Part shown: positions 1 to 64,000 of the stretch, in pieces
Layout: every line of letters starts with the position of its first letter
How positions within the stretch are numbered: the stretch's first letter is position 1
Position numbers and translations under genes: made by a program
The notes under the pieces: generated by a model
Told to the model about the DNA's origin: nothing
Databases searched by the model: none
Seen by the model: the letters and a program-made list of their open reading frames with translations, nothing else
Origin: Pseudobdellovibrionaceae bacterium
GTDB lineage: Bacteria > Bdellovibrionota > Bdellovibrionia > Bdellovibrionales > UBA1609
DNA length: 64,000 nucleotides
Direction of reading: 5' to 3'
Assembly (NCBI GenBank): GCA_947444305.1
Contig: CANEZP010000009.1
Location: forward strand, 62,001-126,000

Positions 1-62
1 AAAACTAATCCAAATAACGACACCGAAGTGTGTTAAGGTGACTTCTCTTAAGGGGGCTGTAA

Positions 63-374
63 ATGGACAATAAGACCGTACTCGTTGGTAACTTCGCCGC
101 GTCAACCGACACAAGTGATCTGGATATCATGTTTTCGACCGTCGGCAACGTTGAGAAGATCAGTTTCGTTACCGACGCCAATACCGGTCGTGTTCGTTGC
201 CTCGTCGAAATGTCTACCCCTTTAGAAGCCGTTGACTGCGTTGATCGTTTTCACGGCCAGGATTTGAACGGCCAAACGATCACCGTTTCCATGAATATCA
301 TCCGCACTTTCGCACCTTTGAAGCTTGTTGAGACCAAAAAAAAACGCGTCCGTCGGGCCGCGTTTTCAAAGTAA
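63..374 (+). CDS. Small RRM-domain RNA-binding protein
   Basis: A 103-residue protein that is essentially one RNA recognition motif. The RNP2-like strand VLVGNF is near residue 6 and the RNP1-like segment RVRCLVEM near residue 43. The tail is short and basic (KKKRVRRAAFSK) with no glycine-rich extension, unlike the second RRM protein at 1254. Such small bacterial RRM proteins bind single-stranded RNA in the cytoplasm and are often cold-induced; its target cannot be told from sequence. The ATG follows an AAGGGGG ribosome site at good spacing. A hairpin just downstream ends the unit. RNP1 lacks the usual aromatic residues, so RNA contact may differ from the classical mode. Confidence 0.85.
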   Translation: MDNKTVLVGNFAASTDTSDLDIMFSTVGNVEKISFVTDANTGRVRCLVEMSTPLEAVDCVDRFHGQDLNGQTITVSMNIIRTFAPLKLVETKKKRVRRAAFSK

Positions 375-402
375 GCAAATTTTAGTTCAAAGATTTGATC
401 CA

Positions 403-424
403 AAGGCAGGCGAACCTGCCTTCT
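403..424 (+). terminator. Intrinsic-type terminator after the RRM gene
   Basis: A perfect 8-bp stem (AAGGCAGG / CCTGCCTT) with a CGAA tetraloop lies between the convergent RRM and SlyD-like genes. The T run after it is short (CTTT), so termination may be partial. Confidence 0.6.
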
Positions 425-435
425 TTCATAACAAT

Positions 436-909
436 CTAATGTAAGCTTGCCTTCGGATCCCAAGGATTCGAATCTGCAACTTCGTCTAAGGTCGCCGCAC
501 GCGCGGCGGTTGCCTCAATCTCGAAAACCAAATCTTGGCCGGCGAGCGGGTGGTTCGCGTCGAGCGTCACGTCGTCGCCCAAAATTTCGGTGACCCGGTA
601 AACTTGTTTGTCGCCGTTGTCGGCCAGCATGACCGTATCGCCCAGACTCAAAACTTTATTGCGCTTCAAGTTTTCGCGCGAGCAATGCAGAACTTGGCGG
701 GGATCGTAAAAACCATAAGCCTCTTTGGCCGAGACGACGATCCGTCTTTTCTCGCCCTTACTTAGATTTTGCAGACCCTTGATCAAGCCGACCAACAGGT
801 CCTTCTGATTTTCGTCGTAAGTCAGCACGTCATGATTGAACGTAGAGCTGATCACGCGTCCCATCTTGTCTTTGACTACGCAATGGAACGAAACAATTTG
901 AGCATTCAT
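436..909 (-). CDS. FKBP-type peptidyl-prolyl isomerase, SlyD-like
   Basis: A 157-residue cytoplasmic cis-trans prolyl isomerase of the SlyD/FkpB group. The N-terminal FKBP strand is followed by LIKGLQNLSKGEKRRIVVSAKEAYGFYD (residues about 42-69), the SlyD lid with the EAYG motif. An inserted chaperone-like flap follows, and the chain returns with HPLAGQDLVFEIEAT near residue 118. It has no histidine-rich metal-binding tail, so nickel delivery as in E. coli SlyD is not implied. It is convergent with the upstream RRM gene, and its promoter should lie in 910-1253. Likely role: folding of proline-limited proteins. Confidence 0.85.
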   Translation of the reverse strand: MNAQIVSFHCVVKDKMGRVISSTFNHDVLTYDENQKDLLVGLIKGLQNLSKGEKRRIVVSAKEAYGFYDPRQVLHCSRENLKRNKVLSLGDTVMLADNGDKQVYRVTEILGDDVTLDANHPLAGQDLVFEIEATAARAATLDEVADSNPWDPKASLH

Positions 910-1253
910 GGCGTTTCCTTCCTGTGCACCGGAATTAAACCGGTGGATTTATGAACTAAACCTGAGGATCAGGGAACAGAACGTTTTCGCTTAAACGGTA
1001 CCCAGAACAGAAAAGTCTCAAGATCGAGAAGGCTGGGATCTAAATGCTTAATTACAGGACCGAAAGAAGAAGGGGTCCATATATAGGATAGGCTCAATTC
1101 TAAGGGGACGTCAAATTTTCACACAATTACGGCAATCCTCTACCAATTTGAGACACTCGTTGCTATATCAAGCCCCAGAACTGGCCTTGTTAAGAGTCTC
1201 TAGGTATTTCACCTGTGTCCTCTGAACTGGCTCCCTAGCCCTTTGGAGGTTAT
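910..1253. promoter_or_regulatory. Divergent intergenic region and long leader of the Gly-rich RRM gene
   Basis: A 344-base gene-free stretch between divergent SlyD-like and RRM genes. It must hold both promoters. It is less GC-rich than the flanking genes. The RRM transcript may have a long 5' UTR, as is common for cold-inducible RNA-binding proteins, but no consensus promoter or named riboregulator could be assigned by eye. GGAGG at 1245-1249 is the ribosome site of the downstream gene. Confidence 0.4.
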
Positions 1254-1595
1254 GTGGGAAGAAAATTATACGTCGGGAATTTGCCGTTTTCGGCGACCGA
1301 ACAAGTGCTGAGCGACACTTTTGCTCAATGTGGACAGGTAGATACCGTCAAGATCATTACTGATCGTGATACCGGCCGCAGCAAAGGTTTCGGTTTCGTA
1401 GAAATGGGTTCTGATGAAGAAGCCCAAGCTGCGATCGACAAATTGAACGGCCAAGACTTCGAAGGCCGCGCTCTTACGGTAAACGAAGCTAAGCCCATGC
1501 CCCCCCGTGATTCACGTGGCGGCGGCGGTGGTGGCGGCGGCGGACGCGGCGGAGGCGGCGGTGGTCGCGGCGGCGGCGGCGGCGGTCGTTGGTAG
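1254..1595 (+). CDS. Glycine-rich RRM RNA-binding protein
   Basis: A 113-residue protein with one canonical RRM (residues about 3-80): RNP2 is LYVGNL and RNP1 is KGFGFVEM, both with the aromatic residues that stack on RNA bases. The tail is an RGG-like run of glycines broken by single arginines and ending in RW. This layout matches the cold-inducible glycine-rich RNA-binding proteins of cyanobacteria and some proteobacteria, which act as RNA chaperones. The start is GTG at 1254 because GGAGG ends 4 bases upstream; the ATG at 1252 is in another frame. A strong terminator follows, so it is a single-gene unit. Confidence 0.92.
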   Translation: MGRKLYVGNLPFSATEQVLSDTFAQCGQVDTVKIITDRDTGRSKGFGFVEMGSDEEAQAAIDKLNGQDFEGRALTVNEAKPMPPRDSRGGGGGGGGGRGGGGGGRGGGGGGRW

Positions 1596-1624
1596 AACTT
1601 AGATTTCATTATTGAAATTGTCTT

Positions 1625-1652
1625 AAAGGCTCTCGCAAGAGAGCCTTTTTTT
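1625..1652 (+). terminator. Strong intrinsic terminator
   Basis: Stem GGCTCTC / GAGAGCC with a GCAA tetraloop, an A tract before and seven Ts after. It ends the Gly-rich RRM transcript. Confidence 0.93.
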
Positions 1653-1700
1653 ATATGATATTGCGGCGCCGGAGCGGCGGCGCCTTTCATCGGGGGCAAC

Positions 1701-1931
1701 ATGTTTCATACGATTAAAATGGGTTTGGATTCGGGTAAGCAGGCCGAAGTGATTTCGATTCTCTCGCGCGAGAAGATTGCGCACATTCAGACGAGCGGTG
1801 GCTTGTGCGTGAAGGCGACAACCGAAGAATTGAACAAAGCGCTCGGCAAGACGGCCCAGGGTTTGAGCGTCGAGAAAGTTAATCCGTCGGAGGAAGTTCC
1901 GCCCGACGTTCGTGCGTTTATGGAAAGTTAG
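1701..1931 (+). CDS. Small hypothetical protein (76 aa)
   Basis: A cytoplasmic-looking protein with no signal peptide and no family I recognise. The sequence alternates short strands and helices (GKQAEVISILSREKIAHI near residue 12, then TEELNKALGKTAQGLSVEKV), consistent with a small alpha/beta domain. A GGGGGC stretch sits just before the ATG. It stops next to the stop codon of the convergent TPR gene. An in-frame ATG at codon 7 is an alternative start. Confidence 0.55.
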   Translation: MFHTIKMGLDSGKQAEVISILSREKIAHIQTSGGLCVKATTEELNKALGKTAQGLSVEKVNPSEEVPPDVRAFMES

Positions 1932-2843
1932 TTAGTAGCGTTTTTTATAGAGGTGCTGGATCCGGCGAAGTTCTTCTTCGCGGTTGTCCGAGTACCAACC
2001 GTCGGCCGACAATTCTTTGTAGGCCATTTCGAAATACGATTTCGCGTGCTCGGCACCCTTGATGAGCTGAATATTTTCGGCGATCTCAAGGTAGACATGG
2101 CCACTCACGTTGCCGATCAAGCTCATTTCGTTCATCAAATTTTGCTGAAGGTCCAAAGCCTCTTGCGTGCGGCCGAGCGAACGTAATGTGCGCGCGATGC
2201 ACCAGCGAATAACGAAAACTTTGGCTTGATCACCTTCGAAGCGCGGGCGGGCCAAAGCTTTTTCGAAACGGGCCAGGGCGTCTTCAAAGCGGCGGAAGTC
2301 AAAATAGTGCCAGCCGTCCATCGTGTACAATTGCGCCAGCCACAACTGGGCCTGCGGAATTTTAGATTTCTCGGCCAGTTCCATCGCGGCGAGAAGCATT
2401 TCGTTTTGAAACTTAGGCGGGCGGCTGATCGAAAGCATTAGCGCGGCATCGATCGCGAGGTAATCGTCGTTGATCTGCTTAGAAAGATTGAACGCCTGGG
2501 TCAACGGCCCCTGCGCTTTCGCGGGCGTCATGCTCAAGCAGAAGATGCGGCCGGTTTCTAGGTAGTAACGAATAAGCGGGCGAATCTGTTCTTCGGGCGC
2601 GAGATTCATGATCAACTCGTGCGCGCGCTCCAAAGTTTTCTTGGCGGTCGGTAAGTTACCGAGCAAGGCCAAAACACGGGCCATCTGCGTGAGATGTTCG
2701 ACCGATTTTGCCGTCCACGGCCCTTCGTCGACGGGAAGCACCGCCTGGATATTCATTTCGGTGCGGGCAAGATCGTGAAAATCCCAGAAACCATCGATGT
2801 CGGGGAATTGGGCATGTAAGTCGCGTAAGCTTTCGATTCTCAT
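1932..2843 (-). CDS. TPR-type helical-repeat protein
   Basis: A 303-residue protein of helical hairpins typical of tetratricopeptide repeats, for example ARVLALLGNLPTAKKTLERA and WHYFDFRRFEDALARFEKAL. It has no signal peptide or membrane segment, so it is probably a cytoplasmic scaffold. The open frame extends 44 codons further upstream, but that extension is composition-poor and runs into the end of the SpoIID gene; ATG at 2843 is chosen. It lies 41 bases downstream of the SpoIID gene on the same strand and may be co-transcribed with it. The partner is unknown. Confidence 0.7.
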   Translation of the reverse strand: MRIESLRDLHAQFPDIDGFWDFHDLARTEMNIQAVLPVDEGPWTAKSVEHLTQMARVLALLGNLPTAKKTLERAHELIMNLAPEEQIRPLIRYYLETGRIFCLSMTPAKAQGPLTQAFNLSKQINDDYLAIDAALMLSISRPPKFQNEMLLAAMELAEKSKIPQAQLWLAQLYTMDGWHYFDFRRFEDALARFEKALARPRFEGDQAKVFVIRWCIARTLRSLGRTQEALDLQQNLMNEMSLIGNVSGHVYLEIAENIQLIKGAEHAKSYFEMAYKELSADGWYSDNREEELRRIQHLYKKRY

Positions 2844-2884
2844 GCGATCACTGTAACACTGATCGCAAATCGGAAACCGGTTAT

Positions 2885-4279
2885 TTACGGATTCTTGATG
2901 TCGACGTTGTAATAGAAGTGCTGGAGGATACGCTCGGCCGTCCACCCCGACTTGGCAAAAAGTTGCGCACCCCACTGGGAAAGTCCGACGCCGTGTCCGT
3001 AACCGTACCCCGTGATTCGCTGCCGGCCGCCGCTGACCGAACCGAGCTCGTATTGAAAACTGCGGAGCGGTCCGAAGAGGTGCATAATTTTGCGCGTGTT
3101 TTGGCGATCAAGATTCACGACGCTCCCGTTCGTTAAAACCAAACGTAAACGCCAAGTGCGCCGGGATACGCCGCGTTCAAGGTGCTCAATCTTTTTAACG
3201 GTGCCCGCGAATTCGAAGCCATACTGTTTTAGTTTGTTTTTGATCGTCGCCGGTGTCAGATTCGCGCGTGATCCCCACGTGCCCCCGGGGGCGCTGCGAA
3301 CCCCGGGCGCGTCGTTCACTTCGCGCAAGTAGGGGATGTTGTTGCCGCTTTCAAAACATTCGGCGGCGGTGCAAGTGCGGCCCCCACTGTTCGACGAGAA
3401 GTATGCTTTAATCAATTCGCCTTGGTACGTAATAACCTTTAGACCGGTGTCGTTAACCGCGGCGGTGGTGGCGGCGCGCTCCACCTTTCGCCACACGCGT
3501 GCGTCGGCCTCCCAGAACATCACGCCTTGGTAGCTTTGAAACCAGGTCGTCGGGTCGACGTCGTACGGATCACCGTCGGCGCGTGATTTCGCAACTTCGT
3601 ACATCCCGTACGAGCGTGCCGCGATCGCTTGCGCGCGCAAAGTTTCGGTCTTCCAACCGGAGAGCACCTCCGAGGGCACGACCGCTTGCAAATATTCATT
3701 CACCGAAACGACGTTGATCGCCGACCAACCCGAGGTTAGCGGTTGAATGACAAAGCCTCCGCGCAATTCAACTTTTACTTCGGCGGATTTATTATTCGGC
3801 AATTTTTCGTCTTTGTCCCAACCGAGCGTCGTGGTCACCGCGCTCTGCGGGGCAATCCACAGCGAATCGAGCGCGAACAAAGTTCCGTTCACGGAAACGG
3901 TCAGCGCGATAAAATCAAAAGCGAGCTGCGTACCCGTCGCGAGCAAAGCGCCGTCGTTTAAACTATAAATATTTAGCCCGCCGCTGTTCACCATGGTGAG
4001 CGCGTAAGGATTTACCGTTTCCGGGTAGGGGTCACCAAGCGGCGCGCTCGCTAAGGGGAACATGCGAACCCAAATGTTCCGGAAGCTCCGATCCGGTAAA
4101 TTGTTGGGCGCATTTTTGTCACCCGCCCAATCTTCGAACATGCGTAAAGTCGTTCCGCGAGATAGCGGCGCGTAGGTTTGGTTTAAAGGATAAAAAGGTT
4201 CGGCCATTGCCTTTTGAAAAAACAGCCCCAAGATTAAGAGAGCCAGCACACGGCGCCACAGAATGAGATTTTTAAGCAT
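2885..4279 (-). CDS. SpoIID/LytB domain protein (peptidoglycan-active, exported)
   Basis: A 464-residue exported protein. The N-terminal 27 residues form a Sec signal peptide ending AMA|EP. A SpoIID/LytB domain fills the C-terminal half: NEYLQAVVPSE, ETLRAQAIAARSY, SSNSGGRT and GYGHGVGLSQWGA are all present in order. Family members are lytic transglycosylases that cut denuded glycan strands (SpoIID) or amidase enhancers (LytB). The likely site is periplasmic peptidoglycan. In a predatory bacterium this could act on its own or prey wall; that is inference. The short TPR gene follows on the same strand. Confidence 0.88.
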   Translation of the reverse strand: MLKNLILWRRVLALLILGLFFQKAMAEPFYPLNQTYAPLSRGTTLRMFEDWAGDKNAPNNLPDRSFRNIWVRMFPLASAPLGDPYPETVNPYALTMVNSGGLNIYSLNDGALLATGTQLAFDFIALTVSVNGTLFALDSLWIAPQSAVTTTLGWDKDEKLPNNKSAEVKVELRGGFVIQPLTSGWSAINVVSVNEYLQAVVPSEVLSGWKTETLRAQAIAARSYGMYEVAKSRADGDPYDVDPTTWFQSYQGVMFWEADARVWRKVERAATTAAVNDTGLKVITYQGELIKAYFSSNSGGRTCTAAECFESGNNIPYLREVNDAPGVRSAPGGTWGSRANLTPATIKNKLKQYGFEFAGTVKKIEHLERGVSRRTWRLRLVLTNGSVVNLDRQNTRKIMHLFGPLRSFQYELGSVSGGRQRITGYGYGHGVGLSQWGAQLFAKSGWTAERILQHFYYNVDIKNP

Positions 4280-4351
4280 CCTTAGAGTTTAGAGTGAGCG
4301 TGCTGAAATGCAAAATTGTGGACCACACTTCCTAGAGGAAAGTCGGTAAAT

Positions 4352-5041
4352 ATGGACCCGGCCGTGCAACTCGAAGCGAACCCCGACGTTCCCGTAATTT
4401 ATACGGTCGTGCGCAAGACCTGGCTTTCACGAAGACCGCACGCATTGGCCCAGGTCGTGACCTTGGGTTCGTTGTTCGTGATCATTCTCGCAACGGTCGC
4501 GCAGTGGAACAACTTTTTTGGTTTAGCCGAACTTTGGCCCGCTACTAAATCCCAAGTATACGCGCAGGGTGAATACTGGCGATTGTGGACCACGTTACTC
4601 ACGCACGCCGATGTCGGACACCTGCTCGCCAACTCGTTGTTGTTTTATATTCTCGGATATTTTCTGTACGGCTACTTCGGCGGCGCGCTCTTTCCCGTGT
4701 GGGCGTGGATCATGGGGGGAGTGACCAATGCAATCTCCATTTATTCTTATCCGCCGGAAGTCAGATTGATCGGGGCCTCGGGTGTTGTTTCATGGATGGG
4801 CGGCGCTTGGCTTGTACTTTACTTTCTGTTGAACACGCAGATCTCACGAACTCAGCGCGCGCTTCGATCGTTCGGCGTGGCGCTCATGCTCTTCGCGCCG
4901 AGCGAAGCGTTTGATCCGAAGATCAGCTACCGAACGCACCTTATCGGGTTCGCGCTGGGGCTTTTGTGCGGCGGTGTTTATTATCTCTGGCGCAAAAAAG
5001 AATTCGACCGCGCCGAGTGGCGCGAGACCGTGATCGATTAG
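4352..5041 (+). CDS. Rhomboid-family intramembrane serine protease
   Basis: A 229-residue polytopic membrane protein. It carries HADVGHLLANSLL in TM2, the catalytic serine in GASG near residue 143, and the catalytic histidine in RTHLIGFALGLLCG. These are the rhomboid Ser-His dyad and its stabilising residues. Rhomboids cleave single-span membrane proteins within the bilayer. ATG at 4352 is chosen over an in-frame TTG at 4316 because GAGGAA lies at suitable spacing. It is the first of two rhomboids in the window; the other, at 22.5 kb, has an N-terminal zinc ribbon. Its 3' end overlaps the convergent neighbour by 4 bases. Confidence 0.88.
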   Translation: MDPAVQLEANPDVPVIYTVVRKTWLSRRPHALAQVVTLGSLFVIILATVAQWNNFFGLAELWPATKSQVYAQGEYWRLWTTLLTHADVGHLLANSLLFYILGYFLYGYFGGALFPVWAWIMGGVTNAISIYSYPPEVRLIGASGVVSWMGGAWLVLYFLLNTQISRTQRALRSFGVALMLFAPSEAFDPKISYRTHLIGFALGLLCGGVYYLWRKKEFDRAEWRETVID

Positions 5042-5400
5042 CGTCTGTCCGAAGGCTTTTTAAAAATGGCGAATTCTTTGGGTTCGATACGCGTGCCCGG
5101 CAGAGAATAGGTGAAGAGGGTGAATTTTTGTTTCCCGACGCTAAAGTCGAAAGGCATCGGCGGCGCTTGGCCTGACTTGATGACTAACTTTTGCGTCCCG
5201 TGTTTTTTGGATTTTACTTCGTAGACGTCTTCGCGTGCGTGCGCGGGCTCGGCTTTTTCTTTCGCTCCTTCGTAAGTGACGACGAAGTCCGCGAACTCCA
5301 GCGCCTTGCCGGTTTCCATCTTTTGCGGTTTCTCGTAAGGTAACGGTTGCGCGGCTTGCGCGGTTGAGAAAATAAATGCGAGTGCGATGAAGATTTTCAT
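5038..5400 (-). CDS. Small exported hypothetical protein
   Basis: A 120-residue protein with a clear Sec signal peptide (MKIFIALAFIFSTAQA|AQ). The mature part looks like a small beta-rich domain (ALEFADFVVTYEGAKEK, QKFTLFTYSLPG). I do not recognise the family. It begins 31 bases after tadA on the same strand and is probably co-transcribed with it. No cysteines are left in the mature protein, so no disulphide is expected in the periplasm. Confidence 0.7.
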   Translation of the reverse strand: MKIFIALAFIFSTAQAAQPLPYEKPQKMETGKALEFADFVVTYEGAKEKAEPAHAREDVYEVKSKKHGTQKLVIKSGQAPPMPFDFSVGKQKFTLFTYSLPGTRIEPKEFAIFKKPSDRR

Positions 5401-5431
5401 GACCCAAGCTTCGCGTGGACCGCGCGTGAAA

Positions 5432-5899
5432 TCAAACCTTGTCCTTGCGCCGTGCCTGGAAAAACGCGCTCAAAATCTGACCGCACTCCGGGCCGAGGAC
5501 GCCGCTCGTAACCTGGGGCCGGTGGTTTAAGCGCGCATCCCCCAAAACTTGGTAAAGCGATTCGACCGCGCCGGCTTTGGGGTCGCGGGCGCCGTAAACG
5601 ACGCGATCTACCCGGGCCTGAACCAGGGCTCCGGCGCACATGACACAGGGTTCGAGGGTGACGTAAAGCGTGCAGCCCGTTAAACGCCAGCGTTGAAGCC
5701 TCTCACACGCCGCCTCGAGAACGCTCAATTCGGCATGCGCGAGGGCCGAAGGGCGGGTCTCACGCTCGTTGTAAGCCTCCGAAATAATTTGGTTTTCAAA
5801 GACAATGAGCGCGCCAACGGGGACCTCTCCCTTAAGCGCGGCTTGTCCGGCGAGCTCCAGGGCCCGACGCATGTAGACGTCATCTTGTGCATTGATCAA
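5432..5899 (-). CDS. tadA: tRNA-specific adenosine-34 deaminase
   Basis: A 155-residue cytidine-deaminase-fold enzyme that converts A34 to inosine in the anticodon of tRNA-Arg(ACG). The zinc site is complete: HAE at residues 55-57 (His ligand and catalytic Glu) and PCVMC at 84-88 with two Cys ligands. YGARDPKAGAVES matches the TadA substrate loop. The start is TTG at 5899, supported by GAGGAG eight bases upstream. It is divergent from rpsU, with under 70 bases between them. Confidence 0.95.
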   Translation of the reverse strand: MINAQDDVYMRRALELAGQAALKGEVPVGALIVFENQIISEAYNERETRPSALAHAELSVLEAACERLQRWRLTGCTLYVTLEPCVMCAGALVQARVDRVVYGARDPKAGAVESLYQVLGDARLNHRPQVTSGVLGPECGQILSAFFQARRKDKV

Positions 5900-5966
5900 A
5901 ATTTAGGCTCCTCAAATGCCATTCGCTTTGTTACACCTGGAGGACTTTGAGAGGAAGGTGATTTTA

Positions 5967-6161
5967 GTGGCATTGGTCCGCATTCGCGACAATGAAGCGT
6001 TTGAACAAGCATTTCGTCGTTTCAAAAAAGCTTGTGAGAAGTCTGGCATTTTGTCGGAGGTTAAAAAGCGCGAGCATTACGAAAAACCTTCCGTACGTAA
6101 CAAGAAAAAGTCGATGGCCGCCCGCAAGCGTCTATTGAAGAAATCTCGTAAACCGTACTAA
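5967..6161 (+). CDS. rpsU: 30S ribosomal protein S21
   Basis: A 64-residue basic protein that begins [20 protein letters not shown] and ends in a lysine/arginine-rich tail, as in S21. It sits on the 30S subunit near the anti-Shine-Dalgarno region and affects initiation. The true start is GTG at 5967, preceded by GAGGAAGG; a longer reading from 5916 would add a nonfamily extension. As in E. coli it opens the rpsU-dnaG-rpoD macromolecular synthesis operon, here with yqeY inserted and a hairpin-rich spacer after rpsU. Confidence 0.95.
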
Positions 6162-6172
6162 TTCAAATTTCC

Positions 6173-6293
6173 GGGCGCGAGCATTTGTCGCGCCCATCTT
6201 ACGGGCCCCTATAATGAGGGCCCGTTTTATTTGATCTTGCGGGTGCGAAGTTTCGCACCCTTTGTATTGCGGGTGCTACGCATAGCACCCTTT
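6173..6293 (+). promoter_or_regulatory. Four tandem hairpins between rpsU and yqeY
   Basis: Four perfect stem-loops follow each other: 6173-6195 (GGGCGCGA / TCGCGCCC), 6201-6225 (ACGGGCCC / GGGCCCGT, then TTTATTT), 6241-6260 (GGGTGCGA / TCGCACCC, then TTT) and 6271-6290 (GGGTGCTA / TAGCACCC, then TTT). The last two share a TTGCGGGTGC start and are near copies. The second resembles a terminator. In E. coli an internal terminator and processing site in this operon separate abundant S21 from scarce DnaG; this array could do the same by partial termination or RNA processing. Confidence 0.75.
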
Positions 6294-6309
6294 CAACCAG
6301 GAGTACTTC

Positions 6310-6756
6310 ATGGGTTTAAAAGAACAGATTCTCGCCGATATGAAAGAAGCCATGAAAGCGAAAGAGGCCGAGCGCCTCAGCGTGATTCGCATGTTGCAAG
6401 CCGCGGTCAAGAACCGTGAGATTGAGTTGCGCCCGAACGAAATCACCGAGCCCGACGTGCTCGCGGTCGTTCGCAAGCTGGCGAAGCAGCGCAAAGATTC
6501 GATTACGGAATTTGAAAAAGCCGCGCGCCAAGATTTGGCCGACAAAGAAAAATCCGAACTCAAAGTGATCGAGACTTATTTGCCCGCGCAAATGTCGCCC
6601 GAGCAGTTGGCCGTCATCGTTGAAGAAGTCATCAAAGCGCAAAACGCGACTTCGCAAAAACAGATGGGTGCGGTCGTTAAAGAAGTTATGGCGAAAGCCA
6701 ACGGCATGGCCGACGGCAAAGCTATTTCGGATCTCGTTCGTTCAAAACTCGCCTAG
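6310..6756 (+). CDS. GatB/YqeY domain protein
   Basis: A 148-residue protein matching the YqeY family along its length: LKEQILADMKEAMKAKEAERLSVIRML at the start, QRKDSITEFEKAARQDL in the middle and a C-terminal GatB/YqeY helical domain (MGAVVKEVMAKANGMADGKA). This domain resembles the tRNA-binding tail of GatB, though the function of free YqeY is not settled. It is often found between rpsU and dnaG, as here. AGGAG precedes the ATG. Confidence 0.93.
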   Translation: MGLKEQILADMKEAMKAKEAERLSVIRMLQAAVKNREIELRPNEITEPDVLAVVRKLAKQRKDSITEFEKAARQDLADKEKSELKVIETYLPAQMSPEQLAVIVEEVIKAQNATSQKQMGAVVKEVMAKANGMADGKAISDLVRSKLA

Positions 6757-6772
6757 GCGAGCAGGGGTTGCC

Positions 6773-8611
6773 TTGAAGTTTCCGCAGGATTTTATTGAGC
6801 GTGTGCGCGAGTCTACAAATATTGTAGACATCATCTCGCAGTACGTTCAGCTGCGGAGGACGGGCAACAACTTCCAAGGGCTTTGCCCGTTCCATAACGA
6901 AAAATCAGGCAGTTTTTCGGTCAGCCTCGATAAACAAGTTTACCATTGCTTCGGCTGCAAAGCCTCGGGCAACGTTTACACCTTCGTTCAGCAATTTCAG
7001 GCGCTCACGTTTCCCGAATCGGTCGAGTACCTGGCGAAACGCGCGGGCCTCGCCTTGCCGGAAGTCAGCCGTGGCGAGGCGCAAAGAACCGACGCCAAGC
7101 AAACGCTTTTCAAGGTGAACTCGCTCGCGGCGCAATTTTATCACGAACAGCTCAAGCGCTTGCCCGAAACGTCGGACGTCAAAAAGTATCTCGTTACGCG
7201 GGGCTTGAACGAAGAGCTCATCAACCTCTACAAAATCGGTTACGCGCCCGACGACTGGTCCAAACTCGCCGAATATTTCGAAAACAAAAAAGTGCCGATG
7301 ACGGTGGCCGAGCAACTCGGGCTAGTCAAACGCAGAACGGGCGGCAAGAGCGGGCATTTCGATATGTTCCGCCATCGTTTAATCTTCCCGATATTTTCGT
7401 CGACCGGGCAGTGTCTCGGTTTCGGCGGCCGGGTGTTTTCGAAAGAGCAACAACCGAAATACCTCAACAGTCCCGACTCGCCCGCGTTTCACAAAGGCAA
7501 AGTTTTTTACGGGCTCGATCACTCGGCCAAATACATTCGCAGCGAAGACGAAGCGATCGTCGTCGAGGGCTACATGGATTGGTTGGCGCTCGCTAAGTAC
7601 GCCGTCAACAACATGGTCGCGACCCTCGGCACCGCGCTCACGCAAGATCACGCGCGAGTGATCAAACGTTACACGAACCGCGTGCTTTTACTTTTCGACG
7701 GTGACGAGGCCGGCAAAACGGCCGCGACCCGCAGCCTGCCGATTTTATTGAACGAGGGGCTGCACGCGCGCGGACTTTTCTTGCCTGAAAATTTAGATCC
7801 GGATGATTTCTTAAAAAAGTACGGGGTGACCGAGCTCCGCAAAGTGATCGCGCAGGCGCCGGATTTGTTCGACCTCGTGACGACGCACGCGTGGCTCCAG
7901 GCGAAAGGCAGTGCCAGCGGGCAAATCCAGCTGATGGATGAATTCGCGCCGATCCTCGCGCAAACGAACGATCCGCGCTACCGCAGCCTTTACATTCGCA
8001 ATTTCGCCAACATGTTGGATGTCGACGCGCGGCTCGTTGAACAAAGCGTCAAGAAAGTGCTGTCCGGAAGTCCGGCCGCGCCGTTGAAACCGGTGTTGGC
8101 TAGACCCGCGGCTCCAGCGCCGAAACCGATTCAAGAGGCGGTGGTTGAAGCACCCAAGCCGCTCCTCTTCGATCTGAAGAAAGCGCCGAACAGTGAGGTC
8201 GAATTATTAAACGTTATCCTGTTGAAAGAGGTCTATTTGAAAGAGGCCTTGGAGTCAGGAATTGACGATCAATTCGCCCACCCTGGGGTCAAATTGGTTT
8301 TTAAAAGGATCGCGGAAGTGTATAGACAAATGCCGAGTAAATTTGATAGTTTATCGGCTTTGTTAGCAGGTGAAGTTACACCGGTTGAAATCATTACCCG
8401 TCATTTGTCGGGAAACTACACCGGATTGGACAATGAGGCTGCTCACAAGCTGCTACAAGATTGCATAAAACGAGTTAAGCAAAATTTTTTACGGGTGAAG
8501 TCGAAGGAATTGGTTTCGAGCTTACGTGGAGCGGGACCGGCAAATCCAACGGATCAGCTGGAACAGATTATGAATATCCATAAGAGCCGCAAGTCACTCA
8601 ACCGCGAATAA
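6773..8611 (+). CDS. dnaG: DNA primase
   Basis: A 612-residue primase that makes RNA primers at the replication fork. The N-terminal CHC2 zinc finger is intact (CPFH near residue 38, CFGC about 20 residues later). The catalytic core includes the Toprim motifs VVEGYMD (about residue 263) and LLFDGDEAGKTA, plus DPDDFL. A Pro/Ala-rich linker near residue 445 leads to the C-terminal helicase-binding region. The start is TTG at 6773: family proteins begin a few residues before FPQDFIERVRE, AGGGG lies upstream, and the longer frame from 6620 runs inside yqeY. The weak start may keep DnaG scarce. Confidence 0.96.
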   Translation: MKFPQDFIERVRESTNIVDIISQYVQLRRTGNNFQGLCPFHNEKSGSFSVSLDKQVYHCFGCKASGNVYTFVQQFQALTFPESVEYLAKRAGLALPEVSRGEAQRTDAKQTLFKVNSLAAQFYHEQLKRLPETSDVKKYLVTRGLNEELINLYKIGYAPDDWSKLAEYFENKKVPMTVAEQLGLVKRRTGGKSGHFDMFRHRLIFPIFSSTGQCLGFGGRVFSKEQQPKYLNSPDSPAFHKGKVFYGLDHSAKYIRSEDEAIVVEGYMDWLALAKYAVNNMVATLGTALTQDHARVIKRYTNRVLLLFDGDEAGKTAATRSLPILLNEGLHARGLFLPENLDPDDFLKKYGVTELRKVIAQAPDLFDLVTTHAWLQAKGSASGQIQLMDEFAPILAQTNDPRYRSLYIRNFANMLDVDARLVEQSVKKVLSGSPAAPLKPVLARPAAPAPKPIQEAVVEAPKPLLFDLKKAPNSEVELLNVILLKEVYLKEALESGIDDQFAHPGVKLVFKRIAEVYRQMPSKFDSLSALLAGEVTPVEIITRHLSGNYTGLDNEAAHKLLQDCIKRVKQNFLRVKSKELVSSLRGAGPANPTDQLEQIMNIHKSRKSLNRE

Positions 8612-8642
8612 AATCCTCTTTTGAAGAGTGGAGTATTACCGA

Positions 8643-10475
<1,833 letters not shown>

Positions 10476-10648
10476 CATTTTGACCGGGGATTGCGTTCGC
10501 GATTCCCGCTATTGCGCCACCGGTTAAAACTTGATCGGTGGCTGTAAGTTCTATCCGTAAGCTCACCAAAATTATTTAGTCTTGCGTGCCCTGGTAAGCC
10601 TCTGTAATTTCCTTTTCAGGTTAATCTAGAGGACTTGGACAGGATCAC

Positions 10649-11146
10649 ATGAACGCATTCATCGTCGCTTTTATTCTTTTGTTCTCTTTCACCGCTAGCG
10701 CTACCGTTACCGGCAATGCTACCGCGGCCGTAGCTGACCCTCTAATTCTCGCGCCCGGTGAGACCGGTTACGTCGGTTCAACGCAGGTTGTATGCGCAAC
10801 GGTTCCCTCGCGGCCGGACATCGCGCGGCCCGCTTGTAAGCTGATCGGCGAAGGTTGGTTCGAAAGAACTAAATTCGTTCATCGCGTGTCGATCAATGAC
10901 GTCGTCGTCTTCGCATCGGAAGAGATTGTAAGCATAATCGAGGCGATCGAAACCTACCGGAAGATGGGCCTATGCTCGGCAACCCCTGCGGGCGTGTGCA
11001 AACTCGCGGGACCCGGGCCATTTGCGGGTTCAAGCTATGATTATCGGATCTCGATCGATGATGACAACGTTGTCTATGGTTCAGACAACAAGACGGCTTT
11101 TCTAGCCACGTTCCAGAAGTTGCGTAAAGCTGGTCTTTGTAAGTGA
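10649..11146 (+). CDS. Exported protein with a duplicated cysteine-bounded domain
   Basis: A 165-residue protein with a Sec signal peptide (about 19 residues). The mature part has two tandem copies of a roughly 45-residue unit, each starting with a Cys-Lys-Leu and ending with a Gly-Leu-Cys: CKLIGEGWF...YRKMGLC and CKLAGPGPF...LRKAGLC. In both, the middle reads (H/Y)RVSI-D-like then an aliphatic/aromatic helix. Each unit probably closes with its own disulphide in the periplasm or outside the cell. The family is not known to me. It is probably a single-gene unit 173 bases after rpoD. Confidence 0.75.
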   Translation: MNAFIVAFILLFSFTASATVTGNATAAVADPLILAPGETGYVGSTQVVCATVPSRPDIARPACKLIGEGWFERTKFVHRVSINDVVVFASEEIVSIIEAIETYRKMGLCSATPAGVCKLAGPGPFAGSSYDYRISIDDDNVVYGSDNKTAFLATFQKLRKAGLCK

Positions 11147-11209
11147 ATCACTAACGCATAGTTTCCTTTCCAGACAGGAAAAGGCGCGTTAACAGCTGGG
11201 GAGTTCCGC

Positions 11210-11764
11210 TTGGATTCGGTTCAGAAATTTTCGAAGGTGGCTTGGGACGACGTGCAGGTTCGTTTGCTGCGTGAATCCGACGTCGAACACATCGTGGATT
11301 ACTATTATCAGAAGACGATCAAAACACCTTCGATGGGCTTGGATGTTTCGAGTCTGCCGCCCGAAGAAGCGTTTCGCGAGCGTTACTTAAAGATTGCGCA
11401 GGAGCAGTCGCCCAAGTCCGGTTTGCTCGTCGTCGAGTATCAAGGCCGGCCGGTGGGTCTTCATCCGCTGAGGCCTATTCGGGAAACGGATGCCGACTTT
11501 CACGCGCACTTCTGGGATCCGGAAGTTCGGGGCAAGGGCATGATCGCCGTCTCGGGTTACAAAGCTTGCGCGTTTTTCTTTGAGCAATTCGGATTTGCGC
11601 GAATGCTCTTCACCGTCCCGAAGAAAAACGCGCTGGTGACGGCCGCGGCCGCGAAGCTGCCACTCAAATTCTTAGAAGAAAAACAGATTAGCGGACCGTT
11701 GTTTGACGAAATGACCGTCGCCGTCTACGAGCTAACTCGCGCCGACTTTGAAGCGTACAGATGA
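11210..11764 (+). CDS. GNAT-like acetyltransferase, copy 1
   Basis: A 184-residue protein with the GNAT fold pattern: RLLRESDVEHIVDYYY (beta1-alpha1), LVVEYQGRPVGLHPLRP (beta3-beta4), then the acetyl-CoA loop region EVRGKGMIAVSGYKACAFFFEQFGF. The loop is RGKGM rather than the usual Q/R-x-x-G-x-G/A. The acceptor is unknown. The start is TTG at 11210 in the context GGGGAGTTCCGC. It is followed after 34 bases by a paralogue with the same order of motifs (DFHAH, FFxxFGF), so the pair arose by tandem duplication. Confidence 0.7.
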   Translation: MDSVQKFSKVAWDDVQVRLLRESDVEHIVDYYYQKTIKTPSMGLDVSSLPPEEAFRERYLKIAQEQSPKSGLLVVEYQGRPVGLHPLRPIRETDADFHAHFWDPEVRGKGMIAVSGYKACAFFFEQFGFARMLFTVPKKNALVTAAAAKLPLKFLEEKQISGPLFDEMTVAVYELTRADFEAYR

Positions 11765-11798
11765 TCAGAACGATAAACCAAATAGCGAAGTAGGCCCG

Positions 11799-12356
11799 AT
11801 GATTGAATCCATTCAAAAACTAACGGCGATCGCCTGGGACGATATTCAAGTTCGCAATTACCGAAGTGAAGACGTGGAATCCATCATCGATTACTTTTAC
11901 GAAAAAATAGTCCCGTTGCCTTTCAGGCATTTGGACATCACCAAACGCTTACCGGAAGACGAGTTCCGTCGAAATTTTCTCGAGAAAATGCCCGATCAAT
12001 CCAAAGGCGCGGTAGTCATCGTAGATTATAAAGGCAAGGCGATCGGCATGCACACGCTGACGCCGGTCTTGACGGAGCACGCGGATTTCCATGCGCACTA
12101 CTGGGACGTCGGAATGCGCGGCAAACGTATTTTTCCGATTGCTTGGTATAAGGCTTGTGATCTCTTCTTTAAACGCTTCGGTTTTGAACGTTTGTACTTC
12201 AAGCCGCCGAAGGACAATCCGATGTCGTCGGGCGCTTGCCGGTACATTCCCGTGCGGCGATTAGAGGATGAGGTGCTGACCTATCCAATTTTGCTTCCGA
12301 ATATCTTGGCTTCAGTTTACGAAATTACGCGTGAGGAATTTTACGCACTCAGATAG
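11799..12356 (+). CDS. GNAT-like acetyltransferase, copy 2
   Basis: A 185-residue paralogue of the preceding gene. Shared landmarks are AWDDIQVRNYR at the start, GMHTLTPVLTEHADFHAHYWD in the middle, and MRGKRIFPIAWYKACDLFFKRFGFERL at the CoA loop. The glycine of RGKGM is replaced (RGKRI), which could weaken cofactor binding, so the copies may differ in function. ATG at 11799 is preferred over a start at 11748 that would run back into the first copy. Confidence 0.7.
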   Translation: MIESIQKLTAIAWDDIQVRNYRSEDVESIIDYFYEKIVPLPFRHLDITKRLPEDEFRRNFLEKMPDQSKGAVVIVDYKGKAIGMHTLTPVLTEHADFHAHYWDVGMRGKRIFPIAWYKACDLFFKRFGFERLYFKPPKDNPMSSGACRYIPVRRLEDEVLTYPILLPNILASVYEITREEFYALR

Positions 12357-12490
12357 GTTTTCCAAATAGCTGCGGCGGATCTGCCCGCGGCCCGGTCCTG
12401 ACGGAAATCTGTAATTTGTGTCTAATCCGCAGCTAGCCAGCGGGTCTCGGGGCGCCTACGGTGAGGGAACTTTAACGAAGGAGTTCCCCG

Positions 12491-13066
12491 ATGAAGCAGT
12501 CTTTAAAATTTAGTTTGCTGGCTCTAACCGTACTGTCGACTTCTGTCTTTGCGCGCGAGCGTTTGGTGGATGGACTGCAACCTGAAAGCATCATCGCTTC
12601 GGTTGAGATGGTCGGCCGTCCCGGTTACGAGACGCAAGCGGCGTTGGTTCGCAACGAGGATGAGCCCAGTCTGTTGATCGTTGAAACGCGCGGGGCCGCA
12701 AATTATCTTGTCTTCGATAATGCCAAACTAAATCTATCCGTAAAGAATCCCGGATCGACGAACGCGAAACTGTCGGTCAACGCGGCGGGCTCGCTCGTTG
12801 TGTCCTCGGACAATTCGAACTTTCCTTCGCGCGACCGTTGGTCGCGTAAGTACACGATTGCCTACCGCGACGGCCAATACGTACTGGCGGGCTTCACGCT
12901 CGATTACAACGACACGCTCGACGGGCGTAATGATCAAGTTTGCGACTATAATCTGCTCACCGGCAAGGGTGTGCTGAACGGTCGCGAAGTACGCGTGCTT
13001 ACGCAGCCCGCCGACGTTGCGATGCTCGAAGATTCCGAAAAGCTTTACACCTGCAAAGGCTGGTAA
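12491..13066 (+). CDS. Exported hypothetical protein (191 aa)
   Basis: A secreted protein with a signal peptide (MKQSLKFSLLALTVLSTSVFA|RE) and a strong GAAGGAG ribosome site. The mature part is beta-rich (AALVRNEDEPSLLIVE, RKYTIAYRDGQYVLAGF) with two cysteines near the C-terminus (QVCDY and YTCKGW) that may form a disulphide. YRDGQYVLAGF resembles the edge strands of small periplasmic beta proteins, but I cannot name a family. Confidence 0.72.
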   Translation: MKQSLKFSLLALTVLSTSVFARERLVDGLQPESIIASVEMVGRPGYETQAALVRNEDEPSLLIVETRGAANYLVFDNAKLNLSVKNPGSTNAKLSVNAAGSLVVSSDNSNFPSRDRWSRKYTIAYRDGQYVLAGFTLDYNDTLDGRNDQVCDYNLLTGKGVLNGREVRVLTQPADVAMLEDSEKLYTCKGW

Positions 13067-13131
13067 CTCACAAGGCACAAGGCTCGAGTCACCAGGCACC
13101 GGCCGTCATCCACGTCATCTCTTTGCCTCCG

Positions 13132-13161
13132 CGTACTATGTCCGATTTTGGACATAGTACG
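13132..13161. repeat. Perfect 12-bp inverted repeat (REP-like palindrome)
   Basis: CGTACTATGTCC and its exact complement GGACATAGTACG are separated by GATTTT. No T tract follows on the + strand, so it is not a classical terminator of the preceding gene. Such extragenic palindromes can be targets of RAYT transposases, and a Y1 transposase gene exists at 43.0 kb; any link between the two is inference. Confidence 0.75.
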
Positions 13162-13282
13162 TAGAGGGGACGTGAAAGCTCTAGGCCCGCTTCTGCCTCA
13201 TGCCTCGCTCGGCCGCAATATTAAGAATCATTCATGGTCGGTCTAAATTCGTCCAGGCTTCGAAGCATAAATTGCTCGCTTC

Positions 13283-14740
13283 GTGAAGCGCGTGTTAAAT
13301 TTTTTCATGCTCTTCGAAAGATTCGTCCGCACTTCGGTAAGTTACGCAGTTACATCTTCCATCCTTTTCTCGGCGCCGTTCGCGGCCGCACAAAATTCGG
13401 CCAGGCCGTTTAAATCTGCGCTCGATGAAGTCGTCCAGGGTGCACGCTTCCAATCGACGCAAGATGAAATCCGCTCGATCGAATTAGATTTTGCGTCACG
13501 TGAATTGGCGTTGCAGCCGATCCTCGCGTTGAACGCTAGGCGGGCGAATGAGAACCGCCAACAGTTGAACGCCTTCGCGCTGGCGCAACGGCCGCGCATC
13601 GATACGATGGGCGCAAGTCTCATTAAGCCGTTCTCAACGGGCACGCAGTTAGAAGTCGCGCCGGCCTTCGAGCATTCGCTGACGCCGACTCTAACGGGCG
13701 GCGAGCGGGACACTTTCGATTGGCGCTTCACGCTGACCCAAAGTCTGTGGCGCGATTTCTTCGGACGTTCGACCGACCTTCGTCGTACACGTGAAGACTT
13801 CGAACGTAAGCAAAGATTAGGCGACGCGCTACTTAGACAAGGCCAACTCGTTTTTGATTTTGAATCCTTATATTGGGACTGGGCGCTGGCACTTCGGGTC
13901 TTTGAACTCCAACAAAAAAACGTGAAGCGCGGGCGGGAAATTTTGCGATGGGTGCAAGACCGCTTCAATCGCGCGGCGGCCGAAAGCACGGATCTTTTGC
14001 AAGCCCGGGCGCTGCTTACCCAACGCGAATTGCAGGTGGCCACTCTGCAGTCGAGCCTAACGCAAACGGGAACGCGCATCGAACGCTTCGTCCCGAATCA
14101 CACTTGGCAACCTGACCCGAAAGATTTAGAAATTCCGCGCTCGCCGGACGAGTTGGTTTCGGCTTGGAAAGCGGAGCCGCTGAATAATCCCGAGATGCTC
14201 GAGTTTTTGGTCGCCCGCAATGAAGCGCAGGCCGCCGAGCAACGTGCGCTCGAGTCGCGCGAATCCATCCGGCCACAACTCGATTTACAATTAAGTTACG
14301 GTAAAAACGCGATCGACGCCGACGGGGAAGTCGCGCTCAAGAATTCCTACGAAAAAGATCACGATTACTCGAGCATCGGCGTGGTTTTCCGCTCGAGTTT
14401 AGATATAGGCAACGAACGCCGCCGGGTTGAGTCGGCACGTGCGAGCCGCGATGCCGCCGCCAAAAGAAAAGATGCCCTCAGCGCAGAAAACCGCGTCGCG
14501 TGGGATCAGTTGAAGCGTGAGCTTTCCGATTTGGCTACGCGGGTCGACGTCGCGCACCAACTCGTGGACCTGCAAGGCAAGAAGGCGAACGCCGAGCGGG
14601 AACGTTACCGCAAAGGGCGCTCGACGGCATTTCAGGCAATCACTTTCGAACTTGAAGCGGCCGAGGCCGAGATTACGCTTTGGACTTTATACGCATTGAT
14701 GCGCAAAACGGAGGCGAGAGCGCGGTTATTCGCGCGATAA
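13283..14740 (+). CDS. TolC-like outer membrane efflux protein
   Basis: A 485-residue outer-membrane factor. A signal peptide ends near residue 36 (FAAA|QN). Two OEP halves follow, with long coiled alpha-helical segments (RREL-rich and ERERYRKGRSTAFQ near residue 440) that form the periplasmic tunnel. It would pair with the RND pump that starts one base after its stop. The GTG at 13283 has no clear ribosome site; GTG 13292 or ATG 13307 are possible. No membrane-fusion adaptor gene lies beside the pair. Confidence 0.85.
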   Translation: MKRVLNFFMLFERFVRTSVSYAVTSSILFSAPFAAAQNSARPFKSALDEVVQGARFQSTQDEIRSIELDFASRELALQPILALNARRANENRQQLNAFALAQRPRIDTMGASLIKPFSTGTQLEVAPAFEHSLTPTLTGGERDTFDWRFTLTQSLWRDFFGRSTDLRRTREDFERKQRLGDALLRQGQLVFDFESLYWDWALALRVFELQQKNVKRGREILRWVQDRFNRAAAESTDLLQARALLTQRELQVATLQSSLTQTGTRIERFVPNHTWQPDPKDLEIPRSPDELVSAWKAEPLNNPEMLEFLVARNEAQAAEQRALESRESIRPQLDLQLSYGKNAIDADGEVALKNSYEKDHDYSSIGVVFRSSLDIGNERRRVESARASRDAAAKRKDALSAENRVAWDQLKRELSDLATRVDVAHQLVDLQGKKANAERERYRKGRSTAFQAITFELEAAEAEITLWTLYALMRKTEARARLFAR

Positions 14741-14741
14741 T

Positions 14742-17700
14742 ATGAACCTAATTAAACTTTCGCTCGACCGTACCGTCTTCGCGTGGATTTTAATGGCCGC
14801 TTTGATCACCTTCGGTGGGGTAGCGGCGATGCAGCTCGGTGTTTCGCGTTTGCCCGACGTCGATTTCCCGGTCATCTCGGTGTCGGTGGCTTTCGAAGGC
14901 GCCGCGCCCGAAATCGTCGAGGCCGAACTCGTCGATCAAATCGAAGAAGTTCTGCTTAACGTTGAAGGCATCAAGCAGATGCGCTCGAGCGTCCGCCAAG
15001 GTTCGGGTTCGGTTCAACTCGAATTCGATATCAACCGCGACGTCGACGTCGTCTTGCAAGAAGTGCAAACGGCCTTGAGCCAAATTCGGTTTCCGCTCGG
15101 CGTGGATCCCCCCGTCGTCCGTAAGCAAAACCCGGAAGAAGATCCGATTCTGTTCGTGGCTTTGACCGCGAAGGATAAACCTCTTCGCGACATGATCGTG
15201 TTCGCCGATCAAACCTTGCTCGATCAATTCCGTTTCTTGCCGAACATCGGCGAAGTTTCGGTCGCAGGGTTTTCGGAGCGTAACCTTAGGATCTGGCCGG
15301 ACCTCGATAAACTAAAGAAAGCCGATCTTACGATCACCGACATTATCGATGCAATCTCGACCCAGCACATCGAAGCCGCCGCGGGCCAGTACGTAGATAA
15401 AGACCGCGAGCTGCGCGTGCGCTGGCTCGGTGAAGCTTACAACGTAGACGAATTTAAAAATCTTCGTATCTTGCGCCGGGGTGGCTCAACGATTCAGGAT
15501 GCCGTCTACCGCATCGGTGACGTCGCGAAGGTTGAAGACGGATTGTCGGATATTCGCCGGTTGGCGCGAACTAACGGATCCTCGGCTTTAAGCGTTTCCA
15601 TTAAAAAGCAACGTGGTGCGAACGAAGTCGATCTCGCCGACGCCGTAATCAAGAAAGTCGCAGAGGTGAAGAAGACCTTGCCCGAAGGTTACGATCTATC
15701 GGTACGCATCGACTTTACTAAATCGACCCGCGCAGTCGTGCATACGACGATCGAAAAACTGATCGTCGCCGCTTGCGTGACCATTTTAATCTGCTTCTTG
15801 TTTTTGGGAAGCTGGCAGGCCGCCGTAAATATCTTGTTCAGTATTCCGACTTCGATCGTCGGTACGTTTTTGGTCATTTACTTCATGGGCTTTACGCTCA
15901 ATCTGTTCACGTTACTTGCGTTAACGCTGGCGATTTCGATCGTCGTCGACGATGCGATCATGCTTTTAGAAAACATCGTGCGCCATTCGCGCATGGGCAA
16001 GCCGCCCAAGCAAGCGGCCTACGACGGCGCCATGGAGATTTTGCCCGCGGCCACCGCGGCGACCCTCGCGGTCGTAGCGGTTTTCGCGCCCGTAATCTTT
16101 ATGTCGGGGATCACCGGCAAATTCTTTTTCCAGTTCGGCGTAACGATGTCGGCGGCGGTTTTGATCTCGCTACTCGAAGCCGTGACGATCACGCCGATGC
16201 GCGCGGCCGCATTAATGTCGACGACGCAAAAAGTTTCCCGCTTCGAGCATTTCTTGGACGTGAAGTTTGAGCGGCTCGCGCACATGTACCAAGGTTGGTT
16301 GGCGGCCGTTTTAAATTGGTCGAAGACGGTCGTGGCCTTGTCGCTCATTTTGTTCGTGGCTTCGATGTTTTTAGTTCGCAAAGTTCGCCAGGAATTTTTG
16401 CCCGCGCAGGATCAGAACTTGATCTTGTTGCAAGGTCAGTTGCCCCCCGGATCTTCACTAGAAACCACGAGCACGGCCGCGAACAAGATCGAAGAGATCG
16501 TCAAAGCCATGCCCGAGGTCGAAGGCTATCTAATGTCCGTCGGGGGCGGGGGCGGCGCTTCGAACGTGAACCAGCTCTTCATGCCGATCACGCTTACGCC
16601 GCGCGAAGGCCGATCGGTTCCGCACACCAAAGTGATGGACAATATCCGCGCCGGCTTAAAGGACTTAAAAGATATAAAAATCTCGCTGCGGGACGTGTCC
16701 TCGCGGGGTCTGACGACGGGCCGGCAGTTCCCGCTGTCCATGAATATTATGGGGCCCGATCTCAACGTGCTCGACGAAAAATCCAAAGAGATCATGAAGC
16801 GGTTAACCGACGAAAAGTTGGCGCAAGATTTAGACACCGACTTCCGTAAAGGAATTCCGGAATTGGAAATCGAACCCTTGCGTGACCGTTTAGCTTCACG
16901 CGGGGTAAGCGTCGAAGCCGTGGCGGTTACGCTAAATGCGGCGTTGGCCGGGCTTCGCGTCAGTCGTTACACCGCCGGCGGGCGACGTTACGATATTCGC
17001 ATCAAAGTGCCCGACGAACAGGTCACCGCGCGTGCCGATATTCAGAAAGTCGCGGTTCGCAACCAATTCGGAAACATCGTCGCGATCGGCGATCTAGTAA
17101 AGATGGAAGAAAAGGGGACGATCCAATCCATCACGCGCATCAACCGGCAGCGCGCGATCGGGATCTTCGGCCAGCTGACCTCCGGGCAATCGCAGTCAAA
17201 AGTTTTAAATCGCGCCGAGGAAATTGCGCGCGAAATTTTGCCCGAGGGTTACACCGTCAGCCTCGAAGGTGCGAGCGCGGGCCTAAGCGAAAGCTTCAGC
17301 AGCTTAACGATCGCGTTGGCGATGGGCATATTAGTCGCCTACATGGTGTTGGCGATTCAGTTCAACTCGTTCCTGCATCCGATCTCGGTTCTTATGGCAT
17401 TACCGTTCAGCGTGACCGGGGCGTTGCTGGCGCTTTGGGCGTTCGACGTTTCGCTTAATCTTTTTAGCTTCATCGGTTTGATCGTTTTGATGGGTATCGC
17501 TAAGAAAAATTCGATCTTGCTCGTCGAGTTTACGAATCACGTGCGCGACCGAGAGGGCAAAGACGTGCTCACCGCGCTGACCGAAGCTTGTCCCGTGCGC
17601 CTGCGCCCGATCTTGATGACTTCGACCGCGACGGTCATCGCGGCGACGCCGTTGATTTTCGGGAATTCGATGGGGCAAGAAACGCGCACGCCGATGGGTT

Positions 17701-17870
17701 TAACCATCGTGGGCGGAACGATACTCTCGACTTTTTTAACCTTGTTCGTGGTGCCGGCGATTTACCGTGTGCTATCGAATTTTGAAGGAGTCCGCGAGAC
17801 GTCTTACGACTACGATGCGCCGAAGTCGAGTAGCGGTGGAACACCGGCTCCCGCGCCGGCCGCGCACTAG
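14742..17870 (+). CDS. RND-family efflux pump (HAE1-type)
   Basis: A 1042-residue inner-membrane proton-driven exporter of the AcrB/MdtBC type. TM1 is near residue 12. The first porter domain has FPVISVSVAFEGAAPEIVE. TM4 carries the proton-relay pair VVDDAIMLLENIVRH near residues 400-405, and TM10 carries the lysine in LMGIAKKNSILLVEF. The length and twofold repeat are typical. It follows the TolC gene with a 1-base gap, so the two are translated together. The tail ends in a short Pro/Ala-rich stretch. Confidence 0.95.
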   Translation: MNLIKLSLDRTVFAWILMAALITFGGVAAMQLGVSRLPDVDFPVISVSVAFEGAAPEIVEAELVDQIEEVLLNVEGIKQMRSSVRQGSGSVQLEFDINRDVDVVLQEVQTALSQIRFPLGVDPPVVRKQNPEEDPILFVALTAKDKPLRDMIVFADQTLLDQFRFLPNIGEVSVAGFSERNLRIWPDLDKLKKADLTITDIIDAISTQHIEAAAGQYVDKDRELRVRWLGEAYNVDEFKNLRILRRGGSTIQDAVYRIGDVAKVEDGLSDIRRLARTNGSSALSVSIKKQRGANEVDLADAVIKKVAEVKKTLPEGYDLSVRIDFTKSTRAVVHTTIEKLIVAACVTILICFLFLGSWQAAVNILFSIPTSIVGTFLVIYFMGFTLNLFTLLALTLAISIVVDDAIMLLENIVRHSRMGKPPKQAAYDGAMEILPAATAATLAVVAVFAPVIFMSGITGKFFFQFGVTMSAAVLISLLEAVTITPMRAAALMSTTQKVSRFEHFLDVKFERLAHMYQGWLAAVLNWSKTVVALSLILFVASMFLVRKVRQEFLPAQDQNLILLQGQLPPGSSLETTSTAANKIEEIVKAMPEVEGYLMSVGGGGGASNVNQLFMPITLTPREGRSVPHTKVMDNIRAGLKDLKDIKISLRDVSSRGLTTGRQFPLSMNIMGPDLNVLDEKSKEIMKRLTDEKLAQDLDTDFRKGIPELEIEPLRDRLASRGVSVEAVAVTLNAALAGLRVSRYTAGGRRYDIRIKVPDEQVTARADIQKVAVRNQFGNIVAIGDLVKMEEKGTIQSITRINRQRAIGIFGQLTSGQSQSKVLNRAEEIAREILPEGYTVSLEGASAGLSESFSSLTIALAMGILVAYMVLAIQFNSFLHPISVLMALPFSVTGALLALWAFDVSLNLFSFIGLIVLMGIAKKNSILLVEFTNHVRDREGKDVLTALTEACPVRLRPILMTSTATVIAATPLIFGNSMGQETRTPMGLTIVGGTILSTFLTLFVVPAIYRVLSNFEGVRETSYDYDAPKSSSGGTPAPAPAAH

Positions 17871-18598
17871 GCGGCCGATTTCTCGACGATCGTGAGCTTC
17901 GGCTTTACGCTTTCTTCGCGTTGTTTCACCGCGAAGCTGGTGGCCAAAACAAGGCAGACGGCAAGCGGGTCGAAGACGATGACGAATAGAATGATCAGCC
18001 AAGTCGCGACCTTGTCCGTCTTCGCGCCGAACATTTCGGCGACGAAGATGATGGGTCCGATTTCCATTTGGTACGAAAGCTTCTTCAAGCTTTCGGTACG
18101 CATCTTCATTTGCACTTCGATGGCTTGTCGTTGCAAAGCTTGAAAACGGGGTTCGAGTTCTTTCTGTAAGTCTAAACGGCGAGAGACGCGGCTTTCGGGA
18201 ATTTCGTCGAGCGTTTTTTGTAAACGATTGAGCTCTTCTTGCGTTTTCTTACCTTCGGATTCGATGTACTCGATGCGGGTAAGCGTGTTCTTAAGTTCCA
18301 TCGACGTATGTTGAAACGCGTACGAAAGATAACCGAAGATACCGAGCGAAGTGATGCACATGAGGATACCGACGGCGGCGCTCATGTAGAACTTCATGAT
18401 GAAGTGCATCTGGCCCCAGTTGCGGTGCAGGAAGCTGGCCGAAACCATCTTCGCTAACTCCAGTGCGCAACCCATCACGAGGACCGCGGTCGCGGCACCC
18501 GAGAAAAGTTTCATTAATCCGGAAATGGAAAAGTAAGCTCCGGTGACGGAGACGACACCGGCGGAGAATCCTAAGAAGATAATATAAACGATGTTCAT
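17867..18598 (-). CDS. Membrane protein with central coiled coil
   Basis: A 243-residue protein with three hydrophobic segments in the first 100 residues, a charged coiled coil (about residues 110-180; EYIESEGKKTQEELNRLQKT), and one or two segments near residues 205-230 (VATWLIILFVIVFDPLAVCL). Such layouts occur in DUF4407-like membrane proteins, but I cannot confirm membership. ATG at 18598 is chosen; GTG at 18628 is possible but lies in an inverted repeat (18619-18647). It follows the cyclophilin gene on the same strand and overlaps the RND stop by 4 bases. Confidence 0.65.
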   Translation of the reverse strand: MNIVYIIFLGFSAGVVSVTGAYFSISGLMKLFSGAATAVLVMGCALELAKMVSASFLHRNWGQMHFIMKFYMSAAVGILMCITSLGIFGYLSYAFQHTSMELKNTLTRIEYIESEGKKTQEELNRLQKTLDEIPESRVSRRLDLQKELEPRFQALQRQAIEVQMKMRTESLKKLSYQMEIGPIIFVAEMFGAKTDKVATWLIILFVIVFDPLAVCLVLATSFAVKQREESVKPKLTIVEKSAA

Positions 18599-18658
18599 AT
18601 TAAGAATATCGGCAGACGGTCCAGACACCTGAATGGTCTCTGGACCTATGGACGGGGA

Positions 18659-19270
18659 CTATTTGCGTTCGATCTTTACCGTTTTCAAGACGACGTTCTC
18701 AACCGGCTTATCACCGGGAGCCGTTTTGACTTTCGAGATCTTTTCAACGATGTCGTAACCCTCGATCACCTCGCCGAAGATCGCGTGCTTGCCGTCTAGC
18801 CAAGGCGTCGCTGCAACGGTCACGAAGAACTGGCTGCCGCCCGTGTCGGGTCCTGCATTCGCCATCGACAAAATGCCGGGCTTTGAGTGCTTTAGCTTAG
18901 CGTTGAACTCGTCTTTAATCTTGAAGCCGGGGCCACCCGTGCCGCGGCCTTCGGGATCACCACCTTGAAGCATGAAATTGGGAATTACGCGGTGGAAGAT
19001 CGTGCCGTTGTAGAGCGGCTTCTTTTCTTTCTTGCCGGTTTTAGGGTCGGTCCACTCGGTCGTGCCTTCAGCCAGACCTACGAAGTTTTCAACCGTCTTG
19101 GGGGATTCTTCGTTGAAGAGTTTCACTTTGAAAGTCCCCATGGACGTTTCCATAACTGCGATCATTTGTTTTCCTTTCGGTTTGGCTTTCTCTTCATTTT
19201 TCTTATCCGCCGCCCAAACATTGGTGGTGGCCATAAAAAAGAGAACGCTCATCGTTAAAATGCGATTCAT
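18659..19270 (-). CDS. Periplasmic cyclophilin-type peptidyl-prolyl isomerase
   Basis: A 203-residue PPIase with a signal peptide (cut near WAA|DKK) and a short lysine-rich linker. The cyclophilin core has FHRVIPNFMLQGGDPEGRGTGGPG (active-site Arg, Phe, Met, Gln), GILSMANAGPDTGGSQFF and TPWLDGKHAIFGEV. The active-site Trp of human cyclophilin aligns with FGE/LDGKH context, as in bacterial forms. GGGAGG precedes the ATG. It probably aids folding of outer-membrane or secreted proteins. Confidence 0.95.
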   Translation of the reverse strand: MNRILTMSVLFFMATTNVWAADKKNEEKAKPKGKQMIAVMETSMGTFKVKLFNEESPKTVENFVGLAEGTTEWTDPKTGKKEKKPLYNGTIFHRVIPNFMLQGGDPEGRGTGGPGFKIKDEFNAKLKHSKPGILSMANAGPDTGGSQFFVTVAATPWLDGKHAIFGEVIEGYDIVEKISKVKTAPGDKPVENVVLKTVKIERK

Positions 19271-19395
19271 AAACCCTCCCGGTTATTCATCAAAGAACGT
19301 ATATTGGTCATGAATCGGCCCGGCAGCAATCATTCCGGCAATCTGACAAAGCGCAGCGTTTCCCGTGCATTTTCGGGGGGTAGAGTCCCCGGATT

Positions 19396-20244
19396 ATGAG
19401 AGAAAAGACCGCCCTCTACCTCTTGATCCTTGCGCTATTTCTAATCGTCGCGATTGATGCCGTCCCGCTCGCGACGGGTGAACCCCGGGCTACCATTAGT
19501 TACATCGAATCGATCGTCGATGCTTCGGTGGTGGTGCTGATCTACTTAACGATGAAAGGCGAATTAAATTTTCGCACGAAGGTCATCAACATGGCCGCCC
19601 ATGATCTGCGCAGCCCGCTGGGGATCATCCGTGGTTACTCGGAAATCATTCTCGAAAAAAGCACCACCGCGGAAGCCGAGCTCGACATGGTTCGTCGCAT
19701 TCACATTAAAGCCGACGAGCTTTTGCAGTTGGTGGACGACTTGCTGGACTCCGCAGTTTTAGAGCGTCGCCAGGTCACCATGGTGAAAGAACATTGTTCC
19801 TTGAAATCGATGGTGAGCGTGGTCGCCTCTGATCTCGAAGAGGCGGCTAAGCGTAAAAATCAAAGATTCACCTTTCACGCGGTCGAAGATCTGAAAGTAC
19901 ACACCGACGCGGCAAGGATGAAGCAGGTGTTTCAAAATTTACTTAGCAACGCGGTTAAGTATTCCCCGCAGGGTAGTGAAGTGGCCATTCACATCGAGCG
20001 TGAAGGTGATCTCGCGCGGGTAAAGGTTAAAGATGAAGGGCCGGGTCTTTCGAAATCAGAACTGCCGCTGGTCTTCGATTCGTTCACAAAAATTAAGAAG
20101 GTCACGACCGGTGGTGAAAGTTCCACCGGCCTGGGTCTATCGATCTGTAAATCACTGGTGGAACTTAACGGCGGGAAAATTTGGGCCGAGAGTGCCGGTC
20201 AAGGTAAGGGCTCAACTTTCATCGTCGAGCTACCCACCGTTTAA
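19396..20244 (+). CDS. Membrane-bound sensor histidine kinase
   Basis: A 282-residue two-component kinase. Two hydrophobic segments (residues about 7-25 and 36-53) enclose only a short loop, so there is almost no external sensor domain. The HisKA H-box is NMAAHDLRSPL with phospho-His near residue 69. The ATPase domain has N-box NLLSNAVKYS, G1 DEGPGLS and G2 STGLGLSICKSLVE. No response regulator lies next to it, so it is an orphan. It may sense a membrane or internal signal. Confidence 0.93.
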   Translation: MREKTALYLLILALFLIVAIDAVPLATGEPRATISYIESIVDASVVVLIYLTMKGELNFRTKVINMAAHDLRSPLGIIRGYSEIILEKSTTAEAELDMVRRIHIKADELLQLVDDLLDSAVLERRQVTMVKEHCSLKSMVSVVASDLEEAAKRKNQRFTFHAVEDLKVHTDAARMKQVFQNLLSNAVKYSPQGSEVAIHIEREGDLARVKVKDEGPGLSKSELPLVFDSFTKIKKVTTGGESSTGLGLSICKSLVELNGGKIWAESAGQGKGSTFIVELPTV

Positions 20245-20251
20245 TCTTGAA

Positions 20252-20803
20252 TTAATCTTTGTCCATGACGAGCATAACCGTCGATTTTGATGCGTTCGCG
20301 TTTGTACGCGCGGTCGTAGTGTCGGGCATGCCGGCGCGCTCTAACGATTTCTTTAAGCGGGCGTCCGACGTGTTGAACAATTTCGCCATGGCGCCGGGGC
20401 GCTCGGCCATGCTGTAGGTATCGATGCTTACGTTATTGGTCTTCGCTTTGATGTAGTCTTTCATCGCGCGGTTACGTTTGTTCACCAATTCGCGTTGGGC
20501 GCGGGGCAATTCTTTTTGCGCATCGGCCGGATATTCGGCGTCGCCCCAGGTAAGTACTTTTATGCCGTCGATCTTGCCGGCGGCGGCCGCGTTTGCGAGC
20601 AAGCGGTCGAGGTCGGCACGCGCGGCCGTCGAAATGGCATCTGAGCCTTTCGCAAATTTCACATCGGTGACGTACGAAACGTCTTCGGCTTTCGCAACGG
20701 CTTTGGTCTCGGGCGCGATCGGCGCGGTTTCGGTTTTTTGGCTGGTGCTGCAGGCCGAAGCGAGGACGATGATCGCGGGTAAGGCGATCCGGTGACGAAA
20801 CAT
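20252..20803 (-). CDS. Lipoprotein with divergent OmpA-like domain
   Basis: A 183-residue lipoprotein: lipobox LASAC with the Cys at residue 18. The region VKFAKGSDAISTAARADLDRLLANAA then VLTWGDAEYP and AQRELVNKRNRAMKDYIK follows the beta-alpha-beta order of OmpA C-terminal peptidoglycan-binding domains (F-x-x-G-S, then G-x-x-D, then L-x-x-x-R). The key Asp/Arg pair is altered, so binding is not assured. AAGGAG precedes the ATG. Confidence 0.7.
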   Translation of the reverse strand: MFRHRIALPAIIVLASACSTSQKTETAPIAPETKAVAKAEDVSYVTDVKFAKGSDAISTAARADLDRLLANAAAAGKIDGIKVLTWGDAEYPADAQKELPRAQRELVNKRNRAMKDYIKAKTNNVSIDTYSMAERPGAMAKLFNTSDARLKKSLERAGMPDTTTARTNANASKSTVMLVMDKD

Positions 20804-20997
20804 GATTAACTCCTTAGTTATTAAGCCGCGGAAACCCCGCGTGCGCCTGTTGAAGATACAAGAAGCGGTCCAGCGCTACCGGCCCGTTATTAGATCGAAT
20901 CTGGGAATATTGCCCCTTTCCCAATTTGAGATTCCGAATTTACGACTCATTCTTGGACATTGGGCCGGATGCACGCGAGATGCGCGTAAAAGTTCGC

Positions 20998-21003
20998 TAT
21001 AAT
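20998..21003 (+). promoter_or_regulatory. Candidate -10 element of the subtilisin gene
   Basis: A perfect TATAAT sits 20 bases before the start codon of the protease gene. No convincing -35 box is found 16-18 bases upstream, so an activator or extended contacts may be needed. Confidence 0.4.
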
Positions 21004-21023
21004 GAAAGCTCTTTGGGGGTCTC

Positions 21024-22541
21024 ATGGGGTTGCTTCGGCTAGTTACGGCCATCGGTTTTCTTTTGTCTTCATCCAACGTGTTCGCGCAGGAATATGTTCC
21101 GGGCGAAATCATCGTTAAGCTTAAAGGTCAGCCCGGCTCGGGGGCGGTAATGGGCAAAGCGGTCGCGAAATTTTCTAAGACGATGGAAGTCCAAGATCAA
21201 TGGGCCGGCTTGAACATGGCCAGCTTTCGCTTGAGCAAAGGCCAAACCGTTGAACAAGCGGTAACCGATCTCAAAAAAGATCCCGACGTGCTTTACGCCG
21301 AACCCAACTACATATTCCGCAAATCGGCCGACACGGGCATGCATCAATCCTTTAGCGCCGCCGAGATTCAGGCCGCCGCCGTCAGTGCTTCGAGCGCAAG
21401 CTTAGCGACGGCCGCGCCGATCGGTGTTCAAAGCATCTGGAATCGTTCCGATTCACCGGTACCGGCTAAGCGGCCGATCGTCGCCATCATCGATTCGGGA
21501 TTGGATATTACCCATAGGGTTTTCACCGACTCGAATGCTTTATGGGTCAACACGCGTGAAATTCCGGGTAATAAAATCGACGATGACAACAACGGTTACG
21601 TCGACGACGTCAACGGCTTCAACTTCGTGGCCAATACCGGGCAAATGATCGATGACGACGGGCACGGCACGCACTGCGCGGGCATTGTCTTGAGCATGGA
21701 CCAAAATATTTTCGCGACGCCGTTAAAGCAGAGCAAAGTTTTGATCATGCCGTTGAAGTTCTTGGACAACGCGGGCGCCGGCGCGACTTCGAACGCCATC
21801 CGCGCGATTTACTACGCCGTGAGTAACGGCGCGACCGTGCTGAACAACTCGTGGGGCGGTGCCGCTTATTCGGAGTCTTTACGTGAAGCGATCGCGTACT
21901 CTTATAATAAAGGCGCGCTCTTCGTCGTGGCGGCCGGTAATGCGCATAACAATAATGACGTCGCGCCCTCGTACCCGGCAAACTACGATGTGCCTAACGT
22001 CATCTCCATCGCGGCGACGACCGACCGCGATGACCTTGCGCCGTTTTCTAATTTCGGCGCCAGCACCGTTCACCTCGCAAGCCCGGGCGTTTACATTTTA
22101 AGCACTATGCCGAACGGCACCTTCGGTACTTCGAGCGGTACGAGCATGGCCGCGCCTTTCGTGGCCGGCGCCGCCGCGCAAATCAAAATCGAATCGCCGA
22201 ATATGCTCGGGTTTCAAATGAGGTCGATTTTGATGGCGCATAAGACGCCGATAAATAAGTTGAACGGAATCGTTTCGACCGCCGGGCGCCTCGATGCTTT
22301 CCAGGCGGTCACTTTCGCGATCACCGCGCCCGTCGAAACATCGCAACCCGCTTTCGATCTTACGCCCGGCCGAGAAATCGCGTCGGCGACCGGCGGTTGT
22401 GCCGCTTCAAAGTCGATGCAGAACGGCATGAACCCGTTCAGCGCGGCCGCCATCGTGGCCTTTATATTAGCCCAACTCGCCGGCTTGCTCTTTATGCGGA
22501 TGCGCGCTTCGAAGCGCGTGACGGTAGCAGAGCAAGAATAA
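21024..22541 (+). CDS. Subtilisin-like (S8) protease with C-terminal membrane anchor
   Basis: A 505-residue exported serine protease. A signal peptide (about 21 residues) is followed by an inhibitor-I9-like propeptide (GEIIVKLKG ... PDVLYAEPNY, residues 27-93). The catalytic domain has Asp in AIIDSGLD (about 157), His in DGHGTHCAG (about 215), the oxyanion Asn near NNSWGG/VVAAGN and Ser in GTSMAAPF (about 373). The C-terminus has a Gly-Gly-Cys motif, a hydrophobic span and a basic end (FMRMRASKR), the three-part form of a protein-sorting signal. Its last 50 bases overlap a convergent rhomboid gene. Confidence 0.93.
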   Translation: MGLLRLVTAIGFLLSSSNVFAQEYVPGEIIVKLKGQPGSGAVMGKAVAKFSKTMEVQDQWAGLNMASFRLSKGQTVEQAVTDLKKDPDVLYAEPNYIFRKSADTGMHQSFSAAEIQAAAVSASSASLATAAPIGVQSIWNRSDSPVPAKRPIVAIIDSGLDITHRVFTDSNALWVNTREIPGNKIDDDNNGYVDDVNGFNFVANTGQMIDDDGHGTHCAGIVLSMDQNIFATPLKQSKVLIMPLKFLDNAGAGATSNAIRAIYYAVSNGATVLNNSWGGAAYSESLREAIAYSYNKGALFVVAAGNAHNNNDVAPSYPANYDVPNVISIAATTDRDDLAPFSNFGASTVHLASPGVYILSTMPNGTFGTSSGTSMAAPFVAGAAAQIKIESPNMLGFQMRSILMAHKTPINKLNGIVSTAGRLDAFQAVTFAITAPVETSQPAFDLTPGREIASATGGCAASKSMQNGMNPFSAAAIVAFILAQLAGLLFMRMRASKRVTVAEQE

Positions 22542-23520
22542 CTCCGACGAACGCACCTCCGAGATGCGCGAGGTGTGATACCGAGGAAACGCCGCCCACC
22601 TGATAGGCGGCGCCCACCGCTTCTTTCACCAAATAGAACCCACCAAAAAACAAAGCCGGTACGGTAAACGGCCGGAAAAAAATCATAAAGACGAACCGAC
22701 GATACGGGAATCTCATCAAGTAATAAGCAATGAGCCCGCTGATTCCGCCGCTCGCGCCAACGCCGGGTATATCCGCTAGACGCGGGTCCATCAAATCGGC
22801 GATCGCATCACCAACCAACGCCGCTCCGAAAAGTAAGAGTAGGAATTTAAACTTACCTAAGTTGTCTTCGACGTTGTCGCCAAAAATCCATAGGAAATAC
22901 ATATTAAAGAAAAGATGCAGCCACGAGCCGTGGATGAAGAACGAAGTGAAGGCGGAGATAATATTGGCGGGAAAAGGAGCGTTGCCGAGGTGCCCGAATT
23001 GCTTGAGTGCGTAGTCCATGTTTTGAAATGCGAGCGTGCTGCAAACGATGCAAAGACCCATGATGGTCCACGTCAGCCAGGGCGTTCGGTGAAAAAAGTC
23101 ATTATCTTGTTCGACCGGCAGGCCGACCAGCGTAATCAAGGTCTTTGCCAGCGGCATTTTCGCGGCCGAGTTGAAGTCTAAAACTTTGCTCGTCTCGAGG
23201 CTTGAAAGATCTTGGCCTTCGCCGCTATCTAGCCAAAGCACTTCGCACCGGCGGCAAAGGTCTAATTCAAGCTCACGCACGCCGTGATCTTTCATAAGAG
23301 TTTGCATCGGGGCTAAGCAGTGCGAGCAGTTAAGCGTACCGGCCGGCGCGTTCTCAACGCCTTGCCAAAGGATGTCGACCTCGTCGGGCGGCATGAATTG
23401 CTTCAAGACCGGAAATTCAATCGCGAAACCAAAACATTTCGTACACGAGTACCGCATGACCCCGCGGTTCTCGCGTTTGATTAATTCTTTCGCGCAGCGT
23501 GGGCAGGCGGGTCTAATCAT
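22492..23520 (-). CDS. Rhomboid protease with N-terminal zinc ribbons
   Basis: A 342-residue protein. The first 110 residues hold four CxxC pairs (CPRC, CTKC, CSHC, CRRC), which form two small zinc ribbons of TFIIB-like type. The C-terminal two thirds is a rhomboid: HGSWLHLFFNMYFLWIFGDNVE (TM2), the catalytic Ser in GASGGISG, and the catalytic His in SHLAHLGGAFVG. It should cleave membrane-spanning substrates in the inner membrane, with the ribbons on the cytoplasmic side. It overlaps the RHH gene start by 8 bases and the subtilisin gene end by 50. Confidence 0.9.
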   Translation of the reverse strand: MIRPACPRCAKELIKRENRGVMRYSCTKCFGFAIEFPVLKQFMPPDEVDILWQGVENAPAGTLNCSHCLAPMQTLMKDHGVRELELDLCRRCEVLWLDSGEGQDLSSLETSKVLDFNSAAKMPLAKTLITLVGLPVEQDNDFFHRTPWLTWTIMGLCIVCSTLAFQNMDYALKQFGHLGNAPFPANIISAFTSFFIHGSWLHLFFNMYFLWIFGDNVEDNLGKFKFLLLLFGAALVGDAIADLMDPRLADIPGVGASGGISGLIAYYLMRFPYRRFVFMIFFRPFTVPALFFGGFYLVKEAVGAAYQVGGVSSVSHLAHLGGAFVGVILALLPSRASKRASA

Positions 23521-23830
23521 CTTTTCTGCTCGTTTTTACGAATGCGCTTTTTTCGAGCTTCTGAAGCTCGGCGATTTTCTCGCGCAGCAGGGCCTGGAGC
23601 GCGGCACGCAGGTAAGGTTCGATCTCGTCGTCGGCACTGCCGGTGTTCGACACGATTTGCGCGTACAACTTGTGCGTCTCCGGATTCACGTTGAGCGTGA
23701 CCCGGTGTTCACCGAAGTAATCGTCGAGCAGATCGCGAATTAAACCGCTTAAGTTTACTCCGTCTTTTGTCAAACGATCGTATTGATCTTCGCGAATCAT
23801 CAGGCTTATTCGCTTCAATGTCTTTTCCAT
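23513..23830 (-). CDS. Ribbon-helix-helix type DNA-binding protein
   Basis: A 105-residue protein whose first 45 residues fit a ribbon-helix-helix domain: strand KRISLMIREDQYDRL, then helices NLSGLIRDLLDDYF. The rest is a charged helical tail (ALQALLREKIAELQKLEKS). RHH proteins dimerise and bind short inverted repeats, often as autorepressors. The start is ATG at 23830 because GGGAGG lies seven bases before it. It is cotranscribed with the rhomboid gene (8-base overlap). The upstream region holds repeated TATGTA sites, which fit self-regulation. Confidence 0.7.
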   Translation of the reverse strand: MEKTLKRISLMIREDQYDRLTKDGVNLSGLIRDLLDDYFGEHRVTLNVNPETHKLYAQIVSNTGSADDEIEPYLRAALQALLREKIAELQKLEKSAFVKTSRKDD

Positions 23831-23863
23831 CACCAAACCTCCCGGACCCGTGCTATGGGCAGA

Positions 23864-23980
23864 TACATACCGTTATATCGGCTTATGTAGTCTACTATAT
23901 TAGTTTGTCTCATTTTGAGATCATATGCGCATTTATGTAGCTATATGTCGCTAGGCATAATACTATGTATGTATACATAG
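23864..23980. promoter_or_regulatory. Divergent control region with repeated TATGTA/TACATA sites
   Basis: Between the RHH gene and a 16-codon ORF lie four TATGTA or TACATA copies: TACATA at 23864, TATGTA at 23884 and 23934, and a perfect inverted repeat CTATGTAT-GT-ATACATAG at 23963-23980. On the + strand TTATGT (23933) and CATAAT (23956) are 17 bases apart and could be a -35/-10 pair. The inverted repeat would then cover the transcription start. This is a likely operator for the RHH protein. Confidence 0.6.
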
Positions 23981-23990
23981 GGGGTACACG

Positions 23991-24041
23991 ATGAGTTTAG
24001 TAGTTGTTGAGCAAATGGGTGGCGAAGGTTACGACGGTTAG
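23991..24041 (+). CDS. Candidate 16-residue peptide ORF
   Basis: ATG at 23991 opens MSLVVVEQMGGEGYDG followed by TAG. An AGGGGG ribosome site lies about 6 bases upstream and the likely operator palindrome sits just before that. The peptide has no Trp/His run typical of attenuation leaders. It could be a regulatory short ORF, a signalling peptide or a chance frame. Confidence 0.35.
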   Translation: MSLVVVEQMGGEGYDG

Positions 24042-24051
24042 TCCGCCGGCC

Positions 24052-24402
24052 TTAGGTGGCCGGTGCCTTGTCTTTGAAGCGGGGAAGGATCCCTGCGTAG
24101 TCTTCGACGTTCCAGAAAGTTACCGATTCAATGCGATGGCCTTGCACGTAAATCAGATCGTTAGCGCCATCGCCTTCATTTACCGTCTCGAGCGCAAATA
24201 AATAAGACTTCTCGGCCGTTTCCGGCGGGGTCGTGTTTAAGAGATAGCCCCGGAACGTATTTCCGGAAATCATCACCACCGTAACGATCGGCCCGACGAA
24301 GTCTTGCTTCTTCGGATGACTGATAATCATCGCGAGATCATCGAGCGCTTCGCAGGGACTAACGGGATAATACTTTTTGCTGAGCTGTTGGCGAGTCATC
24401 AT
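24052..24402 (-). CDS. Small protein with possible Sm/LSm fold
   Basis: A 116-residue protein. Residues about 36-55 read VGPIVTVVMISGNTFRGYLL, with the G-x(n)-V-x-V-x-hydrophobic-G-x-x-x-x-G-x-L order of an Sm1 motif; DLIYVQGHRIESVTFWNV near residue 84 resembles the Sm2 strand pair. This is the Hfq/LSm layout, but the family is not one I recognise and RNA binding is inference. Two adjacent ATGs (24402, 24399) are possible. It is convergent with the 16-codon ORF. Confidence 0.6.
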   Translation of the reverse strand: MMTRQQLSKKYYPVSPCEALDDLAMIISHPKKQDFVGPIVTVVMISGNTFRGYLLNTTPPETAEKSYLFALETVNEGDGANDLIYVQGHRIESVTFWNVEDYAGILPRFKDKAPAT

Positions 24403-24540
24403 ATGCAACCATCATAATTGTGTGAGCTAAGCCGCGGTAGAACAATGCTTCCCGCCTGGACCTTCGTCTTTATTGAGCGTGCCGGCTCATCCCGCCTTAA
24501 GGATATTCCGATCTGAATATACATCTCAGCCGGAGGACCC

Positions 24541-25635
24541 ATGAGCAGAGCCGCGACCGCAAAAATCACAACCCTGGATTACCGCCAAGAAACGGGACCG
24601 TTGCGTGCACTGCTTTTAGACAACGACGTTTCCGAAATCATGGCGAATAGCTGGAACGAGATTTTCTTTGAACGCAACGGCGTGATTGAATTGGCGCAAA
24701 ACCACTTCGATAGTCCGACGGCGTTTGCCCAATGCATCCAATCCTTGTGCGTCTTCGCCGGTAAGGAAGTAAACCGCCGGAACCCGTTCTTAGATGCGCG
24801 CTTGCCCGATGGCTCGCGCATGAACGTGGTCGTACCGCCGGTGGCCTTCGGCGGGCCGGTCCTCACGATTCGTAAAGCGATCAATTCACTTATGGATTAC
24901 CGGGCCTTAATCGAACGCGGCGCTTTGACGGATAAAGCCGTTTATTTCCTCAATAAGCTGGTCGATGCCAGACAAAATATCGTTATCACGGGCAGCAGCG
25001 GCAGCGGCAAGACGACGATGCTGAGCGTACTCACGTCGTTCGTCGACGGCGCGCAACGTTTGATCGTGGTCGAAGATACGACCGAAGTAAAAATACAGGT
25101 TAAAAACTTCGTTCGTATGGAACTTCCGCAAGCGGGAATGTCCGACGATCAAATCACGATGAAAGATCTTTTGAAAAACGCGCTTCGCATGCGGCCGGAT
25201 CGTTTAATCGTGGGTGAGTGCCGGGGCGCCGAAACCATCGACATGATTTTGGCGATGAACACGGGTCACGAGGGAAGCATGACGACGATCCACGCGAACT
25301 CGGCCACCGACGGCTTAACGCGAATGGAATCGATGGTACTTCACTCGGGCACGCAGCTTCCGCGCGCGCTGATCCAACAAAATATTTCGACGACCATCCA
25401 GTACGTGATGCACACCGATCTCGGACCCGACGGCAAACGCCGTTTGGACGAAGTCTTGGAGCTACGCGGTTGGGAAAACGGAAACTACGTGACGGCGCCC
25501 ATCTTTAAGTGGAATCCGAAAGATGGACTTGTATCGACCGGCAAAATTCCGCAGATTGCGAAAGAGAAGCCGGTGCCGGGGATCAAATTCCCCGAGCGCT
25601 TTTTTGAGCCCGGCGTAAAGGTCAAGTTCGGCTAA
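24541..25635 (+). CDS. CpaF/TadA-type secretion ATPase
   Basis: A 364-residue ATPase of the type II/IV secretion superfamily, CpaF branch. It has an N-terminal domain (residues 1-130), Walker A GSSGSGKTT at about 151-159, an Asp box (VVEDTTEV), Walker B RLIVGECRGAE and the His box GHEGSMTTIHAN. Such hexamers power assembly of Tad/Flp pili or DNA and protein export at the inner membrane. No TadB, TadC, pilin or secretin gene lies nearby, so it is an orphan copy. GGAGG precedes the ATG. Confidence 0.92.
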   Translation: MSRAATAKITTLDYRQETGPLRALLLDNDVSEIMANSWNEIFFERNGVIELAQNHFDSPTAFAQCIQSLCVFAGKEVNRRNPFLDARLPDGSRMNVVVPPVAFGGPVLTIRKAINSLMDYRALIERGALTDKAVYFLNKLVDARQNIVITGSSGSGKTTMLSVLTSFVDGAQRLIVVEDTTEVKIQVKNFVRMELPQAGMSDDQITMKDLLKNALRMRPDRLIVGECRGAETIDMILAMNTGHEGSMTTIHANSATDGLTRMESMVLHSGTQLPRALIQQNISTTIQYVMHTDLGPDGKRRLDEVLELRGWENGNYVTAPIFKWNPKDGLVSTGKIPQIAKEKPVPGIKFPERFFEPGVKVKFG

Positions 25636-25642
25636 TCTTTAA

Positions 25643-25876
25643 TTATTTAGTGATCGTGCTGGTATCGATGACGATCCGGCGCTTAACGCTTTGATCAGAA
25701 GCCGGGCGGCGCGTGAAGCCGCGGTTCTTCTTTTTCGAAGCGCGCTCGGCGCTGATCTGTTCTTCGTTCGATGCGCTCAAAGCCTTCGACAAATCGAGCA
25801 TCTCGCGTGCGCTCGCCGTTGCCGTAACCGAGACAACCATCGTAAGTAACATCGCTTTAACAACCCATGATTTCAT
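25643..25876 (-). CDS. Small exported basic protein
   Basis: A 77-residue protein. The signal peptide (MKSWVVKAMLLTMVVSVTATASA|RE) leaves a mature part of about 54 residues that is polar and basic (ERASKKKNRGFTRRP, SVKRRIVID). No cysteines. Family unknown. ATG at 25876 is preceded by GGGGGTTGTT. It ends 7 bases past the convergent CpaF gene. Confidence 0.65.
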   Translation of the reverse strand: MKSWVVKAMLLTMVVSVTATASAREMLDLSKALSASNEEQISAERASKKKNRGFTRRPASDQSVKRRIVIDTSTITK

Positions 25877-26035
25877 AACAACCCCCATGAATACAATTTA
25901 CCGGTTTGTGCCCAATCTCACGACTGACAAAAGCGTCCGTTAGCGACCGGGCAGGTTTGTCCCGGGTTGAGACGGGCTCCCGTGAATTTCAAACCGGTCG
26001 GTTACGTCAGCCCCGGTTTTTGCCGATAAAAAGGT

Positions 26036-27514
26036 ATGGCAACCGACTTCAAACAGCTTCTAGAAAAATGCGAAGAATACCTCCGGGCGGGTCACGTGGG
26101 CAAAACGGCCCAGCTGGTCGCGCACCTCAATCTTTCACGCGTACCGCGTGAGTGGCGTTTGCCGCTCGCGAAGGTATGTCGAAGGGCCGGCCACACCTCG
26201 CTCGGCTTGAAATTGTTGACGGCCACGGTCCTCTCACCGCAAAAGAAATTGAGCACCGTTCCCACGCCGCAAGAGGTGAGCGAATACGCCGTGCTCCTAC
26301 AGCGAAACGGCTCGGTTGATGAAGCGCTCAGAATTCTAGACAAAGTCGACTCGAAGAGCGTGCCCGAAGCCGAACTTTACCGGGCATTTTGCTATTTCAA
26401 TCGTTGGGATTACCTTAGCGCTATACCGAGGCTTGAAAAATACTTAGCGGCAACGCCCGCCGGCTACGCGCAACTCACCGGGCAGGTCAATCTTTGCGCC
26501 GCCTTCGCGATGACACGTAATCATGAACAAGCCTTAGCGTTGCTTGCACCCGCCATGGTCGCGGCGCACGCGGGTGGCCACCGCCGGCTCGAGGCCAATC
26601 TTCTTGAGATCTCAGCGCAAGTGAGAATCCAAATGGATGAGCCACAAAAAGCGGAGAACAATTTAGATAGGGCACTGGCTTTGCTGGACTCGTTGAAAGT
26701 TCACGATTCCGTTTTCATTCAAAAGTGGAAAGCGGTGTTGCAAGCGACGCGCGAAAACTCGGCGGCGCCGCTGATCGCGCTCCGTGAGCGTGCACGGAGC
26801 GGCCGCTTCTTCGAGACGGTTAGAGAAACCGATCTGTACTCGCTCAAAATTAATTTCGATCAAAGAGTTTTCGAAAACGTTTTGTTCGGTACGCCGTACG
26901 TGGATTACCGCACTCGCGTACAACGCGAAACGGGCGTTCGCCATTTAGGCGCGTACACTATGTATGACGGCGGGGGCGCGACCTCCGGGACCGAAGGCGC
27001 CCCGGTGATGAATCTCGAAAGCGGCGAACTTGATGGGCGTGAAATTATAAAAGCGGGCGGTAAGATTCACCAAACATTGTCCGTGCTGCTTCGCGATTTT
27101 TACAAACCGGCAAAAGTCGGAACTTTATTTACCGAACTTTTTCCCGGTGAATATTTTGACATCTTTTCTTCACCCGATCGCATTCACCAAATTCTCAAGC
27201 GCGCGCGGGCTTGGGTGGCCGAGTCAGGTCTACCGCTCGACATCGTGCAAGACCAAAGCGCCTACCATCTAGAGATCAACGGCCCCGTGGTGTTTAAGAT
27301 CGCGCTTGATCGCGCGCCGACCGATTGGTTCGGCATTCAAGCACGTAGGGCCGCGGCCATTTTATCGCGGGACAGGTCGATTTCGGGCGGCGATTTAAAG
27401 AAGGCTTTGGGCATGACGGAGGCCGAGTACAAACGCTATCTAAAGTGGGCGCTCGAAGAGGGTAAAATCACGCGCGTCGGCGGTGGCCGCACGACCTCGT
27501 ATAAAGCGGCTTAG
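26036..27514 (+). CDS. TPR-winged-helix regulator, copy A
   Basis: A 492-residue cytoplasmic protein, paralogous along its whole length to the gene at 38218. Residues about 1-270 are TPR-like helical repeats. Residues about 335-420 (HQTLSVLLRDFYKPAKVGTL, PGEYFD, SSPDRIHQILKRARAWV, LPLDIVQDQSAYHLEI) resemble an OmpR/PhoB-type winged helix, where a recognition helix is followed by the G-Y-x-L hairpin. The last 70 residues form a second winged helix (GGDLKKALGMTEAEYKRYLKWALEEGKI, wing GGGRTTSYKA). This predicts a DNA-binding regulator whose TPR part senses a protein partner. Confidence 0.75.
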   Translation: MATDFKQLLEKCEEYLRAGHVGKTAQLVAHLNLSRVPREWRLPLAKVCRRAGHTSLGLKLLTATVLSPQKKLSTVPTPQEVSEYAVLLQRNGSVDEALRILDKVDSKSVPEAELYRAFCYFNRWDYLSAIPRLEKYLAATPAGYAQLTGQVNLCAAFAMTRNHEQALALLAPAMVAAHAGGHRRLEANLLEISAQVRIQMDEPQKAENNLDRALALLDSLKVHDSVFIQKWKAVLQATRENSAAPLIALRERARSGRFFETVRETDLYSLKINFDQRVFENVLFGTPYVDYRTRVQRETGVRHLGAYTMYDGGGATSGTEGAPVMNLESGELDGREIIKAGGKIHQTLSVLLRDFYKPAKVGTLFTELFPGEYFDIFSSPDRIHQILKRARAWVAESGLPLDIVQDQSAYHLEINGPVVFKIALDRAPTDWFGIQARRAAAILSRDRSISGGDLKKALGMTEAEYKRYLKWALEEGKITRVGGGRTTSYKAA

Positions 27515-27590
27515 GGCAAAAAAGGCCCCGGAAGTTTGACTTTGCGCCTTGCGACAAATATGGTGCCCAGATTCATAAAGAGGTGGGTCA

Positions 27591-28292
27591 TTGGGACAGA
27601 TTTCTAACGTTATCAAGCTCTTAGTGCTTTGCGCAACACTCCCCAGTTTCATCGCGGGCGCTCACACCAGCCATAACGCCGCCAAATCGGCGGAACTCCG
27701 TTACGCCGCCGCCTGGGAAAATCTGGCGACCCGCATGGCCCCCTGTCTCACCCCACGAAATATCTGTCAGTTGTCGCGCCAACAGCTCCGGGCTCTTAAA
27801 CTCGCGCTCGAAGCCCGTTCGAAACGGCCGATGGTTCTGCCGGTACCCGGCGCGATTTCCTACGAAGATGGTGCGCCTAAGTCCGAAGGTGAAATCCTCG
27901 AAGCGGTTCTCGGAGTTTTGCAGGACTGCAATTACGCGCTCGAACCGGAAAGTCTTCGGGATATCGTTGCCAAGGCATTGGAAGTTTCAGATTTTATGGT
28001 GTTACCGGTACACGGTGGAGAGCCGTGGATCATGTTCCAGCGCCGGGGTTTATTCATCGAAGAGGCAAGCGGGGTTACCGATTTAACCGGGCATTTCCGA
28101 TCGATGCTCCATCTCGCTCCCGACGAGACTTTGCGCTTTACGGGTCTCTGGTCGAAAAATATCGCGGGCATGATCGAAATCGGCGGCCGGGTTAACAACG
28201 GTCCGACCGGTGAAAGCCGCTTCACCATGCTCATCGGGCGCACAAAATCGGGGCCCGTTGCCTCACGTGTTTCACTAACGGTGTTCCAATGA
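27591..28292 (+). CDS. Exported hypothetical protein paired with an HTH gene
   Basis: A 233-residue exported protein. The start is TTG at 27591 behind AGAGGTGG; residues 1-23 form a signal peptide ending IAG|AH. The mature part has two early cysteines (MAPCLTPRNICQL) and one later (LQDCNY), then a mixed alpha/beta body (FMVLPVHGGEPWIMFQRRG). I do not know the family. Its stop overlaps the next gene by 4 bases (ATGA), so the two are translationally coupled. Confidence 0.7.
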   Translation: MGQISNVIKLLVLCATLPSFIAGAHTSHNAAKSAELRYAAAWENLATRMAPCLTPRNICQLSRQQLRALKLALEARSKRPMVLPVPGAISYEDGAPKSEGEILEAVLGVLQDCNYALEPESLRDIVAKALEVSDFMVLPVHGGEPWIMFQRRGLFIEEASGVTDLTGHFRSMLHLAPDETLRFTGLWSKNIAGMIEIGGRVNNGPTGESRFTMLIGRTKSGPVASRVSLTVFQ

Positions 28293-28612
28293 TTGAAAAT
28301 TACGATTCGGTTCCCGAGATAGTAAAAGCTTTGATCCAATCCGAAGAATCTTTAAGCGTACGACAGCTTAGCCGGAAGCTCGGCTATTCGTCGGATCGCA
28401 CCGTCGGCACCGTACTGCAAGGGCATCGCGAGATGGGCCCCGATATGCAAAAACGCTTTGCGGACTTTGCGAAGTTAAACGCTAGCGAACGCGAGTATCT
28501 GAATCTGCTGATCGAGCGGCAAAAAAGAATTCGCCTGGGCCAGTCGGTAGACGACGTTGAACAGAAGCTGTTGGAACATAAACGAAAAAAGAATTCAGCT
28601 TCAGAAGAGTGA
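28289..28612 (+). CDS. Short HTH protein resembling the TIGR02147 N-terminus
   Basis: A 107-residue protein. The stretch SVRQLSRKLGYSSDRTVGTVLQGHREMGPDMQKRFADFAKLNASEREYLNLLIERQ corresponds in order to the N-terminal HTH of TIGR02147/DUF4423 proteins (R-x-F-A-x-K-x-G-F-x-S ... I-x-G-x-R-x-L ... F-x-x-x-L-x-L-x-x-x-E). Compare the full-length protein at 60895. It lacks the C-terminal domain, so it could be a minimal regulator. It is coupled to the exported protein upstream and overlaps the convergent zincin gene by 12 bases. Confidence 0.7.
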   Translation: MIENYDSVPEIVKALIQSEESLSVRQLSRKLGYSSDRTVGTVLQGHREMGPDMQKRFADFAKLNASEREYLNLLIERQKRIRLGQSVDDVEQKLLEHKRKKNSASEE

Positions 28613-29764
28613 ATGCGCCGGCGCCTTCGGGCCGCCCCTTGCGCGCATGTATTCTTCGAGTGAATATGTAGGCGCGAGTTCGGGCTGGTATTGCCATGGC
28701 ATTGCATCGAGCATGGACATAAACTTCATCTTTGCGAGAATACGACCGCTATCTACCCTTGAATTTAAATTGATAACGTCGTCACCCGGCAAGTGAATCG
28801 CCGCGAAAAAATATTTCCGACTATTGGTCGGCGGAGAGAAGTACGTATTGCCTACGTAAAACAAGAACGACTCGGCGAAGTCCTCCCACGCGTTAACCGA
28901 TGCGTACAGCGAGACGAAATTTTTTTGTTCCACAAAATTACGGTACACGCCGGCGGCGTTTTCAACGGGCAAGGTTTTTTCAGCTTCGCAGCCGTAATAA
29001 CATGGGCGGAACTCGCCGAAGTAACGGTCTTCGGGACGAATCTTTTCGTCGGGCAACCAGCTTAAGGAGGGCCACAGTCCCGCGAGTTCCGGTTTGCATA
29101 CGGGTTCGTTCCCGCCGCAACGTAGGGTCGTGTGCCCAAACGCGAAATCTAAAAGATGCCCGAACTCGTGGACAATCACGTAGAGCAACAGCGGATCGGC
29201 GGTGACGCCACTGAAATTCATTTCGAATGCCGGCACGAGCGGGGACGGATCGTCTTCCATTCTGCGACCGAAGGCCGTTTGCTCTTTTCGATTAAGCCAG
29301 TCGGTCAGTGAGTACTTCGCTTCGAATACTTTGCGGCGGCTTAGCGCGAGGATGTGCCCATCCAGCCGCACGCGATCCCTGCCCGAAGAGTCACGATAAA
29401 CTTCGGGAAATTGCGTGGCGTAGGCGGTCCCTTCGAGTTCTTCCTCGATATAGATTCGGCGCAGGTGGCAGAACATTTTCTGTAACTTCGCGGGAAGATT
29501 ATCGTGCACCTTTTCAATGTCTGAAACAAAGGCGGCTTCGCCCCCGAGGCATTTACGTCCTACGCGCGGGTCGGCGGCTTGTTCCTTTGACTGAGGGGTC
29601 ACACGGCAGAGAACGGCTTGGATATTCGCGCGGCAATCTTTCGCGGGTTTCCACCTCGGCGGGACGGATCCGGCGGCGGCCCAGGACGGCGCGAACACGG
29701 CGAGCGTCGTTATCGTCGCCGCAATAAAGTGCCATGGATTGAGTTCGGAAATTCGATTCGTCAA
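28601..29764 (-). CDS. Exported zinc metallopeptidase-like protein
   Basis: A 387-residue protein with an N-terminal hydrophobic export signal (ending SWAAAG). VIVHEFGHLLDFAFG near residue 195 is an HExxH zinc site. WEDFAESFLFYV, about 100 residues later, supplies a Glu that fits the third zinc ligand of a gluzincin. Six or more cysteines suggest disulphides. The best reading is a secreted zincin; the substrate is unknown. The start is TTG at 29764 with no clear ribosome site, so it could be off by a few codons. Confidence 0.72.
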   Translation of the reverse strand: MTNRISELNPWHFIAATITTLAVFAPSWAAAGSVPPRWKPAKDCRANIQAVLCRVTPQSKEQAADPRVGRKCLGGEAAFVSDIEKVHDNLPAKLQKMFCHLRRIYIEEELEGTAYATQFPEVYRDSSGRDRVRLDGHILALSRRKVFEAKYSLTDWLNRKEQTAFGRRMEDDPSPLVPAFEMNFSGVTADPLLLYVIVHEFGHLLDFAFGHTTLRCGGNEPVCKPELAGLWPSLSWLPDEKIRPEDRYFGEFRPCYYGCEAEKTLPVENAAGVYRNFVEQKNFVSLYASVNAWEDFAESFLFYVGNTYFSPPTNSRKYFFAAIHLPGDDVINLNSRVDSGRILAKMKFMSMLDAMPWQYQPELAPTYSLEEYMRARGGPKAPAHSLF

Positions 29765-29841
29765 AGTGACGAAGCTATATCATTGACGGATATGCCCAGG
29801 CGAGGCGGATTATAGACTCTTCCGGATCGTCTAGCGGCTGG

Positions 29842-31371
29842 TCACTTCGGAAGGTGACCGGCGCAATCCATAAGGCGCCCCTGGGCGCAGTGCTTGCGGA
29901 AACTTACCGAGATCACATTCCAGATGTCGGCATTCTGCGCGCGAATTTCTGCGGGAGACGGCCCGGAAGCGACGCCTAAAGTTCGCGAAGACGGCTCTTC
30001 ATCGCGCTCAGGAGCTTCATTCGCGGGCGCGCGACGCGCTTGCTTGCGGGTATTCATGCCGGCAACGCTGGTGCCTTCGCTCCCGCCGCGACCACCACCG
30101 CCGCCGCCGCCGCCCGAAGGCGCCCCGAGTTTGAAATTCTGCGGTAAGTTTGAAGGGCGCTCGGTATTCGTGACTGGATCAAGAGTAATGGCCTCGGCGC
30201 TGTAATTGAAAGGTGAACCGCCGCCGAACGTAGACGCACCAGCAAGGCCCATGGCACTGCCTGAGCCGGACGGCCCCATCGCGGGCAAAGCCGAAACGGG
30301 TGGTAAACTTTTAGAGTTTATACCCATCGCGCGCGCTAAGGCTTTGCGTGACTCTAAGTTTTTTTGCGCGAGCGCATTGAAACCGGCCCGCGAATCATCA
30401 TCGTCTTCGCTGGCGGCCGGCTTACCGGTTTTGCTCTTATCCGTCCCGTCAACGGCGCCGGCCAATGCACCGGCCGGCCCGTTCGCAGCGCCGCCGGCTT
30501 GAGTTTGGGCCGAAGCGGGGGCCATTGCCGATTCACCGATGGCTTGAGTTTTTGCGGGATTCAAGTTCATAAACGCGCTTCCTAGCGCAGACATTCTTTC
30601 TTCACGGCGTTCTTCTCGTTTTTTCTCGCGTCGTTCTTCTTTCGCTTGCTCGGGCGTTTTTTCGGACTGGGAGGGTTTGTCTTTATCCGAGTTGCCGGCC
30701 GACTGAGGCGACGGTGTGCGGTCATTTTTATCGTTCCGGTCATTGTTGTCGTTCAGATGATTATGCACGGAGTTGAGCACATTGCCGGGAGTCTTGTCCC
30801 GGTAATCGGGAATGCCGTCGCCGTCGCTATCCTTACGAGCATGCCCGTGTCCACTGCCGCGTCGGTCGTTATCTTTGTCGTCTTTATCGCCCTTGTCGTC
30901 GTTCTTCCGGCCGCTCATCTGGTTTTTTGCTTCTTTGTATTCTTCGACGCTTTTCTTAGAAGCCGCGGCAAATTCCCGGTGCTTAGACTTAGCGCCGGCG
31001 GATTTATCATTGCAATTTCCGGCGATCGTTTTCTCTTCGAGGTTTCCGCGGCAAGCCTGCGCGCAACTCTTCGCTGCTTGAATGCATTTTTGTGAATCTT
31101 CGCCCGACTGCTCAACCTCCTCGCTCAAGTCTTTATCGATCTCATCAATGCCGCCGCTGACCGAAGTGCTTTTGCGCTTCTTTGCCGAACCACCGCGGAG
31201 GGAAGAGTTGAGGTATTTATCACAAGCACCGTTGGTTTCGGCTTTTTGACTTTGGCAAGCGCCGCTTACACCTGTACTGGAATTATCGTTCGCCGCCGTT
31301 TGCGCCGAAGCAGTGGGTAAGGACACCAAAAGGAGCACGCCGGTCGCAAGAAGAAATTTCGTTTGGAACAT
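29842..31371 (-). CDS. Exported low-complexity protein with a thrombospondin-3-like repeat
   Basis: A 509-residue exported protein. The signal peptide starts at ATG 31371 (MFQTKFLLATGVLLLVSLP...ASA|QT). An early cysteine-rich part (CQSQ, CDKY, KCIQAAKSCAQAC, GNC) is followed by a charged, disordered stretch with DSDGDGIPDYRD, the calcium-binding pattern of thrombospondin type 3 repeats. Lys/Arg/Glu-rich, Ala-rich and poly-Gly segments follow. The C-terminal 35 residues (NADIWNVISVSFRKHCAQGRL) look folded. A cell-surface or secreted calcium-dependent protein is likely; function unknown. Confidence 0.7.
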   Translation of the reverse strand: MFQTKFLLATGVLLLVSLPTASAQTAANDNSSTGVSGACQSQKAETNGACDKYLNSSLRGGSAKKRKSTSVSGGIDEIDKDLSEEVEQSGEDSQKCIQAAKSCAQACRGNLEEKTIAGNCNDKSAGAKSKHREFAAASKKSVEEYKEAKNQMSGRKNDDKGDKDDKDNDRRGSGHGHARKDSDGDGIPDYRDKTPGNVLNSVHNHLNDNNDRNDKNDRTPSPQSAGNSDKDKPSQSEKTPEQAKEERREKKREERREERMSALGSAFMNLNPAKTQAIGESAMAPASAQTQAGGAANGPAGALAGAVDGTDKSKTGKPAASEDDDDSRAGFNALAQKNLESRKALARAMGINSKSLPPVSALPAMGPSGSGSAMGLAGASTFGGGSPFNYSAEAITLDPVTNTERPSNLPQNFKLGAPSGGGGGGGGRGGSEGTSVAGMNTRKQARRAPANEAPERDEEPSSRTLGVASGPSPAEIRAQNADIWNVISVSFRKHCAQGRLMDCAGHLPK

Positions 31372-31546
31372 CCCTTTATCATACGGGTAGATAAGCGGTG
31401 TTTCCACCGGACGCGCGCGCCCGTCTCATTTCTAGACGATTTTCCCAAAGGTTGATTCAGTTTAAATCACCCTCGCGACGCAATCGTTACGAGAGATCGC
31501 GGCGCACTTTCAGGACCTAGTCCTGCGCGCTCATCCCGCTTTGCGG

Positions 31547-33562
31547 CTAGCGTGAATCACGGAAATTCGCCGCGACGTGGGAGTTGTCGCAAATAGGTTT
31601 GTTTTTAGATTGACCACAGCGGCACAGGCGGGTGCCTTCCGTCCTTAAGACCACCCGGCCGGTGCCGGCGCAAATTTCAAGGTTACCGGACACCTTGAGC
31701 GGCCCGTCGTCGAGTCGTTCGATCGTTAACTTTCCATTGCGGACCGAGAGGGTTGTGTCGTCCATCGTTGGAGGCTCGCCCGTAGCCGTAAACTTAGCCG
31801 CGTTGTGGGAGCCATCGCAGAAAGGTTTATTGCCTGACTGGCCACACCGGCACAAAGTCGCGCGCATTCCTTCTCCTTTGCCGTCGATTTCGAGCGCGCC
31901 GAGAAAAGCATACGGTCCGTTTTCGCGGGTTCGCATGAGGTTCACGTCCGGCGTCTTTTCGTTCGCCCCGCCGTCCTTGCGCCGGTATTGAATCGCACCC
32001 GAAGGGCATTCGCGCGCGACGGCGGCTAAAATTTCGGGAGTCGTGTTCTCGGCGAAGATCCATTTGCCCGGTGTGTTCGCTTTAAAAACATTCGGCAATT
32101 CGGTGACGCAGTGGCGGGAATGGATACATTTTTTCGCGTAAAACTTCAGTTCAATTTGGTCGGTTTCAGAAATCTCGACGTCCGCCCCGCTCGGGGGCGG
32201 GACCGTCGACGGCGTTGCTGTTTCCCGGACTAATTCCGCCTCGGGTGCGTTCGTGTATGGGGCTCGGGATTTTGCGAATCCGGGCATCGCCGCGATCTCA
32301 TGATTAAGTCCGGCAAGTGCTTCCGTGGCTTTCGCAATTTGATTCTTGCATGCAAGGACCCGGGAATTTTGCGTTTTGCCTTGTTCCAAATCTTCCCGCA
32401 AGCCGGTCATCATCTGAATGATCTGCGTAAGCCGCTCACTTAGAATTTCCTTCTCGGTGAAGCGATCAAGTGGTGTGAGCGCGCGCACCATCGCGAAGCT
32501 CATCCCGGCAAGAACGTCTTGATTTTCGTCCGTGGCGGGAAGGTAAGTCAGTGTCTCACCGACTACGGCCATGGCGTGCATTAAACCGTAAGAGACGCTG
32601 AGCAACGTCGCTTTGGCAGATTTAGGGCGCTCTTCAACCGCGTAGATCTGCACGAGAACCCGCAGCATCATGCCGTACAAAGAGTTAGCCAAATCCAAGT
32701 AGCGCGCCGATTGCTCATGCGTGACCCATACGCGGTGCTCGGGATTGATCGGCTTACGCATCACGGGATTACGCGCGACGGTTCTGGCGGGCTCAAAATT
32801 CGGATTCTGTTTTAATAATTGGTCGTACTCTTTTTTAATGCCTAAAAAACGCTGGAAGTGTGAATCTTCGACGTCGGCCGCGCCTTCACCTTGCGTAATA
32901 ATGACGTCGATCGCGGCGAGCGCTTCCGCCTTCGTGGTGATCGTCGACAAGCCGGGTAGGGGGGAATCCAGCGGTCCGATTTGTTGCGCTTTCGAACCGC
33001 ACAACAATTCTTTTTCGCCGAAACGGGAACATAGATTATCGAACGCGCCGCGAATACTTTCGTAAAGGGCGCCCACGGTTTTGTAGTCGCCGGCACTCGG
33101 CATAAGCCGGCCTTTTTGCGCCATCCGCGTGTACTGTTGTTGCGGCTCGAAAGATTCGCCGTCTTTGAGTTCCATCGAACGGGGCCGCTCAAGGAAAATG
33201 AAATGTTCGAGCGTGTTCATATCGAACTTCGCGAGTTCAATCACGATGTTCGCGGGGTAAAGCCCCGGCAGCGAAGGGAAGTTCGGCCGCATGAAGTGCG
33301 GGGTCACGCCGATCGCCGTCATCAGGTTTGCGACGAGGGTAAGGTGATTCATCTCTTCCAGCGCAATGCTCAAGATCACTTTACGCCAACGGGCGATGGC
33401 TTCGAGCTCTAGAGCCGACACTCCTTCGGATTCTTCCCGTTTTAAAGAGAACATCGCGTAGAGGTACAAGCACATCAGATTGTGCTCGGTCTCGGCGGCC
33501 TCGGCGAGGGCGTTGTAAAGCTGGAGTCTTGACTCAATGACGTAGGAGGATGTTAATTCCAT
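31547..33562 (-). CDS. Ferritin-like / Fer4_19 / double CDGSH protein
   Basis: A 671-residue multi-domain protein. Residues about 10-230 are a ferritin-like helical domain of the VioB/iminophenylpyruvate dimer synthase type (AETEH and LEEMNH give the di-iron ligands). Residues near 490-550 form a mono-cluster ferredoxin-like domain (KKCIHSRHCV ... CPSGAI). The C-terminal 110 residues carry two CDGSH iron-sulphur motifs: CRCGQSGNKPFCDGSH and CRCGQSKNKPICDNSH; the second has Asn for Gly. It joins iron and iron-sulphur centres in one chain, pointing to redox or iron sensing. ATG at 33562; divergent from the DsbA-like gene. Confidence 0.9.
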   Translation of the reverse strand: MELTSSYVIESRLQLYNALAEAAETEHNLMCLYLYAMFSLKREESEGVSALELEAIARWRKVILSIALEEMNHLTLVANLMTAIGVTPHFMRPNFPSLPGLYPANIVIELAKFDMNTLEHFIFLERPRSMELKDGESFEPQQQYTRMAQKGRLMPSAGDYKTVGALYESIRGAFDNLCSRFGEKELLCGSKAQQIGPLDSPLPGLSTITTKAEALAAIDVIITQGEGAADVEDSHFQRFLGIKKEYDQLLKQNPNFEPARTVARNPVMRKPINPEHRVWVTHEQSARYLDLANSLYGMMLRVLVQIYAVEERPKSAKATLLSVSYGLMHAMAVVGETLTYLPATDENQDVLAGMSFAMVRALTPLDRFTEKEILSERLTQIIQMMTGLREDLEQGKTQNSRVLACKNQIAKATEALAGLNHEIAAMPGFAKSRAPYTNAPEAELVRETATPSTVPPPSGADVEISETDQIELKFYAKKCIHSRHCVTELPNVFKANTPGKWIFAENTTPEILAAVARECPSGAIQYRRKDGGANEKTPDVNLMRTRENGPYAFLGALEIDGKGEGMRATLCRCGQSGNKPFCDGSHNAAKFTATGEPPTMDDTTLSVRNGKLTIERLDDGPLKVSGNLEICAGTGRVVLRTEGTRLCRCGQSKNKPICDNSHVAANFRDSR

Positions 33563-33600
33563 AAATTTTCCGGAACCTAACACTTCGCAGGAGTTTGATC

Positions 33601-34137
33601 ATGGAAAAATCTCGAAACGCATTGGAAATTACCTCCGACGATCACGTCGCGGGAGAAGCCTCCGCGCCCGTTACTTTAATACAGTACGCAGATTACCGGT
33701 GTCCATTTTCGGCCCAGGCCTTACGCCCCATCGAACAAACCCTGAATGAACTGCGCGATAAGGTCCGATTTGTTTACAGGCAATTTCCGCTTGTGCAATT
33801 GCACCCGGGTTCGTACGAATTATCGCAATTTGCCGAAGCCGTGGCTAAACAAGGACACTTCTGGCGGGCGCACGAATTGTTATTCAATGCCCAGCAGTCG
33901 TTGGACGATCAAACGCTTGGCGATTTTCTGACACGTTTCAAGATCGACGAGAGTAAATTAAATCACGATATGAAGTCGGAAGAGATCAAAGCTAAGATTG
34001 CTCGCGATATGGAGACCGGCAGAGAGCTCGGCGTGAAAAAGACGCCGACTTTCCTAGTCAACGGCAAGTTGTTCCAAGACGAATGGCACCAAAGCGGCAT
34101 GCGCGATCAAATTCTGTCCGCGGTCAACGCGCGCTGA
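33601..34137 (+). CDS. DsbA-like thioredoxin-fold protein with single active-site Cys
   Basis: A 178-residue protein of the DsbA/DSBA-oxidoreductase fold. YADYRCPFSAQALRP places the active site near residue 36, but the motif is CPFS, so only the first cysteine remains. The cis-proline loop KKTPTFLVNG is intact. No signal peptide is seen. Single-Cys forms cannot do the normal two-Cys exchange; they may act with an outside thiol. CAGGAG seven bases before ATG 33601 fixes the start. It is divergent from the iron-sulphur gene by about 40 bases. Confidence 0.85.
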   Translation: MEKSRNALEITSDDHVAGEASAPVTLIQYADYRCPFSAQALRPIEQTLNELRDKVRFVYRQFPLVQLHPGSYELSQFAEAVAKQGHFWRAHELLFNAQQSLDDQTLGDFLTRFKIDESKLNHDMKSEEIKAKIARDMETGRELGVKKTPTFLVNGKLFQDEWHQSGMRDQILSAVNAR

Positions 34138-34808
34138 AGCAAATCGTTTAAACGTAAAGCCTGCGTGAAATCCTTAATCACGTTATCGGCGAAGCGGGCC
34201 GAGGTAAACTGCGCCGGCGGAATCTTTTTAACGACCATGAAACTTTTGAGTTTAATCCAAGCCATATCGGGGTGATCGGCGTCGAACCCACGCGGATCTC
34301 TCACGGCCGTTTGCCAATCGGAAAAGCCGTCTTTAAAACGTGCTTTGAAGTCACGGTCCTTGAACAGCTCGTGAAAAGGTCCGGCGTCGTCGGCGATCGC
34401 CTGCCGGATCTTTTTCATCTGCGGGCTGCTCGGTAAAAAGAGACCGCCCGACACGATGATGCCTTTCCAATCCGGTTCGTTCGGTAAAATCCCGAAGAAC
34501 AAATGGGGGGTGCGTTCGAAGCGCGATCCGCTCGGGCGCGAAGCCGAGAGCGAAAGCCAGCCTTTGTACGGCGATTCACCTTTGCCCACTTTGTGCGCCG
34601 GTTTTTTTATCCTTCCGATTCCCTTCGTCGGGAAGTGATAATTTCGTGCGAGCGGCTGCAGCTCGGCTTGCAATTGTTTAGCGAGATCCACGAACGGAGT
34701 TTTCACCAACGTTTCGTATTCTTTTTGATGTCTGTCGAGCCACTCGGCACTTTTTTGTTTCGCGGCTTTCGTGAGGAACGGAATGGTCTTCGGAGAGAAT
34801 TTTGTCAT
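34107..34808 (-). CDS. DUF2461-family protein
   Basis: A 233-residue protein matching DUF2461 (TIGR02453): TIPFLTKAAKQKSAEWLDRHQKEYETLVKTPF at the start, then PYKGWLSLSASR and HLFFGILPNE, and the later YDFR/KDFK-type core (ELFKDRDFKARFKDGFSDW). The family is widespread and uncharacterised. ATG at 34808 is chosen because the family begins just before F..L; the frame continues 20 codons further upstream without support. Its end overlaps the DsbA-like gene by 31 bases. Confidence 0.85.
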   Translation of the reverse strand: MTKFSPKTIPFLTKAAKQKSAEWLDRHQKEYETLVKTPFVDLAKQLQAELQPLARNYHFPTKGIGRIKKPAHKVGKGESPYKGWLSLSASRPSGSRFERTPHLFFGILPNEPDWKGIIVSGGLFLPSSPQMKKIRQAIADDAGPFHELFKDRDFKARFKDGFSDWQTAVRDPRGFDADHPDMAWIKLKSFMVVKKIPPAQFTSARFADNVIKDFTQALRLNDLLQRALTADRI

Positions 34809-34834
34809 GGGTGATTGGTATCGTGTGAGGGGGC

Positions 34835-34898
34835 GGGCGTCCAGGACTGTCCTTTCGTGATTTCGCATCCTGCGAAATCACTGCGGACCGCCGACTCG
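34835..34898 (+). repeat. tRNA-3'-end-related repeat, copy A
   Basis: The block opens with GGGCGTCCAGGACTGTCC and ends with CTGCGGACCGCCGACTCG, around a variable interior that is a perfect hairpin (34857-34881). The first 14 bases match the 3' end of the tRNA-Met gene at 36156. Copy B at 36024 has the same ends but a different interior. Confidence 0.75.
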
Positions 34899-34954
34899 TC
34901 GCTAAGTCGCGCATCGTGCGCGACTTACCACGCTAAACCCGCCACCGGCGGGTT
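34857..34954. repeat. Three perfect hairpins with 3-base loops
   Basis: Three stem-loops follow one another: 34857-34881 (11 bp, GTGATTTCGCA / TGCGAAATCAC, loop TCC), 34903-34927 (11 bp, TAAGTCGCGCA / TGCGCGACTTA, loop TCG), 34936-34954 (8 bp, AACCCGCC / GGCGGGTT, loop ACC). None has a T tract. They lie between the start of the DUF2461 gene and the end of a minus-strand gene. Confidence 0.8.
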
Positions 34955-35084
34955 CATCGTGGCCGCCTTTTTTGCAAGGATAGCTGAAGAGCGATCGTGA
35001 ATCGTGTTAAAACGTTCGACAAATTCGCTTGAAGCAAAACAAAAAGCAGTTGATGCGCATATTGAGTAGACTACCGAGCCCGGC

Positions 35085-35501
35085 TCAAAGCCTGTCAAGG
35101 GTGAACTCGTAACGACGTCTCAGGAAAAGCTCGACGGCTGCTTCGAAAGTGGAATCAGTTGGTTTCACTTCCTTATAATAAGTACCGAGGATTCCCTTCT
35201 CTACATCTTCTGACGGCGGCGTTGTCGGAACGTGAACATAGTGTTCTTCATTGATTTTTTGAACGATGTGTTCGAATTCTTCACGGTGTTCTTCGTCTAT
35301 CTTTAGGAGAACAATCCTGTTGCCCTCCGCAAACCTAAGCCGCCCGATCTCTTTGCCGGTTTGCACCGATTTAATGGCGTAGATCTTCTCGCGGGTTAAA
35401 CGGCGAAAAAGGAATACACTGGTCGCGACGATGATGAGTCCTAAGAAGACTACCAGGCTGATCTTCAAGTCAAACCCCCTTCGCTTTTTAAGCATCAACA
35501 T
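35085..35501 (-). CDS. Hypothetical membrane-anchored protein
   Basis: A 138-residue protein: basic N-terminus (MLMLKKRRGFDLK), one hydrophobic span (residues about 14-32, LVVFLGLIIVATSVFLF), then a charged soluble domain (NRIVLLKIDEEHREEFEHIVQKINEEHYVHV). It should sit in the inner membrane by a single N-terminal helix. Base composition is lower in GC than the neighbours, and it lies between two tRNA-end repeats, so it may be transferred DNA. Confidence 0.55.
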   Translation of the reverse strand: MLMLKKRRGFDLKISLVVFLGLIIVATSVFLFRRLTREKIYAIKSVQTGKEIGRLRFAEGNRIVLLKIDEEHREEFEHIVQKINEEHYVHVPTTPPSEDVEKGILGTYYKEVKPTDSTFEAAVELFLRRRYEFTLDRL

Positions 35502-35512
35502 TTCCGCAGGTT

Positions 35513-36018
35513 TTGACCACCGGAAGTTGGATTATAGTTGAACACGCTCATCTTTCAACTGCAGGCTCAAAAGAGTTATTCTTCAGTCGGGCCTTTTTAA
35601 ACACGAAACTGACAAATCAAATTATCACGGTACGATCGCACAGGGTTAATTCAGCCGAAAAGCTTACTACCGTAACGAAACCAATGACATTCGGCTTTGT
35701 GCAGATGCCATTGAAGAAGAAGCGAAAAAGATTGTCGGGCAAATAGTGCGAGGTTCAAAGCCGTTCCAACAAGCGTTGGTTAAAAGCGTTACCGGCATTT
35801 CAGACGCAAAAGACATCGCAACTCGCCAACGGAAAATTACGGTCGATGAAATCAGTGAGATTGAAGCTACCGGACGAGCTGCTGCGAAGCGGTTCGATCT
35901 TTTCTTTAGCGATCTTCGTGACGACTTCAGAAGCCGATGGCGTCGCTGTTCTCAACTTCGTTCTCCGCAACGGAGAAACTGCGGGCATAACTTTGGAGGG
36001 AAAAAGGAGCTTTGGTGA
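35513..36018 (+). pseudogene. Possible degenerate gene between tRNA-end repeats
   Basis: One plus-strand frame reads protein-like text across most of the stretch: KRVILQSGLFKHETDKSNYH, then a TAA near 35646, then KAYYRNETNDIRLCADAIE and QALVKSVTGISDAKDIATRQ up to about 36018. No good start or ribosome site is found and the family is unknown. It may be the remains of a transferred gene, or noncoding. No intact gene is supported between 35502 and 36155. Confidence 0.3.
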
Positions 36019-36023
36019 TGAAA

Positions 36024-36082
36024 TGGTAGGGCGTCCAGGACTGTCCTTCGTTGCGCTCGCTTCACTGCGGACCGCCGACTCG
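36024..36082 (+). repeat. tRNA-3'-end-related repeat, copy B
   Basis: TGGTAGGGCGTCCAGGACT at 36024-36042 is identical to the final 19 bases, CCA included, of the tRNA-Met gene (36156-36174). It continues GTCCTTCG...CACTGCGGACCGCCGACTCG as in copy A. It is not a full tRNA: the remaining arms are absent. Confidence 0.85.
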
Positions 36083-36155
36083 GCCGCCCTCGAATTTTGC
36101 GTCTTCGTTCGACTATTTTCGATTTTTGAATGTTCTATTTTCGAGCCGAAGGCTT

Positions 36156-36232
36156 TGGTAGGGCGTCCAGGACTCGAACCTGGGATCCGACGGTTATGAG
36201 CCGTCTGCTTTAACCAACTAAGCTAACGCCCC
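36156..36232 (-). tRNA. tRNA-Met (anticodon CAT)
   Basis: A complete 77-base tRNA with encoded CCA. Read on the minus strand it starts GGGGCGTTAGCTTAGTTGG, has the anticodon stem GACGG / CCGTC around loop CTCATAA, and a T arm with GGTTCGAGTCC. The acceptor stem pairs in full with a G1-U72 end. CAT could be elongator Met or the lysidine-modified Ile2; initiator is unlikely because the anticodon stem lacks three G-C pairs. A good sigma-70 promoter lies upstream. Confidence 0.95.
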
Positions 36233-36250
36233 TCTTGGGTTGGATGGCCG

Positions 36251-36280
36251 AGTATAAGCAGAGGGTGGGGGCTTTGCCAA
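36251..36280 (-). promoter_or_regulatory. Sigma-70 promoter of the tRNA gene
   Basis: On the minus strand TTGGCA (36280-36275) and TATACT (36256-36251) are 18 bases apart. Transcription would begin about 10 bases before the mature tRNA 5' end. Confidence 0.7.
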
Positions 36281-36331
36281 CCCGTTAAGCAGGCCTTGCG
36301 CTTCACGGTCCACGCTTATTAGTATTGCACC

Positions 36332-36742
36332 ATGAAGTTTATGGCCGTGCTTTCCGTTCTCATGATGCTGGCTCCGGTCGGGTCGGGCGCCTTCCCGATG
36401 GTTTTGCCTTCCGCCGGCAAAGTTTCTCACCTCAAGCTTTGCGCTACCGGGGCGAAGAGTCGCTGCCTACACCTAAAACGTGAAAGCGGCGAGGCGCGTG
36501 AAATCTTCGAGGGCGAAAATCCAAGCGACCATAAAATCACGCGCGCCGAATTTGAACGCAAGGTCATGCACATCTACAACAAGATTAAACACGATGATCC
36601 GGGACCGAAGTGCACCAAGCGACTGACGGTCGAACTAAAATTGAGCGAAGGCGTATCTAATCAGGTTCTTTGCTCAGAGAATTATAGCGCCCAGGAATGG
36701 GACGCTTGGAACAAATTGCTGCAAGCCGCGCCTGCTCCTTAG
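36332..36742 (+). CDS. Small exported hypothetical protein
   Basis: A 136-residue protein with a signal peptide (about 19 residues, ending GSG|AF). Four cysteines in the mature part (KLCAT, SRCLH, PKCTK, VLCSE) could form two disulphides. The middle is charged (EGENPSDHKITRAEFERKVMHIY). Family unknown. No clear ribosome site. Its stop overlaps the convergent LMF gene by 4 bases. Confidence 0.65.
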   Translation: MKFMAVLSVLMMLAPVGSGAFPMVLPSAGKVSHLKLCATGAKSRCLHLKRESGEAREIFEGENPSDHKITRAEFERKVMHIYNKIKHDDPGPKCTKRLTVELKLSEGVSNQVLCSENYSAQEWDAWNKLLQAAPAP

Positions 36743-38184
36743 GGTCTTTTAAGCACCGGCGAGTATTCCCCGAGGAGTTCCCGTTTCCACCATTTGCCTT
36801 CGCCCGTGATCTCGGCCGGCGTGGTGAAGGTATAGTTATATAAACGGGCGCGCAGAAACTTAGGCGGCTTTTCTTCAAAAGGATTCAGCGAGAAGAACGG
36901 CATGACGTCGGGCGAGTTTTCGAACATCCTTACCATCAAATTTTGCACCCAGAAATTATCCCGGAAGCGGCCCAGCGCCGCGAACCACAATTGCCAATCC
37001 AAGCGCGGTTGGTGGGGCGCCACGACGGGTGGGGAATGGTACAAGTTGCCGGGCTTGTAGATAAGGTCGTATTCCTTCCATTCGTTACCGTCGTTGCTGC
37101 CTTCGAAAATAATTTCCGGCCGTGACTTCGTCATCGTCGCGAACAAGCCGTACGGGTTTGAAATGTGCAGCGCTTGCACAATCTTTACCGCCGGCCACAA
37201 CGCCGCGTTCACGCGCTCGCTAATCCAAAAACGGGTGCACCAATAGACCGAAAATAATGCGAGCACCGTCGTTGCGCCGATTAAGGCCGGGTGCGCGAAC
37301 ATCGTCGCCGGAGTTTCACCGAGACGAAACGGCAAAGCGTCCGTGAGCGGTTCAAACCAGTGATCGGGAATAAGCCAAATGCACAGGATGATCGTTAGCA
37401 AATTGAAGAACGTGTAATTGCCCGTCGCAAAGATAAGCAAGGAGAGTCCAGCAAAGCCGATCGCCGCCAAAACCCGCGTGCGTGGGAATAAAATCAAAAA
37501 CGGTAAGGCTAATTCCACGACGAAGGTCATCGCCGTCTCGGCTTTGTGAAACCATTCGGGCAGCGCGTGCATGAAAGGTGAAATGGGGTTGGGTAAAGGC
37601 TGCGTCCAATAATGAAAGTTCATTGCGGTGAGGTCGCGCCAGGCGACGTCCCCGCTCAAGAGTTTAACGACCCCGGATAAAAACATAAGTTTGAATAAAA
37701 CCAAGTAGAACAAAGCGCGAACGCTCCAATGCGGTTCGTGCGCGGTGAAGAGATCGAAACCGAAGGTCCACGGCGCAACGAATAAGGTCAGGAAACCGAC
37801 TTCTAACAACAAAGCATCCCATTGGAACGACATAAAATCTTGCCCGGCGGTCACGAACGAAAGGTAAAGCGCGAAACAAAAAAGAAACATCCATCCTTGC
37901 GCAATTCCACAAAAGGCGAGCAATGCGCAGGCGGCGCCCAACCAAGCGGCGCCGGCGATGTAAGAGTCATCGCTACCGAACCAGAATAAAGAAGGCAGTT
38001 GCCAGAAGCGTGAAGCGCCGGTTTGCATTTCCACCGCTTCGAGATAGCTGGAGATCGGCAGAACGCCACGCGAACCCCATAGGCCCTTCGCTTGAACCGC
38101 GACGGACACGAAGGCCACGCAGTAAATCAAGGCGATCATTCGCGTAAAAAACCATGCGGAGAGTGCGTAACTCGTAGCCATCAT
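36739..38184 (-). CDS. Lipase maturation factor family membrane protein
   Basis: A 481-residue polytopic protein matching the LMF1/LMF2 family. It has about eight hydrophobic spans in the first 330 residues, the family segments DFMSFQWDALLLEVGFL and SGDVAWRDLTAMNFHYWTQPLPNP, and a C-terminal part with RLDWQLWFAALG and the NPF motif. In vertebrates LMF1 helps fold secreted lipases; bacterial members are common but uncharacterised. It ends 34 bases upstream of where copy B of the TPR regulator begins its 3' end. Confidence 0.9.
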   Translation of the reverse strand: MMATSYALSAWFFTRMIALIYCVAFVSVAVQAKGLWGSRGVLPISSYLEAVEMQTGASRFWQLPSLFWFGSDDSYIAGAAWLGAACALLAFCGIAQGWMFLFCFALYLSFVTAGQDFMSFQWDALLLEVGFLTLFVAPWTFGFDLFTAHEPHWSVRALFYLVLFKLMFLSGVVKLLSGDVAWRDLTAMNFHYWTQPLPNPISPFMHALPEWFHKAETAMTFVVELALPFLILFPRTRVLAAIGFAGLSLLIFATGNYTFFNLLTIILCIWLIPDHWFEPLTDALPFRLGETPATMFAHPALIGATTVLALFSVYWCTRFWISERVNAALWPAVKIVQALHISNPYGLFATMTKSRPEIIFEGSNDGNEWKEYDLIYKPGNLYHSPPVVAPHQPRLDWQLWFAALGRFRDNFWVQNLMVRMFENSPDVMPFFSLNPFEEKPPKFLRARLYNYTFTTPAEITGEGKWWKRELLGEYSPVLKRP

Positions 38185-38217
38185 TTTTTTTAAAATTAGG
38201 GCGGGCGTCTGTCAATG

Positions 38218-39666
38218 CTAGGCGACCCGCCGGTACCGAATTGCGCGACCTTCACCCTCACTGATCAGTCGCCCGTCGGCCAAAGCCTCTTTGCAGATCC
38301 GATGTACGCTCGACCGGGAAATTTGCAATGCGCGACAAGCCTCACCGGCGCTGAAGCGGCGGCCCGGGGGAAAGATATGCGTGAGCTCATTCCAGTATGC
38401 ACCGCCGGCGTGAACGTCCTCACGCATCAATGAAACTTTAAGCGCAAACGAACCGTGAAAGTTCAGTCGATAGCTTCCGTTCGAGTGCACGATCGCGAGC
38501 GGAAGCCGGTTGCCGGTCAGCCACGCGCGTGATCGCCGGATGGCCTGACGCACGCGTCCCGGTGAGGATTGTACGTCAAAGTATTCGCCGGGGTAAAGAT
38601 CGGCGAAGAGCGTACCGGTATTGCGTGCAACATAGAAATCTTTGGAAAGTGCGACGAGAGATTGGTGTATCTGTTTGCCGGGGTTCAAACCCGTTCTTTC
38701 GTCGGACGTGTTCGCACTTAAATCTAAGACCGTGCCGGGAGTCTGCCCGAATAAGAAGCTGTCGCTCGGTGTTTGCGCCAACATCTTCAAAACGCGTTCC
38801 CGGTACGCAATCATCGGCGAGCCGAACAAAAGGTGATCGAATCGTTGTTGATCGTGTTTAATCTTTAACGAGAAAAGATCGGCCTCTCGCACGCTTTCCC
38901 AATGCGCGTGGCGAACCGCGAGCTTGCGAAAATTCATAAGCGGGAGCACGCGGCCCGATTGCGTCGCCGCGATAACCGCGCGCCATTTTTTTATCAGAAG
39001 AAGATCGTACCCTCGCGAACCGGCGAAGATTCCGGCGGCCGCATCAAGATCCGCGCTTGCTCGCGAGTAGTCGGCCCGGCGTATGGAAGTTTGCGCGCGC
39101 AACTCAAGCAGATTGCCGATCAACCGTGAAGCCCCGGCCGAGCGTGCAAATTCTATGGTCTCTTCGATAAACTCCGTGGCTTCAACGTCGGTCGCTAAGT
39201 AAGCGGCTGCTAAGTTCACGCGGGCGACAAGTTTAGAATATTCGGGTAAGTCCGCCGCGAGATAACTCGCGAACGATTGCGCGGCGGAGGCGTAATCCCA
39301 CGTGAGGACCCGGCAAAAACCGAGGTAGAGCTGCGCTTCCGGCGTTCGCACGAAATCAACGGTCGTCAAAAGCGACGCCGCCTCGGCGATTGAGCCGTTT
39401 CGTGACAGCAAGGCCGCGTACTCCGCAATTTCAGCTTCGCTCGCGGGGTTATGTACGATCTTTTCTTGCCGGATCAAAGGTTGGAGTAAACGTAACCCGT
39501 GGGTGATTATCCCGGCGCGACGGCAAATCTTTGCCAAACCAAGGCGCGGCTCACGGGGGATTTGCGCGAACGGTAATTTAGAAATACGAGCGGCGACCGA
39601 AGTCAGCTCTCCGGCTTTAATTAGAGCGTCGCATTCTGAAATTAAATTTTGATACGCGTGGTCCAC
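38218..39666 (-). CDS. TPR-winged-helix regulator, copy B
   Basis: A 482-residue paralogue of the gene at 26036. Shared blocks in order are PREPRLGLAKICRRAG, EYAALLSRNGS, READLFSLKI, FGSPMIAYRERV, KQIHQSLVALSKDFY, GTLFADLYPGEYFD, SSPGRVRQAIRRSRAWL, LPLAIV. The C-terminal winged helix differs more (RRFSAGEACRALQISRSSVHRICKEALADGRLI, wing GEGRAIRYRR), so the two could bind different sites. GTG at 39666 is the start. It faces copy A across a 12-kb accessory stretch. Confidence 0.75.
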   Translation of the reverse strand: MDHAYQNLISECDALIKAGELTSVAARISKLPFAQIPREPRLGLAKICRRAGIITHGLRLLQPLIRQEKIVHNPASEAEIAEYAALLSRNGSIAEAASLLTTVDFVRTPEAQLYLGFCRVLTWDYASAAQSFASYLAADLPEYSKLVARVNLAAAYLATDVEATEFIEETIEFARSAGASRLIGNLLELRAQTSIRRADYSRASADLDAAAGIFAGSRGYDLLLIKKWRAVIAATQSGRVLPLMNFRKLAVRHAHWESVREADLFSLKIKHDQQRFDHLLFGSPMIAYRERVLKMLAQTPSDSFLFGQTPGTVLDLSANTSDERTGLNPGKQIHQSLVALSKDFYVARNTGTLFADLYPGEYFDVQSSPGRVRQAIRRSRAWLTGNRLPLAIVHSNGSYRLNFHGSFALKVSLMREDVHAGGAYWNELTHIFPPGRRFSAGEACRALQISRSSVHRICKEALADGRLISEGEGRAIRYRRVA

Positions 39667-39820
39667 GTGAACTCATCGGCAAAGAACCGCATTCCCGTGA
39701 CTAAAGTCGTCTCAATCCGAAACGTTCTCGCACCAAAATCGTCACTCCGTTTTGTTTAAGGGGCGGGCGATACTGATTTCACACACGGATTCACAAACGA
39801 ATCCTAACCGGGGGGAACTT

Positions 39821-41185
39821 TTGCAACAGTCTAAACTCAAAGCGGGGATGTATCTATTGGCGGCGGCGATCGGGATCAACGCCGGCGCGGCTGAAATCGC
39901 GGCCACCGCGATCAAGCAAACGGTCGGCACCAAAAACGGCCGCGTGAGCGCGCTGACCAAAGAAGGAGAAGGTTCCTTCGTGAGCTTGTACACGAGCGGT
40001 AGGGGATCGCTCAACGCCCAGTTCACCTTTTCGCAGGCCAACGCGAAGGGTTTAACTTTGCAAGCCGTCTTGAAGCAAAACACGGCCGCCGACAAATTCA
40101 TCTTCGAAGTTTTGGACTCAGGCACTTGGAAAGCCGTCGGCCAAAGTGCGGGCGGTACGGGCTTCAAAAAGATTTCGCTCTCGCTTCCGGATTCGGCCGC
40201 GGCGGACGGGTCGGTTTCCGTGCGGATGGTGGCCACTAATTCGGACGACTTGTCGCTGGATCAATTGATCCTCGTGTCCGGTTCGCCGTCGGCGCCTACG
40301 CCGGCCCCGGTTCCGCCGGTCGTGGTTAATCCGGCCCCCATGCCGCCGGTGATCGTACCTCCCGTTGTCGTCGCACCGGTTCCCGTTCCTGTGCCTCCGG
40401 TGACCAACCCTCCGGCCACCGGTATCCGGTTGCCTCCCAACGGCAAGATCTCTTGGGACTGGCAAATCGGCGCTTCGGGTGACAACGCGATCGTCGCACC
40501 GGCCGGCGTGAAGTTGCTAGATGTCGATGTGTTTAGCACCTCGGCCGCGAAAGTGGCTCAGTTAAAAGCGCAAGGCGTTTACACCGTTTGTTACATCAAC
40601 GCCGGCAGCTACCAGCCCGGTCTTCCGGATTCGGCGCAGTACCCGGCGTATTTGAAGTTACAAAAAGATCCCGATTGGGCCGGCGAATACTTCTTGGACG
40701 TTACCGATGTGTTCAAAGCTAATTCGGCGCTGGCTTCTATCCTTAAAGCTCGCTTGCAACTGTGCAAAGACAAAGGCTTCGACGCCGTCGAACCCGACAA
40801 TTTGCAGAACGACGAAAACATCAAAGGTGGTTTGATCAGCACGCAACAGCAGATCGACTTTAACGGCTGGTTTGCCGACACCGCCCACGCTTACGGCTTA
40901 GCCGTGTTCCAAAAGAACGGTCCCGACAAAATTTTATTGAAAGACCGCACGGGCAAAATGATGGTCGATAAATTCGACGGCATCTTGAACGAAGAGTGCC
41001 AACAGTACGACGAATGCCAACCGCTGAATGAATACGTCAAACGCGGTAAGCTGGCGCTCAACGTTGAATACGCGGTAGCACCGAATTGTTCTCTGTCGAA
41101 TATGCTGAACATCAACACGATTCGCAAAGACTTGAACTTAACCGGCGGAAACATGAGCGGCTACAAACGTTTAACATGTCCCTAA
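39821..41185 (+). CDS. GH114-type endo-alpha-1,4-polygalactosaminidase
   Basis: A 454-residue exported protein. Start TTG at 39821 after GGGGGGAA; a signal peptide ends near NAGAAE. Residues about 30-160 form a beta-sandwich-like domain, then a Pro/Val linker (about 165-205), then the GH114 (TM1410-like) barrel: ISWDWQIG, LLDVDVF, VCYINAGSYQPG, and the acid-bearing GFDAVEPDNL. Family members hydrolyse galactosamine polymers such as those in fungal and Pel-like matrices. The protein probably acts outside the cell. It overlaps the next gene by 10 bases. Confidence 0.85.
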   Translation: MQQSKLKAGMYLLAAAIGINAGAAEIAATAIKQTVGTKNGRVSALTKEGEGSFVSLYTSGRGSLNAQFTFSQANAKGLTLQAVLKQNTAADKFIFEVLDSGTWKAVGQSAGGTGFKKISLSLPDSAAADGSVSVRMVATNSDDLSLDQLILVSGSPSAPTPAPVPPVVVNPAPMPPVIVPPVVVAPVPVPVPPVTNPPATGIRLPPNGKISWDWQIGASGDNAIVAPAGVKLLDVDVFSTSAAKVAQLKAQGVYTVCYINAGSYQPGLPDSAQYPAYLKLQKDPDWAGEYFLDVTDVFKANSALASILKARLQLCKDKGFDAVEPDNLQNDENIKGGLISTQQQIDFNGWFADTAHAYGLAVFQKNGPDKILLKDRTGKMMVDKFDGILNEECQQYDECQPLNEYVKRGKLALNVEYAVAPNCSLSNMLNINTIRKDLNLTGGNMSGYKRLTCP

Positions 41186-42321
41186 GTGAGATTCCGCGGG
41201 GAGACTTATTCCCCGCGTTCTTTTTTCCGATTAAGCTATATATAAGACGGGGGTCCCGAATCGCGCACCTTACGAAAAAAGCCGGCTACGCGGTACTCGC
41301 GTTGTTTATCGTGCTGGCGAATCAAAACTGCGATCACCTCTCCGCTCGTCAGGGGCAAGGCCCAAATCAAAAGTCACATATCGGCATCTCGGCCGCAAAC
41401 GGCGGGCAGCCTTACGACGGTAAACCTTTTATCGTGCCGGGCCTGTGCGCCGACGGTACGCTCGTCGATTCGCGCATCGTTCCTACCAAAGACGGCGGCG
41501 TTGTTTACCGCGAAGCCTGCCGCACCATTAATCCACGTAAAGTTTCGAAGAGTGAAATCGAAATCAACTCGGCCCAAGACAATCTCATTTATAAGGGCCG
41601 CAACTATTCGGTAGAAAAGCCGGCGATCCCTTTGCCCGGCGTGATCTCGTGGGTTTTGCAGCTCACCGGTTTGTTGCGAGACGAACCCGCCGATATCTAC
41701 ATCATCGATATGTTCGGTAACGATGCGGCCAAAATTCAGGCGCTCAAAGATTCGGGCCGCACGGTCTTGTGCATGATGTCCGCGGGCACGGCCGAAAACT
41801 GGAATCCCGATTACGCTTCGTTCACGAACGCCGATAAAGGCAACCAACTCATCAGCGGCGAGCGGTGGGTCGACATACGCTCGGCTAACGTGCGTGCCAT
41901 CATGCTCGCGCGCATGGACCTAGCGAAACAAAAAGGCTGCCACGGCATCAACTTCGACGCCGTCGACGGCTTCGTCAACACGACCGGTTTCCCGCTCACG
42001 AAGGCGTTGCAACTTGAATACAATCAGTTCTTGGCCTTCGCCGCGCATGACCGGCATCTGATCATGGCTTTAAACGGCGTCGCCGATTTAGCCGAAGAAC
42101 TCTCCGGCGTATTCGAACTCGCCGTCGCCGAGCAATGTTTTCAGTACGGCGAGTGCGGCAAATACCAATCCTTCATCACTCGCGGCAAACCCGTCTTAGC
42201 GTACGAATATACGGCGAAATCCGCCGGCCAGTGCGCGCAAGCCGCGAGTTCCTTGATCTCACTCGCGTACCTGAGCCCCTCGCTGGATGGCTCCCGCTAC
42301 GAAACCTGCCAAAGACCTTGA
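41176..42321 (+). CDS. Second GH114-like glycosidase
   Basis: A 381-residue protein beginning at ATG 41176, inside the end of the first GH114 gene. An export signal (AVLALFIVLANQNC) sits unusually far from the start, at about residues 38-55. The domain at about 155-381 shows the same barrel order: GVISWVLQLTG, IYIIDMFG, VLCMMSAGTAENW, and CHGINFDAVDGF. The WDWQ and EPDN positions have changed (SWVL, DAVDG), so activity or substrate may differ. Four-base style coupling suggests the two enzymes are made together. Confidence 0.75.
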   Translation: MSLSEIPRGDLFPAFFFPIKLYIRRGSRIAHLTKKAGYAVLALFIVLANQNCDHLSARQGQGPNQKSHIGISAANGGQPYDGKPFIVPGLCADGTLVDSRIVPTKDGGVVYREACRTINPRKVSKSEIEINSAQDNLIYKGRNYSVEKPAIPLPGVISWVLQLTGLLRDEPADIYIIDMFGNDAAKIQALKDSGRTVLCMMSAGTAENWNPDYASFTNADKGNQLISGERWVDIRSANVRAIMLARMDLAKQKGCHGINFDAVDGFVNTTGFPLTKALQLEYNQFLAFAAHDRHLIMALNGVADLAEELSGVFELAVAEQCFQYGECGKYQSFITRGKPVLAYEYTAKSAGQCAQAASSLISLAYLSPSLDGSRYETCQRP

Positions 42322-42347
42322 GATTTTTCGGGCCCGCATGCTAAACA
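42318..42347 (+). promoter_or_regulatory. Probable rnpB promoter
   Basis: TTGAGA at 42318 and TAAACA at 42342 are 18 bases apart, with a TGC extended -10. This puts the start near 42353, where the RNase P RNA 5' end is expected. It overlaps the last codons of the preceding gene. Confidence 0.5.
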
Positions 42348-42352
42348 GTCCA

Positions 42353-42781
42353 TGGATTTCAGGGTGCTCGCGCGCCGTAGCTCTAGGGCAATGGTGCGAG
42401 GAAAGTCCGGACTCCACAAGGCAGCGTAAGGGATAACGTCCCTCCGCCGGTCGAAGAAGGTCCTTAACGGGATTAACCGAGATTAGGTGCGGAACAGTGG
42501 AACAGAGAGAATGTCCGGGGCATTGAGCCTGAATTCGGGAACGGGAGAATTCAGGGGAGCTGCCGGAGTGAAAACAGCCAAACTCTGCGCGGAGCAAGAT
42601 CAAATAGGGAAACGCGTACGCCATAGCTTTCGAGCGACGGTGTACTAACTGCCGCCTGCAGTGAGGTTTCCGGGTTGATTGCCAGAGGTGCGTTGAGAAA
42701 CGCATCCCAGAGGAATGACCACCTCGCCACGTGAACTCATCGGTTCACGCGGTAAGACAGAATCCGGCTTACGGAAATCCA
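42353..42781 (+). ncRNA. rnpB: RNase P RNA (class A)
   Basis: The conserved core is clear: GAGGAAAGTCCGGACTCC at 42397-42414, AGAACAG-type bulge (GGAACAGAGAG), GAGCAAGATCAAATAGG near 42594, and ACAGAATCCGGCTTA near 42757. GGATTT at 42354 pairs with AAATCC at 42775 to close helix P1. The RNA is the catalytic part of RNase P and matures tRNA 5' ends. A terminator follows. Ends are accurate to a few bases. Confidence 0.95.
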
Positions 42782-42795
42782 ATCGATGATTTGTG

Positions 42796-42828
42796 GGGCT
42801 CTGGAAAACCAGAGCCCTTCCTTTTTTT
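42796..42828 (+). terminator. Terminator of rnpB
   Basis: A 9-bp perfect stem (GGGCTCTGG / CCAGAGCCC) with an AAAA loop, followed by TTCC and seven Ts. Confidence 0.93.
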
Positions 42829-42965
42829 AAGCTCAGCCGGACGCGGCCAATTCCGTGACCGCGCGAGCGCGTCTCAGTCACATCATCGCATCTACCGATG
42901 CCTTTAAAAAGAACCACACTTCCTCTGTCCTGGAAAGAAATCAAAAAACCTCCCAAACATCTCAC

Positions 42966-42990
42966 TTCCGCCGCCACGAGGGCGGCGGAA
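42966..42990. repeat. Perfect 10-bp hairpin upstream of the Y1 transposase
   Basis: TTCCGCCGCC and GGCGGCGGAA flank a 5-base ACGAG loop, 26 bases before the transposase ORF. It has no T tract. RAYT-type enzymes act on such palindromes. Confidence 0.6.
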
Positions 42991-43015
42991 TGCCACTGCC
43001 AAGGACGCTCACTCT

Positions 43016-43792
43016 ATGCAACACCGAGATGAGGCCCTCGAAGAAACGAACCCGGCACCATCCAGATCTAAGAATGTAAATAACTTCAGATTACAAACAA
43101 ATCTTGATTCGGCACCTCATAAATGCGACCGTGCAAAAGTGAAAAACAAAGCTCAACTCCAATTTAAAAAGATCGACGGCTGGGGCGGAAAGCGCCGGGG
43201 CGCAGGCCGCAAGAATAAAAGCTCAACAGTAAATCACGGCGCACGGCAGATCATCACCCACAAAACGCCGCTCCACATCACCATGAAACTAAAACGGGGA
43301 CTGAACGGGCTGCGCACGCAAAAGATGCTTCAACAATTAAAGACAAGCCTGGGAAAAGCTAAGGCGAAGGGTTTGCGTACGATTCACTTCTCGTTGCAAT
43401 CGAATCACTTACATCTCTTTGCCGAGAGTGATAGCAACCAAGCACTCGCTTCAGGCATGAACAGTTTCGGTGCACGGTTTGGACGTGAGATTCGCAAGCG
43501 CTTACGTGGGAGTGGTTCGGTGTTCAACGGGCGTTATCATATCCATATCTTGAAGACTCCGCGCGAGACCCGGCACGCGCTCGCTTACGTCTTAATGAAC
43601 ACATCGAAACATCAGGGCGGCGAACCCGAGTATGATGTCTATTCAAGCAACCGGCAATTTAAAGAATGGCGCAAATTACTAGGGAGCAAAAAGCAATTTG
43701 CTTTGGCAGATGGGCAGGCCGAACCGGTACCCGATTATTTGTCGCACCCGAAATCCTGGCTGGCCGGGGTGGGTTGGAAAAGGTCAGCGTAA
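43016..43792 (+). CDS. RAYT-like Y1 transposase
   Basis: A 258-residue protein (or shorter; GTG 43139 is a possible start). GWGGKRRGAGRKN near residue 55 is the basic N-terminal motif of REP-associated transposases. Downstream, HFSLQSNHLHLFAE holds the HUH motif (NHLHL) that binds the metal, and ALAYVLMN holds the catalytic tyrosine. The enzyme nicks and joins single-stranded DNA at hairpins. No terminal repeats or second copy are visible, so it may be a domesticated single gene. Confidence 0.85.
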   Translation: MQHRDEALEETNPAPSRSKNVNNFRLQTNLDSAPHKCDRAKVKNKAQLQFKKIDGWGGKRRGAGRKNKSSTVNHGARQIITHKTPLHITMKLKRGLNGLRTQKMLQQLKTSLGKAKAKGLRTIHFSLQSNHLHLFAESDSNQALASGMNSFGARFGREIRKRLRGSGSVFNGRYHIHILKTPRETRHALAYVLMNTSKHQGGEPEYDVYSSNRQFKEWRKLLGSKKQFALADGQAEPVPDYLSHPKSWLAGVGWKRSA

Positions 43793-44011
43793 TCCGTTAG
43801 AGCCGGCACCGGCACCAGGCCCGCCTATCCCGCAGGCCGACGTCTTCCGCGCGTTCGTACCCGCGGGCCCACTGCGCGATCCGCCATTCCGCGGGGACCT
43901 CCCACATCCTAGACACCCCGACACACTTTAGACAGCGTTGAGCGCGAGCGGTGGTTTATCTCAATTTGGGATGGCCGGGGGTTTGTAATGAAGATGGCTT
44001 GAGGAGTGCGA

Positions 44012-44770
44012 ATGCTTTTAGAAGCCCTAATCAGTTTGATCTTCGGTGCGCAAGTGACGACTACATCTTTGCCCGTCCCTGAGCTTATGCAGGCCCAGGC
44101 CTCGATGCAGGAGCTCCTTTCCTACGAATGCGGTAAGAGTATCGCCACCATGGTGGTTCCCGAAGAGCAGGTGGGACCGGTCTTTGCGAATGAGGACCTC
44201 GTTTTCACAGGCATCGAAGCCAGCGACAACAGCCGGCTCTTGATCGTGACGTCGGGTGAGGGCACTTACGCCGTTCCCTTAGCGAAATCGGGAGTAAATA
44301 GAATTAGTTTTTCAATCCCCACGCGCGGTCCTAATAAGCAAACGGATTTTTATCTCGGATTTCTACACGACTCGGTCACGCGCTCACGCTTCTTCGACTT
44401 CGCGGAGGGACGGCCGCCGGCGGGCAAAACGGAAGCCGACTACACGAAGGTAGTGGCGCGCAGATCCGAAGGCCTGTTGCCAAATCTAGAATACAAAATT
44501 CACGAGACCGCCGAAGGTCTTCTCGCGGCTTTGACCGAAGATCGCTTACCGCGCTCGCATATCTTGAACCAAAAGGCTTACAACTGCGAACACATCACCA
44601 AAAAAAATCCGGCACTGGGCCGGAGTTTGAAACGTAATCTAGATGTCGTTGAGCAGATCGTGCTTGGGCCTAAGGCAAAACCGAAGCCCACGATGGTCGC
44701 GGCCATCTCGCCGGGCTCAAAGGGTCCCGCGAGCGTCAGCGCCGCGGGCAAAACGAAACGTCCGAACTAA
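44012..44770 (+). CDS. Hypothetical exported protein
   Basis: A 252-residue protein. GAGGAG lies 6 bases before ATG 44012. The first 15 residues are hydrophobic (MLLEALISLIFGAQV), a weak export signal. The body is beta-rich at first (EDLVFTGIEASDNSRLLIVTSGEGTYAVPL), then helical; the tail is Lys/Pro-rich. Two cysteines (YECGK, NCEHI). Family unknown. It overlaps the methyltransferase stop by 4 bases. Confidence 0.6.
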   Translation: MLLEALISLIFGAQVTTTSLPVPELMQAQASMQELLSYECGKSIATMVVPEEQVGPVFANEDLVFTGIEASDNSRLLIVTSGEGTYAVPLAKSGVNRISFSIPTRGPNKQTDFYLGFLHDSVTRSRFFDFAEGRPPAGKTEADYTKVVARRSEGLLPNLEYKIHETAEGLLAALTEDRLPRSHILNQKAYNCEHITKKNPALGRSLKRNLDVVEQIVLGPKAKPKPTMVAAISPGSKGPASVSAAGKTKRPN

Positions 44771-45822
44771 AGTTCTTTCTTCCGCGCGTAAACCACGAGT
44801 TCTTGGCCTTTGCGCCGCTCGGGCGAAAGGTGCCAGCGCGTCCAATAAAGAAAATTGAAATTCGCCTTCAAACGCTGGCGTAATTCCCATTCGCTGCCGC
44901 CGACGGGCGGGCCTGAGCGTTTTTCGTGAACGAAGAAGATGCCGAGCAAGTGACCACCCGGTTGTAAAACCCGGCGCCAAACTTTGATCAGCTGATTGCG
45001 CTTCTCGGGTGAGACGGCGCAAAAGCAGGTGTGTTCCAAAATCATATCGAACTCGCCGGTCCATTTCTCGGGCAAATTGAACGCGTCACCGCGGACGAAG
45101 TTCAAGTTTTCGAGATTGCCGTACTTATCTTGCGAACGCTTAACCGCTTCTTCGCTGAAGTCGACGGCGGTGACCAAATGACCGAGCTTAGCCAAGTAAG
45201 CCGCATCGTGACCCGCGCCCGAGCCCAAGACGAGAACGCGTGACTTCGGAATCTTTAATTGCGGTAAAACAACCGCGAGTGCGGGATGCGCTTCGCCCAA
45301 ATCCCAAGGCGTGTCCGAAGCTTTGAAATGATCGGTCCAGAAGCCGGGTTGCTCACTCACTTCGCTAGAAGTCAGCCAGGGCGGAAGCTCGATGCGCTGG
45401 CCGGCGATGGTGATCGAATCATCATCGAAACTTTCGAGCAGCTCGAAGAATTCGGTTTGACCGTGACGAGTGAACACGAAGGGGATCGCGGTTTTGCGGC
45501 CGCCTAAGGTTTCGGTTACGCCGTGGATGCGGTCCCACTCATCGAGGCTCAAAGCCGAAAAAGCAAACGTCGCCTTGGCGCCGTAAGATAAATCAAGTTC
45601 CCCGTGTTGTTTGCCGGCCATCGTAACGTGGCGGCCCAGGAGGGGAGCGTCGAAGTATTCAACGTAGGCATCGTTGTCGTTGAGCGTGGTCGTTAAGCGG
45701 CCATCGGCGTCGATTTTGTAATTCTCGATCATCGTTCGTCCAAGCGTCTCGTCGCTTACGCGCTTGCCGTCGAACGCAAAGTATCCTTCTTCATCCAGGG
45801 TGACGTAACGATCTGTGCTCAA
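44767..45822 (-). CDS. TPMT-like SAM methyltransferase with N-terminal extension
   Basis: A 351-residue protein. The C-terminal 200 residues match the thiopurine S-methyltransferase family: GFWTDHFKASDTPWDLG, SAM motif I VLVLGSGAGHDAAYLAKLG, AVDFSEEAV, and EHTCFCAVSPEKRNQLIKVWRRVLQPGG. The N-terminal 140 residues form an additional, unknown beta-rich domain (TFAFSALSLDEWDRIHGV). It starts inside the stop of the upstream gene (ATGA overlap), so the two form an operon. Substrates may be thiols, selenium or tellurium compounds. Confidence 0.85.
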   Translation of the reverse strand: MSTDRYVTLDEEGYFAFDGKRVSDETLGRTMIENYKIDADGRLTTTLNDNDAYVEYFDAPLLGRHVTMAGKQHGELDLSYGAKATFAFSALSLDEWDRIHGVTETLGGRKTAIPFVFTRHGQTEFFELLESFDDDSITIAGQRIELPPWLTSSEVSEQPGFWTDHFKASDTPWDLGEAHPALAVVLPQLKIPKSRVLVLGSGAGHDAAYLAKLGHLVTAVDFSEEAVKRSQDKYGNLENLNFVRGDAFNLPEKWTGEFDMILEHTCFCAVSPEKRNQLIKVWRRVLQPGGHLLGIFFVHEKRSGPPVGGSEWELRQRLKANFNFLYWTRWHLSPERRKGQELVVYARKKEL

Positions 45823-46304
45823 TGCTGGCCTTCACTTTTTTCGGGGGTTGTTGTTTCGGGTTGTTTCGGTGCTTCGGGTTTTGAACCTTCAAGCGCGCCG
45901 GCTTCGGCGGTGATTTGAATCGGCTCTGAGAACTCAACTTTGTTGTCGAGAATTTGCAGTTGATCGAAGCTCCAAGTCGCCATCTCGGGCGTTTCTTCGA
46001 CTTTATTCAAGAGGGCCGAGCCGTGAATTTCGACCAAGGCCGAATTACCGGCTTGGCTCGTGTCTTCGAACGTGTAGACAAAATTAGCTTTGACGCGATC
46101 TTTTTTGATGGTCTCGGTCCACATTTTTTCGAAACGTAGATTTTTGCTTTCGGGCAGGTTCTTTTGCACGTACTCGGTGATGATATTACGCAAATCGTTT
46201 TGGATCCCGATGTGGACGCTTTCGCTAACGGGCTTTTTCGCGTGAACGGCCACCCAAGAGCCAACCAACGCCACCGCGAAAATCAAAACACTAACAACCT
46301 TCAT
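45819..46304 (-). CDS. Exported hypothetical protein coupled to the methyltransferase
   Basis: A 161-residue protein with a signal peptide (cut near VHA|KK). The mature part is mixed alpha/beta (DLRNIITEYVQKNLPES, RVKANFVYTFEDTS) with a C-terminal Pro/Glu/Thr-rich tail. Family unknown. Its stop overlaps the methyltransferase start by 4 bases. The promoter lies in the divergent region with a 20-bp palindrome. Confidence 0.65.
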   Translation of the reverse strand: MKVVSVLIFAVALVGSWVAVHAKKPVSESVHIGIQNDLRNIITEYVQKNLPESKNLRFEKMWTETIKKDRVKANFVYTFEDTSQAGNSALVEIHGSALLNKVEETPEMATWSFDQLQILDNKVEFSEPIQITAEAGALEGSKPEAPKQPETTTPEKSEGQH

Positions 46305-46321
46305 TCACGACCCCATATACC

Positions 46322-46341
46322 GGATCACAAGCTTGTGATCC
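46322..46341. promoter_or_regulatory. 20-bp perfect palindrome (candidate operator)
   Basis: GGATCACAAGCTTGTGATCC reads the same on both strands and lies in the 85-base gap between divergent genes. A second palindrome, CATATC-T-GATATG at 46346-46358, follows. Both positions suit control of the leucine operon, the exported-protein gene, or both. Confidence 0.6.
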
Positions 46342-46389
46342 TGCTCATATCTGATATGCACTAACCAACAAAGCGTAGCGGAGAATCAG

Positions 46390-46908
46390 ATGCGGCACAA
46401 CAAAATCATAGGCTGGGAACGCTTCCTCGGGGTTGTCGAACAGGTTCAAAAATTCAGCCCTTGGCTCTCGCGTCAGATCGCCACCCGGGCGAGCGAATGG
46501 CCCTTCTGGTATTCGGGCTTAGCCATTAAAGAATGGGGCGAACGCCAAGTTTGGGTGCAACTTCCGAAATCATTTCGCAATACCGTCGAGAATGAGATCA
46601 GCGTAGGGCACTTGGTACTCGGTGCCGAACTCTCCCTGCGTTTAGTTTTACTTCGGCTGCGTCAAGAATTTCCGTTCCGCTATCGGCTACTCGGGTCGGC
46701 GAGTGAGATACACCACGCGGCTGAGCAACAGGTCGATTTCAAGTTTTCCATTCCATTTGAGGAATGGGAGCGCATCCGGCTGACTTTGGCGCGCGAAACT
46801 ACGGCCACCGCCGAATTCGCCGTGCAGGCCCAGCTTGCCGACGGAAGATCGTGCGGGCTGTTCACGATCCGCGCGGCCTTTGAGCTTGAGAAATTCTTGC
46901 CTGCATAA
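46390..46908 (+). CDS. Hotdog-fold protein (DUF4442-like)
   Basis: A 172-residue protein. WPFWYSGLAIKEWGERQVWVQLPKSFRNTVENEISVGHLVLGAELSLRL has the order of a hotdog-fold thioesterase of the DUF4442 type (acidic helix after strand 2). CGGAGAATCAG precedes ATG. It is the first gene of the leucine operon, 12 bases before the MCC beta gene; a role in hydrolysing or binding an acyl-CoA intermediate is plausible. Confidence 0.7.
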   Translation: MRHNKIIGWERFLGVVEQVQKFSPWLSRQIATRASEWPFWYSGLAIKEWGERQVWVQLPKSFRNTVENEISVGHLVLGAELSLRLVLLRLRQEFPFRYRLLGSASEIHHAAEQQVDFKFSIPFEEWERIRLTLARETTATAEFAVQAQLADGRSCGLFTIRAAFELEKFLPA

Positions 46909-46920
46909 TAACTTTTCGGG

Positions 46921-48531
46921 ATGGCCATCTTAGAGACACGCATCACTCCCGGCAGCGAATCGTACGGCTCGAACAAATCCGCGATGCAAGAGCTCGTCGC
47001 CGGTTTAAAAAACCGCATACATAAATCTGCGCAAGGTGGCGGGCCCGAAGCCATGGCGAAACACAAGGCCCGCGGCAAAATGACCGCGCGCGAACGTATC
47101 GCCGGCTTGGTTGATCCAGGCACCGAGTTTTTAGAATTCTCGGCTTTGGCGGCCAACGGAGTTTACGGCGATGATGCGCCGGGCGCGGGCATGGTCTCGG
47201 GTCTCGGGGTCATCAGCGGCCGCGAAGCGGTGATCTTGGCCAACGACGCCACCGTCAAAGGCGGTACCTACTATCCGCTGACGGTAAAAAAACATTTACG
47301 CGCGCAAGAAATTGCTTTCGAAAACGGCCTGCCGTGCGTTTACCTCGTCGATAGTGGCGGCGCGTTTTTGCCATTGCAAAGCGAAGTCTTTCCCGACCGT
47401 GATCATTTCGGGCGCATCTTCTACAATCAAGCCCGTTTAAGCGCCGCGGGCATCCCGCAAATTTCGGTGGTCATGGGCAGTTGCACCGCGGGGGGCGCTT
47501 ACGTCCCGGCCATGAGCGACGAAAACGTCATCGTTAAGGGCCATGGCACCATCTTTTTGGGCGGCCCGCCGCTGGTGAAGGCCGCAACGGGTGAAGAGGT
47601 CAACGCGCAAGAGCTCGGCGGCGCCGAAGTCCATTGCGAAATCAGCGGCGTAACCGATCATTACGCCGAAGACGACACAGAGGCGTTGATCATCGCGCGC
47701 GATATTCTAGCGAACGTTCCGGTCAAACGTTACGCCCCGTATGTTTTCGAAAAACCGGAAGAACCCTTGTACGCGACGGAAGAGCTCTACGGGATAATCC
47801 CCAAAGATTCGAAAACGCCTTACGATGTCCGCGAAGTCATCGCACGCTTAGTTGACGGCTCCCGCTTTCATGAATTCAAAGCCAATTACGGCAACACGAT
47901 CGTCACCGGTTTTGCGCACATCTTCGGGTATCCCGTCGGCATCGTCGCGAACAACGGCGTTTTGTTTTCGGAAAGCGCGCTGAAGACCGCCCACTTCGTC
48001 GAGCTTTGTGACCAAAGAAATATCCCGCTGGTGTTCCTGCAAAACATAACGGGCTTTATGGTCGGCAAAAAATACGAAAACGAAGGCATCGCCAAGCACG
48101 GCGCGAAGATGGTGATGGCGGTTTCGAACACGAGGGTACCTAAATACACGGTCATCATCGGCGGTTCGTTCGGTGCCGGCAATTACGGCATGTGCGGCCG
48201 TGCTTTCCAGCCGCGGTTTCTGTGGATGTGGCCGAACGCTAAGATCAGCGTGATGGGCGGCGAGCAAGCGGCGAATGTCTTGCTCACCGTAAAACAAGAA
48301 CAGAACAAAGCTCTCAAAAAACCATTGATGAACGAGCAAGAGGCCGCCGATTTCAAAAAGCCCACGCTCGACAAGTACGAAGAAGAAGGGTCGGCCTACT
48401 TTTCGACCGCGAGGCTTTGGGACGACGGCATCATCGACCCTGCGCATACGCGTAAAGTTTTAAGTCTTGCGCTGCACGCTTCCTTCAACCGTCCTTGGCC
48501 CGAAAAGACCAAGGGCGTCTTCAGGATGTAA
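46921..48531 (+). CDS. mccB: 3-methylcrotonyl-CoA carboxylase, beta (carboxyltransferase) subunit
   Basis: A 536-residue carboxyltransferase. The acyl-CoA domain shows [16 protein letters not shown] and the oxyanion-loop [16 protein letters not shown], with [16 protein letters not shown]. The carboxybiotin domain has [20 protein letters not shown] and [25 protein letters not shown], a pattern typical of MCC rather than propionyl-CoA carboxylase. It moves CO2 from biotin to 3-methylcrotonyl-CoA in leucine breakdown. The next gene starts one base after its stop. Confidence 0.94.
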
Positions 48532-48532
48532 G

Positions 48533-49336
48533 ATGGAATTTTTGAAAGTGACCGACAACTTAGGTGTAGTGACGGTTTCGCTAAACCGCCCGGAAAAACG
48601 TAACGCCTTCCATCCCGGCATGATCAGTGAGATCACGAAAGTTTTTAAAAATTTTGCCAAAGATAAACGGCTGCGCGCGGTGCTTCTTACCGGCGAAGGT
48701 TCATCGTTTTGCGCAGGCGGCGATCTCGAGTGGATGAAAGAGATGGCTTCTTATTCGAAAGCCGAAAACCTCAAGGACGCCAAACGCCTTTACGATATGT
48801 ACCGGTTGATCCGCACATGCCCGGTGCCCGTCGTCGGTAAAATCTTCGGCCACGCCTTCGGCGGCGGCGCTGGTCTTACCGCCGTTTGCGATATCGTCGC
48901 GGCCGAGGAAAAAACGCAGTTTTGTTTCTCGGAAGTTAAGTACGGTCTTGTCCCGGCGGTCATCTCGCCGTTCGTGAACGATCGCGCCTCGCGCGCGAAT
49001 ATTTCGGAATGGTTCATGACCGCAAAGGTTTTCACTTCGGCGGAAGCACTCGCCGGCGGGCTCATCAACAAGACCGGCACGGCGGCCGAGGTCGACGCTT
49101 ACCTCGAAGAAACTTTTAAGCTGATCGCGAACGCGGCGCCCGAAGCGGTACGCGAAACCAAAAAGCTGCAGCTCAGCTATTCGACCGTCGCATGGAAAAA
49201 GATGGAACCGGTTGTGACCAAACTGATCGCCGCGCGCCGCGCGAGTGCAGAAGGCCAGAAAGGCCTCAGTGCTTTTTTAACGAAGAGCGTCCCGCAATGG
49301 AGTGAAAAAGCCTATGTCCACCCGCCGAAGATCTAA
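48533..49336 (+). CDS. Methylglutaconyl-CoA hydratase (crotonase family)
   Basis: A 267-residue enoyl-CoA hydratase of the LiuC/AUH type, by context and by motifs SLNRPEKRNAFHPGMI, SSFCAGGDLEWMKEMASY (oxyanion hole, with the W-M-K-x-M signature of LiuC) and GHAFGGGAGLTAVCD. It hydrates 3-methylglutaconyl-CoA to HMG-CoA. ATG at 48533 is chosen; the frame extends back into mccB without need. Its end overlaps the biotin carboxylase gene. Confidence 0.9.
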   Translation: MEFLKVTDNLGVVTVSLNRPEKRNAFHPGMISEITKVFKNFAKDKRLRAVLLTGEGSSFCAGGDLEWMKEMASYSKAENLKDAKRLYDMYRLIRTCPVPVVGKIFGHAFGGGAGLTAVCDIVAAEEKTQFCFSEVKYGLVPAVISPFVNDRASRANISEWFMTAKVFTSAEALAGGLINKTGTAAEVDAYLEETFKLIANAAPEAVRETKKLQLSYSTVAWKKMEPVVTKLIAARRASAEGQKGLSAFLTKSVPQWSEKAYVHPPKI

Positions 49337-50813
49337 CCGACGTTTCACTAAACTCGGCATCGCCAACCGCGGCGAGGTCGCGGTCCGCATCATTCGGGCG
49401 GCTCAAGAGCTCGGCATGGAAACCGTCTTGCTGCATTCAAGCGTCGACGAAAAAACGGCGGCGTTCCGGTTGGCCGACCATACCGTTTGCATCGGCGAAG
49501 CACCCTCGGCAAATTCTTATCTGAACATCGAGGCCAACATCCACGGCGCGATGAGCGCCGGCTGCGAAGCGATTCACCCGGGCTTCGGGTTTCTTTCCGA
49601 GAACGCCGACTTCGCGCAAAAGGTCGAAGAGGCCGGCATGATCTTCGTCGGACCGACGCCGGAAAATATTCGTCTATTCGGCGATAAGATTTCGGCGAAG
49701 GCACACGTCGAAAAATCAGGCGGGCCGGTAATCCCGGGTTACCGTGGCGAAGATCAATCGATCGAGCGCTTGATTAAAGAATGCGAGCAAATCGGCTTTC
49801 CGGTTATCTGTAAAGCGGCGGCCGGCGGCGGGGGCCGCGGACTAAAAGTGATCCGCAACAAAGCCGACGCGACCGAACTCATTTTATCCGCGCAACGTGA
49901 AGCGCAGTCCTCGTTCGGCTCGGGCGTCGTCTTCCTCGAGAAGTATCTCGAAAATGCAAAGCACATCGAAGTGCAGATCTTCGGGGATACTTCGGGCCGG
50001 GTCACTTCGTTGCTGGAACGTGAATGCTCGGTACAGCGGCGCCACCAAAAAATCATCGAAGAAGCGCTTTCGCCCTCGCTCGATGAAGAGTTACGCGCCA
50101 AAATTTCGTTCACCGCGCGCGACCTCGCCGAGCGGGCGGCGTACGTCGGTGCCGGCACGGTCGAATTCTTACTGCAAGACGGACAATTTTATTTCATGGA
50201 GGTGAATACGCGCCTCCAGGTCGAACACCCCGTGACCGAACTCGTGCTCGGCGTTGATCTCGTGAAAGCGCAACTGATGACGGCGATGGGGCAGCCCTTA
50301 GCTTGGCCGAAACAATTTCAACCACGCGGTCACGCCATCGAATGCCGGCTTTACGCCGAAGATTCCTACAAGGGTGGGATGCCCTCAACCGGCAAACTGC
50401 TCGCGGCCGAATGGCCCCAAGGGCCGGGGCGCCGCTTCGAAGTCGGCTTCGATCCGGGCGACGATATCACGGCTAATTACGATCCCATGATCGCGAAGGT
50501 GATCGTGTGGGACGAAACCCGTATCCGCGCGATCCAAAAAATGAAGCGCGTGTTAAGCGAAACGATCATCTTCGGCGTCAGAACGAACATTCCGTTGTTG
50601 CAAGAAATTTTAGGTCACGAAGAGTTTCTGTCGGGCACGATGACGACAAGGTTTTTTGAAACTCACTTCAACAAAGGCCTAGCCGGCCAAGAGTACTCAA
50701 AATCCGAACTGGCGATGATCCAAACGCTAAACGCCCAAGCGGGCAACGCAGCTGCGACCGGCGAGTCCGCCGCCGCACCGAGCCCGTGGTCACACGCATG
50801 GAGCCGCACATGA
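49314..50813 (+). CDS. mccA: Biotin carboxylase subunit of methylcrotonyl-CoA carboxylase
   Basis: A 499-residue ATP-grasp enzyme. It has [41 protein letters not shown] (Gly-rich ATP loop), [17 protein letters not shown] and [16 protein letters not shown], with the catalytic Arg. It carboxylates biotin. The chain stops before a biotin carrier domain, so this is a split alpha subunit; the carrier is the next gene. ATG at 49314 has GGAG upstream. It overlaps the hydratase by 23 bases. Confidence 0.92.
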
Positions 50814-51181
50814 CCTACGTCGAAGTTGAATGGTCGGGCAAAACCGTGCGCGTCCCCGCGCTGAAGCATCAGGGCAAACTTTGGTTTCATTGGCAGGGCG
50901 AAACTCACGTCGTCGAAGTCTTAGCCTCGAGGCGGGCGGGCGGAGGCTCGGGCAAATCAAATCCCGGCGTCATCGCCGCGCCCATGCCCGGCAAGGTCAC
51001 GCAACTTCGCGTGGCGGCCGGGGATGAAGTAAAAAAAGGCCAGGCCCTCGTCATCATGGAAGCGATGAAAATGGAATACACACTCGAAGCCGACCGCGAC
51101 GGTAAAATCACGGAGCTGAATGCGAAGCTGGGCGCGCAGGTCGCGCTCGGAGACGTTCTCGTGCGGGTAGGTGAAGCATGA
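50810..51181 (+). CDS. Separate biotin carrier protein of MCC
   Basis: A 123-residue protein. The last 75 residues are a biotinyl domain with EAMKME (Lys is the biotin site) and the Gly hairpins APMPGKVTQLRV and LGAQVALGDVLVRVGEA. The first 45 residues (VEVEWSGKTVRVPALKHQGKLWFHW) are an added beta domain that may bind the other subunits. Its ATG overlaps the carboxylase stop (ATGA), and its stop overlaps the HMG-CoA lyase start the same way. Confidence 0.9.
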   Translation: MTYVEVEWSGKTVRVPALKHQGKLWFHWQGETHVVEVLASRRAGGGSGKSNPGVIAAPMPGKVTQLRVAAGDEVKKGQALVIMEAMKMEYTLEADRDGKITELNAKLGAQVALGDVLVRVGEA

Positions 51182-52119
51182 GCTCAAAGACGATTCAGGT
51201 TGTCGAAGTCGGCCCGCGCGACGGTTTGCAAAACGAAAAAGCGATGCTGAACGTCCCGCAACGCTTAAATTTCATTCGTCATTTAGCGGCCAGCGGATTG
51301 AAGCGCATCGAAGTGGGCGCGTTCGTTTCACCCAAGTGGGTGCCGCAAATGAATGAAAGCAAACCTTTGATCCTTGAGTTGTTCAAGAATCGAAAGCTTT
51401 ATCCCGCGGATGCCGCGTTCTCGGCGTTAGTACCGAACGTTCAAGGAATGGAGGACGCTTTAAGCACGCCCATTCCCGAGATCGCGGTATTCGGCGCCAG
51501 CACCGAAAGCTTTTCGAAGAAAAATATCAACTGCACGATCGAGGAAAGCCTCGAGCGTTTTCGCGCAATCTGCAAAATGGCGCGCGCGAAAAAAATCAAA
51601 GTGCGTGGTTATTTGTCGGTCGCCTACGGCTGCCCGTACGAAGGCGCCGTCAGCGAAAAGAAAGTGATCGAACTCGTGAAGACCTATCTCAAGATGGGGA
51701 TCTACGAAGTTTCGATCGGTGACACGATCGGCGTCGCGAATCCCAAGCAGGTCCGAAATTTTTTAAAAAAATTAAGCCGCGAAGTTCCGCTTAAAAAAAT
51801 CGCGATGCATATGCACGACACGCGCGGAACCGCGCTGGCCAACGTTCTCGTGGGGCTCGAGATGGGCGTTACCGTTTTTGATTCAAGCTTCGGGGGATTA
51901 GGCGGGTGCCCTTACGCACGCGGCGCGAGCGGAAACTTAGCGACCGACGATCTAGTTTATATGTTGCACGGGATGGGTTTGAAAACCGGAGTGGATCTAG
52001 CGAAACTTCTGGAATACGTACCTGAGATGACTAAAGACATCGGGCGAAAGCTACCTTCGCGAACTAGCGAAGCCGGCCTGCCCGAGGTTCAGCCGTTTAT
52101 TGAAAGAGCGACGAAATAA
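51178..52119 (+). CDS. Hydroxymethylglutaryl-CoA lyase
   Basis: A 313-residue TIM-barrel enzyme that splits HMG-CoA to acetoacetate and acetyl-CoA. It has VEVGPRDGLQNE (catalytic Arg-Asp), GDTIGVANPKQV, MHMHDTRGTALANVLVGLEMGV (metal-binding His) and GGLGGCPYARGASGN, the lyase signature with the catalytic Cys. It ends the operon. An isovaleryl-CoA dehydrogenase gene is not seen beside it. Confidence 0.95.
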   Translation: MSSKTIQVVEVGPRDGLQNEKAMLNVPQRLNFIRHLAASGLKRIEVGAFVSPKWVPQMNESKPLILELFKNRKLYPADAAFSALVPNVQGMEDALSTPIPEIAVFGASTESFSKKNINCTIEESLERFRAICKMARAKKIKVRGYLSVAYGCPYEGAVSEKKVIELVKTYLKMGIYEVSIGDTIGVANPKQVRNFLKKLSREVPLKKIAMHMHDTRGTALANVLVGLEMGVTVFDSSFGGLGGCPYARGASGNLATDDLVYMLHGMGLKTGVDLAKLLEYVPEMTKDIGRKLPSRTSEAGLPEVQPFIERATK

Positions 52120-52192
52120 CGTCTGCTTTTGCGGAAAAGTTAGCTAAGAAAATCATCAGCAACGTCACCGTAATTGGAAATAATTTATTCAT
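52097..52192 (-). CDS. Probable 31-residue secreted peptide
   Basis: A short frame on the minus strand: ATG at 52192 preceded by GAGGAG eight bases upstream. The peptide begins MNKLFPITVTLLMIFLANFSAK, a textbook signal peptide, and a cleavage site ASA-like (SAKA|DV) would leave only a few residues. It runs into the end of the HMG-CoA lyase gene. It is either a very small secreted product or the intact start of a gene whose body is lost. Confidence 0.45.
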   Translation of the reverse strand: MNKLFPITVTLLMIFLANFSAKADVISSLFQ

Positions 52193-52399
52193 ACGTTCGG
52201 CTCCTCGTTGCCTATCCGTATAGCGAAAGCCGTACCAGGCCAGCACTAAAGCTATTGCTCCGCGCGGTTTTAAACGTGTATTTTTTCCCCGGCGGTGCTG
52301 TTTAAGAGTTGTTCGGCCAGGTAAAGATGGGCTGGGCTTTAACCGCCGCGAGGTCCCTCGTTGTCGGATAATCGGGCCCGATTCTTGTTAAGGCGTTAG
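52193..52399. other. Intergenic region around a small divergent gene
   Basis: About 200 bases with no gene. It should hold promoters for the minus-strand peptide and for the next plus-strand gene. No consensus boxes could be assigned by eye. Confidence 0.3.
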
Positions 52400-53665
52400 G
52401 TGTACCCCATAGAATTGGTGAGGACTTTGAAGAGCTCAAGAACCGCGGAAAGATTCGCCCAAGCGCTGACCATCGCGTCGTTCATTACTCTTTGCTGGGT
52501 CGCCAATCGCGCGTTGCAGGCCCGGGTCAGCTGCGTGAATTCATCGTTCATAAGCTTCGTCCAAATCAACGGCGAACGGGTATCGAACTGCCGTTACGAG
52601 AGCCGTCTTTCACCACGAGATTTACTATCGCCACTCGCTAAACAGAATCAAGAGATCATCCGGTCGTTGGAAGTGTTGGAACCACTCGCGCAGTTGCTTC
52701 AAGGCAAGCGGCAGGGTTTAGCGATCGACGTAGTCTCGCGTGAACCGGATTTGTTTGAGCTCGGCAAAGGTTACGTTCGGCTCGGTCAAAACTGGCTAAA
52801 AAATCCGCTGCAGTTGCGTCGCGCTCTGATCATGGGCGTTCTCCGAAATGAGTTTCCGCAAACGTACACGAACCAATTTCAGCTTGAAACGTTAACCGAT
52901 TTTTTATTGTTGTCGGTGTACGGGCAAGATGAGTGGACCGGCGACGACGGCAAAGTTTATTCGCTCGAACGCGACATGCGTTTTCCGACGACCGCACCTT
53001 CTTTCGAACAATACTGCCAATCGCCGTTTCGCTCATTGTCCCACCGGTCGGTTTGTAAACTGGACGGTGATAGTTCAGACATTGAGCAAGTGAACGTCTG
53101 GGGCTTTCGGCCGCTGCTGGCGGTTTCGTTGTGGCGGGTTTTCTCAAAGCTCTCGTTAGGCGAGAAAGTGCACGCCATGTCGGTCGTACGTTCGGGGCGA
53201 GCGTTGCCGGTTGTGCACGGGCTTAACGATATCTCAACCGAGAGTTTGGTCCGTTGGTTTGAAACGACTTTGGGTGAACATCTCGCGGTCCTCATCCCGA
53301 AGAAGACGGAAAAAAATGAGTACGCGGTCAAACGCACGCTCAAAGAATTGGAAGTTGAATCACCCACGCACTGGGAGCTGACGATCGACCTCACTTCTAC
53401 CCCGGTGTGGCGTGAGATCCTCGAACAGATGCGCGAACGCGCTCAATACCGTCGCAACGAGCGGGTGCTGATTTTTACGCCCGAAGGCGCGAAGGCTTTA
53501 CCTTCGGGTTTGCCGGTCGCGTGGGCGACCGATGATATCAGCTCGCAAAAGCATGTGCTGATCGCGTGTGACTGGCCCGCGCCCGAAGAGGCGGTGCACG
53601 TGCGTGCGCGACATATGTTCGCCCAGCAGTCCTGCGCGAAATTAACCCGTCCTTTTTGGGATTGA
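52400..53665 (+). CDS. Hypothetical protein with one membrane segment
   Basis: A 421-residue protein. A short charged N-terminus leads into a hydrophobic segment (residues about 20-38, ALTIASFITLCWVANRAL), so the body is likely outside the cytoplasm. It has five or more cysteines (SCVNSS, SNCRY, QYCQS, SVCKL, SCAKL). The later half has alternating alpha/beta text (LIPKKTEKNEYAVKRTL, WELTIDLTS, RVLIFTPEG). Family unknown. GTG at 52400 is uncertain; GTG 52418 is possible. Confidence 0.65.
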   Translation: MYPIELVRTLKSSRTAERFAQALTIASFITLCWVANRALQARVSCVNSSFISFVQINGERVSNCRYESRLSPRDLLSPLAKQNQEIIRSLEVLEPLAQLLQGKRQGLAIDVVSREPDLFELGKGYVRLGQNWLKNPLQLRRALIMGVLRNEFPQTYTNQFQLETLTDFLLLSVYGQDEWTGDDGKVYSLERDMRFPTTAPSFEQYCQSPFRSLSHRSVCKLDGDSSDIEQVNVWGFRPLLAVSLWRVFSKLSLGEKVHAMSVVRSGRALPVVHGLNDISTESLVRWFETTLGEHLAVLIPKKTEKNEYAVKRTLKELEVESPTHWELTIDLTSTPVWREILEQMRERAQYRRNERVLIFTPEGAKALPSGLPVAWATDDISSQKHVLIACDWPAPEEAVHVRARHMFAQQSCAKLTRPFWD

Positions 53666-53700
53666 TTGCGCCCGCCGTCGCTTCGGCATAGAGTCGGCGC

Positions 53701-54282
53701 ATGGAAAATAAAAATGGTTCGCGGATCGGGAATTTTTTGAAAAGCGCTTTGGTACTTACGGGCGCACGCCAAGCCGCCGCGGCCGAAGACCTGCCCAGCT
53801 TTTTCACGCTAAAGGCGGCAAAACCAAACGGTGCTGAACAAAACTTTGCGGATTTCCAAGGTAAAGTGGTCCTTGCCGTGAACGTCGCATCCCAATGTGG
53901 TTTCACGAATCAATACCGGGATCTCGAAGCGCTCCACCAAAAATATAAAGATCAAGGACTCGTTGTCTTAGGCTTTCCGAGCAACGACTTCGGCGGGCAA
54001 GAGCCCGGCTCCGACGATGAGATTCAAAAGTTCTGCAGTTTGAACTTCGGCGTAACCTTTCCGGTTTTTAAAAAAGGCCCGGTGAAGGGCGAGCAGATCC
54101 AACCGGTTTACAAATATCTGACGGTGGATGCCGGCCCCGGGATGGGCGGCGCGGTCTTATGGAATTTCGAAAAATTTCTGATCGACCGAAAAGGACGCTT
54201 GGTTAATCGCTTCCGGTCGGTGACCAATCCCTCAAGTAAAAAGTTTGAAGCCGAAATCCAAAAACTTCTAGCCGCGAAATAA
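53701..54282 (+). CDS. Glutathione peroxidase (Cys-type)
   Basis: A 193-residue thiol peroxidase. An N-terminal hydrophobic part (residues about 10-26) may direct export. The active-site Cys is in NVASQCGFT; FPSNDFGGQEPGSDDEI supplies the Gln, and WNFEKFLIDRKG supplies the Trp. It would reduce peroxides or lipid hydroperoxides with thioredoxin or glutathione. No clear ribosome site before ATG 53701. Confidence 0.93.
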   Translation: MENKNGSRIGNFLKSALVLTGARQAAAAEDLPSFFTLKAAKPNGAEQNFADFQGKVVLAVNVASQCGFTNQYRDLEALHQKYKDQGLVVLGFPSNDFGGQEPGSDDEIQKFCSLNFGVTFPVFKKGPVKGEQIQPVYKYLTVDAGPGMGGAVLWNFEKFLIDRKGRLVNRFRSVTNPSSKKFEAEIQKLLAAK

Positions 54283-55023
54283 TCAAACCCGCGCGTATAA
54301 GAAGAGTCGCTTAAAGGTGTATAGGTAAGCCCCGTCGCCGACGCGGTCGACGAATTCGCCGGCGTAGTCGCGCAAGAATTCACTATAACGTGCGGGCTCC
54401 ATCTGCTTTTCGAATTGGGTAAGGTAACTCCCTTTGACCCATTCGACCACTTGCGAACTGGAACTCATCGGGTGCGCGTACAGCTTGGTAAAGATATTCA
54501 TTTCGGTGACGCCGCAATCGACCAACAATTGTGCGTAATCCTCCATCGGGAGAACGGGCGCGGGCCTCGGCCGCAGGCCGTAACGTTGCGCGAGCTCGTT
54601 GGCCAGCGCGTGCGAAGTATGCTCAAAGTTGGCGGGCATCTGAATCGCCAATTGCCCGCCGGGGCGAAGCCAGCCCAGGATTTTCGGGAACAAGTGGCGA
54701 TGGCCATCGGTCCATTGAAGCGCGGCGTTTGAAAATACGATGTCGAAGGGTTTGTCGGGCGAAAACTTCTCGGCCGTGATGTTACGAAATTCGAGGTGCG
54801 AAGCCGGTGCCGTGTTCGCCAGCATTTTAGCCGAGGAATCGATGCCGAGCGTATACGGCAGTTGTTCGCGTAAGTGCAACTCGCGAGTGAGTTCACCGGT
54901 TCCGCAGCCGACGTCAAGCAATCGGCCCGCTCCGGTAAACTCAATCAAACGGGTTAAGTCCCAAAAAGGTTGCGATCGTTCCGCTTTGAAGTGGTCGTAC
55001 TGAGCGGGATTCCATGCGTCCAT
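54283..55023 (-). CDS. Trans-aconitate methyltransferase-like (Tam family)
   Basis: A 246-residue class I SAM methyltransferase. MDAWNPAQYDHFKAERSQPF at the start is typical for Tam. Motif I is LLDVGCGTGELTREL, motif II GIDSSAKML, then FSNAALQW and LRPGGQLAIQMP. Tam methylates trans-aconitate, an inhibitor of aconitase. Substrate is by homology. It ends directly against the peroxidase gene stop. Confidence 0.85.
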   Translation of the reverse strand: MDAWNPAQYDHFKAERSQPFWDLTRLIEFTGAGRLLDVGCGTGELTRELHLREQLPYTLGIDSSAKMLANTAPASHLEFRNITAEKFSPDKPFDIVFSNAALQWTDGHRHLFPKILGWLRPGGQLAIQMPANFEHTSHALANELAQRYGLRPRPAPVLPMEDYAQLLVDCGVTEMNIFTKLYAHPMSSSSQVVEWVKGSYLTQFEKQMEPARYSEFLRDYAGEFVDRVGDGAYLYTFKRLFLYARV

Positions 55024-55077
55024 GCTCTATTGTTGTCCTAACTTGCGTCGTCACGCAACTAGTGAGAGCCTTAGGCC

Positions 55078-56838
55078 GTGAACTCCCAAAAAAATATAAA
55101 ATCACAAACTCTTTGGTTCGCGCTTATCATTCTGATCGCGAGCGTAATTTACGGATTCTTGATCACGGCCCAGCCGCTCACCTGGGGTGATGATTCAAAT
55201 ATCTTCAATAATCCCCATTTTCTAAACAACGAGTGGGTCACGTTTTGGAAAGAACCCTACCTAGGCCTCTACATCCCCGTAACCAATCTGGTTTGGGAAT
55301 CGCTTTACCATCTCGGTTCGGCCGAGGCGTGGCCATACCGGATACTCAACCTGCTTTTACATCTTTTAAATTCGGCGATGGTCTTTCTACTTCTGCGCGG
55401 GCTTGCGCGGCGATGGAGCTTTCATCCGGTTACGGTAATGTTCGCGACGGCGCTCTTCGCGCTCCATCCGTTGCAGGTCCACGCGGTCGCGTGGCTTTCG
55501 GGCGGGCGTGATTTGCTGTCGGCTTTTTTTGCGCTCGCGGCGACCGGAGTTTACTTTGGCCGGCGGCAACAACCGGGAGGATCAACGAGTCATTCGCGTT
55601 TTGCCCTCGCGACGGCGCTTTTTTTAACCTCGATGCTCTGTAAGCCGGCGATTGCGGTGCTTCCGCTTATTTTCCTAGGTCTCGAGGCTATCCTTGAGGG
55701 ACGGATCGGCGTGATCCTCGCTTTGCGAATGGGTCTGTGGACGTTCTTCGCCGCGGCCGTGGCGTGGTTGACGAAGATGGCGCAAGGTCCTCTCGCGGAT
55801 ACGGAGCTTTCGTTCGGCAATCGACTACTCGTCGTTTTAGATACCTACAGTTTTTATTTGCAGAAGTTCGTTACCGCATACCCATTAACCGCAAACTACG
55901 CACGCACCCCGGAAGCGGCTTTGGCCGACGGTACCGTTATGGCTTCGGTTTTCATGGCGTTCGCTATTCTTGCGGGTTTTGGTTTCTTATCCTGGCGCAC
56001 GGACCGTCGCTATTTATTGATCCTGCTTTGGTTCGTGGCGTTGCTTCCCGTGAGCGGGCTGTTCTCGTTCGCGTACCAAAATGTTTCGACGGTATCGGAT
56101 CACTACAATTATTTACCGATGGCGTTGCTGGCCGCGCTGACGTTGTTTGTCTTATCGCGCATCGAATGGCAAAAAGCGCCGCGCCCGGTTCCCCACGCGA
56201 TTCTCGGCGTGCTGATCGTGGCGTTATCGTTATTATCTTGGAATCGCGCGCAGGCCTGGACCAGCGACGCCGTTTTCTTCACGGACATGAGCAAGACTTC
56301 GCCCGATTCGTATTCTACCGCGCTCGGGATGTCGATCGTCATGTGCGAAGACGAGCAGCAGTTCGAAGAGGGTATCAAGTGGACCGAAATCGCGCTTAAG
56401 GCAAAGCCACTGGATATATTGGCACTCGCCAACCAAGCTTTTTGTTTTTTGCACGCCAAGAATTACTTCAGGGTGATTGAGCTCGAATATTATCTAGGTC
56501 AACTCGACATCGACACCATCGAGCAAACTCAGCCGACCGCGTACTCGAGTTTGCTTGCGTCGATCGGTACGGCTTACATCGAGCAACAGGAATACGATGA
56601 TGGGTTTCAATTTCTTTGCGAAGCCTACCGGGTTAAGCCTACCGAACCTAATCACGCCGCCAACTTGCAGATCGCCAAAGATTTATTAAAGAGCAAAGGT
56701 ATTGAGCCGACCTGCGAACAAGTCACGCCCGGCGAGGATGAAGACGGCGGGGCGGGTAGCGAACCGATCCAGGACATTTGGCCGCAGTTCGAGCAAGGTC
56801 CCGACGGCGGCCCGGGCGATGAGCCCGAACAAGATTAG
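55078..56838 (+). CDS. TMTC-like GT-C membrane protein with TPR tail
   Basis: A 586-residue protein: about ten hydrophobic spans in the first 380 residues, then TPR-like repeats. The first loop has TWGDDSNI, an acidic pair as at GT-C active sites, and HPLQVHAVAWLSGGRDLLSAFFAL is the TMTC family core (HP..V.AV....GR.DLL). TMTC proteins are O-mannosyltransferases of animals, with bacterial relatives. The C-terminus is acidic and Gly-rich. It may modify exported proteins or lipids. Start GTG 55078. Confidence 0.82.
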   Translation: MNSQKNIKSQTLWFALIILIASVIYGFLITAQPLTWGDDSNIFNNPHFLNNEWVTFWKEPYLGLYIPVTNLVWESLYHLGSAEAWPYRILNLLLHLLNSAMVFLLLRGLARRWSFHPVTVMFATALFALHPLQVHAVAWLSGGRDLLSAFFALAATGVYFGRRQQPGGSTSHSRFALATALFLTSMLCKPAIAVLPLIFLGLEAILEGRIGVILALRMGLWTFFAAAVAWLTKMAQGPLADTELSFGNRLLVVLDTYSFYLQKFVTAYPLTANYARTPEAALADGTVMASVFMAFAILAGFGFLSWRTDRRYLLILLWFVALLPVSGLFSFAYQNVSTVSDHYNYLPMALLAALTLFVLSRIEWQKAPRPVPHAILGVLIVALSLLSWNRAQAWTSDAVFFTDMSKTSPDSYSTALGMSIVMCEDEQQFEEGIKWTEIALKAKPLDILALANQAFCFLHAKNYFRVIELEYYLGQLDIDTIEQTQPTAYSSLLASIGTAYIEQQEYDDGFQFLCEAYRVKPTEPNHAANLQIAKDLLKSKGIEPTCEQVTPGEDEDGGAGSEPIQDIWPQFEQGPDGGPGDEPEQD

Positions 56839-56839
56839 A

Positions 56840-57301
56840 TTATAATCCCCATTTATCCATCAGCGCGCGCACGTTCATCGAAGACTCGCGCGCCCAAGCG
56901 TTCGGATCTTCGCTTTTGTGATCTAGGCTATTGAGCGGTTTATTGATTAACGATTGGGCGGCCGCGATGGCCGTTTCGTCGGTGAGCGGTTCCCATTCTT
57001 CAACGATGGCGTATTGCGCCCGACCGGTATGTTGAGCGCTTAGCCATAAGATCTTTGAATCTTTCTCAACCACGAACTGGAATGTCACGTGCGTTTGATG
57101 GCTCAAATGAACTCGCGCTTCGTAGCTGCGGTAATCTAAGACTTTCATTTGCGTACGTGTCGTCATGCCTTGGTTGTTCGTGACCAAAACGAACAATTGC
57201 TCGTCGTCGTAAATCATCGCGTCGCGCAGCTCGATCTGCGTGCCTATGACGTCACCGCGGACTTTGGTGGAGTCTACGAATAGGGGATTCGACTTCGTCA
57301 T
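56840..57301 (-). CDS. Hypothetical protein coupled to ParA
   Basis: A 153-residue cytoplasmic protein. The first half is beta-rich (GTQIELRDAMIYDDEQLFVLVTN, ARVHLSHQTHVTFQFVVE), the end is helical (DPNAWARESSMNVRALMDKWGL). Not ParB: no ParB/Spo0J motifs. ATG at 57301 overlaps the ParA stop (ATGA) with GGAG eight bases upstream. It may be a partner or cargo link of the ATPase. Confidence 0.65.
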   Translation of the reverse strand: MTKSNPLFVDSTKVRGDVIGTQIELRDAMIYDDEQLFVLVTNNQGMTTRTQMKVLDYRSYEARVHLSHQTHVTFQFVVEKDSKILWLSAQHTGRAQYAIVEEWEPLTDETAIAAAQSLINKPLNSLDHKSEDPNAWARESSMNVRALMDKWGL

Positions 57302-58047
57302 ATCCATAACTCCGAAGCTAAGCTCATGTAGGCCTGCGCCGCCGGCGAGCGGGGCGCGTGGGTGTGAACGGGTTTGTGACAGTGATGCGCTTCTTCAACC
57401 GCGATGTTGTCGGGAATGTAGTTCGAGTAAACGTGCAGGTCGTATTTTTCACGAACCTGGTGAATGACGTCCTTCACGATGCGGCGGTCACGAAAACGCG
57501 TAATGATGACGCCACGAACGCCCACCTTATAACCAAGGCCCACGCGGATATTTTGCAGCGTATTCAAGATCAGCTCGATCCCTTTGAGCGAAAAATACTC
57601 GGGACAGATCGGGATGATGATGTCCTTGGAAGCCATCAAGGCGTTGATCGTCATTAAGCCTAAAGAGGGCGAGCAGTCGATCAGAATCGAATCGTAACGG
57701 TGAGCGATCGGCTCAAGTTTACGTTTCAGAATCTGTTCCCGGCCAAAATGCGCGGCTAACTGCATGTCGACGCCCGAAAGCATAATCTCGGCCGGGATCA
57801 TATCGAAGCCGAAAGTCTCCGACTTTTGGATTACGTCATCGATTTGGGCCTGATTTACGATGACGTCGTAAATTGTTTTTTCAAATTCTTGATCTCCGAA
57901 GACGGCCTTCGTCGCCGACGACTGCGGATCGAGGTCGATCAATAGAATACGTTTACCCTGTTTGGCCCAGCTTGAGGCCACGTTGAGGGAAGTGGTTGTC
58001 TTTGCCACCCCGCCTTTTTGATTGATCACGGAAACGATCGTCGCCAT
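57298..58047 (-). CDS. ParA-family ATPase
   Basis: A 249-residue Walker-type ATPase. VINQKGGVAKTTTSLNVA is the deviant Walker A with both lysines; LLIDLDPQSSAT and SILIDCSPSLGLMTINAL are motifs A' and B. It belongs to the Soj/ParA group, which positions DNA or protein complexes on the nucleoid. AGAGGGG precedes ATG 58047. No ParB or parS is visible; the coupled gene downstream is unrelated to ParB. Confidence 0.92.
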   Translation of the reverse strand: MATIVSVINQKGGVAKTTTSLNVASSWAKQGKRILLIDLDPQSSATKAVFGDQEFEKTIYDVIVNQAQIDDVIQKSETFGFDMIPAEIMLSGVDMQLAAHFGREQILKRKLEPIAHRYDSILIDCSPSLGLMTINALMASKDIIIPICPEYFSLKGIELILNTLQNIRVGLGYKVGVRGVIITRFRDRRIVKDVIHQVREKYDLHVYSNYIPDNIAVEEAHHCHKPVHTHAPRSPAAQAYMSLASELWI

Positions 58048-58264
58048 CGGACCCCTCTCTACGAATACTATTCTCCACATGATAAGTAGGGCCCGGGCTT
58101 TGGTCATCCCGGTCCAGGACTAAGGTCAGGGTTTGCTTAAATCTTGACCACTGTATGCCCGTCTTCGGCACCGTAAACGTACGCGTTTTTAAGTCCGCCA
58201 TAAGTGAGCCTAGGAGCGTTTTGGCGGCATGGGCCCTGCTCTAGCTATATATAAGAGGTAATTT

Positions 58265-58645
58265 ATGGCCCAACGGTTTTTATTTTTAGGTTTAGTCGTC
58301 GCGTTCTCGGCTTTCGCGCACAGTGCGCCCGGTGTCTGGCAACAGCTCGAGCGAGGGACCGTGAACACCAATCGCGGAATCGTAAAGTCCGTCGAACTGC
58401 AAAATTCCGATATTTATTTTGAGATCGAAACCAAAACGGCGTTCGGTGATCCGGTCATTATCAAAGACCGTTTGTGCGGCCTACGCGATGGATCGACCCA
58501 TGATTCCGACGAAGTCCGCGCCGCCTTATTAAAAGCAAAGATTGAAATGCTTCAGGAGTCGCGCACGCAGAAGAAAATGATCGAATTCGGCTCGGGCGGG
58601 ATGTGGTCCTCTTGCGTGAGCTTTTTGCGCTCGATCGATAGCTAA
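58265..58645 (+). CDS. Small exported hypothetical protein
   Basis: A 126-residue protein with a signal peptide (cut near HSA|PG) and an AGAGGT ribosome site. The mature part is beta then alpha (RGIVKSVELQNSDIYFEIETKT, ALLKAKIEMLQE). Two cysteines (RLCGL, SSCVS). Family unknown. Divergent from parA. Confidence 0.68.
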   Translation: MAQRFLFLGLVVAFSAFAHSAPGVWQQLERGTVNTNRGIVKSVELQNSDIYFEIETKTAFGDPVIIKDRLCGLRDGSTHDSDEVRAALLKAKIEMLQESRTQKKMIEFGSGGMWSSCVSFLRSIDS

Positions 58646-58753
58646 GGCGCCGTAAAAGGGCACTGTAAATCTTTCAAAGCGGGTATAGCGGCATACGGCC
58701 GTGGTCCCGCGCTTGCTCATTGAACCGGTTTGGGTTTGTACGTGGAGAAATAT

Positions 58754-60805
58754 ATGTCTTTCAGATTAAGTGCGTTCGTTGCCGTTTTGTCTTTCACCAT
58801 AATGGCGGCGGGCTGTTCAAAAAAATCATCGAAGGGTCCCCGCGCCGCCGGTAAGCCTGCGGCCGTTGCGCCCGCGACCGAGGTTACCGAAGCTCCGAAG
58901 GCTGAGGTCACAGCGGGCGAAGAGATCATCCTCGAAGAAGACATCGCACGTAACGACCGACCCGCTCGCATCAACGAACGCGAACGTCCCGGTATCGACG
59001 ACTCTCGTCGTGCCCCGGCACCCGAAGCCGTTGAAGGCATTGAATCAGGCCTCGGCGAAGGGGAAGCTGATGGTCCCGAAGCGGGTGGGCCAGGCGCCGA
59101 TACTCAAGCCGGACCTAACGGCGAACCTGTTATTGAAGCTCGCCCTGAACCTTCGGAAGCCAACGGCGTGTCCCGCAATTCACAATGCGGAACCGCTTAC
59201 CGCCGCAATACCGAACAGTGGGCGCCCGGTTTGCCGAACGCTCCCTCACCCGTAAAAATCTGCACCGGCGGCACCGTGAAGAAAGCGGAAGAGGGCCAGG
59301 CATTTACTTGTGAAAACAACCCTGATTTAGTTTTCACCGACGCCCGCCAAGACGGTTTGATGGCCCACGCCGTTGAACAAGCGAACCGCGTCCCAAAATT
59401 TATGGATCAAGGCAGCCGCGAACTTGCACGCCGAATCCGTGAGGTAAAGATCGACGCCGGCGCGAGCTCCCGCGAAGTGCGCGCCCAAGTACAGATATTG
59501 GTCGCCGAAAAAGAATACGAGAAATTTGATTTCCGCGGCGTTATGCAAAACGGCGCGGCCGGTATCCGCATGATTCCGCTGAACTCCCCCCGGGGTTTGA
59601 AGTTCAACGCCGTACTCACTTGCGTTGGTATCGATGGATCATGCGACAACGTGATCTTTCGTTTGCAGCAGCTCACCCGCACGGGCAAAGTCGGCCGTAT
59701 CGCTTACATCGTAATCCGCTCGGGCGATGCTCACGTAACGATCTCGGAGCGCGACCGCATCGGCTACCGCACCATCGAAAATAAAGAACATGCGCAGTTC
59801 GCCGAGTTCTTGTCGAACACGACTTACAACACATGCGTTTCGGTTATGCGTGAAGTGGTCAACGGCCAGCGCCAGCTTCCGACCTGCGCTTACCAGCGTA
59901 TGAAAGCCATCTGCGGTAAACGCGCCCAGTTTAAACGCCCCGCCGCCGAAGCATTTGAATTTCGTAGCTGGGCCGTGGCTTACGGCCGCTCGGGTTTTGA
60001 ATTTGAAATGGTAGATCGCGAAACTCCGCGCTTCGTCGTTAAGGGCCCGCTCGTTGCCGGGAACGCAACGCCGATTTGGCCGCGCGCTTTGAACGTGCAC
60101 GGCGCATTCGCTTCTTCCATCGACCGCGCCATCCTCGTCGCTAACGACGGCGGCGGTAACCTGAATTTGCAAATTGATTTTAAAGGCGGCTCGAATGCGC
60201 ACACACGCATCAGCGTAACGACTTTGATCGAAGACGTTCGTAACAACCCGGAAGCGACGATGGCCCGCGCTCGTCAAATGCCCGCGCTCGCTCCCGGCGA
60301 CACCGTGAACGAAGAAGAAATGCGCGATGATGAACGCGAAGAGCGCGGCGAACCCCGTCGTGAAATGGCGCCGCAAGTTCTGCCGCCCGCCATAGCGCCC
60401 GTACCGCGCGCCGCCCGCGCGGCCGCGCCGGCCACTCGTCCGTTACCCCCGCGCCCGGCACCGAAAGCTAAGAACGCTCAAGCCGCGAAGCCGGCCTCGG
60501 CACCGCAGGTGAAAGCCGGCGCGAATCCGCCGGCCGCCGTCGAAAAGCCGTCCCTAAGAAAAGGCACCGCGAGAGCCGCCGCTAAACCCGCCGCCAAAAA
60601 CAATGCCCCGGCAAACACGGAGCCCGGCAAAACTGAGCCCGCGAAGCCCGCCGTTCCCGTTCCAGCACCCGCGACCGGCACCTGGGTTGACGTTCCGAAG
60701 CCCGCGGCAACCCCCGGCGTTCCCGCGCGTGAAAAAGAAGATAATCAAACCGTACAGCCCCGTGACGGTGCACCTCAAACGCCGCCCCCGGATGCAAACG
60801 AATAG
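58754..60805 (+). CDS. Large lipoprotein with Pro/Ala-rich tail
   Basis: A 683-residue lipoprotein: lipobox MAAGC with the Cys near residue 21. Residues about 25-140 are low-complexity and acidic. A folded central region (about 145-515) has six or more cysteines (QCGTAY, KICTGG, LTCVGIDGSCD, TTYNTCVS, PTCAYQ, AICGK). The last 170 residues are Pro/Ala/Lys-rich, like wall-spanning linkers. GGAG precedes ATG 58754. A TIGR02147-type gene follows after 89 bases on the same strand, as with the pair at 27.6-28.6 kb. Confidence 0.8.
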   Translation: MSFRLSAFVAVLSFTIMAAGCSKKSSKGPRAAGKPAAVAPATEVTEAPKAEVTAGEEIILEEDIARNDRPARINERERPGIDDSRRAPAPEAVEGIESGLGEGEADGPEAGGPGADTQAGPNGEPVIEARPEPSEANGVSRNSQCGTAYRRNTEQWAPGLPNAPSPVKICTGGTVKKAEEGQAFTCENNPDLVFTDARQDGLMAHAVEQANRVPKFMDQGSRELARRIREVKIDAGASSREVRAQVQILVAEKEYEKFDFRGVMQNGAAGIRMIPLNSPRGLKFNAVLTCVGIDGSCDNVIFRLQQLTRTGKVGRIAYIVIRSGDAHVTISERDRIGYRTIENKEHAQFAEFLSNTTYNTCVSVMREVVNGQRQLPTCAYQRMKAICGKRAQFKRPAAEAFEFRSWAVAYGRSGFEFEMVDRETPRFVVKGPLVAGNATPIWPRALNVHGAFASSIDRAILVANDGGGNLNLQIDFKGGSNAHTRISVTTLIEDVRNNPEATMARARQMPALAPGDTVNEEEMRDDEREERGEPRREMAPQVLPPAIAPVPRAARAAAPATRPLPPRPAPKAKNAQAAKPASAPQVKAGANPPAAVEKPSLRKGTARAAAKPAAKNNAPANTEPGKTEPAKPAVPVPAPATGTWVDVPKPAATPGVPAREKEDNQTVQPRDGAPQTPPPDANE

Positions 60806-60894
60806 CGTGAATTCCGGCGCTCAGCGCTAGGCCTAACAATCCCGGTTGTTTTTTCCGCACGACGCATGAAAAATGGCGTCAGGGTAAAACAATC

Positions 60895-61806
60895 GTGGAA
60901 ATAAATAAGTCTGACACTCGAACAACTCAAGGACACGCGGTTGTGGAGGCGCCGAAGCTCGGCGCTTACACCGATTACCGCCAGTACCTGCGCGATTTCT
61001 ATGAGCACAAACGTGCGCTGACGAGATCCGCATTACGCCCTTACTCGTACGGCACGTTCGCGGCCGGCGCCGACATCAAATCCCCGAACTATTTAAAGCT
61101 TATTATCGAAGGCCAGCGCAATCTTTCCCGCGAGATGGCCGTGAAGTTCAGCAAAGCGCTCGCGCTCGGTAAAGAGGATCTGGAAGAGTTTCTCGCGCTC
61201 GTGGATTTCACCCAAGCCATTGAACCGTTGGAACGTAATCGTCACCTCAAAACGCTGGCCGACCTTCGCGTGCGCCGGCAGCTCAAAAGCGGTGAGATCA
61301 ATTCCGAAACTTGGGCCAAGGTTCCGTCGTGGGTCACTTGGGTGCTCTACGCGCTGACCGAACAAAAAAATGTCCGTTTCGAACCCGATGCCTTGTTCGA
61401 TATTATGCGCGGTAAGGCGCGGCCCGATGAACTCCGCCGCTGCATGGAGCGCTTGTTCGAGTCGGGAGAGCTCGTTAAAGATCCGGAGACGGGCGCCGTC
61501 TCAAAAGGCCGCGAACTCATGAGCGGTTCCGAGAACGTGCCCGTGGCGCTCGTGCGCAAGCTACAAAGTGAATTAATTTATCTAGGTTTAGAATCATTAT
61601 TCCAAGACCAACCGCAAGACCGTGAATTCGGCGCGCAAACCATGTCGCTCACCGAAGACGAATTCGAGAAACTCAAATTCGAACTGCGTCAGTTCCGTAA
61701 ACGTTGGGCAAAGGACGTCGGCGTGGCAAGAAACTCGGTTAAGGGCGACCGGGTTTTCCAACTCAACATTCAACTCTTCCCCGTTAGCAAACCCGGCAAA
61801 GTCTGA
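60895..61806 (+). CDS. TIGR02147-family protein
   Basis: A 303-residue protein. Residues about 27-105 hold the family's N-terminal HTH-like part: YRQYLRDFYEHKRAL, SPNYLKLIIEGQRNLSREMAVKFSKAL, and a leucine-rich helix EEFLALVDFTQA. A DUF4423 C-terminal domain follows (SWVTWVLYALTEQ, ELRRCMERLFESGEL). The family is found mostly in Bdellovibrio and Fibrobacteres and is thought to regulate transcription. GTG 60895 has a weak ribosome site. It lies 89 bases after the large lipoprotein. Confidence 0.85.
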   Translation: MEINKSDTRTTQGHAVVEAPKLGAYTDYRQYLRDFYEHKRALTRSALRPYSYGTFAAGADIKSPNYLKLIIEGQRNLSREMAVKFSKALALGKEDLEEFLALVDFTQAIEPLERNRHLKTLADLRVRRQLKSGEINSETWAKVPSWVTWVLYALTEQKNVRFEPDALFDIMRGKARPDELRRCMERLFESGELVKDPETGAVSKGRELMSGSENVPVALVRKLQSELIYLGLESLFQDQPQDREFGAQTMSLTEDEFEKLKFELRQFRKRWAKDVGVARNSVKGDRVFQLNIQLFPVSKPGKV

Positions 61807-62248
61807 TTATAGATTTCTAGTTTTCTGTCAGATTTTGAACAAAAAAAAGACCGCTCTCGCGATCATTAACAATTCAGGTTTTGATAGACTCCTCAAAGTC
61901 CCAGCGACGAACTTAGAAGTTCGCACTTCGACTTTCTTAGGGGGGAGGGGGAAAGCGCCCGCCGCTAAGACTCCAAGAAGACAATATCCAACAAACGTAC
62001 AGCTTCAACAGACGTTCCGCGTGTGGATATGTAGCAACTTGTGCTCCAGTGTGCAGAATCCGTCAATGCACTCTAAAATCATTCCTAGGTTGTAATGTAA
62101 ATTTCACAGGCACAATTCTCGGCTTTTCACGCTGAAAATGGGCGCAAAGGTGTATACGCATGTTTAATTCGTCCTCGCCAAATCGAATCCGACAGCTGTT
62201 GCCAAAAAAACTTGGGATTCGAGTTGCAGGGTGTTACCCAAGGTGACG
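61807..62248. other. 442-base gene-free region
   Basis: No supported gene on either strand. It is AT-richer than its surroundings, with an A run near 61842, a short stem CGAACTT / AAGTTCG near 61910 and a G run near 61940. It ends in AAGGTGACG before the RNA methyltransferase. A promoter or small RNA may be here but none can be shown. Confidence 0.35.
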
Positions 62249-63316
62249 ATGAAAACCCTCGATTGTCCCTATTCCGGAGTTTGCGGCGGCTGCGCCTGGG
62301 CCGTCCAAGACTTTGATGAACAGAATAATATGAAGTTAGAAGAAGTTCGCGCTCTATTCCCGGAAGTGCGCTGGCTCTATAGCCCCGATGCACGCGTGCG
62401 CGACAAAGTGGATTTGGTTTGGGAAGACGGCCGGCTGGGTTTGTACCGTCTCAATGACCGTACGGTTTTAGACATCGAAACTTGCGTGATGATGACCAAA
62501 CCCCTCGAAGATTTTTTCAAGGAGTACCGTCTAAAAACACCGCCGATCCGTAAGGGCAGCGTGCGCTTGCGAGTTTCACCCTCGGGCGAAAAGGGTGTCT
62601 GGCTGGATTTCGCTAACCAAGACGTTAAGAATTTATTCGATGAACGTGACTACTTAAAGTGGTTGTCGTCTATCGCCTTCGTTGAGATCGGACAGCGCCG
62701 CAAGCATCTAACTTGGAAAGACGGCGCACCCAAATTGGTCGATCCGGAATTACGGCCGTGGTTCGACAGTTACGATGCCGCCGGAAAATCTATCCCGCTT
62801 TACGGGCCCGTCGGGGGCTTTTCGCAAACCGGGTTCAACGCAAATCGTGCGTTGGTCGATTCGGTTTTAGCGTTGGCGAAGAAGTCGGCGGTCAGCGACT
62901 GGGTTGAATTATTTTGCGGGAACGGCAACTTTACGCTCGCGCTGGCTTCTACCGGCGCGCAAATCGAAGCGGTTGAGATGGATCCGCTCGCGATCGAAGG
63001 GTTGAACAAGGCTTTGCCGTCGAACGTGAAGCTTTCCCAGGCCGACGTTTACCTGAAAGCGAAAACACTTCCGGCGTTGAACGGCCGTGGGCTGCTCGTA
63101 GATCCCCCGCGCGCGGGGCTGCGCGAGGTGCTCGGCCTATTACACGAAGACAATTTACCCTCGGCGATTGTTTACGTTTCTTGTTTCACGGGAACATTCT
63201 TGAGCGACGTTGCCGACTTGAAAACACGCGGCTACCGGCTCGAGGATCTACACGCCATCAACCAGTTTCCGTATTCACCCCACGCCGAGTGGGTCGCTTT
63301 GTTGACACGCCGCTGA
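62249..63316 (+). CDS. TrmA/RumA-family RNA m5U methyltransferase
   Basis: A 355-residue enzyme. The N-terminus CPYSGVCGGC has three Cys of a 4Fe-4S cluster, with a likely fourth in ETCVMM. The SAM domain has FSQTGFNANRALVDSVLAL, WVELFCGNGNFTLALA, DPPRAGL and the catalytic Cys in YVSCFTGTF. It methylates C5 of uridine in rRNA or tRNA. It lacks a TRAM domain, so it is closer to RlmC-type enzymes than RlmD. ATG 62249 follows AAGGTG. Confidence 0.9.
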   Translation: MKTLDCPYSGVCGGCAWAVQDFDEQNNMKLEEVRALFPEVRWLYSPDARVRDKVDLVWEDGRLGLYRLNDRTVLDIETCVMMTKPLEDFFKEYRLKTPPIRKGSVRLRVSPSGEKGVWLDFANQDVKNLFDERDYLKWLSSIAFVEIGQRRKHLTWKDGAPKLVDPELRPWFDSYDAAGKSIPLYGPVGGFSQTGFNANRALVDSVLALAKKSAVSDWVELFCGNGNFTLALASTGAQIEAVEMDPLAIEGLNKALPSNVKLSQADVYLKAKTLPALNGRGLLVDPPRAGLREVLGLLHEDNLPSAIVYVSCFTGTFLSDVADLKTRGYRLEDLHAINQFPYSPHAEWVALLTRR

Positions 63317-63337
63317 TTTAAGTTATTGTCCCGCGAA

Positions 63338-64000
63338 ATGATCGTTACCGCCCACAACGTAAAGAAGAATTTCAACCACCGCATCGTGGTTGACGGCATA
63401 AGCCTCGAGGCCGACGAAGGCGATCTCGTCGCTTTGATCGGTCCGTCGGGCTGTGGGAAATCGACCTTGCTTCGCTGCTTAAACGGTCTAGAAAGCATCG
63501 ACGACGGCCGAATTCAGATTTGCAACACCACGCTGCTCTCTCCTCGCGATATCGGCCAAAAGATATTTAGTCAGCGCGCTTTGGCCGTCCGCCAAAAAGT
63601 GGGAATGGTTTTTCAAAGCTTCAATCTGTTCCCGCATCTTACGATCATCGAAAATTTGATGGTTGCCCAGCAGGTCGTCTTGCGTGTGGATAAGGCGCAG
63701 GCCGAGCTCACGGCGCTGGATTTATTACGCAAAGTAGGTCTCGAGGACCGGCACGATTTTTACCCCGGTGAAATCTCGGGCGGTCAACAGCAACGGGCGG
63801 CCATCGCGCGTGCGTTGGCCATGTCCCCGAAAGTATTGCTCTACGATGAACCGACGAGCGCACTCGATCCCACATTGGTCGACGAGGTCTTGCGCGTAAT
63901 GAAACAACTCGATCAAGAGGGCATGACCCAAATCGTGGTCACGCACGAAATGCGCTTCGCCCGCGAAGTCGCCGATCGTATCGTCTACATCGAACACGGC
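63338..64000 (+). CDS. Amino-acid ABC transporter ATP-binding protein (cut by window end)
   Basis: The first 221 residues of a GlnQ-like ATPase; the rest lies past 64000. It has Walker [14 protein letters not shown]-loop [13 protein letters not shown], the ABC signature [15 protein letters not shown], Walker [14 protein letters not shown] and the H-loop VTHEM. This set and the LNGLE start mark polar amino-acid import ATPases. Permease and binding-protein genes may follow beyond the window. Confidence 0.93.

Follow-up and report, generated by a model that had tools for sequence, protein, structure and literature searches.

The window, a 64-kb stretch of genomic DNA, carries a tRNA-Met (CAT) gene at 36156-36232 on the minus strand (identified with ARAGORN and an Rfam search) to which two short repeat units are linked. 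The last 19 nt of this gene, TGGTAGGGCGTCCAGGACT on the plus strand, recur exactly at 36024-36042, and 14 of those 19 nt (GGGCGTCCAGGACT) are repeated at 34835-34848. Both extra copies lie downstream of the gene in its own orientation and run on into GTCC...CTGCGGACCGCCGACTCG around differing interiors; read in the direction of tRNA-Met, a block CGAGTCGGCGGTCCGCAG...GGAC precedes each copy. The original prediction had described these copies and their common block, and sequence comparison bears out both points. The exact blocks are absent elsewhere in the window (shuffled sequences give 0.00 and 0.15 matches), and the search of the whole 4.17-Mb genome proposed at the time finds them only at these two sites.

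Downstream of the tRNA gene, an AT-rich spacer (36090-36155, minus strand) aligns at 74% identity with tRNA-Arg(TCT) and its flank. AT-rich CGAAAATAGAAAATCGA repeats of this kind stand directly behind several tRNA genes of the source genome (the window spacer, L017, L026, L037 and L043), and other tRNAs bear a second recurrent flank resembling GGTCGGCTTGCTGCCTCCCCA. Unit 1 follows at 36024-36089 on the minus strand. It ends in a perfect copy of the tRNA-Met 3' end (36024-36042; tRNA positions 58-76 with CCA, 100% identity), but most of its core has been lost by internal deletion, as recognized by alignment to unit 2 and to an element behind tRNA-Ala. What remains of the core (36043-36089) is the outer part of hairpin P3 (GTCC..GCGGAC) and a GACGAGTC-type block. 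Unit 2, also on the minus strand, occupies 34835-34966 and comprises hairpin 1 (34927-34963) and hairpin 2 with its CACGAUG loop (34904-34926), both matched by the covariance models R1 and R2 described below, hairpin P3 (34849-34888; GTCCGCAGTGATTTCGCAGGATGCGAAATCACGAAAGGAC), matched by R2, and the 14-nt partial copy (34835-34848; tRNA positions 58-71). Its R2 match spans 34848-34966 with 77.9 bits and an E value of 5e-21, all three hairpins being kept; its copy has lost the final 5 nt.

The units are separated by a 1.06-kb segment (34967-36023) containing a single ORF (35085-35501, minus strand) that encodes 138 amino acids, has a hydrophobic N-terminal stretch when judged by eye and gives no Pfam match. 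This segment is not part of a unit. The original prediction had treated the 1.2-kb interval between the copies as the meaningful unit, possibly left over from an element that had integrated at the tRNA; that view finds no support, as the interval is simply DNA between two repeat units, and the unit is instead the 60-130 nt hairpin block preceding each copy. Its further remark that no integrase is present proved accurate, both for the 1.06-kb segment, with its one sizeable ORF of note, and for the window locus. At the tRNA-Asn gene of the same genome (G000; L084/L086, C6:149778-151327), two complete units enclose a 1.3-kb segment judged by eye to be protease-like, a layout similar to the unit-segment-unit arrangement in the window. 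Elsewhere in the window, two adjacent overlapping ORFs at 39752-42321 (plus strand) both encode GH114 (PF03537) proteins, and in one ORF at 31547-33583 (minus strand) a ferritin-like domain is fused to a divergent 4Fe-4S domain and two CDGSH stretches.

Complete members of the family defined by R2 carry an arm antisense to their own tRNA, and such an arm is absent from both window units. We file them as decayed family members on the basis of core and copy; unit 1, too short for R2 scoring, was assigned through its alignment to unit 2. With most of the core gone from unit 1 and the antisense arm from unit 2, both are decayed and probably dead. The description of the family comes from better-preserved copies at other loci.

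A family of structured units behind tRNA genes

Searching for exact blocks alone was misleading, and it was BLAST together with covariance models that exposed the family. Within the source genome, BLAST recovered a diverged relative of the block at 34835 behind tRNA-Ala(GGC) and a sequence like the tRNA-Met flank behind tRNA-Arg(TCT). A copy of the gene's own 3' end of at least 10 nt, direct or inverted, lies no more than 400 nt downstream of 13 of the 38 tRNA genes in this genome. Covariance model R1, built from six source-genome units, found the family in other genera; a second model, R2, draws on 13 units from six genomes. Matches to R1 or R2 occur in 7 of the 31 genomes of the same taxonomic family, and R2 has matches in 27 of 119 genomes across the order and in 89 of 369 across the phylum Bdellovibrionota, distributed over about ten or more families. 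The suggestion of a new kind of tRNA-derived repeat in the original prediction was thus close to the mark, the window blocks being members of a phylum-wide, tRNA-linked repeat family.

A tRNA gene on the same strand is detectable upstream of 62 of 79 matches, mostly at a distance of 25-160 nt, and several of the other matches lie at contig ends. Units occur behind many different tRNAs, with one to several per locus, and once behind tmRNA (L160 in G158, 1066-1433), where the arm matches the tmRNA T-arm, so any RNA gene bearing a T-arm may be a target. Among named genomes, a pattern scan combined with R2 located further tRNA-linked units in Bacteriovoracaceae, Desulfuromonadaceae, Desulfuromusa, Geobacteraceae and Elusimicrobiota. 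Three pattern hits on viral contigs had neither an R2 match nor a tRNA and were set aside as chance. The distribution is patchy, units being missing from most searched genomes, close relatives included; Bdellovibrionales bacterium RHO3_bin_17 (G004), which kinship ranks put in the family of the source genome, carries about 17 matches and its related genomes none. Units stand behind approximately one-third of the tRNA genes in some genomes.

The canonical order is the tRNA, usually a terminator, a stretch antisense to the T-arm, a core of about 120 nt with several hairpins, and a copy of the last 16-21 nt of the gene; the unit itself amounts to 150-240 bp of non-coding DNA. The antisense arm covers the T-loop and the 3' side of the T-stem of its own tRNA, sometimes the whole 3' end, and the copy stops exactly at the end of the gene, whether CCA is encoded or not. 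The clearest example lies behind tRNA-His of RHO3_bin_17 (L072), where a terminator is followed by GGGACTCGAA, antisense to the T-loop and T-stem of that tRNA, then by the core and by CGAGTCCCGTCGATCGCCC, the 3' end of the same gene; here the units repeat with a period of 200 bp. Such tandem arrays recur in the family, and the spacers carried by tandem units are identical. A terminator-like stretch separates tRNA and core at 38 of 62 loci, and the core may therefore be only weakly transcribed. Terminators resembling those inside units also follow tRNAs that have none.

Arms are matched to their own tRNA well beyond chance: the observed total is 469 matches, whereas the highest of 2,000 shuffles gives 360. 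In the source genome, inverted matches of at least 12 nt link 8 of 38 tRNAs to their own flank, compared with 0 of 1,334 pairings with swapped tRNAs. Compensatory change is seen in 33 of 36 core pairs. Pairing holds in 92.7% of cells, a share that drops to 72.3% on shuffling and to 35-43% on sliding, and the covariation score reaches 0.672, the comparison value being 0.273; alignments made with a covariance model lean to the modelled structure. G-U pairs greatly outnumber A-C mismatches in hairpin 1 (91:3) and hairpin 2 (8:1), from which it follows that folding takes place in the tRNA-sense strand, RNA being the simplest form. The outer stem formed by arm and copy is symmetric (G-U 21, A-C 19), which fits a stem set at the DNA level, through copying or correction. 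The alignments behind these mismatch counts were fitted to the model, although hairpins 1 and 2 offer little scope for shifting. Several hairpin loops contain GGA, and CGA often stands in its place. The R2 model is usable as a new RNA family for annotation.

Proposed spread among tRNA genes and competing explanations

Kinship among cores follows the genome. Of 39 cores from genomes with units at several tRNAs, 27 have their nearest relative beside another tRNA in that genome, and for only 8 of 53 cores is it found at the same tRNA in another genome. Cores therefore travel or are swapped among tRNA genes, their ends being re-matched to each tRNA, and gene conversion could also produce clustering of this kind. 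Comparison with relatives, another step proposed with the original prediction, shows that in two congeneric genomes the orthologous tRNA-Met locus, recognized by a conserved upstream LMF1-family gene, has no unit; the window repeats are thus lineage-specific. Likewise, tRNA-Met is followed by a unit in one genome (G016) and by a terminator without a unit in another (G102), and the sequences beyond the unit are unrelated. We infer insertion rather than observe it, because no clean junction between filled and empty sites was found among the window relatives, in the G016/G102 pair or at the tRNA-Gln loci of a probably Bdellovibrio-like genus, where the difference between filled and empty sites involves an island.

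The 3' ends of tRNA genes are classical attachment sites. In this Bdellovibrio-like genus (g38), a unit is located behind tRNA-Gln (L224, L227 and L225). A large-serine-recombinase island (PF07508, PF13408) sits between tRNA-Gln and the unit in two genomes, G084 and G100, and in a third (G056) its remnant lies behind the 3' copy of the unit. The copy therefore appears to act as a second, spare attachment site for islands, which bears on how islands choose their sites beside tRNA genes. To this extent the idea of integration at tRNA 3' ends in the original prediction survives, in that the 3'-end copies seem to be alternative insertion sites. We considered this island as the driver of the units and rejected it, since the two share sites but are distinct elements. 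The units proved to be tied to no transposase, reverse transcriptase or integrase that we could find.

On balance, we think it likely that the window blocks are decayed members of the tRNA-linked repeats (TLRs) and that the units are small, structured, non-coding elements that spread; for the family, a spreading structured element is the most likely reading, ahead of an ordinary prophage remnant. The main rival dispenses with mobility altogether, deriving the units from local duplication of tRNA 3' ends with gene conversion and attributing the upkeep of the arm to quasi-palindrome correction against the nearby tRNA. The identical spacers of tandem units, the homogenization of cores within genomes, the DNA-like symmetry of mismatches in the arm-copy stem and the unit-type terminators behind tRNAs without units would all fit such a process. 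However, the core has no counterpart in tRNA and so cannot have its source in tRNA duplication, and purely local events account poorly for units at many unrelated tRNAs and at tmRNA, or for a genome with some 17 matches whose relatives have none. We regard this rival as unlikely.

Two further explanations were weighed. If the units were remnants of ordinary phages or islands, the repeats would be att sites and the 1.2-kb interval the element, in keeping with the habitual use of tRNA 3' ends by such elements and with the serine-recombinase island found at tRNA-Gln and apparently at a repeat copy. This is very improbable for short, covarying, non-coding units whose antisense arm an att site does not need, whose core recurs at many tRNAs without any island and whose intervening segment in the window has one ORF of note and no integrase. 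Alternatively, the unit could belong to the host as a regulatory RNA derived from the tRNA trailer, a sponge or a factor in processing or quality control kept for its benefit to the cell. The RNA-like tolerance of G-U pairs, the strong covariation and the GGA loops are all compatible with this idea, as is the finding that the E. coli repeats RrA, RrB and RrF are expressed and that they interact in vitro with Hfq and CsrA, a binding reported for these alone (PMC8144298). Among E. coli TLRs, transcription and processing into an sRNA have been shown for a few members only (PMC8144298). Against it stand the absence of units from most genomes and from close relatives, the frequent replacement of GGA by CGA, the many decayed units and the lack of a known function for most E. 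coli TLRs (PMC8144298). We consider a host-owned RNA improbable.

Under the preferred reading of a spreading structured element, each unit would be a small non-autonomous element moving among tRNA genes, its spreading form being a folded single strand, probably RNA, of the tRNA-sense strand. Pairing of the antisense arm with the T-arm would aim the unit, and insertion would duplicate the 3' end of the gene, which is proposed to leave the tRNA intact. Copying or palindrome correction would then re-fit the arm to each new tRNA, and recombination between 19-nt repeats would allow tandem arrays to grow. The arm may also be selected merely for pairing with the unit's own 3' copy. Read-through transcripts might be cut at the copied 3' end, in line with a proposal made for the rrnB repeat of E. 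coli. Reverse transcription of mature tRNA is disfavoured as the source of the copy, because copies of genes that do not encode CCA also lack it. In the window, unit 1 has lost its middle, and the 1-kb segment parts it from unit 2. More tentatively, TLRs in general might be gene-free selfish elements shared across phyla, inserted at tRNA-like genes under the guidance of folded RNA or single-stranded DNA whose antisense arm would recognize the T-arm of its target, with duplication of the 3' end, acquisition of a new arm and an enzyme supplied in trans. If the units do move, they would be elements without genes that base pairing directs to the cell's most conserved genes.

Relation to known tRNA-linked repeats

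E. coli has been known since 1978 to carry repeats linked to tRNA genes; to our knowledge, these repeats have been named only in that species, and there is no agreement on their origin or function. The version described here is distinct, covaries strongly, occurs in at least three phyla and has arms fitted to the individual tRNA, so that the origin of TLRs becomes testable through comparative genomics. In E. coli, 22 TLRs at ten loci carry 18-19 bp identical to the 3' end of the upstream gene (PMC8144298). The 178-bp repeats of tyrT and those at proK and in the lys operon share the position and layout of the family, forming tandem arrays and occurring at several tRNA loci, and the K-12 repeats at tyrT/V, proK, lys and rrnB all run from gene through spacer or terminator and core to a copy of 18-19 nt. 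An antisense arm is plain behind tyrV, for example GGGGAAGGAT. However, the E. coli core differs in sequence and hairpins, the tyrT repeats reaching 7-9 bits with R2, and the new family occupies more tRNAs per genome and lies in other phyla.

Within Rfam, RtT (RF00391) is the family that takes in the tyrT, proK and lys repeats of E. coli. Its gathering score of 45 bits is reached in none of 192 Bdellovibrionota genomes, the best match scoring 28.2 bits; in an Rfam scan, no family covers the window units and no RtT match falls on the family units tested. That best match is a unit behind tRNA-Ser (L260 in G332) that also scores 14.2 bits with R2 and starts with GGGATGAGAAC, as do the E. coli proK and tyrT repeats, making it a possible bridge between RtT and the new family. 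A weak R2 match (14.7 bits, E value 0.003) is found in the E. coli rrnB T1-T2 stretch (L185), the source of much-used terminators, which is itself a TLR. RrA, RrB and RrF resemble the family in having a terminator, a core with a CAGGACG loop and an 18-bp copy of the 5S end, and differ in being shorter, linked to 5S rRNA and placed between the terminators T1 and T2. With the integrative elements found at tRNA 3' ends the units have in common the duplicated tRNA 3' end but, unlike them, contain neither an integrase nor other genes, possess a structured core and an antisense arm, and measure only 150-240 bp. Because the layout is alike, yet RtT misses the family and R2 sees the E. coli repeats weakly, the family is, as judged from these sequence comparisons, a new, cross-phylum variant of the TLRs, and common descent of its cores with those of E. 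coli is plausible.
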